Source: Triplophysa rosa (lineage: Eukaryota > Chordata > Actinopteri > Cypriniformes > Nemacheilidae). From it: DNA of 64,000 nucleotides. The notes beneath the pieces were generated by a model, which had not been told where the DNA came from, searched no databases, and saw only the letters and a program-made list of their open reading frames with translations. This document shows positions 1-64,000 of this stretch, in pieces (position 1 is the first letter of the stretch; each line of letters begins with the position of its first letter). The DNA is taken from positions 24,918,597 to 24,982,596 of the forward strand of contig NC_079895.1 in NCBI RefSeq assembly GCF_024868665.1. The letters run 5' to 3'. A program made the translations under genes and the position numbers.

Positions 1-138
1 CTGCTCTTGCTCAGTGCCAACAATGTACTTCAAAAAGAAAGTTCATTTCCGTATGTTATGATTGAGCCCATCAATTATCTTAGGAACACCCATTTTGTTC
101 CAAGGCTTTTTAGTGTGGTTTGCATACAAAAAAAGGTG

Positions 139-270
139 AAAAAAGGTTCTTCAGATTATAAAAAATAAGAGAGATAGTTAAAGAACCTCTAACTGAATGG
201 TTCTTTGTGGAGCCAAAATGGTTCTTCTATGGCATCGCTGTGAAGAACCATTTAAGCACCTTTGTTTATA
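139..270. repeat. Remnant of AAGGTTCTT-rich interspersed repeat
   Basis: The stretch contains AAAAAGGTTCTTCAG, AAAGAACCTCTAACTGAATG, GGTTCTTCTATGGCATCGC and GTGAAGAACCATTTAAG. The same GAACC/GGTTC phrases recur at about 33880-33960 and 34510-34950, so this is one dispersed family. Ends are not clear here. No coding potential. Confidence 0.5.
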
Positions 271-509
271 CAGTTTAAAGTGTTTTCTGAGGTTATTTAG
301 ATTTAGTGAGAGTTTATGCTGAACAGTACATGTTTAGGGCTAGGGCGGATCAGCATTTCCACAGTCATAGAAAACCATTAAAAATCACAAGGTTTGTTTT
401 CCACTCTGAATAAAAAAAAAATATGTAAAGTGAATATATATTTATCACTTTACACTCTTAAAAACAACACAATCTGTTCCTAACTGAACACATCTCAAGA
501 TCTAGTTAA

Positions 510-713
510 AGGGATAGTTCACCCAAAAATGAAAATTCTGTCATCATGTACTCACCCTCTTGTCAATTTAAACCTGTATACATTTCTTTCTTCTGCAGGA
601 CACAGAAGAACAAATGCAAGTCAGTGGGTACCAGCATTGTTTGGTTACCAATATTCTTCAAAACATCTTATGTATTTTGCAAATAAAAAATCATTTTTGG
701 GTGAACTTTTTCT
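510..713. mobile_element. TTAA-flanked inverted-repeat MITE, copy 1
   Basis: The left end reads AGGGATAGTTCACCCAAAAA after TTAA (506-509). The right end reads GGGTGAAC...TCT before TTAA (714-717). TTAA target duplications are the hallmark of piggyBac-like transposition, so I infer a non-autonomous piggyBac-type element. The interior has the conserved family phrases TCACCCTC, AACCTGTATA and CAATATTCTTCAAAACATCTT. No protein is encoded. The short ATG frame 529-717 is just family sequence. Confidence 0.75.
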
Positions 714-717
714 TTAA

Positions 718-1046
718 AGGGATACTCTGTATACATTTCTTTGTTCTGTTAAACACAATTAAAGATATTTATAAGAATTTTAGTAACTGAGATTTCTGGG
801 GTAGTCAAAATACATGGTTGCCAAAGGTGCCCCAGAGCTGTTTGTTTTCATAAATTCTTCAAAATATCTTTTTTGTTTAACAGAACCAAAAATATATACC
901 ATATTTTTCTCAGAAATCTCAGTTGCTAACATTCTTCCAAATATCTTTCTTTGTGTTCACCTGAACAAAGACATTTATACAAGTTTGGAACAAAGTGAGG
1001 GCGAGTAATTCATGACAGAATTTTCATTTCTGGGTGCACTGTTCCT
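718..1046. mobile_element. TTAA-flanked inverted-repeat MITE, copy 2
   Basis: This copy follows copy 1 directly; the TTAA at 714-717 serves as right flank of one and left flank of the other. The left end is AGGGATACTCTGTATACATT and the right end is TGGGTGCACTGTTCCT before TTAA (1047-1050). The interior contains a second inverted pair around GAAATCTCAGTTGCTAACATT and its complement AGTAACTGAGATTTC, giving a near-palindrome. Frame 814-1008 is repeat, not a gene. Confidence 0.75.
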
Positions 1047-1303
1047 TTAAGACACCATTCCTTCATTTTAGAAGCCGTTTGACACATCACGATACGGACA
1101 AGAAGACAATCGCAACTTCCGTTTCATGGTGACATGGTGACACATCGTTTTTAATAGTGTATAATAATACGTTCATTGCTACACTATATTATGATACTTG
1201 TTCAGCAAATTTCTTTTAAATTATCTTACAAATTGTTCTGCATCAAAATGATTTTTGAAAATCATTATCCATCAATTGCGTATTACAGTGAAAGTCCTGA
1301 AAG

Positions 1304-1440
1304 TTAAATGGACAGTTCGCCCAAAAATGTTAATTCTGTCATCATTTACTTAGCCTCGAGTTGTTGCAAATCTGTATAAATTTCACTGTTTTGATGAGCA
1401 CAGAGAAATATATTTGGAAGAATGCGTGTAACCAAACAGT
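1304..1440. repeat. 5' fragment of the TTAA MITE family
   Basis: TTAAATGGACAGTTCGCCCA and AATTCTGTCATCATTTACTT match the left end of the copies at 510 and 12655. The right half is missing or too diverged to recognise. Confidence 0.55.
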
Positions 1441-2602
1441 TCTTGGCCACCATTGACTACATATGAATAGTTCTGCTTCAAGTCTGGCCTGCAGCATGTC
1501 CTGATCACATTCCCTTTCTCTGACTAAAAACTACTAAAAAGCTTAATAAAATTCTTCAAACCACTTGATGAAACCACTTCTTTCAGTGCTAAATATATTT
1601 AGTCACGTTACACAAACATGGTTATTGATGGCATGTCAGTTTATAGCACTCTCAGCTGTAATGTCATCCATCTCTTTAACTGCCGGAGCAATAACACTTT
1701 TGAAGCTCCTTCACGCTGAGACGCAGCGGTGCATCTGTCATATTTCGCTATATGGAACACTTCATAAAACATAAAAGATTATCGATTGCGGTCGATTAAC
1801 AGAGGGCAAGTGGTCGCCAGACACGCGGCCTGACCCTTTGATTCATCTTACTGACCGTGGCATTCGTCTTCTGTTTCCTTCTTGTTATTACGTTTGTTAT
1901 GTAAAGAGAAGACGGAAACAAAGGCAGGAATGGAGACGGACAGAGACAGACACCTTGAACCCCTCCGTTTCTGAGGCGCTGGCCTTCATTGATGTTACGT
2001 CTGATTTAGTAGAGTACTGAAGAGAAGAGACTGGAGTCTATAACAAGCCTGTGAAGTGTTAAGCAGAGCAGCATGTGGAGGTTCGCGTAAACAAGATGTT
2101 TTGCGTACATTTGGTCCAGGTTAGGCGCACATGGGCTATACCCTCCCAGCCTTTCTGTGCCTTTCAAGTAAACGCTAGCAGCCCCGATCTCGGCGCACAT
2201 CTGGTCGGATATGCAGAACAATGCCTGCGCCGGGATCTCGACGAGTGGGTTTAATTTGAGCATGTTTCATGTTTTGCATATCGCCGGTCCGCTCGCGTTT
2301 TCCTCATTTCCAAGTATTTGATATGGCCGTTTTCTGGAGGTGTGGTGACGTGTGCACATGTGAAAGTGCCCAGATAGTCGTATAAAAGCACATGATCAGT
2401 TTTCTGTCTCACAAACAAGCACAGACAAGTCGTAAAGTTGTTGGAGAAAATGATGTTCATGGAGACACTCATTGATTGTGAAATAGCTGGGCTTCTTTAA
2501 AAACAACAAGGATTTGTCTTAGGAAGTCAGTAAAAGTTGTGTAACTGCATTTGATGTTCATGTTAGTAGTTTGAATAAAGACCACATTTGACATGCACAT
2601 GA

Positions 2603-2850
2603 GGGATAGTTCACCCAAAAATGAAAATTCTGTCATTATTTGCTCACCCTCAGATTGTTCCAGACCTGTATAAATTTCTTTGTTCTGCTAAACACAAAGG
2701 AAGATATTTGGAAGAATGTCAGTAGCCAAACAGATCTCATCCCCCATTTACTGCCATAGTAGGGAAAATAAATACTTTGGGAGTCAATGGGTGCTGAGAT
2801 CTGTCTAGTTACTAACATTCTTCCAAAATATCTTCCTTTGTGTTTAGCAC
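2603..2850. repeat. Partial TTAA MITE family copy
   Basis: It starts with AGGGATAGTTCACCCAAAAA and continues with GTTCCAGACCTGTATAAATT. The two halves GAAGATATTTGGAAGAATGT and CATTCTTCCAAAATATCTTC are inverted. It stops at about 2850 without the terminal GGGTGAACTATCCCT. Confidence 0.6.
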
Positions 2851-3079
2851 AATTTTTTACTTAAAAATTGTACTTTAAAAATATTTGTGCAAATTGTTAC
2901 GAGGATTTTATTAAGTCAATTCTACAAGTTATTTTTTTCAGTGTAGGCGGGTCCAATCAGACTGCACAGAACTGTCACTATACTGTATGTACGGTGTCAG
3001 GTACATATGCCCATACCTGTCAACATTTGGGTACGACAATCCGCACCCCCCTCCATCCGTTCGCATTCTGTTCTGCATC

Positions 3080-3245
3080 CCCATTTTTTTCTGTGGAACC
3101 CAAAAGATATTTTAAGAAATGTGCGTGCTTAAGAAGTGGTTTTGTGTTCATACAATGGGAGTCAGTGGGAGCCAATGTTGTTTGGTTATCAATGTTCTTT
3201 AGAAGAAATAAGGTTTGGAATAAAATGAGGGTGAATAAATGAGGA
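3080..3245. repeat. Partial TTAA MITE family copy
   Basis: Family phrases seen are TTTTTCTGTGGAACCCAAAA, GATATTTTAAGAAATGTGCG and ATAAAATGAGGGTGAATAAA. Both termini are lost. The overlapping opposite frames at 2868-3253 are explained by this palindrome and are not genes. Confidence 0.55.
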
Positions 3246-4336
3246 ATTTTCATATTTGTAACTCAGTCTTCATTTAGAAACATAATCCCTGAATAGTGTT
3301 TTAGAATTCCACCAGTTACGTTTAGTGGGCTGCCGTCCAAATCTGAAGCGGTTTTCGTGTTTCATGTTTGGTTCTAACAGTTTATCATACCCGAAAACAG
3401 TCTGAAGAACGGCGTTTTCTTTCTGGTGTCACTATAAATTATGTAAAACTGAAAATCCCATTGTTTTACTACAGTAACCATAGTTTAAATATAGGGCTGT
3501 TCATCTTTTATTTGCGATAAATCACATCCAGAAAAAAAGTTTTGTGTTCTATAATATACTGTATATCTGTGCTCTGTGCATGTTAATTTTGTATTAATAA
3601 ACACATATACATACTAGCGGGTGTGCACGTAACGTGACGTAAAGTCAAGCGAGACCCGCCCACTGAGTGGCAGAAAGACTGAATGCAGCAGTGTTTACTG
3701 CTATCTGTACTTTTTTTAGAACAGGATAAAGTTGTTGTGTGATTTATTGTGCAAACAGATTAAGCACGAAATCGGAGATTATTTTTAAAGATTGCCGAAA
3801 GACAGAAAAAAGCGGATGTATCGCTTTAATTTGATGAAACCAATGGAATACTGAAACGTGGATGTTTACTAGCCGTTTCATATCAGATTCAGCTCAGGTA
3901 AGTTGTTTTGGTTGAACTATACCATAATAGTGTTACCTACCTTTCTACACCTTTATATGTTGCATAAATTTACTTCTTTTAACATTCTAATTAGATGGAT
4001 TTCATACAAACTTAAAGATGAGGTTACACACGCAGTTTCTGCCAATCTCATATTAATCCTGAGTACCTATACAGTAGTATTGCATACTTCGTATCTTCGA
4101 AGAGTCTTTAGTTTGATTTTATAAATCTTAATAGTTTGATTTATGAATTTATAAAAGACAGATATAGCTGTATGATTGTTTCCGGAAAAAGTGGAGCTCC
4201 TGGTGGCGTGCGTGCGTGGGGGGGGTCTGGGGGGGTGGAACTACAGCACGAGCACACAATACATCATCGCATATCCCTGCATAACTGTTGAAAATCCGGT
4301 ACTCGGTTTTTAAAAAATGGTATCGGTGCATCCCTA

Positions 4337-5262
4337 GTGGGCGTGCTTTTCCGGGAGAATTGTCCAATAAGGGACTAAGAACCCTTGTTATGTAACTGGA
4401 ATCCGAAAAAAACTTTCTGAAACCTGTACGAACCCTGGCAGAGTGAATCGAGCACAGAAATATTACGTCATATGTTCAGCTCGTTTTTTGACAAGTTGAC
4501 CATGTTAAGCTTGAGAAGCCAGCACGTTTAACAGTGTAAAGAAGTCAGAATGCATAAAATAGCATGTTACCTCCGCTTTAAAGATTAACGTTGTGTCAAC
4601 ACCCGAAACATAAAGTAGAGCAATGTAAATCTTGTAAAATTCCATTTGCTAAACTGCTTAACGTGTTTTGCTCGAGTAGAAAATGTTTCACTTACGGCTT
4701 TGTGTATGTCCCCCATCATTGAAATCAGGAAACGCAATTCCACGCATTACTTTAGTGTCTAAGGACACCTGGTTCCTATGTAAGTCGTAAGGATCACCAT
4801 TAAGTCCAACTGCTTTTAATTTGATCAAATAAATGTGTGTTTAAGTCCCGGTTTCCTTGTTTCTTCTTAAAAGCATTAAAAGCAGCCATTTTGCTGAGTG
4901 TTTTGCCACTCAAGGGGCGTGTCCCTGAGTGTTCACGTGGGAAAGTGACGTCAAACACATACCTTTTTATATTTAAAAAAAATATCAAACAAAAATTAAT
5001 AAATGTTTATGTGTAGTTTATAGGGGCCATGCAGCAGTGTGTCATGCATTCTGACTTGCTGTCTAACGTGCTGTCTTCTCATGCTTGACATGGTCAACTT
5101 GTCAAAAAACGAGTTGGACGTATTACGTAGTATTGCTGTGCTCGATACACTCCCCCAGCGTTCGTATAGCTTTCTGAAAGTTTTTTTCGAACATGAAAAT
5201 CTGTTTCGTAACCACTTTTCTTATTCCCTTATTGGGCAATTCTCCCGGAAAAGCACGCCCAC
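4337..5262. mobile_element. Foldback element with two 219-bp inverted arms
   Basis: The left arm 4337-4555 starts GTGGGCGTGCTTTTCCGGGA and ends GAAGTCAGAATGCAT. The right arm 5044-5262 is its reverse complement, starting ATGCATTCTGAC and ending AAAGCACGCCCAC. The arms are equal in length, collinear and similar but diverged, with a 488-bp unpaired centre. Flanks (CATCCCTA left, GGGAAGGC right) show no clear target duplication. It would fold into a long hairpin. The class is unknown; no transposase is encoded. Confidence 0.7.
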
Positions 5263-6180
5263 GGGAAGGCGAAAGAAATAGACCGCCCATGCGTCGACTG
5301 CCCACGCGTCAACCGATGAGCGAGGAAGACCCGCTTACCATCAAGATTGGCTGCGCTGTGGGCCTGCAGCTGCAGCTCGTTACTCTTGAGATAGAGAGAG
5401 AAGTCGAGGTGTCTTTGTTTGTTCACGGAATTTCAGTGATGGATGTTATATAAACGGTGGATATAACGCTGGATTTGGAGATCGTTTGAAACTGATAGAT
5501 GGTGCAGTCCCAGCGCTAAAAGATACTGGACATGAACCACATGCGGTAACATTTAATATTTGTAGTAAAACTATGGTTCTAAATTCACCAAAAAACACTT
5601 TTACTGTAACAAGTGGGATTGCTTGAATTATTCCGGTTGATGTGATGGGCATCCATCCCCTAATCTTTCTTTTCACTTATTTTCTTTTTGTTACAGTCGA
5701 ATTGTCCATAAACTTAAATGGCATTAGCGTGGTAACTTCTGTTAAAAAAATCTTTTTGTTCTGAATCGAAAGTTACTGTTGCAAATAGGAGCGGAAACCA
5801 AAGCAAGCGAAAGTGCCGTCTCTCAGGATAAAAGTTGTATTGTGAGGGGACAGATGCTGAACTCCCATAAAGACCTAAGAAGCCACTTGTGTTTCACATG
5901 GCTGCAGTAAGCCCCCTCTCACCCTACCCAGTCTGATGTTAATTAGTTCATAAATTAAGGACATTGACTTTTTTAAGAACCAAATGAATGGGGAGAAAGA
6001 ATGGAAAGGCGGCGAATTAAGCGTACTAAAAAAACAGGCGAAAAATAAACAAAAGGAAAAAACAAAAAAGAAAACTTCAAAGAGTGATCTAATTCATCAG
6101 GCGTTTGAAGTGAAAAGACAGAGGCTGGTTCCACTCGCCACATGGATTAACAGTCGACTGAACAGCCAGACCAAGACGTT

Positions 6181-6199
6181 CTTTGCTCTCCCTCTCCCT

Positions 6200-6246
<47 letters not shown>

Positions 6247-6512
6247 NNNNNNNNNNNNNNNNNNNNNNNNNNNNNNNNNNNNNNNNNNNNNNNNNNNNNN
6301 NNNNNNNNNNNNNNNNNNNNNNNNNNNNNNNNNNNNNNNNNNNNNNNNNNNNNNNNNNNNNNNNNNNNNNNNNNNNNNNNNNNNNNNNNNNNNNNNNNNN
6401 NNNNNNNNNNNNTTCTATATCTCTCTCATCCTCTCTCTCTCTCTCTCTCTCTCCCTCTCTCTCTCTCTCTCCCTCTCCCTCTCCCTCTCTCTCCCTCTCT
6501 CTCTCTCTCTCG
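6181..6512. repeat. CT microsatellite interrupted by an assembly gap
   Basis: CTCTCT runs flank 166 N at 6247-6412. The gap almost certainly reflects unresolved microsatellite length. Apparent protein frames through it on both strands are artefacts of Leu-Ser or Arg-Glu repeats. Confidence 0.95.
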
Positions 6513-9500
6513 CTCACCCTGTGCGCTCAGAGACAGAGGCTTTTCTTTAATGGGATCTAAGGCAAATTTGGACTTTCTCTTGTTGTGGGTAAAATTACAA
6601 TTACTTTATTTTACAGAGGTTGAGGTTATGCTCAGTGTGTTTTATAGTGGTAAAGTTGCTTTTTTTTTGCATTGGTTGAAGAAAGTTGTTTTGTCCGTTT
6701 TCCTGAGTAAAGTGTAGGACCATGGACTCCACCAGAGAACTTTAATTTTGTAAAAATGTTTTAACATACATTCTTGTGTCCTTTTTTAAGTTAAGTATAT
6801 GTAAGCCATTTGTGTGTGGCTTACCCTATCAAGAGTAAACGCTCAGTGGTGCAATGAAAACTTAGACCAGTCCAGTCGCAACTTGACTCCACCAATGGGA
6901 TGAGTTGGGGGGGGGGTGGCCTATCAATTTAACCTACTGTTCCAAAATCATATGATTATCGGATGATTTCATACAAATTAGCCATCTCGTAAATTAGTTA
7001 CGAATTGCCATAAGATTGTTTTGGTACCCCAGATTGCATCCCTTAGATTCAGCAGATTTGTGTGTAATTTGTTCACTCAAATAGGGGATTCACACCAATC
7101 AAACAAGCCCTGATTAAAGCATTTGTCCACACCATAACTGTGAAAGTGACATGAAATAATAATAAACTGGACCAAAAGACTTAATTGTTAATTGTGGTCA
7201 AACAGCCCAGGGTTGAGGTAACAGGCCGGTTATTGAGCTGGTGAAACCTGTGCCGTGACCTCATTTACACAAGCTCAGAGCTGTACAGATAATCTGCTTT
7301 AATTGAATATTGATTTGTTGAGACTTCAGATAAGACATGGCTTGATGTTCCCGCTATAATAACATTGGGATCAAAGGTGTATTTCTTGGCTCTTACATAC
7401 ATCCTGATTTACCTGTTACTAACAGCTTCCATCATGTATTCAATTTATTTGTTAACCTTTTTCTTGCAGTTTTGTTTCAGAGAGTACATATAACGAGATC
7501 ATGTAAATTTCATTTCATTCAGTGTGTAATGTTGCCGTGTGTGAATGTAAGCAGTCTGCCAAGTTGTAAAGCCGAATGTAAATGAATAACAAAGTTATTG
7601 GCTTGGAAAAAAGGGAGTCGACTCTGAATCACGCAAACGAGTCGTGCCCTAGTCCAATTCGCAAACCGCCGCGGATTTAAGTCACTACATATAGTCCCCG
7701 CCTACCTTTTGCTAGGACTGCCCGCGAAAACTTCACTCTTCTCCCCCAAACACTGTAGCTCGTGAGCCTCATTCGCGGTAGACCAATCACAGCAGACTAG
7801 ACCATCTGGCCAATCAGATCAGAGTAGGCTGGCGGAAAGGAGGGGATTAGACGGATGATTCGCCGAATGAATCATTTGAGAGTCAGTCAAGAAGTAAGGT
7901 AAGAATAACTGCCAGTTATAACAAAATAATAGTGTTTTTACACTATGTATGTACGTAAACTTGTTGTTGGACACTCCATAAACCAAAATAGGACCTTAAA
8001 AATCAAGGAATATTTACTCTTTAAGAAGTAGTTCGGTCAAATATGAATATTCTGATGTAATTGATTCCCAATAGGGTTAGGTACCGAACCATGTACGCTT
8101 GAATTACGTACTGATTGAGTACCTGTGAACGCATCTGGGTGAGCAGGTATGTTAGAAAAAGAGATTGCGAGAGTGCGCGTTACACCTCATGCAAGTAAAC
8201 ACTAAGGCCTGACTCACATTTTGCGTCTTTTCCACACGCATATTCGTTATTTTAAATGTAGACGCGCGCAAATAGGGGGCGATGCGGTCGCTAAAGTCGT
8301 TATTCCAAAGTACTCATATCTCCTTTGCACTTCAGCATATTCGAAAACACGAAAATTGTTGATGTCTAAGCTTTCTTTTTAGACTAAACATGAATGTGAC
8401 TGAAATTTAAAAGGAGGAAAATATTATTAGCATATGGCAGATTTAGTTTAGGTCTACACAAAGCAATCATGTGACTTTGGAGATTTGGAAATTTGGAATA
8501 TAGTGAACAAGTGGACTACTTTTATTAAACTAAATCGATACTTTTATAACTTTATTTTGTGTTTCACAGAAATGATATGTGCTGAACAACAAAATACAAA
8601 AAGAATGGGTAATTTGGGGGTTTTCTGTTCCTTAAAGAGCGCCTACAATCCTGATCGGAGTTTAGAGTTCAGCCTGTGGTCTCTGTTTTGTGAAGGGAAA
8701 GAGTGTACGTTGACCTCAAATAACTAGTATGTGGATGAAGAGAGAGGATGTGTTTCTGGATGATGCTGATTTGGAGGATTAAACTGTCTAGGCTAGTCAG
8801 ACCGTCATTTTCAGAAACAAAATATTTGTGGTGTAACAGAAATGATATGGAACGCAGTCAAATATGTCAAACCTAAATAACACCGAAACATTTGATATGA
8901 GAAGCTTTTGTGTCCTCTACGTAGTTCTTTTCTAATCTGATTTTGTGTTCTCGTCGATGTCCGCACTTTTGTTGCACATTAACATTGTCCTTTCTGAGCC
9001 TTTGTAATGTGCCACTGATGAAACTTACTTTTTAATGGTTCCCACAATTAATTGACCATGATCGTTGTGATATTAATGTTTAAAAGCAAACACAAAATTC
9101 CCAATAAGGTGAGAAAATCATCGCAAAGCTTGTAGCTTTTAAACTGCCACTTTACAAGAAATAAAAAAAAAAACTCACTGCATTTCTAATACTTTAATAC
9201 TTTTTTTGCAAAACCCACAGACAAACATGAAGAGTGACCAATGGTAATGATAAAAAAAAATGGAGTAGCCAAGTTTCATCAGAAGGTCACAAAATGGTGG
9301 AGTGTTTAGATGATTGATTGCGTGCTTTGAAATACGGTGTTGAAGAAGTTCAGTGGCAGCCGATTATAACATATTCATTGGCTGTAAAGTAAACATGCTA
9401 TAGTGAAATTAAAAAGTTCTGAACTGACAAAATAATCGTGTTTATTAATGGTGATTAAAGTTTTGAGCAAAATATCGTTGATTATTATTTTTACCCATCA

Positions 9501-10184
9501 TCGTGCAGCCCTACAGGTACTGTATGTATGTTTTAATTATAAACGTATCAGAAGTGGTACTTAGTTGTCCAAATGTCTCTGCGGTGAATCTCTCTTTATT
9601 CAAGTAAGGTCTTGATATATGGTTTAAATTGCCCAGTTAAGCTCTTTCTTGAAACGTGTGCCCATTCTAGACCTACTTTGTCTTGTCTCTGCTCCTCTTT
9701 ATGCTGTTTGAAAGCCTTGATGTCGGCTGGCACTGCCTCACAGAGTTTGCCAGGCTTTGGATCTCGGCAGGGGTCTATCTCCGCACCCCTCCCAACAACA
9801 GACAGCATGCGAAGATTGTCACCCTGCTTTATAATTGGGGTTTCAGATCTTCAGAGCTTGGGACCCCTTCATAGCCCATCAGCACCTGGTTCCTTCGCTT
9901 TCAAAGGCAATGGAGTCCTACAAACCCTCAGGTGGTGAAACACTTTAAAGTCTGAGGCCCACCTGTCCATGATTCACCTGTTGTTATGTAGACTACACGG
10001 TGCTAGATAGTCTTTGTATGTTCTCGTTCGAAATCGCACGGAAACCATGGTCTGCATGGCACGGTTACCAAAAGCATCGGTTTCCTAGTAAAAATTATGG
10101 ACTCTTAATGGCAAATGAAGTTATTGTATGTTTCCTTTATTGAAATGGCTTACATTTATGTCATGGTTATCTTTTAACATGCAG

Positions 10185-13100
10185 GTGAAACAGAACTCGC
10201 TCAGATCCTACATTGGCGTAGTTCCTCAGGACACCGTCCTTTTCAATGACAACATCCGTGAAAACATTCGTTATGGACGCATATCTGCAAGCGACCAGGA
10301 AGTAGAAGAGGCCGCAGTGGCTGCTGACATCCATGATAGGATATTGTCCCTTCCAGACGGTAGGAGAGTGTTGATGTATTATACCTCCTTAGAATTTTGT
10401 TGTGTATCAGATGTGTATGCATATTCCAATACTAATACAAGTACGGCATCATACCTAATAGAGTTGTCACGGTACCATAAACATATCTTACAGTACTTTA
10501 CCAGTTGAAGTATCGCGGTACCAAGTAGTAACACGGTGCTGTGCCCATGTTCACAGTTGAGATCTACAAAATAAACATAATCTCCTAAATACACAGATCT
10601 AAATGGAACATTTTGTATTTACAATAATAAACTGTATTATACTGAAAACTACAATGTTTTGTAGTATAAAGTAATTAAATAAATTGTAGTAAATACTGCA
10701 GTATGCTTTAATATTTACTATGGTAAGAATTAAAAACACTAGTGTCTAGGAATTTTGTAGTACTGTACTATATAACTATGTACTATATAAATACTGTAGT
10801 AAATACTAAAGTACACCAGAATGTTTTTCACGTCGGAACTAATAAAATGTGCGACAAACTTCATTTATACAGATATTTTTATGAAGAGAAATGTTAGGCT
10901 TTAAATCATTTAAATGTGAAACTAAACAGTAGGTGGTGGCAATTTTTTACTGAGTCAGTGAATCATTCAACCAGTTCGTTCAAAACGATGGAGAACGAAG
11001 CAAGTGTCCTGATGAACGACTCACTGAATCATTATCTCATTCGAGTCATTCAAAACACAGATTTATTTAGAAGAGAAACACTGCCAAAAGGCAGATGTAA
11101 TTGTTCAAATAAACATTAATGCGCATATTCAACATTACTTCCGGTACTGCGATACTACCGTTTAAAAAAATAGAGTGGCTTCGCAGTATTTTGAAGCTGA
11201 GTTAATAGATATGATTTTAACAAGAATTTAAAACTAGAAATAGATGGAGCTAATCTAATGTTCCCCGGTAGCAGGTTCCGCAGTTTTGGAGTCGCAACCG
11301 AAAATGCGCGATCGCCCTTCAGTTTTAATCTAGATCTGGGAACTGGTAGTAGTAACTTATCAGAAGAACTCAAAGACCTTGCTGTTGTATGAAGTTTCAC
11401 TAGCGCATCAAGATACTTTGGTGCCCGACCGTTTAAGGATTTAAAAACAAACAGTAAAAGTTTGTATTCTTTACGGAAGCGAACTGGCAACCATTGAAGA
11501 GAGGACAGAATCGGTGTGATGTGCTCATGCTTGTGTGTACCTGTTAGCAGCCTAGCCGCTGCATTCTGCACGGCCTGTAAATGCACCAAGGCTGTCTAGC
11601 TAACTCCTATATACAGAGTATTACAGTAATCGAGTCGCGAAAAATAAAAGCATGAATAAGTTTCTCAAGGTCATTTAAAGAAAGAAAAGTCTTTGCTTTA
11701 GCCAAGAGTCTCAGATTAAAGAAAGCAAGATTTAACAACATTATTTATTTATCAAATTTAAGATCTGTATCGAATAATACGCCTAAATTCTTCACAACCA
11801 CTTTATTGTACACAGCCAGGGGGCCCAGATTTTGAGAGGCCAGATTATCCATTTGTCCAAATTAACTTCTGTTTTATTATCATTTAATTTCAGAAAATGT
11901 AAAGCCATCCAGCTTCTTATGTCCTTTAGGCAGTCTAACAGTGGAGTTAAAGCGTTCTTGTCACACTTTTGAAAAGGCAGATAAATCTGCATGTCATCGG
12001 CCTAGCAATGAAAAGAAACGTCATGTTTCCTAAAGATCGATCCTAATTGAAGCATATATAATGGAAAAAAAGGGGAGCAAGAATGGACCCTTGAGGAACA
12101 CCACAAGTAAGTGGTGCCGAACTCGAAAGGCAGTCACCAAGTTTAACTGCAAAACTTCTGTTCATTAAATATGACTTAAACCACTGAAGGGCCAACCCTC
12201 GAACTCCAACATGGTGATTCAATCGAGAGATCAGAATGCCATGATCTACGGTGTCAAAATCTGCACTATGATCTAGTAACACTAAGATAGCAGAGGCAAA
12301 TAACTTTCTTTGAATTTAACAGAACAAAGAAATTTATACAGGTTTGGAACAACTGGAAGTTGAGTCATTTATGACAAAATTTTTATTTTTGGGTTAACTA
12401 TCCCTTTAGCTTACAATATTTGTTCCAGCAGATACCTGACAAATGATATTTTAAGCATATTTCATTTCTTTTTGGCAAGTTTTAAAATATTTACTCATTT
12501 GATAATTTTTGTTAAAAAAGAAATGTATTTTGTTATATCGGCTTTTCCATAATATAACAAATATGGCAATGGTTTTAAATAGATCAAAAATCAGATAAAC
12601 ATCGACAGTCGATACATTGGTACATCTCAAGTATCAGGTAGACTTATTTATTAAAGGGATAGTTCATCTAAAATTAAACATTTTGTCATCCTTTAATCAC
12701 CCCAAGTCGTTCCACACCTGTGTAACATTTTTAGAACGTTTGTAAGCGAACAGTTGTGGGGCACTATTGACTACGACAAGTGGGAAAAAACTACTGTAGT
12801 AGTCAATGGTGCCCCAGAAATGTTTAGTTTCCCATGTTCTTTTATGTTAACCAGAACAAAGAAATGCATACAAGTTTGGAACAACTTGAGGGTAAGTAAA
12901 TGATTACAACATTTTTACTTTTGGGTGAACTATCCCTTTAAGTAGTATCTCACAACAGAAAAATGTTCATACTTTAAAAAGAAGCAAGAAACAAGAAATA
13001 ATATTCATTCATCTAGGCCTACCTTTTGCTTTACAATAAACTATTGTATGTCAGTCTTTGCTAAATAGTTAATCCAGATATAATAGATCAATAAGTCACC

Positions 13101-16100
13101 TTCATGTGATATATTTCTTTTATCCTCTTTATATACTGAATGCGTAAGTTGCCCGGTGTCCGTCAAACTCCAAAAAAAGAGAGATCGTAAATCTTTACCA
13201 TAGCTTATTTACTTTTTATTTCGGTTATTAAAGCTCCAAAATGTTTTGCCGGGTTTGACGTCAGTGACACAAACCAGAAAAACACCAGACAGGTTCATTA
13301 TCATCTAAAGGCCAATCATGACGAGCCATTGCTCATTGAACATGTGCACAAGGAACATTATGACAAAAATCACAACAAAACTCACCATGTTCCCCACAAA
13401 GTTATCATAAGACATGAAATATTTATTATTTGGACTACTTTCATGGAGTTATATTATTGCATTGCATAATATTTGCTGTTAGGACACTTTAGAAAAGTCT
13501 TTATTGCTCCACAGAAAAAACAGAGATATGAGTGCAATTAAATGTTGACAGATTTTCATTTTTGCATGAACTGTTCCTTCATGTCTGAGAAGAGACTGAC
13601 TCTGTTTCTTGTCATTATGAACAGGGTATGACTCCGAGGTCGGTGAAAGGGGTCTGAAGTTGAGTGGTGGAGAGAAGCAGAGAGTCGCCATCGCTCGTAC
13701 CATCCTGAAAAACCCACGTATCATTTTGCTTGATGAAGTGAGTAAAAGCTTTACTAACGTTTTATGGTTAGGATGCGTGTGGGTTTCTATTCAGTCCTGT
13801 TTCTTGACTTTACGTGCAGGCCACATCTGCTTTAGACAGTCAAACGGAGCGCAACATTCAGTTGTCTCTTGCCAAAGTGTGTGCCAACCACACCACTCTC
13901 GTCGTGGCGCACAGGTAAGCCTGTTTCATGTAGTAATAGAAGTGTCATTTTAATTCTAATAATGAAAAGCAGGCTTAAATAAAATGCTTTTATGTAGCCT
14001 GATGTTTCATGCTGTCTAGCCCCTAAAATATGGACATACGGCAATCCTTTTGTCAAAGGATTGTCTCTCCAAATTCAAGGCTTTATCCCTGAGATAACAT
14101 CACGTATTGATAAAAGCTTTTGTTGTGCCATCTGGGGACGATCTCGAGCATTAATTAAATTGATCTATTTGTCCTTAAGAATAACATTGTAGACCAAAGA
14201 AATGAAGGTTAATGAAGGATAATGCCAACAATAGCAAGCATCCACCTCACTAATGCGATAAAGCTGTAAACTGTTTTTTATTGACTCTACAAGCTTATAT
14301 TACAATTTTTCTAAGTCACTCAAAATCATTTCTCGAAACAGTTAACATTGTTCTTGTAACAATAAATGCTCCACTCCAGTTTAGACAAACCTAAAACTTC
14401 CATGACAAAACCAAACACTGTGCTCATGAACATAATTCTCTTTCATTAAAATCAAACTGGTTGATGGACAAAACCAGCAAACACAAAGACCAGTTTACAA
14501 CACTATTTCAATCAAACTGGAATTAGTTTGTGTTTGTTTTAATGTTAGATTATTTACATATACGTTAGTCTGTATATTTGCAGACTACGTCAAAGCAAGT
14601 TTGTAATGTTTTTGTTATCTGCCTCAGTATTTGAATGACTTTTGATGTACGTGTCGTTGAAAAATTAAGAAACCATTTCAAATTTAATCACCAGTATTGT
14701 GGTCATTCCAGTCCAGTGTCTGTTGAATTTCAACAAAATCAAACCTCAGGAGTGACAAAGTCATCCACCAGCAATGTGAAAGACAAGACACATGAAAACT
14801 GTGACAAAAATCCAGATTATCACTAAAAAGTCATTTTATTGATTAAAACTGAATATTAACTTGTATGCTTTGCAGTTTTTGAGGTCTATAGAAATAGAAA
14901 GCACGTTTTCTGTTATTTTGACCTGTTTCTCCAGTTCTTATTTTCTGCAAATAAGCAATGTTTTGTTTGAAATTTGGGAGAAAAAAAATTCTAGTAGTTC
15001 ACAGAATGAAACAAAATGATAATTTTGCCTAAACACAAAAATAATTTTGAAATGGTCTTCTTCTTAATATTTTCCACATCTTGTTTCCACAGTTTAGACT
15101 TGTATTTGAATTGTTGTCGCTTTGTTTCATTTATTTGCATTTTTCAGACGTTCTGTCTCTTACTACATTGATTCAGTAATGGAAAATGAAAATAAACGAA
15201 TGACAGTTCATACACATTTAATTTGTCTGTTTGCACTGACATTGTAAGAACCACAATGCTGTTTTTTTACAGGATCTGTTTTACATTGTAGCCCACACAC
15301 AGTACACGATAAATGGCCACTGTCTCCCCATCAGTCAACACACATGTGCTTGCTATTTTGAATTGGCGACTCAGACGCCTTTCTCCCTTGTCCTTCTGTC
15401 TAAAATTCCACCACTCCTGCTCTTGCTAACCGTCTCTGGCCGCCCTGCGTCTCCATTTCCTTCATTTGCTGTCCCGAGTGCTCCTCTCATGTCGTCCCCT
15501 CTGTGTCTCATTGCTCTCCTCTATAGAAAATTGTAAACACATCGGGATCATAGTCTGTGAGCTTTGATCCTGTCCAGCCACTGAGACAGTGCCGGGCTTT
15601 GATCTGTTTTGGGGTGGTGGTTCTGGGGTTAGCAATCAATAAAAAAGTCTCCGCTCTTTTGTTTGAAGATGAAGGGCAGCTGAGAAGATGACCTGCAGAA
15701 GGCTTTGGGTGTGAATTAAAGAAGGCGTGTGTGTGCGTGGGTATGGATTAGATTAAGGGGATCATGGTGCTGCTTTAAATGAAGGGATTGCGTTTACAGT
15801 ACACTTGTGGCCGAATTGTTCTGCATAGTGACGTGGCTGCAAACATGGATTTCGTTTTGAGCTTTCATGGCATCTGTCTGGGTCACAGCCCTCAACGAGT
15901 GTATTTTTTCTTAAATACTTTCTCCCAGAGCCGTTGAAAAACAGAGTTACGACACTCGCGTAGACGTCCGTTGAAAGAATGTAATGCGGAAGTAACTCGT
16001 GTCATGGAGTGATCAATTATTCCAAACGCTGCACTGAAGCCCATTCATTCAATTTGTCAAGTACACATTTCATGCAAAACATATCACAAGAAAGTTTATT

Positions 16101-19100
16101 TGGACACTTTTATTTTGTTGTGGTGAGCTACCCATATGGTGAGACTGCTAGGAGGTCTGCGTGAACTGACTGTGCAGCCACTAAAAATGACCTTGACACC
16201 AGTTGGTTAAAGGGATAGCTCACCCAAAAAATCTCAATTTTGTCATCATTTATTCACCTTCATAAACTTGTACATGACTCTTTTTTTTCCTGTGGAACAC
16301 AAAAGAAGATATTTTGAGAAATGTCTCCGTGGTTTTGTGTCCATATAATGAAAGTCAATAGGGGCCGATGTGGTTTGGTTACCAACATTCTTCAAAATAA
16401 CTTCTTTTGTGTTCTGCAGAAGAAAGACAGTCAGAATTTTCATTTTGGGGTGAACCATTTCTTTTAAAGTATTTATAAAAATGGCTGCCATTCTGAAACC
16501 TCCGTATTTCTTGATTTTTATTTATTTACCATATGTCACTATTATTAGTCACCCTTTATGTTTGTCACTGGGTTTTGCAAATAAATATCCAATAAAAAGC
16601 ATTTAAAGTGCTTGTCAACTTTGACACAACAACATTTAATCATCCTGAAACACAGCGAATTTGGACATGCGAGGTTTCGGAAGGACAGCAACAGTGTATT
16701 TCCAACATGGCAACAATACAGTTTATTATCTGCAAAAAAACACTTTAAATGTTCAAATGTCTTCTGGGGCGACCGCATTTGTTTGTGTTTTCAGATTGTC
16801 CACAATCATCAGCTCCGACCAGATCCTCGTTCTTCACGACGGCAGGATTGCAGAACAAGGCAGGTCAGTAGTGTGAATGCTTAAACTCTAGTGTATATAA
16901 AAACAAATGACACACCCTTATGATCTTTTCCTCCTCTATTCGGTCGGATCACCCCCCATGTCACACCCTCTATCCTAATTGACTGAAATTCCTTTGGTCA
17001 TCGGATAGTGAACCATAATACGACATGTTGGGGCAGACCGGGTCTTCTTCATCTTCTCAGGAAACATAAGTGTGTGTGTGTGCGTGTCCCAGAGGTGCTC
17101 CTGTTATCAGCAGATCTGTAGTCTTAACCCGAGGGCTGTCTGAGTGCATCTTCATTTTCCCAGAGACAGGATATAGTCTCTCAGTGTACGAGCCGTCCAC
17201 GCCCTGCCTGATCTCTGTGTCGTGTCTCGCTGCTGGCCCTCAGGTGGTACACACAGTTCCCCCTTTAAACCCAACACACACACGCAGTGTCCCGCTAATG
17301 GACTTCTCTATTCATCCTGACCGCTCAGCCTCGGCGTTAACCCCGTGCTCACTGTCCGTCTCTTTCGCCCTTTGATATATGAGCTACGGCCAACAGAGCA
17401 TCCGCTACACACACTTAGACACACAGCCATCAGGGGTGTAACTCCACACCTCGCACATTCAACCCTGACTGACACTGCGATGTAAACACAACCCACGCAG
17501 GGCTTTAACAGCATATCGGAATACACATGTACACAGGAAGAGATGAGGTGGGAACGGGCATTCGGGGAGATGAGGGGTTAATGCTTTTACAATAGAGGAA
17601 TTAAGAGATACACCTTGTGCACTCGGCAGCCCGGAAAGATGCTTCCTAAAATAAGACGTCTGAGGAATGTCTGGAAAACAGGTTACACAGAAAATGGAGG
17701 ATTAGTGCGGGATGTTTTATTAATTTATACAGGAAGTCTATGCCTTTTAAAGTTGAGACTTTTGTTGGATAAGGTTTGGAGAATGCTTCCCAAGCTCCTT
17801 CGCTGCTATCCAAGTTCAACGGATGGTTGACTACACAGTAAATTTGCCTGAGTAAAATTTACTCAAATTGAAGAAAATTTTACTCTATGCCAGATAACAT
17901 TTGGTCCCTCTCTAAAAAGAGTAAAAGATACTCTTTTGATAGAGTCGTTTTTCCAGAGTGAATTATGCTCAATATAGTGTTAATATTTTACTCTGTCCTG
18001 TAATATTTTACTCTATTTAGTGTTTTATAAAATTAACTCTCGTTCAATTTTACTCAATTCAGAGCTACAAGAAATTAACTCTGCTGCTTTTTAACTCAGT
18101 TCAGAGGAGCTTTAAATTTACTCTGCTACAGTTGACTTCCCCTCCAGAGTTGTTTATCATCAATTATGAGTGAACTATAAAGAATAACTAACTCTATCCA
18201 GAGTTATTTTTATGAATTACACTATTCGTGTTTTACACTTAAAAAGTCCTAAAATGAAAACCTTGCTTTCAGTCTGAAAATAAAATCAAAAACCAACTGT
18301 ATACTCATGACACAATTTTATTTTTTAAGCTCGTCTTTCAAACAATTTTACACTTAATTCACTGAGAAAAGAAATACGAATTATGAGAACAATAATATAA
18401 CAGATGAGACAAAGAAGAATTACATGAAACAATATGGCACAATAAACAAATCAGAATCACAGCCATAAGACATCAGAATGTCAAACAACTTGTGGTACAA
18501 AATATCCTTAACCTCCAAAACATAAGGTGCTGATATGTTATGTGCAACTTTGTAAGCATGGACATGTTCTGCTAAACATAACGTTTTCAGTGCATTTGTT
18601 ATTAAAAGGATGTGCTCATCTTTGACAACAACATTCTGGATTACATGAAATACAGGCATGTCATTTTGAACTTGAACACAAACCGCTAACCCTGAACGAT
18701 AAGTATTTCCACAGTGCTTGGCCCATTTTACATTCAGGACCTTAGTCCACATAGGCAAGATAAGTTTCTCAGCCATCTGACCACAAACTTCCATTTCATT
18801 CAAGGGGACCATTTTCCCAGGACCTAATTTCATGTCATTTGGATCAAATGTTTGCCAAATATAAGCCATTTGGCACTGGTGTTTCTTTGCCAGTGTTTTC
18901 GTTATGTTTTTAAAACTTTTCACCTGCTTTTTAAAAACATTATGCTTCGCTTCGTAACGCATACACCAACAATGCAGCAGTGGTCCAATTTTTTTCATAC
19001 AACTGGGGTAATGCACCATAAAATGATGCTTTGGCAACAAGTTTTTATCAGGAAACAAATGCTTAAACAAACTGTGGTGCTCTGCAATCAGGTGTTTTAA

Positions 19101-22100
19101 ATAAACAGTAATACCAGTGGATATAACGAGAGAAAACACTATGTTGACAATCTGAAGCAATAAGATGAACAAATACCAGTGCTGATCATTAGGACACACA
19201 AGATCTCCAAACATGATGGGCAGATAACGTAGTAAACACCAGCTCTGAGTGGCATTTAAGCCCAAGTCATTGGAACCCTCTCTCAATTGTACACCAGGAG
19301 GTTTGTTGCTTTGTTCCATGAAGCCATAGTTGAAACTCTGAATTCTTCTGTTTACTTCTGCTGATGTGGTGTAATTGTTAATCAGGTGCTGAAGGAGTAA
19401 TTTCATCTCATATTGTGCAACCCCTTCTAATATATCGTGCATAACATCAACCGTAAAATTTGCAGTGGTGTGGAAATATTGCAACGAATTTAAAAGGCAA
19501 GACTTTTTTACTCCCATTACATAAGGTAGACTGGGATTGCTCTCCATTCTCTGGCAGTGTTCAGCATGAAGTTCTTTAGTTCGCACTGACATCTTTGGAC
19601 TATCTTCACTGAACACTGTCTGAAAGTCTTCTTTCTCTAGTAGGCAAAAGCGACAACAGTACCTAGCACTAAATGATTCCACAAAACCAAATAAGGAATG
19701 GACACCAAGGTTGTCACCAGTAACTTGGACAATGGTTCCATAAACTGTATGATCATATAAAGGAATCTGAATTCCATTGGTTTCCAGTGTTGAGATATCA
19801 TGGACAAGCGGCTGTAGTATTTTATCAAACCCATAGGTTTTAATATCTTGTGCATGAAATAAAGAGACTAAGTGGATATTTAGTAAACTCGAGTTGTATT
19901 TAGGGGAAATATTTCGAAGGGTAAAATAAATAGCTCCTAACTTATGTATTCCACGTTTTGATCCGAGGGGGTTTGAGCATTCAAATTCATCAAAAAAAAG
20001 CTGGATCTGAACTGCATGTCTTTGTTTCGAGAAGAGCGCATGATTCTTAAAGAATTCTCCATAGTGTATGTCATAAAGACAATTTGGACTTTGCTGTGAA
20101 TCTCTCACCATCATATCTTTAATGTTAGGGTGCCTATAAATGGACTGTAATGTGTCAAGGATTGGTATATATACAAATTTATCCTTAACAATAGTTTGGG
20201 CAAAAGTTTCAGTTGTTCTGTTACGCCGTGTAGCAAATCTTGTTCCGAGAACATATTCAACAGGATCTATTTTCCCCCATTTTTCTGAGAAGTGCTGCAT
20301 TCTCTTTCTCTCAGTGTTTAATGCCACAAAAGGATTTTGCATTTTTTCAAAACACTGATCAATTTGAGACTCAACAACACTTTTTATGGGCTCCTCTAAA
20401 GATAGGCTGTTTTTCAAAGATTCTTGAGTTTCACTTTGGATGTCTCCAATCACTTCTTCTAGAGCACTAACAACATAGTTAATAGTTGCCTCTGCAACAC
20501 CAGCAACTTTAAGTTCAGCTACCACTGTGGCACAACTGTTTACTATATTTGTTTTTGGGTGTACAGACTCACAAGGTGCATTTTGGTGTGGTAAAACATC
20601 TACATTGCCTAAGGAAAAGGAGTTGGCAGAGGGTGAGCTTCCACCAGAATCGAGCCGTGAACTGTCAATTGCAGAACATTTGCTGAGATGCTTTCGTAAT
20701 CCAGAAAAACTATGGTAAACATGTAAACAACCTCTTTGAGCACATTTTAACTTTCAACTTTTCCCTGGACAAAGGCCGTGAACTAATTTAAAGTGCCTTA
20801 TAAGGGCATTGACATTAGCATGCCTCCTTTTACAAATGAAACAAATCATCTGCTCACTGGAGCATTCTAGCTCTCAACTCAGCCACTCTGGGATTCACCT
20901 TTGTGGTTTCAACATCTATGTCGTAGATAGTGGTTTGCAGAAAGGTATACACATTGGTCAATTCCTGACAGTATGATGTGCCAAAGACAAAGTGAGATTT
21001 AAAAAGCTCATCAACACAGGCCAGTGAATTAGAGGCCTTACAGGGTAGAGCATGTTTGTCAATTACAATAAACCAAGACTGGACCCTACTTCTGTTCGGC
21101 CCAACAGCAAGTAGATACGGCTGAAGACTCTCTCCAATGCTATCCAAGTGCCCTTGGATACTGGTACCGGTCTGTGAAAGAATAAAAACATATTAGTGTC
21201 AATTTGACTTAACAGTTTAAGTCAATATACAACATGAATAAAATAACAGTGAAGTCTTCAACTTTATACTGTATGTGCTAAGTAGAAAAGAATAGCATAA
21301 AAACAACCATTTGAAGGACAGGTGATCTTTAATAACCTGTCTGAGAAACAAGCAAGTTTAAGGTCACACAGAAACAGAACATTATGAACTAGTGTCATTT
21401 TATCTGCTTTATCAGTAGCTTTACCTTGATGAATTTCACAAGACGATCACATGCTTGTCTAGCGGAGATCTTTCCAGGTCTTTTGCGGCCTTGACTTGAG
21501 GGGGGCAAAAGGTGAACCAGCATTAGAATCGAAGACATGTCGCTGTCCCAACCTGGAAACACAAAAAACAAAAACAATTTGTTTTAGGCTTTTAGGTTTG
21601 GTTTTTAGGGGGGGGGGGGGGTTGAAGACACCCTCCTATTTTAACTTGACATAACTTCACTTAGAAGATATGCAGATATAATACATTAACCACTCACGCA
21701 AACAGATTCAGTATTAACAGCACATTCATGGCCAAGTCTTGATGAGTACAGATGTGTGGATGAATTAAAATCTCTACAGATGTTGAAATGAGGTCATACA
21801 ATTAAACTTTATTAAGTGTTTTTGTTATTCAGAGTCCCAAATGAAAACAATTTCAAACTGCAAATCTGCGACTCCTGTACTAGGCCCTTGCAAAAAGATC
21901 AGGGCAGAAATGTTAAAGAAACAGGTGATTTTCATTCCGACGGTTTACACATTGAAAGTCTGTGTTGCATATGAATCTAATGAATAAAGTTGTGACCACA
22001 ATTGGAAGCTGTAGATCTGAATGAAGCTACATTTGTCATGAATGCACAACTTCCTCTTAAAGGTCCAGTCAGTGAAATCTAGCGGCAACCGCTTACTCCA

Positions 22101-25100
22101 TCCCTCCCCCTCCCGTTCGAAACACTACGACGGCTGACAGAACATGTCGAATTACACGCAAGGGGACCTGCGGTGTATGTAGATAGAAATAGCTCATTCT
22201 AAGGTAATAAAAACATAACGCTTAATTGTGTAAGCTCTTTATACACCTCTGAAGGCATAGTCATGTATATTATATTATACTGCATTTCTATCAATAGATC
22301 ATCCCAAAAATGACACACTGGACCTTTAAATAATTTAAGGTATAACACAATAGTTACCTTCTTCAACTTGAGTAGCTTCAGCATTTTGGATGAGGTCTTG
22401 GAGCTCACTAGTCTGTGTGAGGCCACGGCTCTGTGCAATAACCTTTGGTTTTAAGTTGGTGGACCACTTCTCCAACAATTTTGCAGAGGTCGCATCACCA
22501 AAAAGAAGTCCAAAATCTTGATCAATCTGCCAAAGATAATTAAAGTAGGCACCACAGTATAGTATAGTATAGTAACTTCATATGAACTTGGTTTACCTAA
22601 CAAGTCTGTGTTATTACAGAACAACAATAGCACTTGATTTCATATTTGTATGTTTTCATGTGAAAGAATTGAAGTCTCACATACCAAGCCTGGAATATCC
22701 AGGAATCGTGGGAAAATTGATAGAATATCAGTGGATTCTTTAGGGTTGTGCAGCAGCTTCTGACGATAGGCCAGTGTTAACCTCATCTTTTCCTTTACCG
22801 CTCCCTCGTCAGCTGTATGCTTCATCAGGGCAATTGCTTCCTGACACTGACGTTCGTCATTCAACCAGCTGTCTTCTTTGTAGGGATGCCTGTCACCAGT
22901 TGGCCCACCTGAAAGTATTTGAGACAATATGAAGTTCCTTTTCTTTCCAAAGCAAATCGCGTTCATACCAAAACTAGATACATGACAGGAAATAACATGG
23001 AAAACATAGTGACATTTAAATTTGCCAAATGTTATGATTACGCAAAACATGTTTACATTTAAAAAGAACGGTGATTAAAGCACTGACTAAACATCAAATC
23101 TTGCACCTGTTTGTGGTTACCGTGGCCGTTTCATCCGTCCCTCTGGTGCTTCTTTCTGCAGAGTTTTGATTCTCCACGCTAAATATCCACTTCCATCTTC
23201 TGCATTGTAATAATGCTCCTATGACCAGAACAATACACAGACCTTTTAGTAGTTATACATTATCCGACTAAAGAAATTAATGGTATATCAATTATAATGT
23301 AGACAATCTTTAATATACATAGTGTATCCTCCTCATGTAAATCAAAAAGACTGAGAGGCAACAGCTACTTACATAACCAAGCTTGCTTCTGGGGTCAGCT
23401 AAGTTTGAGAATAGGTAGACGATTCCCTTTGCATATTCTTCCTTCAAACGTCGGGAAGGGCTTGTTCTACACACACAAACATAACCCAATTACAACCCAT
23501 AAAATCATAAATACCAATTTACAATGTACTGTATGAACAACCTACCCATACTTATTGGTCAAATGTGCTACCAAGATTTTCACCATGTCACGTCTTCGGC
23601 CATCTGACAGACTTTTAGTGCGAGCATATTCATTGATGACCTTCTCGCCTCCAGGGCTGCTCTTTAGGATATCTTCGATCATCTGGATGGGGGATGATGT
23701 AATATTGAGCAGAGATGTAAAACAACTGACAAGGGTATATAGTTCCAAATACCTTTAATATTTAAGTCATTCTAGATTCAAAGTCAAGATTGGTGATCCT
23801 TACTTGGGCAAGATTACATTCCTCATCTTGACATTTTTCAGGAGGACTTTGAATCAATATTGCTGTGTCATCAGACTCTGACGTGCCCTCGTTATCACCT
23901 AATGAGCTTGAGCTTAAAGAATCTTCAACATAAATTATAGCAATGGTCTGATTATCTGTCCATACTATGACAGCATGCTTTACAACTATTGAGAATATCT
24001 AATAGCCTATGCAAATCAGTGAATTGATGAATAATGTTGAGAATAAACACGAAACATGATAAGTATGTCAAAGAATTTACCATCAACACTTGCTGTGCCT
24101 GGGATGATAATTTCTAGGACACCAAGGTTTGGTTGTGTCAGCAGATATTCGAATGCTTCCTCATCAACCTCTGTCTTGGAGTCATCAAAGACCTTAACAT
24201 TTATTGTAGGAAGATCAAATTTCTTGGCAACTGAGGAAAGACAAACCATTGGCAAATCAGCAATGTCAAAGAAACTAAAACTTATATTTATACACCCATA
24301 AGATACAATCATACACTTTTTATATTACTGTTAAACTACTTTTTAGAGGGTAAAGTATTAATGATATTAACAATATTAAAGTTATCTTACCGCATTCCAA
24401 AAACGTTTGAAATGTAAAAGGTTGCGACGAAAAAATGAATTTCTTGCTATCTCTGAACTTCACTCTGACAAAGTTGTTGGTTTGCATCCTGAAGGAACCA
24501 AAACACCAAGTTGAACATAAAGAAATAACACTCACAGTCATGAAGAATAAAACACATTAAAAATATGTTTTTAATTTGTAATAACTGTACAATAGTTCTG
24601 TTAAAGCATGCAGTGGTTCTATTCAGACAGTAATTGATTCTCACGTGGACATCTGTAAGAACAAATCTGCATGGCACCTCAGTGATAAAACTAAAGTTAA
24701 TGCATTCAGATAATAAAAGTGTACATATCAAAAATGCATGCAACTGACAGTAAAGCGCAACGTTTAGCGGTGTCAAAACAGATTCAAACAGTGAATTTTG
24801 AATTGACACACCAACATTCTGCATTCAGACGATTATAAAATCACCAACTAGCCCGTGTAAATGTGGAATTACACCTTACAATTACCAACCGAATAAACTC
24901 ATACATATCAAAATGGCCTCCAGCAATCCAATGAAGGCTAACTCTTTACCGAGTCAAGTACACGTGGTGCACAGCTCGAGCTGCTCCTCACACTAGTTAA
25001 ACATTTAATAGGTAACGTTAGCTGTATTACTGGTGTCAATTAATGTTCATAATCTATAAGTTTGCTATTTACTTTCAAAACAGTTCAGTCTAACTTCTGT

Positions 25101-28100
25101 TCTAACCCCACAAGTAGCAGCAGTGATTGATGGCCGTGACTAATAGAAAAGGCTGCTAAAATACTTTACGAAAATAAGTTACCTTACAATTACCGTCCGA
25201 ATAGGATAAAGCACATCATAATGGTCTCTAGCATTCCAATGAAGGCTAACGTTAACTTAACTCTTTGCAGAGTCAAGTGCATGTGGTGCACAGCTGAAGC
25301 TGCTCCTCACGTTAATTTAGTGGAAAACATTTAAAAGCTAGTTAGCTAACGTTAGTTTTACTGGCGTCAATTGACATTCGTAATATGTTGGCTATTTGCT
25401 TTTAAAATAGCGGATCCTAACCTAATTTTCAAGTTAATATGAGAAAGAGATCTCTGTAAAATTTAAAAAACGCGGCAAAATGATGCGAGCTTTAAAAATG
25501 TACTTACTTTAACATCCAGCAGAAGCACACATTTGGTTTTAAACCCACAAGCAGCAGCAGAGATCGATGGCCGTGACTAACAGTAAAGGATGCTAAAATA
25601 CATAAGGAAAATAACGTTACAATAGCTGAATAGGAATAATACACATCAAAATGGCCTCCAGCAATCCAATGAAGGCTAACGTTAACTTAACTCTTTACCG
25701 AGTCAAATAACGTTACATGTGGTGCACAGCTGCTCCTCTTAATAGTTTAACGTTAGTCGAAAACATTTAAAAGCTAGCTAGCTAGTTTTTTAACGTTCGT
25801 AATATTTCAGCTATTTGCTTTCAAAATAGCATAGTCTAACTTAACAGTTAACGTAAGTTCTCAAGTTAATATAGCGATCTCTGTACTAGTATTAAAAAAC
25901 GCGGCAAAATGATATGAGCTCAAAACAGAGGCATATAATATGAAAATGAATACAGAATTTAAAACTTTACTTACTTTAACATCCACCAGAAGCGCATATT
26001 CTCTTCAAATCCCACAAGCAGCAGCAACAGCGGTCGATGGCAGTTACTAACGGTGTGCTGATAAACGAAACCTTGCAAGGGCGAAGCAACGTTTTGGGGG
26101 AGGAGTCACAGTTAGGCTGCTCTGCAGCGAGTACCACTTGGTAATTTTGCTCCCACTCTTCTGACACGTTTTTCACTTTGCACTCAAAATAGAGCAAAAA
26201 TTACTATTTTGGAGGGTACAGTTCCAACCTTATACGAATTCAACCTGATTTTGGCACGATTTGTGTCATAGGTGTCAGGACGCACTTGATCATTTCCAGT
26301 AAAGATGCTTGTTTGGGTTTTTTGTCTCCTGCATGACAGTTCTTTAACATCTACATTGTTAACCAATAGGAGCTCAGATGTTCATGGCAAAACAAAGGAG
26401 AAACAATGGTATTTGTTGTGCTATTGGTGGAATTGTGCAATAGGGGAAAAGTTTGTGGAACTATGGCAACAGTACAACAATATTTACGATTATTCCTTGA
26501 GAACAACCACAGCAAATTATGAAAAGAGAAATGCTGGTGAACGATAGATGGAGGCACTTCAGCAGCACAGTAAATACTAGAATTAGCATTAAGCTAGTTA
26601 AGCTTAAATGAAGAGTTTATTATTTCCAAAATGAGATCAAATTTTTCAAAATTCATGTTTTTGTATTGTGCATTCCAATTAATATCAATCAAACTGCAGT
26701 TGGTTTGTTTTGATTTAGACCATAATAACCCAAAAATACCGCTAACTAACACAATAAAGACATGATAACATAATAAAAAACTATTTTTTAAAAAACGGAG
26801 TCTTCAAATTTTGATGATACTAAAATACAGTAAGTACAAAACACGCCGCTTCCGTTGCCGCTGTTTTACGCTCTTGTTTGAAGAAGTGACTCGCTAGTTC
26901 CGCCTTCTCGATGGCGTCACACACATTTAAAAAGAACAACTAATACTCATTGGGAAGCATCACGTTCCTCGCTCTATATTACTTGTGGGATTATTTGTTT
27001 CTGGCATTTTTTCAACTTGCGCGGAAGACTCGGTTGAAGCCAATATTGCACGTTTGCGGCAGTCGCATCGCCCCGCACAATTTTGCGTATGTCTTTGCTT
27101 TGACTTTGTATGTAATTTACTCGCGCAAATAGTTCAGTTTGCTTTTGTTGTGTACACTCCATAACAGACAAAAAATGTTTTAATCAAAAATGGGCTTTAG
27201 ACAACTAGTTCTGTGGGACTTTCGATGAATTCTTCAGTTGAGTAAACAGTTCAGAGCACTATTTCTGTGTTGCCTCCTTTTTAGTGCTCCAAAAATGAGG
27301 ATGCTGCCTATGTAGGCAACAAGACAGCTCACTATACTTCAGAGCAGGGGCCAGTTGCATAAACATAGCCGCTAAGTTAAGACTGCCGCTGCGTCTGAAA
27401 TCGCCTACTTCCATACTATTCAGTAGGCAAACATGAGTATGAGTCATGAATAGTATGTCCGAAACCTCAGTATGCAAAAACAGTAGGCGAGAAATACCCG
27501 GATGGTCTACTACTTCCGCCGAGATTGGTGAGTGTGGATCGGATGGACACTTCTCTATCCCATGATGACAGGGGAGCTGAGCAACGGTCAAATTTTTAAA
27601 AGTAAATCAAATAAATATAGCGGAAAACTTTAAGGCGGACGTCCGTTTTTAACGTAAGTGCCAATAAATGAATTTCTCGTGACTAAATTATGTTTTTATC
27701 AACGCTCACGTATAGGTTGTTGTCAATTCGTCATAGGTCAAAGAGCATACGGGTCACATGACCATAAAACATGGTACTTACACAAATTCAGTACGTACTG
27801 TTACAGTATGCGATTTCGGACGCAGCATGTGTCTTAATGACTAGCAATTAGTTAGGAGGACTAATCAGTTTTACTTTTCAGATTTCAATTAGACCAATCG
27901 TCCTTTCTGTGGAACTGACTTAAAGAAGTTATGACCAGTCTGATGACTAGTAAGACTAGTCTAAGCAGTTTATGCCACCAGCCCCATAACTTATTTTTTA
28001 AATGATTTTTGGTGTGATATAAGTGTTCTGTGCTCCCAGAGCTCTTTGTCCCACATGGTGTATGCCTCACGTTTGATGTCATACTTCTAAGTAATTGATG

Positions 28101-28685
28101 CCTCAGCAAACTTGACATTAGACCGACCCGCCCAACTCTCAGTTTTAGCAATCTGAAAGAAAGCAAAGGGAGATGGTCCTGAGAGTTTCCTTGCCCTCAA
28201 GTGATTTCTGGAGCCGGAGGCAGGTGTTCAGTGGGTTTCTTTGACCCCTGTGAGGTTGAACTGCTCTAAAGTCTCTTGAAGGCAAGTCTACTTAGTAAAG
28301 CCAAAAATATCTGACATGACGTTATGATAACATTTAAAGTCACCAATACAATTTTGACAAAATTTTATCATCATGCAAGTTACGTTTTTGACTGAAATCT
28401 GCATTTCCTACTGTTAGTCAGTTCAGATAATATGCGTTCAAGAACAATGTTTCTTTTACTGAAAAGGCAAGACTTTCTTTTCCACAGCCCCGTATTGAGT
28501 GTAACAATGTCTCCCATGTATTTTTCGACAAGCGGACCCTTAATTTCATGTTTTCTGTGTGTTCTAGGCACGAGGAGCTGCTGGCCATGGGATGCCTGTA
28601 CTCAGCCATGTGGTTAAAACAGCAGCAAAGCCCCGAGTGTGAGGTCTCAGAAGAGTTAGGCCTGGAGACACAGGGGAGTAGCTGA
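10185..28685 (+). CDS. abcb6: ATP-binding cassette transporter B6, last five exons (5' part outside window)
   Basis: ABCB6 is a half-transporter with a transmembrane region and one ATPase domain, linked to porphyrin transport in mitochondrial, endolysosomal and plasma membranes. Exons: 10185-10359, 13625-13737, 13820-13914, 16795-16863, 28568-28685. All have AG/GT borders and join in phase to 189 residues plus TGA. Visible motifs, in order, are the Q-loop ([12 protein letters not shown]), the ABC signature ([13 protein letters not shown]), Walker B (IILLDE), the D-loop (ATSALD) and the H-loop (VVAHRLST). The C-terminus runs [17 protein letters not shown], then a short variable tail. Walker A and the transmembrane segments must lie upstream of position 1 or be missed. 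The last intron is 11.7 kb and contains a whole minus-strand transposon-derived gene pair. The family call is made from remembered ABCB6 sequence (the DTVLFND and NIRYGR phrases); other ABCB half-transporters are less similar. Confidence 0.93.
11155..12290 (-). mobile_element. 5'-truncated, inactive LINE reverse transcriptase
   Basis: Reading right to left on the minus strand, the fragments are typical of fish LINE polymerases. 12282-12043 has [18 protein letters not shown] and [16 protein letters not shown]. 11992-11792 has [10 protein letters not shown] and [16 protein letters not shown]. 11589-11155 has [25 protein letters not shown] and [12 protein letters not shown]. The pieces lie in different frames. 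In the catalytic box, which should read Tyr-Ala-Asp-Asp, the Tyr codon is TAG (complement of 12002-12004). The endonuclease half is absent. The clade is probably L2/CR1-like, by resemblance only. The copy cannot encode an active enzyme. Confidence 0.88.
12300..12409. repeat. 3' fragment of TTAA MITE family abutting the LINE
   Basis: ACAGAACAAAGAAATTTATA, CAGGTTTGGAACAACTGG and GGGTTAACTATCCCT match the right half of the family. It begins where the LINE similarity ends. Confidence 0.6.
12655..12937. mobile_element. TTAA-flanked MITE, complete copy
   Basis: Flanked by TTAA at 12651-12654 and 12938-12941. The ends are AGGGATAGTTCATCTAAAAT and TTTTGGGTGAACTATCCCT. The inner palindrome has CTACTGTAGTAGTC near its centre. 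It is 283 bp and non-coding. Confidence 0.8.
13915..16206 (+). other. abcb6 intron, unannotated part
   Basis: I see no exon, RNA gene or clear element here. A 63-codon frame at 14635-14826 has no recognisable motif and lies wholly in the intron. The sequence is AT-rich with several CAAACTGG repeats around 14450-14520. Confidence 0.5.
16211..16463. mobile_element. TTAA-flanked MITE, complete copy
   Basis: TTAA at 16207-16210 and 16464-16467. The ends are AGGGATAGCTCACCCAAAAA and TTTTGGGGTGAACCATTTCT. The interior has AACACAAAAGAAGATATTTT and its inverted partner TTCAAAATAACTTCTTTTGT, with GAAAGTCAATAGG near the centre. Confidence 0.8.
17832..18240. repeat. Cluster of ACTC/GAGT subterminal motifs, probable transposon end
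   Basis: The segment opens with CACAGTAAATTTGCCTGAG and is then crowded with short ACTCT, ACTCA and AGAGT motifs in both orientations (for example TTTTACTC several times and CAGAGTT several times). It ends just before the transposase-like frame on the minus strand. CACTA-type elements typically carry such arrays beside termini beginning CAC. The matching opposite end may lie near 26150-26215, where TTGCACTCAAAATAGAGC and AAATTACTATTTTGGAGG occur, but I could not fix it to the base. Confidence 0.5.
18420..20849 (-). CDS. C2H2 plus TNP2-like DDE transposase-derived protein, one in-frame stop
   Basis: An open frame of 701 codons runs from ATG 20525 to 18420. The same frame continues upstream to an ATG at 20849, broken only by one TGA (complement of 20754-20756). 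The upstream part has two Cys/His fingers: [19 protein letters not shown] with a following H, then LKCAQRGC with [10 protein letters not shown]. Downstream, [29 protein letters not shown], a CRFCLLE zinc pair, [17 protein letters not shown] and [13 protein letters not shown] with MRYEAKHN follow the order of the TNP2/DUF4218 type of CACTA transposases. The candidate acidic residues are Asp in FFDEFE, Asp in TGDN and Glu in YEAKH; these assignments are my inference. It is intronless, antisense to abcb6 and lies inside its last intron. It sits 4 nt after the stop of the SAMD3-like gene, as in a two-gene transposon. It could be active, domesticated or decaying; the intact 701 codons argue against great age. 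Confidence 0.75.
20854..24488 (-). CDS. SAMD3-like protein of a fish mobile-element family, ten exons
   Basis: Exons on the minus strand: 24488-24391 (ATG 24487), 24230-24081, 23922-23804, 23682-23546, 23466-23373, 23218-23121, 22908-22685, 22526-22358, 21552-21425, 21171-20854. They give about 511 residues. The C-terminal parts ([66 protein letters not shown]) match proteins labelled sterile alpha motif domain-containing 3-like, which are abundant in fish; this is from memory. No SAM domain is visible. The N-terminus ([19 protein letters not shown]) resembles a ubiquitin/PB1-like start. All joins keep phase except 23121 to 22908, where the exon ends in phase 2 but the next needs phase 1, so one base is gained or lost, or the border is misread. 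The function is unknown; its pairing with the transposase frame suggests an accessory transposon protein. Confidence 0.7.
22061..22325. mobile_element. TTAA-flanked MITE with AGGTCCAGT ends
   Basis: TTAA at 22057-22060 and 22326-22329 bracket AGGTCCAGTCAGTGAAATCT at the left and CACACTGGACCT at the right. It lies in an intron of the SAMD3-like gene. A second copy in opposite orientation is at 61453-62554 and shares GCAAGGGGACC(T/C)GCGGTGTATGTAG. Confidence 0.8.
24900..26035. repeat. Tandemly duplicated 5' region of the SAMD3-like gene
   Basis: Three copies of a block anchored by CCAATGAAGGCTAAC occur near 24930, 25240 and 25665, each followed by GAGTCAA and GTGGTGCACAGCT. Two copies of AAAAACGCGGCAAAATGATG/ATATGAGCT occur near 25467 and 25895, and two of ACTTACTTTAACATCCA near 25503 and 25967. 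The spacing is uneven at about 310 and 425 bp. Read on the minus strand, the latter is GGATGTTAAAGTAAGT, a good splice donor, preceded by CTGCTGCTGCTTGTGGG. So a non-coding first exon and probably its promoter have been duplicated. Confidence 0.7.
27389..27825. mobile_element. Inverted-repeat DNA transposon, CTGCGTC family, copy A
   Basis: The left end is CTGCGTCTGAAATCGCCTAC and the right end AGTATGCGATTTCGGACGCAG reads as its complement. The interior CCCGGATGGTCTACTACTTC is the reverse complement of CGGGAGTAGTAGACCATCCG at 59284, so the copy at 58967-59405 is the same family in the opposite orientation. It appears inserted into an older repeat (TTAAGACTG to the left, TGTGTCTTAATGACTAGC to the right). 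No target duplication is clear. Confidence 0.7.
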
Positions 28686-28828
28686 AGATACGGCATTGAT
28701 AATGAATTTTGATGGATGAAATCAATCAGCCAATTGGAGCTGCAAAGTTCATCTCAGATAGAGCTGCACCAGACCGAAAAAAGTAATGATGTTTCTCAGG
28801 TAACAGTAAACAGGTGTCACTGAAGTGC

Positions 28829-28834
28829 AATAAA
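28829..28834 (+). terminator. Candidate abcb6 polyadenylation signal
   Basis: AATAAA occurs 144 bp after the abcb6 stop codon and is the first canonical signal in the 3' flank. Confidence 0.5.
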
Positions 28835-31073
28835 TCAATGAAGTGTTTAAATGTTGCTTAAACGTTGGTGGCATAACCAAAATCGCACAAGTGTAAAATA
28901 CTGTCATATGGTGACTGTTCATTCTTAAATGTTTTATGTTTTTTTTATATCCTCTCTTCCTCCAGTCACTTGGTTTGTTTTAGACAGTAGACCGAGGAAA
29001 CATTGAAGCATCTTTGTCAGATTTGTCTAGAGATAGGACTTATGGGTAACACGCTCTAGCAGCCAAAACGCAAAGCAACAAGAGTTTATGGTCAAACTTT
29101 ATATTACAGTTTTCATGTTACTTTGGATTCATGCAACTTGTAATGTGTATTTAGTAATGCAATTCTGCGTTACTGATAAAACTTTGGGAATTCATTACAG
29201 TAACAGGTACACTGTAATATAAAGTGCTTTTTAAAAAATACACTAAAAACATTGTACACTCTTGTGACTCAAATAACCATGTCAGACCACTTTAATAATA
29301 TGGGTACTTTGATAGAAATGTAAAATGTAAATGCACAAATAACAAAACACAAAGAGAACCTTTATGGTTTTTTATGTTTTTCCAGGCTGATTTGAAAATG
29401 CGTAATGTATTTGAAATCAAGATTAAATTGATAAAGTTTAAAAGTGACATTTCAGAAGATGACGGATTTTAATAGGAGTTACAGTACATGAGCCACAGTC
29501 ACATTTACAGAAATGCCAAAGGAAATTGCTTGAATTGAATGTTATCTCGTAATAGTAATAGTAATAGTAAAACTTTTAAGAACAATGATTTTATAAACTA
29601 TGTTTTGTACATATTCACTGGTCAAATATCATTTGAAAATAAAACTTGTAGTTGTAAACCTAAAAATAAAGTCTGTAAATAAATACAATGCTGGCTATGT
29701 ACAAAAGTTAATTCATTAAGAGTATTTACATTTTTTAACTCAAGCTACGATTTAAAACAAACCAGAACGTGTACGATCATGAAGACTAGAGACGCACTGA
29801 TATATCGGCCAATAATCGGTAACGGCCGATAAAAGCCATTTTTCAAGCTGTCGGCTAAATAGTTCAAAAACAGCCGATGATCAGGGCCGATATATCCTGA
29901 TATAGCCTAAAAATGCAATGAAATGGTGCTCTGTTTATAGAAAATGTTAAGAAACATCACCAGTATGTCATTATATAAATTAATAACATTCAGAAATGTA
30001 CGACATATTTAATCATCGGTATCGGCAGTCGGTGTCTGTGGAGAAATGTAGTATCTGTGCATCTCTACTTAAGACATCACAGTTCATTCACTTTGACACA
30101 TAGGACAGAAATATTTACAGAATAACACTGATGTCTGATCTATACAAAACCGTGTATTTATCTTAAAGGATTTGGATTTGAAGTTAAGGACTGATTAAAT
30201 GCGCTGAGGTTTTACAGGGTTTGGCCAATGCCCATCTACATCAATAGTAAGCGAACAGCAAAAAACGTTGGGAGGCCGGAGTGAATTGTGGACCACTGGC
30301 TACATTTAGACCGAACGGAATGTGAATGATTTCCCATAGGGTCTGCGGTGTCTATCTTCACAACACTCTCACCATTATCTGTTCGTGGTGTTTTGCTGGG
30401 TAAGTACAGAGTGGAAATAAAGAAGTCAGAGTTCCTACTCAAGTACATGCTTGCGAAGTCGTCTCTGCTAGAATCCATACATGAAGAGCGTTTCTCATGA
30501 CTAAATCATGCTGGACCGCTGTCTCTTATTGAGTGAGGTGTGTTTCGGAGTGGCGTTGTCACCATTGTTCACTTGCAGCCGTGCCCTGTGCGTTGACCCA
30601 CGGAAGAGTACTCGTAACGGGAGCGCTCTTGTCCCTAAGCTGAACCCTCATAGCAGGCGGAGAGAGCAGAAGTTAGCATGGGATGCTCCCCGCGGGACGC
30701 CCGCTGCGGAGAGGCTAGCGGGGGAACTGAGGTTCAACTCCAGGACACGAGAGACACTTTCAGTCTCTTTCTGTCCGTCCTGCATTACTCGAACTTCTTT
30801 CAATCTTTCAAGCACACATTACGTAGTCTGTTCCTCAACAGCTTGTCTACAGGGTCTAAGTGCGTCACCGGGTGAATCACGCTGGTAGATGTGAGGGAAA
30901 GCGCTGGTTGTGGTTGTTTTGTACAAATTCATGGTTTACTACTCCGTAGGTTCTCGTTCTGTAACTGAGGAAGTTCTCCTGTGATGTCCAGCTGAGCGTT
31001 GAAGTGTCAAAATGAGGTGGGAAACATGAGAGTTGGTTGTGGTCCATCTGTTTGTGGCAGAAGAGATTTCCGC
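28835..31073. other. Convergent intergenic region between abcb6 and the secreted-protein gene
   Basis: It holds the repeat at 29787-30067 and otherwise AT-rich DNA. The GC-richer part at 30490-30900 has a 126-codon plus-strand frame without recognisable motifs. It lies just downstream of the minus-strand stop at 31074, so it is more likely that gene's 3' untranslated region. I see no clear polyadenylation signal on the minus strand. Confidence 0.4.
29787..30067. mobile_element. hAT-like short element with TAGAGA(C/T)GCAC ends
   Basis: The left end TAGAGACGCACTGATATATC pairs with the complement of GATACTA-like right end ATCTGTGCATCTCTA. The interior is rich in CGGCCGATAA and ATCGGC. The flanks ATGAAGAC and CTTAAGAC match at 5 of 8 positions, a weak target duplication. 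Confidence 0.5.
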
Positions 31074-34000
31074 TCAATTCCTGCTGTTGTCGGATTTGGG
31101 CCGTTTTTGGTACCACAGAGCCGTGGGTAAATTCTGGCAGCCCATGTATTCCTTCCTCACTTCGGCCTCTGTGAGGGGGGGCGTGGAGTTACACGGAGCG
31201 CCGGCCAGAGTCACGTTCAGCAGGCCTTGAGCCGAATCAACCAGTCGTGGTGTCGCAGAACTCTGGTGAACAGAAGAAGAGAACGAGTTTATCAAAGCAA
31301 TAAGCCTCAAGAAGCCTTGGTTTACATGTAAAACAGCTAAAGGGCGTTGTTTTGGGGAATTTTTCAACGGCTTAGAACATGGCTCAACCAGTCGGAATTA
31401 AGGACCATTGAACATTTTTGTCTTTGGTCAAATTGTTACTAACATTAATCTGTTTTTGTTTAGTAAATATTCTTTAGGCACATGCTGCATTGAGGTATGA
31501 AATTCACTAGTTCTTTCAATAAATAGTTTATTTTTTATAGTTTTTAGGGTAATTAAAAAAAAGTAAATCTGCTTTCTCTTTATTAATGACACATGCTCTA
31601 AAGGTGACGTAGACAAAGTTTGTGCAGCTTTGTTTGTATTCAGGTTTAGATTTGATTTCAAGTTTCAGATTGTCAACACTCTGTCAATATACTGTTTAAA
31701 TTGAGTAAATGTAAGTAAAAAAAAAAAAGTAAATCTGAGTAACTCAAATATTTCTATTAGAAGTGTATATTCAAATTATATATATATATTTTCTGAAATA
31801 AATGTGTTTTTATTTTGTTTGTATATATATATTATATATATATATATTATATATCTAATTAGTTCATTAAATACTTATTTTTTCATTAAATAAACGTAAA
31901 TAATATATGTACATTTTAGAGAAACTAACTGTTGGATTTTAATCAATTTTGTAATATGTCCCACTGAGAAAATTATTCAGTTAAATATAGCTGTTCATAA
32001 GCCACTGAATTCATTTTTAGAGTGAATGCAAAAGTGTCTACTTGAAGGGGTAGTTGACCCAATAATGAAAATTCTTTCATCATCTACTATGTCATTCCAA
32101 ACCGGTTTTACTTTTTCTACCGCAGAATACAAAAGAAGATATTTTGAAGAATGTTTTTAACCTAACAACATTGGGCTCCATTGACTTCCATTATATGGAC
32201 ACAAAACCACGGAGACATTTCTCCAAATATCTTCTTTTGTGTTCGCTAGAAGAATCATATACAGGTTTGAAATGACATGAGGGTGAATAAACAATGACAG
32301 AATTGTCATTTTTGGATGAACTATCCCTTTAACCTTGTTTCGTCATCTCAGCATCCCTGATTGAAAACGTTAAACATAACCTTGAAAATCATGTCGAGTT
32401 TTGTCTTTCACCTTACTGAGATGGTCTATGAGGCACTGAGACGGGTGCAGAGAGGCCCAGAACTCGGCAGTGTCCACCCAGGGCAGTCCGTTGAGCAGCA
32501 CCACGTTGAGATGTTTGAGAGATCCCATCAGTCTCTTGCTGAGGACTCCACTGTAGCTCTGCTCCACAAACAACAGCACTCGACGGGCTCTGCAGCCCGC
32601 CAGGTCTGACAGCAGTTCCCCTACAGAATAACGCTCCTTCAGATCCGCCTGAAGAAACAAAGCAATTATTTTGAAATCACATCTTTGCTATATTCATGCA
32701 ATGTGTAAGTATATAAGGTTGTAAGTGTAATTTTACAACGACTGGGTGTTATTGTGCTTGGTGTGAACAGACCTTTATACAGGTTTGGAACAACTTGAGG
32801 GTGAGTAAATAATGACAGAATTTTCATTTTTTCCCTTTAAGAGGCGCAGGACAGTTGCTAAAATGAGCAATTAACTGTATATTCTCCACTTTAAGAAGTG
32901 AGCAGCTTTCCTGTGGGAAGCAAAGCGTCTGGTGTCACTGATCCTGTGTGGTCCCTGTCTCTCAAGCCTCTCTTTGTCACCACATCCCTGTCTGGGGATC
33001 AGGTTGTTGCCCTTGTCCCCAGAGAGCCTGTGCCCATTGTCATGGAAGGGTGGGCTTTAGTGCAGTCTTCTCCCTTCTGTTTGCCCTGCTCTTAACATAT
33101 GGCCAGGATTACTGACCACCTTTTGCAAAGGATTGTGGCGTTTTGGTGGAGTATTTATTAAAAGCAATATTATTAAACATGTGCATGGTTTCTGAAAAGA
33201 CCGTAGTAATGATAGATGAAAGATGATGGATGGGTTGTTGTAAGGTGATAAAAGGGTCGGTGTGTTCGCTTAAGAAGATTGTCGGTTTAAGATTGTGCTT
33301 GCCATATTTCATCATGAAATGTGAGGTAATCTCATCTTTCTTGTTAGGAGAGTTTAGTCTGCCTTAAAGAAATAGGTTTTGATAAAGCCGCTGCGCAGGT
33401 GGTGTTCTCGTTAGCCGCATTAAAAACACACTGTACAAATGTTTTTAATTCCATATACTGGAATTGGAGGGTCGTAGGCCACACACCCCAGAGCATTAGC
33501 GTAAGAAGTAAACAGATTCTTCCTCCAAGAAATGAAACACAATGGACGAGAGTTAACCAGAAGTCAACGTTCATTGTGTAATGCTTTTATCCTTCGGTTA
33601 GTGGGCACTTTGATGTGGCGGGCTAGAAAAAACACACTGGTTTCGTTTACGGGAAGATAAGGGATGTTCTCACATTCCTCAACTTTGCCTTTTCATCTAT
33701 CCTCTCTGTGTTTCCTCAAACACATTTATAGCAGATCACGCCCCTTTGGCATAACAGTACATGCTAGCAAAACCAACACGAGAGATGCTGTTCTACATCT
33801 GATGACATAAAAAAACATTCATGTTAGAAGAAATGTGTTGAACTGGGAAAAATGCTCTCTTAAAAAGATATTTTTCAAGCTTTATGGTTCTGTAAAGAAC
33901 CTTTAACATCCACGAAACCTTTCTGTTGCAAGGTTCTTGTGCTGTAAAGGTTCTCCGGACTATAGAAAGGTCAGAAATCAAATAATTTGTCTACGGCCTT

Positions 34001-37000
34001 AAGGTCTTTGCACATACAGTCCTAAATTTTCGTGTGCGTTTTTTCGTATTTGGCGCTCGTTTGAACGGTGTCTCTGAATTGTTAAAAGACCTCTGAAAAT
34101 GCTTGCTACGGATGCGAAAAACGCAGAAAAACGAACCCAGTCCGACTGTTTTTATGACGGACGAAAATATCGGAGGCAGTGTGTAAATTTTATTGACACA
34201 ACGCGAGGTCGTTTTTTTTTTTAACGTGCGGAAATTTCGGACTCGATGTGCAATGGCCTTTACTGTAAAGAACTCTTTTTCGAACATGTTAGAGTGCAAT
34301 TCCAACAAAACCAAAGGAATTTCAGTCACTGTAAGCTGTAGGGTTCTGGAAATAAAAAACACCCATTTGTGTGATTTGAAGAAATTTGATGAAAGGGTGC
34401 TACAAAAGGTTCTTCTGTCTTCTGCACCTTTTTTACACATAAAGGCGAAAAAGCAAAATATAATAAAATACAATGTAATCGAGTCATGTAAATGTTTTGT
34501 ATTTATCTCTTAAAAATAAAGGTGCAACGCCATAGAAGAACCATTTTTGGTTTCACAAAGACCCATTCAGTCAAAGAGCACTTTTCCACCATCGCGCCGA
34601 ATCGTTCTCGTTGCTTAATCGTTCCACACCGTGCCGATCCATGCCAGCCGGTACATAAATGGTTTCATTTTCCACCGCAGGGCTGATAACGGAAATTTTT
34701 CGAGCAGAGAACAGTTTGTAATCGTGTCGTGTCGAACGAGGCTCACGTGGAAACATAACTGTAACCGTTTAAGACGATTCGGCGCGATGGTGGAAAAGCG
34801 CTCAAAGGTTCTTTAAGGAACCATTTCTTTCTTACCTTTTTGTAATCTGAAGACGTTTTCTTTTCAGCACAAAAAAACTTTTGTGAAACAAGGCTTCGGA
34901 TGTTTACGGCTCTTTATGCAACCATTAAAAAAAGGTTCTTCAATGGAATTTATTTTTAAGCGTGTATTGTAGATGTAGATGTAGACCACTTTGCAAGATG
35001 AAAACACTGGTCCAGAAGCACTTCCGGTTTCATTTTTATGTATTTTATTTCTAAATATTACACATGTAATTAAATCTTAAAGATATTTGTTTAACATTTT
35101 GATTTGGTTATAAATGTTCTGTTGTTTGTATTTTGTTCAAACGTGTGTGTAGTGTTAAAAAAACTGAAACGAGACGTTTTTCTGGACCAGTGTTTTACGA
35201 AGTGGTCTATAATACATACAATAATATTAACATTTCAAGCCAATAGTTTTTAGGCCAGTAGAGAAATACCTGTGAATGCTTAAATACTTGTACATTTATT
35301 TTTGAAACTTCTATGAATGTGCAGTTACTGTTACACTCCATGGCAACAAAAGTTTTAGCATTAACTTTTGTGTGTCTTGTCCTGACGTGAAGCTACCATC
35401 AGAATGTTTGGCAGATGCACACACTTACAATGCCGTTGTTATTGCGGTCCCAGAGGAGCATGGTGCCGTCGTTACGTGTGGGGCTGCTCAGGTACAGAAC
35501 CAGAGTATCTGCGCAGTGCTGCTTTCTACAGATATACGAAATGTGATTCCTGATCACCTCTTTCTCTGTGGCCGGGTACATCCCGTCTGTCTCTTTAGCT
35601 ATGAAAACAACCACAATTTTAAAGGATTTGGAGAGCGACATGACTTTTCCTTAACATCATAACATTTCAAATGTGGCTTTTTGTCTCTGTTGTTGAAGTT
35701 CTCTTGTTTTATATCAAATACCCGAATAAAAGCTTGACTTTTGACTTCAATTGTCCTCTCACCTGCTACCTGACCATTCCCAGCAAAGAATGTCTTTATG
35801 TGGTCCTTATGGAAGCCGTTGTTCCTCAGCATCTGGTAGAAGAGCTGTAGGTTCTGCACATGCCGCTGGTATGTTATCTGCTCCTGCCAGCCACCTGCAT
35901 AGGTTAAAGGTTACATAAATCCCTATTCGAGCCGTCATTCCCGAGACAGCTGATAAGTTCAAGTATTCGCCCAGAATTTTAAACATCAATCAGCTGACCC
36001 GTGGTCAGATTATACTAATAACTTCATCACCCGTGTGAGGTGTACTTTGTTTTCTACCTGACAAGAGGACGGCGTGATCGCAGGTCTGGTAGAGGCGGCA
36101 GGACAGGTGCGTGGCCAGCCGCTGCTGGTGACACCGGCGGGTGTTTTTATTGAGCTCGCAGCTGGAGATGGGAATGTTGGGACTGCTCTGTGGCAAAGGC
36201 TCTGGGCATCGGGCAAAGTCTGGGTGACCTGTCATATCGAGGAATATGTGATACACACACAATGACTTACACAAAGTTATTGTTTGGCTTCATAAAATGT
36301 TGAATATAGCAAACGTGTCATATCGTAGCTGCCGTTCCGAAACCTTGGATGTCCAAATTGGCTGTTTTTCAGGAAACGGAAAAAACAATGAACTTTTTGA
36401 ACGATTAAATACTTGACAAGCACTTTTTTAAAGTCCCCGCGAAGCGGAAGTTGCAATCGTTTTTGCTTCCTTATTTTGACGCATTTCAGAGTGAAATGGA
36501 ATTTCCAACGAGAAAATAGTGGGCGTGGCTGTCGTCTTTCTCTGCGATTTGATTGGATGTATAAAATACAGCCGTTGCATTTTGAAATGGAGCTGGCAGA
36601 AGACTGACAGTTGAAGGGGAGGAGTTAACGGATGCTCCGCCCAAGCCGTCTAACATACTCATTTAAGATGGATAGTCATTACAGAAAGGAAGTGCATTTT
36701 CAGATTTCAACTAAAGATTTATAAGGGCACACGAATTTTAAAAAGAGAATGACCCACATTCATAAACTATTTACAATAAACACTGCAATATTTCATGAAA
36801 AGGTAGGCATTGTCATTTTTTATTTCACTGGGACTTGAATACTTTTTATTGGTTAGATATTTGCAAAGCCCAGTGACAAACATAAACTTTATAAAAATTA
36901 TGAAATATGGAGATACAAGGTTTTAGAAGGACCGCAGCGATATGTGATATTTTATAGTGCTTTTTAGTCACCTACTCACCTACACAGCGCAGACATTGGG

Positions 37001-40000
37001 TTCGGTTGCTGTCCCTCACTCCCACCACTAGGGGGAGAAAGTGAATCTCGCAGTGCCCGCTGCTGTGCTCCATGCGGCCGATTCTCCCCATCGTGCTCCT
37101 GCGGGCCCTCGCCCGGCTCACCATACGATCACTGCGACTCCGTCTGCGCTTCAGCTGATTCTGACAGCGCGTTTTCACTGCCATGGTCAAACACTCCTCC
37201 CCTGGAAAGTCAACAGACGTTAATCAAAAAAGTACTTGTTTAATCTGAACTGATCTTTGCTGGACGCCTATTATCAGATAATATTAGTAGAGTTTATTGG
37301 AAACATTTTTATCCAAGATACAAGCAAGTTGGAAGTTGGGTTATTGCTTTGTGTATTCGCACAAACACAGAATGATCACCATGACAACCTGCAGTAGGCT
37401 GGATAAATGTAAACTTCACTGACATTAGCCACGCTTGTTTACCACCGTGCAATTGTCCACCTGATTTTAACAAGAAAAAGCTGCAGTACTAATCTTAACT
37501 TTGAGAAAGAAAACGTTCTTTCAAGAGAAGCGATAATAATGCCTTTTAAACAAGCGTAGCCAGAGACCGCGCACAGCGGTGTGCATTCTTTCAGCATCAG
37601 CCATACTTTCAAACTATTCATTTAAAACGCACGCCATAGTTTAGACAAGAGCGCCAGGCTACAGATGCCAAGCAATCTTTATCAGTTTCACGCTTAGCAA
37701 GCTTGGAAAGGACAGCGGTGCGGGGGGTGTAATCACAAACCATTATAAATCCATTTCACTTAACAAGTAAAATTACTCTCTTACAATGAAAGGTTTCCTT
37801 GGCTGAAGAATGTGTGGTAAGACAGAATCAGTAGCTGTAATGAGTGTCTCTCTGCGGTCGGTCGTATCCGGGGGCCGATTACAAAAACCCAAATAGACCT
37901 GTTATGATTTTAAATGCGGCCAGAACTGAACGTAGCTTTCATTCTGATCTCTGACATGCACCACATCTTTAATGAAACTGGTCGTGTTTGGACACATTCA
38001 GACCTTAAAACGCTTGCAGATTTGAATTGAGTTACGAGCTTTTCTGTCTGGAGTTAATGTGTAAACCAAAGCTATTTTGTTTATTATTTCTAATGTGTTT
38101 GGTCGTTATTACCCTCTCCGAGGTTCATTTTGTCTCTAGTTACTAAAACTATTCCTAGAAACAGTTGAGGCAGGGTGTGTGTGCTTAGCCTTTGAGAATG
38201 ATCTTGAAATTAGGAGTTTATTTGCAAAGTGAATCACTGTTAATGTGTCTGAAACTTAAAACAGCCTCGCTGGCCAGTCACTCAATGTCTTTAGGTTTTG
38301 GTGTTTGAAAGGGGCCTCGTAAGTGAACTGGTTTCGGATAGACTTTAAAGGGACAGTTCACCCAAAAACAAAAATTGTGTCATCGTGAATTACTCGAGTT
38401 GTTCCAAACCTGGAAAAATGTCTATGTTCTGTTGAACACAAAATAAAATATTTTGAAGAATTTAGGAACAAACAGTTCTGGGGCACCTTTGACTACCATT
38501 TTAATGGTAGTCAATTAAAAGATTGACTACCATTATTTGCGCAATAATAAGATTCCGCAGAATTTGCAGAATTTGCGCAATACGATAAAAAAAGCGAAAA
38601 ATAAATGTATTAATAAATATGTTACTTTCAACCACTCCAGCTCATGTTTTGTCTTCCAACAAATTGCCAAACTGCATGCACAGGATTGTGGGATATCATA
38701 GGCAGCTAAGGAACTGTACATCTCTAAATCTATCAGCCAAATGTGTTATTTTAATACACATGTTGTTAAAGAGAGTTCATCCAAAAATGAAAATTTTCTC
38801 ATCACTTACTCACCCTCTTGTCATTTCAAACCTGTATGACTTTCTTTCTTTCGCAGAACACGAAGATATTTCGAAGAATGTTGGTAACCGTACAGTGCCG
38901 GCACCCATTCACTTCTATGGACACAAAACCAATGCAAGGGAATGTGTGCCGGTTAACAACATTCTTCAAAATATCTTCCAGTGCGAATGTTTACATTTTG
39001 TTCAAAGGTGATTGGTTCACTCAGGTCCTGGTCTATAATAAACTGGGGGCATGTCTGAGCTGGGCACTGAACCCAGAGTTAAGGACTGAACACACTCAGT
39101 GATGAATTATTGACCGCTCTTATTGTGAATGCATGACTTTTGGCTTAGGCGTGTGTCTGCCCTCCACTTTACCTGCAGGGAGCCAGACTGTTCCTAACAT
39201 TAGATCCTTGTGCAAAGCTCTCTATCTCACTCACACACATAAAAACACACATCACACAGTCTTGCTTCATGGCAGATAACAGCACTTCTCAACTTAATGT
39301 CTCATTTTTTACAGTAAATTACTTCCTATACAGTAGATCTGGGCATTTGCTTTGTCACATTTGGTATACTGTTCGAACTTTATAAACATAATGTTGTTGT
39401 CCTCAAATAATTAGGAGCCTATAATGCCTTACAGCTGTCCATACACGCTCGCGTGACTGCATGTTATGACACTTCTAGTTCTGCAGGACTGTTCTCCTTT
39501 TATTACCAATCCTGTCTGAGAGTTATAAAAAGAGAATTGGTCACGCTACACATCACACAGTGTTTATGTGCTGTAGGGTAATTTCCTACTAAGTACTTAA
39601 ACTGAACAATGCAATTAAATATAAAATTACACACAATTAAAGTGATTACCTTAATATGTAACTAAAAAGACAATGTGTCCTGTTGTGTTAGTAGTCATAC
39701 TGTATGTGTAACATCAGTAACAGTTACTCCTGTTCCAATTATGTGAACTCGAGGAATTCTGTGATTCTAGAGATCTGCCTTTCTCTATAGTGTCTCCATC
39801 ACGTCAGTTGCCAGGTACAATTTTAAGTACGCTTCCATAATGCACGTAAAGTGCTCTATTGTCTTGTCACACATTCATTTTGTACATAATATACAAAAAT
39901 AGTCTTTTGTACTCATGGTGTCTAAAAATTCCACAGTTGAGTATAGATCATCTTATGTTAATCTTAAGAAGTACTAATACAAATCTCTTGTATATGAAGC

Positions 40001-40969
40001 ACAAAATTAGTGAGTGAAAATAGAGCACATCAAGTACATTAGGCTAATATACACTTAGTATTGTATTGTACTTAATGTGTTAATATTATTGTCTTGTTCT
40101 TCATCTGTAGTTTATCGTATCTTTGGAAATATTACTTAAATAAAACCTTGTTCTGATTGTAATTTAAACATTGATTTGGTACCTCATGCACGCTGTAATA
40201 TTTAATCTTATTTTATTTTGCATTTTATATTTTTGCTGTTGTTCGTTGCACTGTACATATTTTAATTTGCATATGTCGTTTCCAAACTAACTGACTGAAA
40301 TATTCTAAAAACGTATCTATTATTATTATTATCTGTGGCTTTTATTGATAAACTATGGTTACTGTGATGTGTATATATATATATTTGTTGTTGTTTAGAT
40401 GGACACCGTAATGCATTATTTAAAACCAACAAAGTACTAATCACTTCTTTCGTGTCAAGTTTCTTCTTAAACGAACCGTCAGATTCAGTACACTCACCAA
40501 GATAAATTCCATCCATATGAGCACACTTCTTCTTGGTAATGTTGAAGTTAACATAGAACAGAACCACCGGGTGTCCGAAGCTCTCTCCGGGACTGGGGTC
40601 CAAAACCAGCACCGCGTCATGCGCACTGGCTCCGGGGTACAACTCTTCATTCGTCCTGCTCTCATCATCCACACTCGAGTCCGCAGACTTTGACGGAACA
40701 GTCCCTGTGAAGTATGAATCGGGTAGTATCGCAAGCACTTTCCCCGCCGAGTTGGATTCAGAGACGTACACCGCTACTCCGCTCAGGTGGAGGTGAGAGA
40801 ATTTCTTGCACTCGCTCTCCGGTAAAGAGACTCTCCGGCACAGATTGAGCTTCAGGTACTGAAACCCAGTTCTCACCCATCGATCCAGACGAGACAACTT
40901 CATCTGCGATCCACAACTCTCTCCAACGAGTAAAGCACAGATGAAAAGAGAAACGCACTGGAACTTCAT
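31074..40969 (-). CDS. Secreted protein with legumain-like fold lacking catalytic residues, seven exons
   Basis: Exons: 40969-40498, 37201-36980, 36228-36058, 35894-35763, 35598-35429, 32648-32412, 31262-31074. All borders are GT-AG and the total is 1593 nt, joining without a break to 530 residues. A signal peptide is clear (MKFQCVSLFICALLVGESCG). Residues 1-157 have Cys pairs and an NFT glycosylation site. Residues 158-231 hold a basic stretch (RRRSRSDRMVSRARARR) that could be a processing site, then CEIHFLPLVVGV. Residues 232-288 are Cys-rich. Residues about 290-470 follow a peptidase C13 layout: LQLFYQMLRNNGFHKDHIKT, DTLVLYLSSPTRNDG where legumain has its DHG histidine, and RRVLLFVEQSYSGVL where it has the EACESGS cysteine. 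Both catalytic residues are therefore missing. The legumain comparison is my inference. I do not recognise a gene name. The gene points away from ttll4. Confidence 0.75.
32046..32328. mobile_element. TTAA-type MITE, nearly complete copy
   Basis: The right end GGATGAACTATCCCT is followed by TTAA (32329-32332). The left end AGGGGTAGTTGACCCAATAA follows TTGA, a mutated TTAA. The interior has AAAAGAAGATATTTTGAAGA and its inverse around a TCCATTGACTTCCATTATAT centre. It is in an intron of the secreted-protein gene. Confidence 0.75.
32770..32842. repeat. 3' fragment of TTAA MITE family
   Basis: CAGGTTTGGAACAACTTGAG, GTGAGTAAATAATGACAGAA and TTTTTCCCTTTAA match the right end, with the GGGTGAACTA part deleted. 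Confidence 0.6.
34002..34259. mobile_element. Short inverted-repeat element with TTA duplication (PIF/Harbinger-like)
   Basis: The ends are AGGTCTTTGCACAT and the complement AGGCCATTGCACAT (12 of 14 identical), flanked by TTA at 33999-34001 and 34260-34262. Inner ends also pair: AAATTTTCGTGTGCGTT against the complement of AACGTGCGGAAATTT. A three-base TTA duplication is typical of PIF/Harbinger elements. It is 258 bp and non-coding. Confidence 0.7.
34579..34801. mobile_element. Palindromic hAT-like MITE
   Basis: The left end CACTTTTCCACCATCGCGCC pairs with right end GGCGCGATGGTGGAAAAGCG. Flanks TCAAAGAG (34571-34578) and TCAAAGGT (34802-34809) match at 6 of 8, suggesting a decayed 8-bp duplication. 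Removing the insert restores the host repeat phrase ATTCAGTCAAAGGTTCTTTA. Confidence 0.7.
38349..38520. repeat. 5' part of TTAA MITE family
   Basis: After TTAA (38345-38348) it reads AGGGACAGTTCACCCAAAAA, then GAGTTGTTCCAAACCTGGAA and TTCTGGGGCACCTTTGACTA. The right half is lost around TACCATTTTAATGGTAGTCA. Confidence 0.6.
38770..39008. repeat. TTAA MITE family, right terminus missing
   Basis: After TTAA (38766-38769) come AGAGTTCATCCAAAAATGAA, TCACTTACTCACCCTCTTGT, AGAACACGAAGATATTTCGA and the inverted partner CATTCTTCAAAATATCTTCC. This explains the 130-codon frame at 38619-39011, which I do not regard as a gene. Confidence 0.65.
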
Positions 40970-40999
40970 ACTTTTGCAGTTAGAAGATTTACTTGGCTG

Positions 41000-43600
41000 T
41001 CCTGTCTTGTTTTTGTTGGTGAACTTAATTTATTCCGACAGTGAACGCTGGAGATTGTGTGGGACACGGAATGAAGGATGCGTCCTGTGAAGTTTGCAGA
41101 GATGCTGCTGTCTTTGTTAAAGGTGCTCAGAGCAGCATCCAGATGAAGAGTATTGTGCCACAGAAACTCATCCCACAGGCTCTGACATACTCTTAGAAGG
41201 GGGGGGGAGAGAGAGAGAGAGAGCAAGCGATGCCTGTCAAGTAAATCCCATAATCAAGTCTAACTTTTCAAAATGTTTTTAGATACGTTTATATTCATAA
41301 CAAACTTGCTTGTTTAAATATGCAGGCTGAGAACGATAAAAAACATATAGGCCTTATTTATATAATAAATATTAGAAAAATGTTTTCATTTGTTAAAATC
41401 TTATAAATGTTGCTACGTCATGGCAGCAGTCTTCCGAATCTGGAATTTATTGTATTGTAATGTTCGCCTTGCTGCTTGGGTCGAATTGCGTCACAAATAC
41501 GTACTGTCTGTAACGTTTAGGCTATATTATAAATAACAGATAGGGCCTAACGCCTTTCTAAATGTCTGTGTCTGGGGAATTAAATACCCATTTATATTGT
41601 TAATTGAACAAAAAAACATTAAAAAAGGTAAAACTTTTCATTTCAATTGTGTTTAAATCTAAAAGCTTGATTCTAACTTTATACGCAGGACCTCTTTTAT
41701 ACGGCAGATGTGTAGGATTTCAAACGGCCAGTCTAAGCAGAACATTATACATGATTCATTATAAATGAAGAACAGAGGCCCATTTACTGATCAGTGAAAA
41801 ACGATATGGTTTTACACGTTTAGGCTAGTAAACTGTAAAACCACACAGGCAAAAGGACAACATTTTCTGCATCGTCTAAAATTAAACCACTCATTTTGTT
41901 TTATTTTGGAAACTTATTGACAAAAAATTGTCCCACGTCACCCTAAATGTAATATGAAAGTCAGCACATCCCTGTTTCTAAATACAGAACTGTAGAACGA
42001 TTTTGTTAAACTTAGATTGTTGCACATCTTAACCACAGAGGGGCGCTGTTTTCCTATCAAGTGGGACTACGAACAGGATCATCAAGTCAGAAATATGTTT
42101 AAAGACTGAATAAGTGTAACATTGTGTCAAATATTTAAAAATGGTAGATCTAAGATGATTGGTTAGTACAGTGTTTAGCAACATTTCTTTCATGTGCCGT
42201 TTTCAAGGTGTTTCTTGATTAACATTAGCCAAGTTGCCTGTGCAAAGAAATGCACTTTATAAGCAAGACTGGGATTTAAGTACTATTTTGTTATTTGCAA
42301 ATTGATGGAAAAGTAAATAAATCCCCCCAAAAAGACTGAGATTTAAAGCGCATATCATGGCCATAAGATTTATTGTACTTACAGATTTTTTCCCCATCTT
42401 ATTTAAGAAACTTTCCACATTGTGTATGCTATATTGTGTTAGGCCATTAACACCAGTTGATCTCATTTACTTATTTATTTACTTTCTGTCTTTTGCAGGT
42501 TTTTATCTGATGACTAACACTAATCTGAAACCCTATTGTAAAACATTCACCTTGACCTGTTTTCTTATTTATTCTCATACATTTTTCTTCAGACTGCTGT
42601 GCTGTCTAGTAGTGAGTGAATAGTTCAAAATGGAAACTTGTCTTCTCATGCTGAGGTAACCACAACATCAGTTCAGTAAATGTAACTCTATCCAGTACCA
42701 CGTCAGGGTATAATTGAAGATAGATCTGATCGAACCCTCTCTGCACCTAAAAATTCAAGCACGTCTTTCAGCATAGCACAGCATTGTCATTTACTAGAGG
42801 GCTACAACCCTGTCTTTAATTCAGTCTAAAACGTACTGGAAAAGAGTTCAATGTAAAGCTGTCATGACCTATAAGTTAAATAGAGCATGTGTTCTCTAGC
42901 AACTTTGTTTGCGTTGATCACTAAGTGTGTGTGTTTGTGTTTGTTTGTGTGTGTGTGTCTCGTGGTGACCAGCTGAGAGTTTGAATTGCAGGTGCTTTGT
43001 CACAATGCATATTTAATGTTAAGTACATGTGAGATGGTGATACTGGGTTACTTCATTCTGTAAAAGAGTTTTCAATAACTGTAAGTGATATTGGATGAGT
43101 GTAGGCTTTGGCACAGAAGACTTAAGAAGTTAAGGTTAAGGTTAAGGTTAAGAAGCTGTTGTGGTTCTCACTTGATTGAGAAATGTATTATATGTGGCTA
43201 CATGTATCCAAAAAAAATAATAATGTGAATCTTTATCTAAGGTAAGAGAAATGGCTATTGGTCATATTTTTATTGTTTTCAGTTTAGATTGTATGCTTCC
43301 CATTGAAGGTGTATGTTGAAATTATATTAAGTTGAAATGTTATTATTTAGCCTACAGTAGTTATGTAATTGTTTGTTTGGTTAATAGTATTGTTCTCATT
43401 GCATAAAAAAACAAATTTATTTTGTATTTATTTAACCATTTAGTTGGTTGGTTACATGGGTGTTGTAATTGTAATTGTTTTTGTTAAATATAAAAATGTA
43501 TGTATCTCTATTTATGTGTTGCGTTGAATCGTTCGTATTTATTCAGTTTGTATAACTTAAAATGTTAAAATTCTATGAACAGATTGAAGTTTGTTTATGG
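41000..43600. other. Intergenic region between divergent secreted-protein and ttll4 genes
   Basis: It should contain the promoters of both genes. Only simple repeats are definite: a GA run at 41206-41222, a GT-rich tract at about 42926-42960, and a short GTTAAG hexamer array at 43130-43155. No coding exon is recognised. Confidence 0.5.
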
Positions 43601-43639
43601 CCAGGCTGTACATTATTAGTCTGTGGGGGTGTTAGACAC

Positions 43640-43727
43640 AGCAGCTCAGACGCGGGAGAAAAGCACGAGGCGAGGCGGGTTTCTGGAGCGCGAGACTGCA
43701 CACAAATCAACCTGTCATCCCAAGCCG
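43640..43727 (+). promoter_or_regulatory. Candidate ttll4 first (non-coding) exon in a CpG-rich patch
   Basis: The segment is GC- and CpG-rich against an AT-rich background (GACGCGGGAGAAAAGCACG, GGAGCGCGAGACTGC). It ends at CCAAGCCG followed by GTAAGACG, a strong donor at 43728. The next acceptor in the same direction is the ttll4 coding exon at 46681. The transcription start is not determinable. Confidence 0.5.
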
Positions 43728-44766
43728 GTAAGACGCGTTTTATTGTTTTAGAAATAGGCGTATTGTTTTACGCTTTACTAAACGTTAGAGTTAAAGAGGG
43801 TGTACTACTAGTCTCTGACAATCGCGGTCTGTAATGAGAAAGTGTGTTTTAACAGACTGAAGCGAGTGTTGTGTGGTAAGCTAACTGGCTAACAGTTAGC
43901 CTCGCTTCAAAATCTATTACGCTGCCTAAATAGAAAGCATATAAAGCGCATATTATGGCCGTATTATGATGTCTTGGTAAGCATGTCGCTAGGTTTTTAG
44001 ACACGTTGCCGTTTACACAATATACAAGTGTTCATGTGTGAAAGAATGCCCACGGTGCCAACCAGTATTGACTGTATATTAAGACAAGCTTGTTTTAATG
44101 TCTGCCAAGCGAAGGTGTTGGTCTTAGCTAATTTAGTGTAATTTAGACTGAACAGGTAAACAAAGCTTTCTGTCTTTTGTGAGTAACTGTTCGGTGTAAA
44201 CACTGACATTCTCAAAAAACTGTTATTTTAGTGCTCATCAATGTTCCATAATTCCTATAGTTCATTATCAGACAAAATAGTCTCCTTGTGCATATAACAA
44301 GTTACATTTACGTCTGAAGTTCATATTCATATATTCAATATATATTAATTTTAAAATTGTGATTATCTGAACTGAAAAATCATGCCAATTTCTTCAGTGA
44401 ATATAAATAGTTTTACTTTGTACTTAGAGCTTTGTATACTGATATCATTGTTTAAAATTCCTGAGTTATGGATGTAACATTTGTAAAAAGAAATTGTAAA
44501 CCCTTGTTGATAGAGTCCAGACATCATTCAATGTGCAAGTTTTCCATTTTGATGAGGAAAAATAAACATGTTATGAGTACACATGCTTTTTGAGTGACAA
44601 CATACTTTGTAGGATTTCTGTGAATTAAAATGCACAAACCAGAAGCAACCATACCCAACAAATGGAGAAGGGGTGACTTTTCATAAACCATAATAGTTAT
44701 TTTAATTTTATGTCCCCATTTATGAGGAATATGGACAGTGGTTGCGACAACTCTAAAAGAACTTAA

Positions 44767-45328
44767 AGGGGTCATATGGCGTGAATACGTGTTTTTCTGT
44801 GTCTTTGGTGTGTTATAAGTTGCCCATGCATGTATTAGACACGTAAAATTGCAAAAATGAAAGTGTGGGAACAAAAGAGTCATTCTATCTAAAAGCGAAT
44901 GCTCACCCAGACCTGCCTGAAACGCCTCCTGTAACCACACCCCCACAAATCTACGTTAGTTCGTGGTATGAGTTGACTAAGACCACCTAAATTTCTACGC
45001 AAGTAAGGTGGGCGTACCTGTCAGTACAATTGCTTTGGAACCTGATGTTCCAAATATGGTAAGAGGCGTTACATTTCCGTCACACGCTTACAGTATTCGA
45101 CCAATCACTATGCACTGGTTAACTGGCCAATCATAGCACACCTCGCTTTTCAGAGCCATGAGCTTTGTAAAAAATCTGTGCGTTTCAGAGAGGCGGAGCA
45201 AAGAGGAAATACAAACATGCACGGTATGTGGAAAGTACAGCGTTTTTGAACCTTAAATCGTGTCTACACATTGCATTACAAATAAAACAAACGATAAAAT
45301 TCGTTTTAGCCCTGTCATATGACCCCTT
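44767..45328. mobile_element. TTAA-flanked MITE with AGGGGTCATATG ends, complete copy
   Basis: TTAA at 44763-44766 and 45329-45332 flank AGGGGTCATATGGCGTGAAT and CCTGTCATATGACCCCT. The interior includes ATAAGTTGCCCATGCATG, GCTCACCCAGACCTGCCTGA and GGCCAATCATAGCACA. A truncated second copy lies at 60206-60570. Confidence 0.8.
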
Positions 45329-45552
45329 TAAGGCACTTAGCTGACTATTGAAATCCATGCTTTAAAAATAAAGTTTGAAAATTTTATGAGAGACCTCACA
45401 TGGGTATTTAACCCACCATACATTGACATCTGACCTATCAGTATGGTAAACATCTTTGGTACAAACTTTTCTTCATGGTAAGGTTGACATTTGCATGGAA
45501 TTGCACGCAAATGATTTGTAAATAACGTGTATACAAATACAAGTCTACTGAG

Positions 45553-46545
45553 TAGGGCTGGGTATCGATTCTGATGTTACGATTCGATTCCGATTCACAA
45601 GCTCTCGATTCGATTCGAATCAATGATTACCCAGATAGCAAGCAACCATTGAATCAATGTTAAAAAATAGTTGATTTAATTGCATTGAATCAATATCACT
45701 TTTGCACCTGCAATTAATGTAGACATTTTTTAAAAATGTAAACAAATCACCATTATTGTGATCAGGCAACACTTTTACCACGTTCAATGTATACAGTAGC
45801 GCTTTAATAAGAGCACTTATACATTGATAGAGAAAGAGATGTTTTGAAAAGTTTACTTTTAAACATGACCAGTTAAAGAAAACTTAACATTAAAATACAA
45901 AAGTTAATATAATTGTGATTTGTTGAAATTTCACCTTTTTTTTAACATAAATTGCAGGTGCAAAAGTGTTGTTGATTCAACGCAATTAACATTGACAAAT
46001 GAACCATTTTTTAACATCGATTCAATGGTTGCTTTCTATCTGGGTATAGATTTAATACAAATCCTATAGATATTTCTAAAAAAGATCAGTAAATATCACA
46101 TTACAATGGTGAATTAAAAAATGAAATGAAGAGCCATAAACCTGTATATTAAACTTTAAAACACTCAGGTATATTGAAACAGAACAGTTATTTTAAATTT
46201 AAGATGCAGTATAACAAACAAAATTTCACAAAAATAGTTGTAAATAGAGGCTGCAATCATGTGAACCGCTGCCTTTTATATGAAGGTGATGTTAAATTCG
46301 ACGACACACCCGGATCCCATGTTAATTAAGCAATGAATGAAGGATACTCCCTGTTGTAACATCCACCCGTTGTAAAAAGAAAAGTGACATCTAGTGGATA
46401 GTAATAGCAATAACATTCACGTAAATGAATGTTCAGTGCTTGCGTAAATATGAAAGAAAGAAAAAATCGATTCACAGCTTTTGAGAATCGATATTGAATT
46501 GATCTGTTTAAAAAAGCGATTAATCGATTTTTTTGCCCAGCCCTA
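45553..46545. mobile_element. hAT-type element with TAGGGCTGGG ends
   Basis: Termini are TAGGGCTGGGTATCGATTCT and AATCGATTTTTTTGCCCAGCCCTA. The flanks CTACTGAG (45545-45552) and CTACTAAG (46546-46553) are a near-perfect 8-bp target duplication, as for hAT elements. It is 993 bp including a nested MITE at 45630-46044. No transposase is encoded. It lies in the first intron of ttll4. Confidence 0.85.
45630..46044. mobile_element. TA-flanked MITE nested in the hAT element
   Basis: The left end CCCAGATAGCAAGCAACCAT and right end ATGGTTGCTTTCTATCTGGG are inverted, extending inward over about 40 bp (TTGAATCAATGTTAAAAAAT and partner). Inner pairs such as CACTTTTGCACCTGCAATTA recur inverted at 45952-45971. 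TA occurs at both borders (45628-45629, 46045-46046), as for Tc1/mariner-type insertion. It is 415 bp. Confidence 0.8.
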
Positions 46546-46680
46546 CTACTAAGCAATAACTGTGAAATCATTTAAAGAAAATCCTTACAAACATGTTACA
46601 TTTTGACATTAAAAGTGAGACACAAGGTAGTGCGTTAGGTGTTTCATACTGACTTATTTTTCTCTGTCTTACAATTATAG

Positions 46681-49600
46681 ACCACCTACCCTTCAATTCC
46701 TCATGTGTGTGCCTGAGCCCATGCCAGGCGGGTGTGAGATGGCAATTAATGGCCACCAGTGGAGTTGAAGACTTGGCAAATGGGGCGGTGCGGCCAGCCC
46801 TCATCGTTCAAGCCAAGTCCGTTGTAGTCCATTCACCCAATGTTCGAGGGCCCCCCAACAGCGAAAGAAAGAGACTTCAGGGTGGCGCTGGCGATTCGCT
46901 GTCGCATCCCAATATAAGAGTGCTGTACGATCGGCCCTCCGGTGTCTCAGGAATTCCCTCACAACGTGCCTATCCACACGTGCCTACGCTCTCGTCCGCC
47001 TCTGCCGCCAGAGTTACTCGCTTACAGAGCACAAGTGCTTATTCTTTGAATGGTGCTAGTAAAAATTTAAGTAAGCACAGTTTATCTAAGAGCTTGCCAC
47101 ATATTAACGCCACTCCCGCTGCATGCCATAGCCACCGTCAACACCACTGGAACCTTGGTTCATTGAGGCTCAAATCAGGACTGTTAGGAAAAAGGGCCTT
47201 TTCACCTCAACGTTCTGTTTGTCCTGCCTGTCCCTCCCCACCCAAGTCGATTTCTCAAAGGGCGTCTGTAGTAGTTGAAAAAACCATGCCTACCAATCAG
47301 TCTTTGCCTTGGTCGAGCAGCAAGCTCAGGGACAACAGCAATGGAGTCGTGCAGCCCCCCAATGCCAAAATGCGCTCGTACTCCAACCATGAGACCGGTG
47401 ATTTGCACAGTCCTGCTATTATCGTATCCCGCTGCAATGGAACTTGTTCGAGAGGAGTAAAAGCCGTTGCAACTAAACCCGCCCAACTGACCGTGCCTTT
47501 GAAAGACACGCACGCTGATGTGCTTTTAAACAAGTGCAAGGCAGCCCATGATTTGCAGCAGATAGTAGAGGAAGCCGTCAGAGGAAGTGAGCACGGTACC
47601 TGTGAAGCTCCTCGGAGAGTGTCAGGAATCAGCTCTGAGGTGGAGTTCACGGCCTCCGTGCAAAAATTATCCAGAAACACTGTACACGCAAGACACGGGA
47701 CACTCGATGGTCTGAAACCTCTCTCCAGATTAAATGGGGATTGCACTGTGGCCATCTGCCTGAGTAATGAAGATAAGGACTCATGTGTTGCAACGCCCAT
47801 GGAAACCAACGGTTTTGAGCAGATTGATAATAGCCCCTCGGCTGTTGTCTACGATGGGAAAATGCAGGGGAACGATTGTGCCATTCCGGAGGTGGTGGAC
47901 CATGATATGACCTCTCCTCAATCTCCTTCTGTTTACACCGTGACAAACCAGATATCTGCCATTTACCTCACAAAGGAAGAATGCTCTCATGAAGACCCAA
48001 GCCTTTGTCAACGTGAAGAAGAGAAGGAACATGACCCTGAGGTTCAGAGGTGTGTGCATTTACTTGATGACTTTTTTGAAGTACTTCTACAAAGAATTTG
48101 CAGCATTTAGTGACAGAAAAAAAGAGTAGGGATTATTTACTGCTCAAAAGCGTTCCCAAAAGATGAAGCTTCTTGATGAAGCTTATAGTTGTCAGTCAGA
48201 TTTTGTATATATTTAATATATATTTTGACATAAAAATGTTGTGTAGTTTTTGTACAGATAAAATGGACACTCTTACAGTCTTGTGATTTACAAACGAATC
48301 GTCAAAGAATAGAATATTTTTTTATTGGAGAAATTATACAATATGGAAGATCCTCTCAACAGAATAATTTAACAGTGTTTCGGACATCACTAATTCCAAT
48401 GCAAGTTATTGTGGATCTCATATCAAAAGTCACATGTCTGATTTGTGTTCTTGCGTTTTTTAAACTTTCAGACAGGACGTGTTATTAGATTGTGATGAGG
48501 AGGAGCTTCCAGATAAACTGGAAAATGACTTCAGTTATGATGGTAACAGAACTAAACTTCAGCATATAAAAAGTTGCGAACTATTAAGAAATATGTTATT
48601 GTAGCGGTTGTGTTCTGCTGTTTGCCTGTTTTGTTAACTCTAGTGTTGTTGTTGTTTTTTTCTCAGATGACTCGGATTGTGATATTTCTTCCACAACATC
48701 CATTACTGCTTCATTAAAGTAATTTGGCTTTTTTCCTTTGAAACATAAGTACTCGAAAAAAACAAAAACGGTATATTTCTCCTCTGGTCACCTGACAGTA
48801 TCATAGTCATGACCGACACACACACCGGAGTACATGAATTATGTTCTGGCGGTTGCTATGAGAGAAAAGCTTTAAAGCCAGAGGCCTGTAGAAAGGTCCC
48901 ACAATTGTGCTTGTGTTATAGAGGCAGAACTGTCCCTCTATAACAGGAAAATGAGTCTGTGGTAAATTGTGTCAGGTTTGTCAACCATTGTCCTGAAGTG
49001 ACGTTTAGCTGATGGGTTTGTTCGAGTGTGAGCAAAACCAGAGAACAGTTACTACACAGTAAAGGCATACATTGAGGGTACACTTATATTTATGACTTGG
49101 TGTCAGTTTTGTTTTTACTTTTTTGAAACAAGAACCTGATCAAGCTACTCTCCTACATGACTGTCACGTGAGTTATGTTTATCTTCAAACTGATCAGATC
49201 GTCTCATATTGATTGTGTTATGTAGATTTAATAAGTTCAGGGTGTCTTATGCTCATGAGGAAAGATGATAAGGAATTTGGTGTTTTGTTTTGGGTTGGCT
49301 ATGCCAAGTTGTGAATTGTTTAAGAAAAAATACTCTTTGTAAATACAGTATCTGTAAAATAATAAAGAAAGCATGAATACAGTATATAAAGTGATTACAG
49401 ATTAAATATAAGGGCACTTTTGTTAAGGGGACTTTACAGTAAGAATTTAAAGCTTTTAATTCCTAATGAGAAAATTGACGCTTTTTATTTAGTTGCCGAG
49501 TGTTGTTTTTGTAGTATGGGGTGTTTGTGGATTGATGACTACAAATAGTCAGCATCTCTCTGGCACATCTTTATGTTTTCACACACATCTAGCACCGTCT

Positions 49601-52600
49601 CGCAAATCTTTCACCGCTTGGCGCTGACTTTTCTCATGTTGAAGGATTTACCCGTGGTCATGTGTTCAATGTGGCTGAAAATACCAGACTTATAAATACT
49701 GAGAGTGTAGCCAAACTTGGCAGATTTCTGCTTGTGCTAATATTTGTTGTGTGTTTTAGTGTCGAGGAGCCCGTGATTCCTGATGCACAGGGGGATCTGG
49801 TGGAAAAACCTGCTCTTGTGCCCAGTCTTTTCCCCCACATGCCCCCTACACTATACTTCAGCACTGCCAGTGAAAAAGGTAAGCACACTAACACACACAC
49901 ATTAAGGGCATAGTTCACCCAAAAAATTCAAATTATGTCATCATTTACTCACCCTCAAGTTGTTTCAAAACCTGGATACATTTCTTTGCTCCGAACACAA
50001 GAGATGACATTTTGAAGAACGTGGGACACAACACAGTTCTGGGGCACCATTTTCTACCGTAGTAGATTTTTTCCCTACTATAGTAATCAGTAGTGCCCCA
50101 GAACTGTTTGATAAACATTCTTCCAAATATCTTCTTTTGTGTACCGCAGAACAACAAAATTGATACGGGTTTGAAACAACTTGAGGGTGAGTAAATGATG
50201 ACAACAATTTCATTTTCGGGTGAACTATCCATTTAACACCCAGTAGCTTGAACTTCAGTTTCGTTTTACTTTAGTTACTTTATAAAGTGTCACTGTGAGG
50301 TAAAAGTGGCATTATGAATTAATTTAGTCAAATTCTCTATGTTTTTACACTTCACAGTGGAGCTCTTACCTCCTGAACAGATGAATCAGCTCAAATGGAA
50401 GATAACTGCAGTCACTCCCAATGTGGTGAAAAACGCCATCTCCAGATCACACTTTAAAGCTACCAAAAGTGAGTCAGTGCCTTGTTTTTAAAAATGTTGA
50501 ATCGTTAGGTGTAAATGTACTAGTTGTATTTTGCATAATGAAAACAGATTGTAAACTTTCATAATATGGAAGCTTTCACTCTGTGCTTTAGTGTGCAGTC
50601 TGTTATGTTGTGTGTTGTTTTTGATTCTAGAGAGTCATGATTGGCTGGGCTGCTGGGGTCACCATATGAAGTCACCAGGGTTCAAGGCCATTAGAGAGTA
50701 TCAGAAGGTAAGAACGGGAATCTGTAATATCAATTACTACTGTAGTAGTCCGTCACAGTGTGTTTTTACCTTCATTGTAGTTTCTCCTCTTTTATGACCT
50801 GGATGGTCCGACAAGTTGCAGTGTTATTCTGATGCCTTTAATAATTGCGTACTACTACTTCCCGTCTGCTGAGTATTAAGAAATATGCGTTTCTGTTTGG
50901 CAGCTGAATCACTTTCCAGGCTCCTTTCAAATCGGACGGAAGGACCGGCTGTGGAGGAACCTGTCCAAGATGCAGGCACGCTTTGGCAAGAAAGAGTTTG
51001 GCTTCTTCCCACGCTCCTTCATTCTCCCACAGGACATCAAGCTACTGAGGAAGGCCTGGGAGGATGGAGGCAGCAAGCAGAAATGGATCGTCAAACCGGT
51101 AACATCAGAGTTCCGTAGATATTGCCATCGTCGTCGTGAAATTCTTGTCTTTGATATACTGCCGTTTCTCGTTTTTAGCCTGCGTCTGCTCGTGGAATGG
51201 GCATTCAGGTCATCCACAAGTGGAGCCAAATGCCACGCAAGAGACCGCTCCTCGTGCAAAAGTATGTGGATCATACAAACTGGTCTTCAAAAGAGGCATG
51301 TGTTCCTGACTGTTAAATGGATTGTTCTGTTGTTTTTGGAGGTATCTTCACAAGCCCTACCTCATCAGTGGGAATAAGTTCGATCTGCGCATCTACGTGT
51401 ATGTGACCTCTTACGACCCACTGCGTATTTACGTCTTTAATGATGGACTGGTCCGATTTGCAAGCTGCAAGTGAGTAACTAAACTAAACATAACTAAACT
51501 AAAAGTGAGAGCATTTGAATATTTACATTGTACTAGACATTGAGATGCAATATGTTTAGGTTTTATTAAAGATGTCTTTATATTCAACACAGATACTCTC
51601 CGTCAATGAAAACCCTCAGCAACAAGTTCATGCACCTTACAAACTACAGTGTCAATAAGAAGAACTCGGAGTATCAGACTAACAGCGACGATAAGGCCTG
51701 TCAGGGCCATAAATGGTAAGAATAAACTGCCCAATCTTGGACTGGCTGAATACAGACTAGTTGTGATCATCAAAAGCCAGTTTGACCCTCTCATGGCCTT
51801 AATAAATAACTATAGAAACTGGCCTTAGGATAGGAACAAAGAATCAAAAGAGTATCAGAATATAATTGACGAAGGTTTATGTAATGCAGGGCTTTGAAGG
51901 CTCTCTGGCAGTACCTGGGTTCTCAAGGAGTCAACACCACTGTAATCTGGGAGACGATCATAGATATGGTCATCAAAACCATCATTCCGTGAGTGTCTCG
52001 CAGCTCTTGTGTGTGATTTATTGACACGTGTCGTTGCTCTCAACTAACCTGTGTTTTGTCTCTCCGTGGCAGGTCAGACCCATATGTGAACTCGCGGTTG
52101 AAGAGGAATGTGCTTTCTCCCTATAGCTGTCACGAGCTGTTTGGCTTTGACATCATGCTGGATGAGATCCTGAAGCCGTGGGTGCTGGAGGTGAACATCT
52201 CTCCCAGGTAAATATATTCTTGTAACGCTTGTAATCATATTCGGTTGTTAAGTGGTGATGTAAGGGATCTGAATGTGAATACACTCTAAATAAAGCCGAG
52301 AGTGTGCACTTTAAGACAATATCCATTATAAAACTGTAACTCGAACACACTTTGATACACAGCTAAAATAATATCCAAATATTTATGGACCTAACTGTAT
52401 ATTCATTCTAAGAATGTGCAATTCCTGGGATTGAACCCATGACCTTGGCGTTGCTAGCGCCATGCTCTAACCACTGAGCTAAAACATAATGCTAGAAAAA
52501 CAGAATTACAGGAATACCGAAGTAATGTATTCAAAATATTTGAACACAAAGTGACATCTAGAAACATTGTTAAACGATGACTTGAATTAACTTTCTGTGT

Positions 52601-55600
52601 CAACTGGTTTATTATTTTACATTTCCTGCATGAATCAGATTTTCTGTTTAGCTATAAACTCAAGCGCTGTGTTTTCTAAGCCTTGCCTTCTGTACAAAAA
52701 CTGTATTTTTGTCTTTGTTCCTCTCTCTAGTCTGCATTCTAACACACCGCTGGATGTCAGCGTTAAGGGTCAAATGATAAGGGACCTGCTGAATCTTGCT
52801 GGCTTCGTGTTGCCAATGAGAGAAGATGTCCCTTCAGACAGTGCCAGCAGCTCCACCAGCAGGTCAGTGCTGGTATAACATTGCATTGGCAAAATACCAG
52901 AAGTCAGATTTTTATGGTTTTAATATTATATCAAATATATGCACTACCGCTCAAAAGTTTTTGAACACTTGAATTAAATATTTCTCATTGTCTTAAAAAG
53001 GTTTTCATCTGAAGGTGTATGCTTTAATGTTTGAAATTAGTTTCATAGTCTCGCGTAGCACCGCTTACTTTGGTCAAGGCCCGCCCAAGAGGCCATATGA
53101 CTGGCAGGTAAAGCAACCAATCACGTTTCGAGCCGCGTCATGTTTAGAGGCGTGGAAATGTCCCCGCAGTTACAGACCGGTGTACATTCACGAAAGTGTC
53201 AAAAGTTAACAGCAAAAAAAGATTATAAGTTTATGCCGTGAACCTTACTTCTTAGATCAGACGGCTTTATGTTGTTTCTAAGCAGACCGTTAAAGAACGC
53301 GACACGCACGTCTCCTGAAATCCTGTGAAATTCAACCAATCAGATGACGACTTCAAACGTGCTGAAGTGTTTCCAGAAAAGTGTGCCTTATGCATCAGAC
53401 GTTTAGCCAACGGTCCGTGGCCGTGAAGTCTGAGACTAGTTTCATAGACAAAAATATAATAGCAAAAACAAACTTTTTTTCAATATAAACGAATATTTTT
53501 TTTAAAAAACAACAATGTCTTTGAAATGGATGACTTTGACTAAATAATGAAGAAAGAACAGCCAATAAGAGCTCAGAATAGATGGGAACTCTTTAATATT
53601 GTTTAAAAAACAAGCTTGAAAAAATGCAGTTTCTGCAAATTTAAGGCAAAACATGACTACATTGAAGATGCTAATATATAACTAGTTTTATTTTATTGTT
53701 TAGATTTTTAAGTTGAAACATAATTCTCACAGTTCCTTTTGTTTTGATGAGTTTACAGTTTTTCTAAAATGTGGGAAAAAAATAATAAGCGAGTAAGTTT
53801 TCGAAAAACGTTTGACCGGTAGTGTATTTTATTTTGTTTTTTTCTAAATGATTTCTACCTGCTGCTTATTGAGGTTTCCCAATATTATGTTCAGTTTATG
53901 TGGAGTAGCACGAGAGAGATGGAGAGCAGACATTTCGACTGATGAGAAAGTTAAGCGAGCGTTTTATCTTAGTCGGCGCAATGCAGACCAGGTACTCAAA
54001 CTCAGTCTTTGGTCATATTTATTGTATTCAGACTTACAAAGCTACAGAAACCTATCATAAATCATTCAAATTCCTAGTGATGCTGATGAATGGATCTGTG
54101 TGTAGGATTTCTGTGCCACAGTTCTGGACGTGCTGACGGCTGATGATGTGCGTGTCCTGGCAGAGAGCGAAGACGAGTTGAGTCGCAAAGGAGATTTTGA
54201 GCGAGTCTTTCCCTCTCACACGTCCTCCCGCTACCTCCGTCTCTTCGAGCAACAGCACTACCTCAACATTCTCCTCAACCAGTGGGAGCAAAAATACTGG
54301 CTCAACAGGAGCAAAGGTGTGTGTGGGTGTTTAAATGTGATTTCTGTCTGACTAGCTGTATTTTGTGAAAACCGTTGTTTATGTTGTTATGTGTTTGTAC
54401 TTCAAACTCTGTTTGTGGAATAGCTGAGGTTATTGCTGAGTTAATAGCGGAGTTATTTCATATTGTGTTTAGGTATCAATCTACTGAGGGATTTGTGTGA
54501 GACGAAGGTGCACCTGGGTAACCTTGCAGATTCAGTTCATCACGTAAGTACACATCGGAGCGTAACAGCACCACAGTAACCAGCTCAAGGTTGTAACCGA
54601 CATGTGTAACACACGGTTTGTGTGGTTTGATACGATACCCAGTAAGAGCAAACATTTATTGAAGTTAACTGGGTCTGTTTTTGTTTTATATAGTGTGGCA
54701 ATTTTATATTTATGTTTTGTTTATAGTGGTCTTCTAAGTCATACCATGGACACAGATCTGGGTATGTACAGCCACCATTTTACCATCTTTTTCCAGACTT
54801 AACTCATTTCCCTCGCCATAGTAGGGGAAAAAATTGCAATCTCTAACAAAGATTGACGTTTGCACATGCACTAGCAGACCTCCGTTACACTTCGATCGAT
54901 CCGCATGTGTTTAACTGATAAAGTGAAGTTGATGCCATTGTTACTGTTTATTGCTAAAAGCCAAAGCTTATGAATACACGAGCACTGAGAGGGGCACCGA
55001 CCAATCACAACAGCCTGAGAAGCGGAAGCTCGCTGATATGGTATGGTTGGGACATCTTCACACACGCTCTAAGCGGGGAACCAATCACGACAGACCTGGT
55101 CAGCTTTACCAATCAGAGCGTTTCGGAAGGAGGGACTTTATATAGACCGGAAGAAATCCAGTCGTTTTGTGAGAAGAGGGCAGTGGTGAACAATAGACTT
55201 GAAATATAAAGCGTTTTTTGAATTTAGAAACACGAAAATCCATTGTTAAACACCCAAAAAACACAATCAAAGCCTCAAAAACAGCAAAAGAATGTCTCCT
55301 TTAAACATGTTTAATATTTGCAACGGATGTCAGCAATGGTTAGTTTTGTCGATCAGCTCCAGTCTAAGGAAACGAAATGTGTCGTCAGCTTTAGTTACAT
55401 CTGACCTGACTATCTTCTTCCTCCTCAGTGTAATGATCAGTCAGAGGTCTGATGCTGAAGACGAGGACCTGTCCGATCAAGAGGTTCAGTCGGTCACTGC
55501 CAGTCTTCCAGATGTGAACTTGCGGAGTACTGTTAGCCTGAGCCCTAGTCCCACCTCCAGCTCCAGCATGGCTAGCGACAACCCGCCCTCCCACGGCGAT

Positions 55601-55606
55601 CTATGA
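46681..55606 (+). CDS. ttll4: Tubulin polyglutamylase TTLL4, complete coding region
   Basis: TTLL4 adds glutamate side chains to tubulin and histone chaperones. Coding exons: 46681-48049 (ATG 46707), 48472-48542, 48667-48718, 49760-49878, 50358-50468, 50631-50707, 50904-51098, 51179-51261, 51342-51470, 51593-51715, 51890-51988, 52073-52207, 52731-52862, 53895-53991, 54106-54316, 54473-54543, 55445-55606. From the ATG they total 3210 nt, 1069 residues plus TGA. Residues 1-490 are low-complexity and poorly conserved. The TTL ATP-grasp domain (about 540-890) shows [20 protein letters not shown] text (here [10 protein letters not shown]), [59 protein letters not shown] and [15 protein letters not shown]4-type C-terminal helical part follows ([38 protein letters not shown]). 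A later in-frame ATG at 46749 is an alternative start. The last exon is uncertain: acceptor 55444 keeps phase, whereas an upstream one at 55432 would hit a stop. Confidence 0.95.
49906..50232. mobile_element. TTAA-flanked MITE in ttll4 intron
   Basis: TTAA at 49902-49905 and 50233-50236. The ends are GGGCATAGTTCACCCAAAAA and TCGGGTGAACTATCCA. The inner palindrome is centred on CTACCGTAGTAGATTTTTTC. It lies 28 bp after a ttll4 donor site. Confidence 0.8.
52427..52484 (-). repeat. tRNA-Ala-like remnant, probably SINE-derived
   Basis: On the minus strand it reads TTAGCTCAGTGGTTAGAGCA (box A), a stem-loop GGCG-CTAGCAA-CGCC with AGC anticodon position, and GGTTCAATCCC (box B). The acceptor stem is absent on both sides. 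It is next to TCCAAATATTTATGGACC at 52375-52392, a phrase I know from fish Tc1-like ends. Not a functional tRNA gene. Confidence 0.6.
52942..53824. mobile_element. CACTA/EnSpm-like non-autonomous element in ttll4 intron
   Basis: The left end CACTACCGCTCAAAAGTTTT and right end AAAACGTTTGACCGGTAGTG (complement CACTACCGGTCAAACGTTTT) are inverted and start with CACTA. The interior is AT-rich and non-coding and contains a younger insertion at 53048-53436. The three-base flanks (ATG left, TAT right) do not match, so the target duplication is lost or the border is shifted by one base. Confidence 0.75.
53048..53436. mobile_element. Nested element with perfect 10-bp target duplication
   Basis: TAGTTTCATA occurs at 53038-53047 and again at 53437-53446, bracketing 389 bp. 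The ends GTCTCGCGTAG and complement GTCTCAGACTT share GTCTC. The interior is GC-richer than its host. A 9-10 bp duplication with ends starting G is most like Mutator-type elements, an inference from size only. The frame 53015-53209 spans its border and is not a gene. Confidence 0.7.
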
Positions 55607-56060
55607 GCAACTAAACGCTGGACATTCAGAGCTTCCAAGTAATGCGCAAAGATGCACTGATGCACATACATACAAAAGGTGTGTCTAGGACCTATTTTTG
55701 CCTACCTGAGCTGTTCGAGGTTGTTCTCGTTTCTCTATTTTGGAGGAAAGTAACAAGAAAACAATAACTGGCCATAGAGAGTCATAAATGCTATTTATTT
55801 ATTTCAGTGAGCATTTTGCTGCTGGACCAGACATATACAGTATTCATTGTTTCATTGTATTCATTTATTCAGTGCAGCGGTGGGTGGAACGAGCACTGTT
55901 TGGGTTTTGAGCTGTTTGTTGTGTTTCCAGTTGAGCCTTTAAGATACTCGTGTTTTGTTTACATCAGGTCTGTGCATACCTCTGGGTCAGTACAGACATC
56001 GGCTAGTTTTTAACGCGTGAAAAGAAAATGTGAAGTTTGGAGAACAGCTGCCGTTGTAAA

Positions 56061-56066
56061 AATAAA
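56061..56066 (+). terminator. Candidate ttll4 polyadenylation signal
   Basis: AATAAA lies 455 bp after the ttll4 stop. It is a canonical signal, and there is no competing one closer that I noticed. Confidence 0.5.
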
Positions 56067-56957
56067 AATATTAAAGGGAGATTCTCAGGTTAAAGTTTTT
56101 TAAATTAAAGTCGATGTTTGAATTATGACATGCTTGTTGTGTTTTTTTTTTTTTGCATGCATTCTTACAGCAATTACCATTTGTAGTTGTGTATTTAGTC
56201 ACTTTTGACGCTGTTTATGTTAAGTGCCCATACTCACTGGATTGCATGTTTGGACATCTCGCATCCATTTCACTAATGTTTTAGGCCAAAAACCCACATG
56301 AAGTCATTTGGCGTCCATAGAGAGTTGCAGTATGAAGAAAACTGGCATGCACAACACAACGTGCCACAGTAATTACTCCGTCCACATGAGTATCCAGTGA
56401 CAGTGAAATCTGACCGGATCCAGGCTAACAGGGACATGATGAACGCAAGATAATCATCAGGTCTCAGGAAGCAAAAATACTCGCATCTGCAAATAAATGA
56501 TGGTGTTGGGTGTCCAAGAGGTGTGAAGAACTGTGATCACTGCTTAAACCCACATCAGAAGTCTCTGTACTGAGTTTATCCGTTAGATGTAACTTTATAA
56601 ATACCTGTTGAGGTTTGATGTAGCTTAAGTTCAAACTGTCTCAAAAGTATATTGTGGGTTTTATGATCGAGTTCCTGGATGTGCAATGCCCATCTTCATG
56701 CCAATCGGGACCAGCTCTAGTTTTATTTACCCCTCAAGTGCCCTGTTGCCTCGTGTATGGCATGTGTGTATGGGTGTTGTGTATACACAGCCACAACATC
56801 TGTGATTCTCCTCCCCCTCTCATGGCCCTCCCTCTGCATGCCAGGACCGGCTCTTTCTCCTGATTTAGATTTTGCTCTGCATGCGGGGACTGGAGTGCAG
56901 CTGAAGTATGCTCTAGTCAGGCCAGCTCCGCCACCGAAAACCCCTTTGTCTCCAGAC

Positions 56958-59900
56958 ATGGACCCTCTGACGGAGGTAAGGCCCGTAGTGAGAACCGTAA
57001 CGCTAATGAATCAAATTCCTCAAACTGACCTAAGAACTGATTATGTGTTATGTGTGCAAAAAGTTTTTCAAATGTTTGCTTTAGTATAACGTTCTGCACG
57101 ATCAGTTCACAAGCCCGTTGGGCATGTTTTAGTGGTAAGCAACGTTAGTTTTGTAGTTCAACAGATAATGTTTCAGCAAACTATTATTTCTGGTTGCTTG
57201 CACATTGTGTTTATGTTTGGGGTTATTTTTGGAGCCCTGAACAATAGACGAGGCCTCTGAGATCAGGCTCGATGTGATCAGTGCAGAGAAACGCCCATGT
57301 GCATTTAACAAGCATCATTCATAATAATGATCTCCATCCCCTGAAGGAAATACCAGTGACGGCAAGGCAGCAAAATTGTGGTGTTAAACTTAAGAATAGC
57401 GTGGCTTATGTTAACTTGGTCCAAACTAAAACTTAGTTCTACAGTATGTGAATCAAAATCGGCATCGGTCTGCTGTCTGAGAATGTTCACACAAAGCATT
57501 TGTGACATGTAAGAGTTTAATAAATGTAGAAAAGAGAGTTAATCATGAAACGGGTGAATCATTACAATGACGTCATCATTGCTGGTTATGTTGAATGGTC
57601 GGTGAGAGATTTACAAACTTTTTTCAAATTTTAAAACAATGTTTTCATAAGCTTACAACACTTTAGACTTAAAACATTAATAAAGATTTATGTAATGTTA
57701 AGAGTTTCAATCTGAATTAATTGCTTTGATGTATTACAGAAATATTAAAGAAATAGTCCATCCGAAAATGTAAATTCTGTCATCATTTGCTCACCCTCAA
57801 TTGTTACTAACCTGTGTACATTTCTTTGTTCTGTTAAACACAAAGAAAGATTTTGGGAAAAATGTTAGCAACTGTCATATCAAATTTTCATTTTGGGGTG
57901 CACTGTCCCTTTAAGGCGTTAATGTAACCCTCTAAAGAGATTATTTCAGTAATATCAATGCATTGCAGTTAGTGATACTGTTGAGACAACAAACCTCCTA
58001 TAACTGCTATAACACAGTACAATTGTACAAATACACCTAGTAAATACAGTACCAGAATGGAAAATGCAGGTAGTAAATAAAGAGGTACTGTATACAGTAT
58101 AATGGCAGTGTGGTCTGTAGAAGTTTAGCTAGACTTTGTGGTAATAACAAAATATGTTGACTTTTTCATATTTGTTGTATGTATGCATGTATGTGCTTTG
58201 TCTTCATCAGTGCTTTTGAACATAGAATCTATGTTCCAATAATTGTGACCAATAATTTCAGAGCCCCTCTATGGAGGATGAAGGACTAACCATGAAGAGG
58301 ACAGGTATCTATTAGATTCCTCGAGTCTGTGTTTCTTAATGTTAGCATGTTTCTTGGCCATAATTTCTGAAATTCCTGTGCTTTCTAGTACTTTTAGCCA
58401 GTGGTTCTCAAACTGGGGCCCCCAGATTGATCCAGGGGGGCCCCAGATTTTGTGGCATTCTATAAAATATAGAAATGTATAACTAATTTTATGCAATCAA
58501 ACATCAGAAAAATAAGACCACCAACCAAAGGTATTGACGTTCGAACAGAATTCGTTTTTGCTTTAATTACATTTCTAAGTTTAAGATTTTACGTTTTTAT
58601 TTGGGGGGCGCCTACACAGAGGGGGCCTTACAACGAAAACGTTTGAGAAGCACTGCTCTAAACGATGAGAAACAACTGATCTGTTGAACTACTGTTGAAT
58701 GAGATCATATACCAGTCAAACATCTGAACTGCCTTAAAGGGACAGTAACCGCATAAATGTCTTTGTTCTGATGAACACAAAAGAAGATATTTTGAAGAAT
58801 GTAGGGAAGCAAACAGTTCTGTGGCACTTTTGACTACCATTGCAATTTGTCATACTATGGTAGTCAATGATGGCCAAGAACTGTTTGGTTACAAGCATTC
58901 TTCCAAATATCATTCTCTGTGTCCATCAGAACAAAGAAATGTATACAGATTTGGAACAAACTGGAACTGCATCCCAATTCGCCTACTTATATTATGCACT
59001 AAAAGTATGTACTGTTTTTGTTATGGAAAGTATATACGTTTTAGTGTGTAGCAAAACAAAATGCACGCACTCGGACATACTAACAGGAAACGGAAGTGGC
59101 CGTTGTTGCCTAGACAACATTGTGGCCATTAACTGTCACACACATCAAAATACAAGTATTTATTCATTCATTGTTTCGTATGTAATGTTAACTTTGTTTA
59201 TATTTATTAATTTTAGTGACGCATCAGTTATTTACTTTTATTTATGCAGTGGAGTGTCACTCATTCTGGACTTCTAATTTCTAACGGGAGTAGTAGACCA
59301 TCCGGAAACCTTTGGAATACTATTTTCAACATACTACGATTTGGGGCATACTAATTCTATTTTCGAATACTATTTAGGACGGATAATATGCTAATTGGGA
59401 CGCAGTGATCACTTTTAGCCTATTTTTCGGTAAACTGTCCCTTTAACCCCTTTCATGTAAAGGCATTTGATGAAATGCTTTTTTGAAAGTAAAGTGTTAC
59501 TGGGGTACGTCTAAACTTTTGCCTGATGGTGTGGATATTGGATATGATGTATATGAGGGCAGCAGGGCTGCTGTACTGCTGACTGACCCACATGCAGCAG
59601 GGCCCTCTCTCTCTCTCTCTCTCTGTCTCCCTCTGAAGGTCCTCTGCAAGATCCCGACTTGGATGTGTACGCCAAGTTTTTCATGAGTCACTGCTGCTAC
59701 GATGCCATTCCAACCAGCTCCAAACTGGTCATTTTCGACACAACCCTGCAGGTCAATCACAAACCTATGTCACATCGTGTATTAAAGTGCAAGTTTTTGG
59801 TGAAGCCTATAAATCCAGTAGATTAATTTATATAAAAAACAACAACAATGCATTTTAAACGTGTCTGTTCAGGTGAAGAAAGCATTTTTTGCACTGGTTG

Positions 59901-62900
59901 CAAATGGTGTGAGAGCTGCGCCTTTATGGGACAACAAGCTGCAGTGTTTTGTAGGTAAGCGAACCTGCGAGTTCTGCTGAGCTGGTGAAAGTGTGGTTGC
60001 TCAGCTATGAGCCTGCATCAGATTACTGACATCTTATAATGTCACTAAAACATCTTAACCAATAAACCCATGCATCGCTCACATACTTTACAGAACACGA
60101 TAAAACTGATGTTTCCCAATCTCATATACACGTTGAGATTGAGGATTTCAGATGTTTTGTGTTTAAATGTTCAGATATGTGATGACAAACGGTTGGATGT
60201 TTTAAAGGGGTCATATGGCGCAAATATTGTACGTGTTTTTCTGTGTTTTTGGTGTGTTATAAGTTGCCCATGCATGCATTAGACACGTAAAATTGCAAAA
60301 ATTAAAGTGTGGGAACAAAAGATGCATTCTATCTAAAAGCGAATGCTCACCCAGACCTGCCTGAAACGCCTCGTGTAACCACACCCCCACACGTCAGTTG
60401 GTGGTATGATTTGACTAAGACCGCCCAAATGTATTCGCAAGGTGGGCGTACCTGTCAGTACAATTGAAGAGGAACCTGATGTTCCAAATATGGTAATTTC
60501 CGTCACACGCTTGCAGTATTCCACCAATCACTACGCACTGGTTAACTGGCCAATCATAGCACATCAGCATGCCAGCAGAGGCGCTAAATATCCACATACG
60601 TGTGTGAGGAGTTGAAGACTGGTCCCATAAAGACATCCCCTCCACTGATGCCAGTTTCTAACTTTAGTGTGACCTCTGGGCCACCGCGTCTCTTGGGAAA
60701 AGACACGGTGCTAATCCCCTGCACCATTTTTGGAAGCAGTAATAGTCATGCTTAAGAGAAAGCATATCCGCTACTGAAAGGAAGCTTGGGTCCGATGTTA
60801 GCCTGATATTTCGCTGCCTAATTTGTGAAGGCTCTTATTTAACCACCGAACTCTCTTGTGAGTTTAGACGAACTTTATGAATTGGTGATGGATTGAATGT
60901 GAAACTCAGCTCTTGTTTATGTTCTCCGTGTGTGTTTTTGTCTTTGCAGGAATGCTTACCATTACAGACTTTATCAACATTCTCCATCGTTACTACAAAT
61001 CTCCTATGGTAAACACTATTAATCTCACAAACTGGATCTGAATATTTTTGAGTCAACCCCCAACACTTGCAGTACAATATTCTACAGCCTAGCAGAACTA
61101 GAAAGATGTATGTTCTTAAAGGATATACATCTCCTCATGTCGTTCCAAACCTGCATGACTTTTTTTCTTCTGCAGAACACAAATGAAGATATTTTGAAGA
61201 ACGTTGGTAACCAAACAACATTAGCTTCATTGACTTCCATTGTATGGACAAAAAACCACAGAGACATTTCTCAAACTTTTGCAGAGAAGAAAGCGTTTTA
61301 TACAAGTTTTGAATGACATGAGGGTGAATAAATAATGGCAGGATTTTTATTTTTGCGTGAACTATCACTTTAATAAAATGTACTAAAAAGCACAAAGATC
61401 TTGATTACTAGTTGTCCTAGCTCATTTTAATGCCTCTTTAGTCTTGTTTTAAAGGTCCAGCGTTTCCTTTTTTTGTAGGATCTATTGACAGAAATGCAAT
61501 ATAATATACATAACTATGTGTTCAGAGGTGAATAAAGATGTTTTTACTACCTTAGAATGAGCTATTTCTAGCTACATACACCGCGGGTCCCCTTGCATGG
61601 AATTCACCATGTTGTTTCTACAGAAGCCTTAAAGGGACAAACTTCTCTACAGAGTGAGTGTGGTAAATAATAAAATAATAAAAATGATCTCCTTCAGGAA
61701 AGAAGCGAAAACGTGACGACATCTTGGTCTTGTGTCAGCCACCGTAGTGTAGCGGTCTGCATTCCTGCGGGACCCGATACGGATTCTTGCGGCGCGGGAT
61801 TACATTTTTTGGATAAAAGACTGTAGCGGTCGGAAACGCTGGTACTATGGATGTGAACGGGTCTTTGGACGGGTGACCACTCCCGACATCCTTCTAACTG
61901 ACCACATGTAGAGCCTGATCTGAGGACTGTGTTATGCATGTGCTGCGTGTTCTTACTCCGTTTTAAGTTTCATTTGCACCCGTCAGCCCCCAGACAGAGT
62001 GGGCAGGTCGCCGAGTGCACCTTAGAGAAGAGAAAGAGAGAGCGTTCGTGTTTTTTAGAGGTGAGACGGTCATCAGGACATTTCTTGCATGGATGTTAAA
62101 TAGTTAGGTTAAAAAGTGATTTTATTTTGCACGAGCTAGCTATAAGCCAACGGGTTTCGTTTATTCATATTTTGATAGTTTGAGTGAAAGACATTGTATT
62201 TAATGCATTTAATTAATTTTTCTCTGTGACATTTTGTCCACTGTATTTACATTAATACGATAAAAAATGGCATATAGCGTATTTTATATTTGTTATGGAG
62301 ACATTTAAATGTGAGATCTTTAATGTGAGATCTGAAAGCGTTATCTAAATTTAGCTGGATCCGTCGTGTCAGGACAAAAATCATTCTAAGCAGATAGCGG
62401 GTGAACACGAATACATTTTCAGCGGGAGCAGGACGAAAAAAACAGTCCCGCGCAGACCTCTACCGTAGTGCTTTGAAAGGGAGGGGTGAAGTGAGCCATT
62501 TGTTGCAATTCTCAATCTCACCACTAGATGCCGCTAAAATCTCCACATTGCTCATTTAAATAATTTGGTTGGGAAGCACTGCCAGAATGCATTATTGGTA
62601 TAACTGGGTTGTTTAAAGGGAATTTCTATAAAGAAACAGTACAATTTTTTTTCAGTTACAGTTGTTAGCCTCCTCTACACTACACTCAGACACACCGTAC
62701 ATCAACATCTCCCTAAACTAAACACTGAAGTGTAGTATGAAATTCATTATTTAAAAATGTTTGTCAAATGTTTCACTATATTGACTTGGATAAATACAGT
62801 ACATGATCTTTTGCTTACATTGGGCGTCTGTTTCAGGTACAGATCTATGAGCTGGAAGAACACAAGATTGAGACATGGAGAGGTGATTGTGTATTGTTTG

Positions 62901-63474
62901 AGGTTAAATGTCATTTTAACATACTGTAATTAACTTTAAGTAGGAGCTCTATGTGTTTCCTCCTTCAGAGGTCTATCTACAGTGTTCTCTCAAGTCTCTG
63001 GTCAGCATCACACCTGAATCCAGGTAAAGCCTGACCTCTGCAGAACTTTGTTTTTCTCTTGTTTCTCCAGTGACAGAGTTGTGTTTCCTGTTGTCAGCCT
63101 CTTTGAAGCCATTTATTCTTTACTGAAGCACAAGATTCATCGTCTGCCCGTCATAGATCCAGAATCGGGGAACGTCCTCCACATACTGACCCATAAACGC
63201 ATCCTCAAGTTCTTGCACATCTTTGTAAGAGCTTCTGTTATTCTCCAAAATGAGTTTCATGTTGACAGTGGCAATATCTCGACTAAATATATGTTTTGTA
63301 AATCACAGGGCTCCATGATCCCAAAGCCGCAGTTCTTACAGAAGCGGATTGAGGAAGTTGAAATCGGTACTTTCAAGAGTATCGCGACTGTCAGGGAGAC
63401 AGAAACTGTTTATGATGCTCTATCAATATTTGTAGAGCGACGGGTCTCCGCCCTGCCCGTTGTCAATGAGCAAG
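56958..63474 (+). CDS. prkag3: AMP-activated protein kinase gamma-3 subunit, 5' part (3' end outside window)
   Basis: The gamma subunit binds AMP/ADP/ATP through four CBS repeats and makes AMPK energy-sensitive; gamma-3 is the skeletal-muscle form. Exons: 56958-56975, 58262-58304, 59639-59751, 59873-59954, 60950-61008, 62837-62882, 62969-63023, 63098-63224, 63309-63474, all in phase, 236 codons so far. CBS1 is seen in [20 protein letters not shown] to [13 protein letters not shown] and CBS2 in [20 protein letters not shown] to [17 protein letters not shown]3 begins at [17 protein letters not shown] and [17 protein letters not shown] with LKFLHIFG points to gamma-3 rather than gamma-1 or -2. 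The gene starts about 900 bp after the ttll4 poly(A) signal, same strand; human PRKAG3 and TTLL4 are also close. The first two exons are the weakest calls, because the reading frame is open upstream of 56958. The usual final exons (rest of CBS3, CBS4) are missing only because the window ends. Confidence 0.92.
57749..57910. mobile_element. Short TTAA MITE, internally deleted
   Basis: TTAA at 57745-57748 and 57911-57914. The ends are AGAAATAGTCCATCCGAAAA and TTTTGGGGTGCACTGTCCCT. It is only 162 bp because the right arm is mostly deleted. Confidence 0.7.
58738..59442. mobile_element. TTAA MITE carrying a nested insertion
   Basis: TTAA at 58734-58737 and 59443-59446. The ends are AGGGACAGTAACCGCATAAA and TTCGGTAAACTGTCCCT. 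The inner arms AAAAGAAGATATTTTGAAGA and TTCTTCCAAATATCATTCTC are inverted. It is interrupted at 58967-59405. Confidence 0.75.
58967..59405. mobile_element. CTGCGTC-family element, copy B, nested
   Basis: The left end is CTGCATCCCAATTCGCCTAC. The right end GCTAATTGGGACGCAG is its complement. It matches copy A (27389-27825) in reverse orientation, including AGTAGACCATCCGG, and is of nearly equal length (439 versus 437 bp). Frames 58867-59277 cross it and are not genes. Confidence 0.7.
59605..59634. repeat. CT-rich microsatellite serving as polypyrimidine tract
   Basis: CTCTCTCTCTCT with CTGTCTCCCTC lies immediately before the acceptor AG at 59637-59638 of a prkag3 exon, so length variation could affect splicing. 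Confidence 0.6.
60206..60570. mobile_element. Truncated AGGGGTCATATG-family copy
   Basis: After TTAA (60202-60205) it reads AGGGGTCATATGGCGCAAAT and follows the copy at 44767 closely through GGCCAATCATAGCACAT, then diverges. The right terminus is absent. Confidence 0.75.
61120..61369. mobile_element. TTAA MITE in prkag3 intron
   Basis: TTAA at 61116-61119 and 61370-61373. The right end is GCGTGAACTATCACT. The left terminus is shortened (AGGATATACATCTCCTCATG). Inner arms include CAAATGAAGATATTTTGAAG and AGACATTTCTCAAACTTTTG. Confidence 0.7.
61453..62554. mobile_element. AGGTCCAG-family TTAA element, split by a hAT insertion
   Basis: TTAA at 61449-61452 and 62555-62558. AGGTCCAGCGTTTCC, TTAGAATGAGCTATTTCTAG and CCGCGGGTCCCCTTGCATG are the reverse of sequences in the copy at 22061-22325. 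GTCAGCCACCGTAGTG then breaks at the insertion and resumes with CTTTGAAAGGGAGGGG after it, matching GTCAGCCGTCGTAGTGTTTC and GAACGGGAGGGGG of the complement of the other copy. Confidence 0.8.
61750..62462. mobile_element. hAT-type element with perfect 8-bp target duplication
   Basis: CCGTAGTG is present at 61742-61749 and 62463-62470. The ends TAGCGGTCTGC and complement TAGAGGTCTGC are inverted; GCGGGAC follows both. It is 713 bp with no transposase frame. The uninterrupted state is visible in the sister copy at 22061-22325, confirming the insertion. Confidence 0.88.
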
Positions 63475-64000
63475 GTACGTAATACTGCGTATGGCTTTTT
63501 GCTTTTGTTTTCTTTTAGCCAAACATGCGTTTCTTTTTTTTCCCTCAGTCATTATAGATTTTTCTGCTTGGTAAGACCCTTATAAAATTGAACTTTTGAG
63601 GACTTCATGACTTTTAGCATTGAAATCTATATGCTTGTATACCCCTAAGAGTTAAAGGGAACCCCAGCGTATGAAGAAATATATGGCTTAATACGTTGTA
63701 ATAGCCTTACACTACTAGCATTTGTCATTAGAAACACATCAAATATTTTCATTTCTTTAAAAAAAAACTAAATGTAATACTCATTTTAACCTAAGGAGGC
63801 CGCCATGTTCTTTTTCGATGACGTAAAATGGTTGCACGCACAGGCAGCCAAACTGAACACAGACTCACTAATAAGTTCTTCAGTAAATATAAGGTGCTGT
63901 AGGATAAAAATATATATAAAAATAATGCTAAAGAAAATAAAGACGCTATTTGGTGTATTTTCATACATTTTAATATTGTTGGTCAGAAACAATACAAACA
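63475..64000 (+). other. prkag3 intron to window edge
   Basis: It begins with the GTACGT donor. No further exon is visible before the window ends. The opposite-strand 68-codon frame at 63786-63992 is AT-rich and without motifs. Confidence 0.6.

What the first reader, a model, noticed from the sequence alone, without database searches (positions are those of the whole stretch)
17832..26215. Two-gene transposon unit inside the last abcb6 intron: SAMD3-like gene plus zinc-finger/TNP2-like transposase
Seen: ten minus-strand exons ending at a stop (20854-20856), then four nucleotides later an ATG (20849) opening a frame with two C2H2-like fingers and a TNP2-like core of 701 codons. Known: SAMD3-like proteins are numerous in fish, and CACTA elements often encode a transposase plus an accessory protein. 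Inference: the SAMD3-like family is the second gene of a CACTA-like superfamily, and here both sit as a unit antisense to a host gene. The 4-nt spacing suggests one transcript or alternative splicing (GAGCAG before the ATG is a possible acceptor).
Basis: partly seen in the sequence, partly recalled or inferred. Interest (0 to 1): 0.85.

Follow-up and report, generated by a model that had tools for sequence, protein, structure and literature searches.

The report
Two-gene fish transposon with RAG1-like transposase
Inside the last intron of a fish transporter gene lies a decayed copy of what looks like a mobile element carrying two genes side by side, a cut-and-paste enzyme built like the antibody-gene recombinase RAG1 and a partner protein of unknown role, and the same two genes sit together in other fish.

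The parts
17834..17878 (+). Candidate terminus of the element, 5'-CACAGTAAATTTGCCTGAGTAAAATTTACTC..., preceded by TGACTA
   Evidence: 30 of these bases occur once in the window with up to 3 mismatches, in none of 100 shuffles; starts with CAC as EnSpm ends do (passage)
17833..18120 (.). Subterminal repeat cluster, 8 copies of GAGTAAA/TTTACTC
   Evidence: 8 of the window's 22 copies lie here; shuffled motifs of the same letters mean 0.06, maximum 2 in the same stretch; 5 of 5 GAGTAAAAT in the window lie here
18420..20753 (-). Transposase frame after the premature stop, 777 codons: finger 2, RAG1-like DDE core (D 19991-19989, D 19715-19713, E 18953-18951), BAH-like C-terminus
20754..20849 (-). 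Start of the transposase frame: ATG, C2H2 finger 1, then in-frame TGA at 20756-20754
   Evidence: 29 of 29 aligned relatives have a residue there
20850..20853 (-). Four nucleotides (GCAG) between the first gene's stop and the ATG; CAG could be a splice acceptor (inference)
20854..21171 (-). PB1-like gene, last coding exon (exon 10) with its stop 20856-20854
21425..21552 (-). PB1-like gene, exon 9
22358..22526 (-). PB1-like gene, exon 8
22685..22908 (-). PB1-like gene, exon 7
23107..23218 (-). PB1-like gene, exon 6, with in-frame TAA at 23119-23117
   Evidence: donor placed by comparison with relatives
23373..23466 (-). PB1-like gene, exon 5
23546..23682 (-). PB1-like gene, exon 4
23804..23922 (-). 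PB1-like gene, exon 3
24081..24230 (-). PB1-like gene, exon 2
24391..24487 (-). PB1-like gene, first coding exon, ATG at 24487; a CAG acceptor-like site lies just before it, so a 5' noncoding exon is likely (inference)
24873..26026 (-). Two or three diverged direct copies about 310-470 bases apart; two of them end in GTTAAA|GTAAGTA, so they may be repeated 5' noncoding exon/promoter units (inference)
   Evidence: families D1-D6 and others; reading
16865..28568 (+). Host context: last intron of an ABCB6-like gene (limits approximate)

Best explanation
This is a decayed copy of a two-gene DNA transposon of the EnSpm/CACTA-Transib-RAG1 clade, lying antisense in the last intron of an ABCB6-like gene. 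Gene 2 is the transposase: two C2H2 fingers (inferred to bind the termini or subterminal repeats), a RAG1-like DDE core that would cut and paste, and a BAH-like C-terminal domain (inferred to contact chromatin). Gene 1 is a PB1-like accessory protein (inferred to oligomerise or to assist synapsis or escape from silencing). Both are inferred to come from one promoter and one primary transcript, with the transposase made as a downstream ORF or by splicing to the CAG just before its ATG. Shown here: both genes, their adjacency, recurrence in other fish, co-divergence, conserved catalytic residues, predicted folds, one terminus, two stop lesions. Inferred: mobility, roles, expression mode.
Against: No second DNA copy was obtained, so element ends, target-site duplication, copy number in one genome and mobility are unproven; the left end was not found. 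In Metynnis, one transposase and three PB1 tags in the lists are not consecutive, and Merluccius N1851_005164 has no listed neighbour (lists capped at 120). 12 of 15 long PB1-family proteins lack a transposase part. PF02992 and DUF4218 matches in the scans are below Pfam's cut-off, and the window's own protein has none. 55 of 117 transposase contigs are under 3.9 kb, too short for both full genes, 32 of them 2.7-3.3 kb. Foldseek gave the partner's model no match at E up to 0.001.
Confidence: 0.85

Rival explanations
1. Two unrelated elements or genes that happen to abut here, for example a transposase inserted next to a repeated PB1-like gene.
For: Most listed proteins of each family come without evidence of the other; Metynnis tags are not consecutive.
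Against: Three consecutive-tag pairs in different fish, fused proteins and matched divergence.
Confidence: 0.07
2. The two frames are really one gene encoding a single fused protein, and the stop at 20856-20854 is a lesion.
For: P0246 is one uninterrupted ORF through both; only 4 nt separate them here.
Against: The 30 aligned PB1-like proteins end within a few residues of a shared ELRAR-type C-terminus, and 26 of 29 aligned transposases start at a methionine just before the first finger's CxxC. Here the ATG is out of frame with the PB1-like frame.
Confidence: 0.05
3. A host-domesticated gene pair under selection rather than a mobile element.
For: Protein conservation across fish; some PB1-family members carry extra N-terminal regions (P0183, P0206, P0208).
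Against: This copy has two stops and sits in an intron beside a CACTA-like terminus; the transposase family has 925 members.
Confidence: 0.03

Closest known systems
EnSpm/CACTA (CMC, CMCT clade; passages of PMC12730594 seen)
   Same: DDE core, C(2)C and H(3-4)H between second D and E, remote PF02992/DUF4218 similarity, CAC terminus, subterminal repeats; one or two ORFs are usual for En/Spm (passage of PMC6431247)
   Different: PB1-like partner gene and a BAH-like C-terminus; second terminus and target-site duplication not shown
RAG1/RAG2, ProtoRAG and Transib
   Same: RAG1-core fold; second-D-to-E spacing 254 as in RAG1 D708-E962 (RAG1 numbers recalled); a second gene beside the transposase
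   Different: The partner's recognisable domain is PB1-like and it is not shown to be related to RAG2; 12-15% identity to the mouse and zebrafish-type RAG1 chains listed
Maize En/Spm TnpA/TnpD (recalled)
   Same: Accessory protein plus transposase from one element
   Different: Homology between TnpA and the PB1-like protein was not tested; gene arrangement differs
Fish SAMD3-like proteins
   Same: A remote relative inside P0249 resembles them (recalled) and matches the PB1-like family weakly
   Different: No SAM domain in 30 members; none of the 120 listed names, as shown, says SAMD3

Membership tests
EnSpm/CACTA (CMCT clade) | Three acidic catalytic residues | tested here: met
   D347 and E601 identical in 30 of 30, D255 in 29 of 30 with one gap; role assigned by motif and spacing, not by experiment
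EnSpm/CACTA (CMCT clade) | C(2)C and H(3-4)H between second D and E | tested here: met
   C367, C370, H576, H577, H581 identical in 30 of 30; feature as stated in PMC12730594
EnSpm/CACTA (CMCT clade) | Sequence match to TNP2/DUF4218 | tested here: inconclusive
   PF02992 in 13 of 30 members, best E 6.5e-4, that member 19.4 bits against a cut-off of 28.6; best seen 25.7 in P0101, DUF4218 16 against 27; P0101 does carry a precomputed PF02992; window's own protein none
EnSpm/CACTA (CMCT clade) | RAG1/Transib-type fold | tested here: met
EnSpm/CACTA (CMCT clade) | 5'-CAC..GTG-3' termini as inverted repeats | tested here: inconclusive
   One CAC end at 17834; best upstream partner 27269 ranks third of 2011 CAC sites counting the terminus itself, no better than chance
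EnSpm/CACTA (CMCT clade) | 2-3 bp target-site duplication | tested here: inconclusive
   Needs the left end; prefixes of the flank TAGTC were searched
EnSpm/CACTA (CMCT clade) | Multi-copy mobile family | tested here: inconclusive
   925 homologous proteins, but copies within one genome could not be counted
PB1 domain proteins | PB1 beta-grasp fold | tested here: inconclusive
SAMD3 | SAM domain | tested here: not met
   0 of 30 members at E up to 0.1 in Pfam; window halves none at E up to 1
BAH domain proteins | BAH fold at residues 640-766 | tested here: inconclusive

The most novel reading that the evidence does not exclude
Fish carry a long-lived two-component transposon system analogous to RAG1/RAG2: a RAG1-fold transposase with its own chromatin reader (BAH) co-inherited with an obligatory PB1-type partner, expressed from one transcript. 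Many uncharacterized PB1-like fish genes would be remnants or domesticated copies of that partner.
Probability: 0.35. Interest if true: 0.75.

Novelty: new variant of a known kind. Interest (0 to 1): 0.55.

Why it matters
It would explain two large families of mostly 'uncharacterized' fish proteins as the two halves of one mobile element; some carry misleading names in the listings (for example N-acetyldiaminopimelate deacetylase for P0241, alpha-tectorin for P0050). It also offers a second case, besides RAG1/RAG2, in which a RAG1-fold enzyme is tied to an accessory protein, so that one could ask by experiment what such partners do.

Tried and rejected
Left end: local alignment of the right terminus, duplication search and an anchored scan of the CAC sites gave nothing above chance; 27269 on the minus strand is the only weak candidate of the right orientation near the unit among the top rows. 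Tandem Repeats Finder reported no array in 17500-28600. My first exon model, with a frame break at exon 6/7, was given up for a donor at 23107 with an in-frame stop. Further DNA copies: viral contigs with the transposase, its alignment and the PB1-like alignment, and genome contigs with the transposase alignment, gave no relative. Own-genome search did not complete (the same request each time, as the message asked). Sequence search of PDB with the transposase found nothing at E up to 1. The rest of the partner protein beyond about residue 90 had no clear fold match in the rows shown, which is not evidence of a new fold. Papers: ten searches; no title or abstract start that was listed describes a PB1-like partner or a BAH domain in a fish EnSpm element. 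Beyond the listings I saw passages of PMC3485254, PMC12730594 and PMC6431247, no whole text; Repbase Reports were not searchable, so an earlier description there is possible. One search scored only the 7994 candidates sharing most words.

Full report
OBSERVATION. The minus strand carries ten coding exons from 24487 to 20854 with consistent phases and GT-AG introns, ending in TGA; four bases (GCAG) later an ATG at 20849 opens a frame that reaches 18420. The downstream frame is not open from its ATG: it meets TGA after 31 codons, then runs 777 codons; 29 of 29 aligned relatives have a residue at that place. The upstream gene has TAA in exon 6 (23119-23117) once the donor is placed where relatives put it. 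Both genes of this copy are therefore broken by one stop each. Exons of an ABCB-family transporter on the other strand flank the unit. The joined translations score best against two-domain ABCB proteins (8.4e-64) and 1.1e-53 against ABCB6; the name abcb6 rests partly on my reading.

FAMILIES. The transposase frame has 925 homologous proteins at E up to 1e-3, of which 120 were listed; the names shown are fish (two clusters, P0102 and P0104, also carry a ferret label), the best relative 89% identical over the whole frame. The upstream protein has 364, of which 120 were listed, again with fish names (P0196 also with a ferret label), best 89%; most are called uncharacterized, hypothetical or unnamed, three PB1 domain-containing (P0130, P0151, P0200), a few bear unrelated names. 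In 30-member alignments Pfam gives PF02992 in 13 of 30 transposases and no SAM domain in any of 30 upstream proteins. In seven relatives whose PF02992 match was placed, it is below the cut-off and covers the first D in 7 of 7 and the second D in 3 of 7; DUF4218, seen in two, covers the final E in both.

RECURRENCE. Ten listed transposases and twenty listed PB1-like proteins carry locus tags in the names shown. A search for long proteins holding the PB1-like part found 15. HMMs made from the two alignments show PB1-like then transposase in P0241 (Labeo) and P0246, and both families in P0249 (Merluccius: a diverged transposase, a weakly matching PB1-like part, a HARBI1-type part and a second PB1-like part); 12 of 15 have no transposase part. 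P0246 is one 751-codon ORF on a 2,454-base contig: PB1-like residues 1-558, then fingers and transposase 575-736. It fills most of the contig and so leaves no room for the introns seen here; it is probably a spliced transcript (inference). Distances between partners agree: r 0.87, 0.86 and 0.85 for 6, 7 and 9 pairs, reached by 6 of 720, 4 of 5040 and 1 of 20000 permutations. The window's two genes diverge alike from their partners: 36/34% from Synaphobranchus, 48/48% from Coilia, 50/51% from Merluccius.

LIMITS. No other DNA copy was reachable, so ends, duplications, copy number and mobility are open, and the left end is unknown. About half of the transposase contigs listed (55 of 117) are too short to hold both full genes, 32 of them 2.7-3.3 kb; this could mean a separate short transcript, a repeat boundary near the ATG, or only fragmentary assembly. 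Ancestry of the partner and its link to host SAMD3 are untested: the only lead is P0249's middle part, which resembles fish proteins of that name (recalled) and matches the PB1-like profile weakly (E 2.4e-5, probability 75%).

NOVELTY. Elements of this clade with one or two ORFs and the kinship to RAG1 are known (passages), so the kind is known. The PB1-like partner and the BAH-like tail did not appear in the listings of ten paper searches; Repbase was not searchable.

Noticed in passing
window 24873-26026: Two or three diverged direct copies, about 310-470 bases apart, upstream of the PB1-like gene, two ending in a GTAAGTA donor-like site: perhaps repeated promoter or first-exon units.
   Followed up: partly
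window 520, 2612, 16452, 38359, 38778, 57900: Six frames reading VHPKMKI or close to it, on both strands: a dispersed repeat of unknown kind.
   Followed up: partly
window 11155-12315, minus: ORFs that read like fragments of a LINE reverse transcriptase (recognised by eye).
   Followed up: no
window 6247-6412: A run of N beside a simple repeat.
   Followed up: no
P0249 (Merluccius, 2055 aa): One gene model joins a diverged transposase, a weakly matching PB1-like part, a HARBI1-type transposase and a second PB1-like part.
   Followed up: partly
table: 32 of 117 transposase contigs are 2.7-3.3 kb, hardly longer than its ORF; this could mean a separate short transcript or a repeat boundary near the ATG.
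   Followed up: partly
P0146, P0242, P0154, P0161, P0243: PB1-family proteins in which part of the first half is present twice in tandem.
   Followed up: no
window 63018-63482, plus: Reads like an AMPK gamma (CBS domain) exon (recognised by eye).
   Followed up: no
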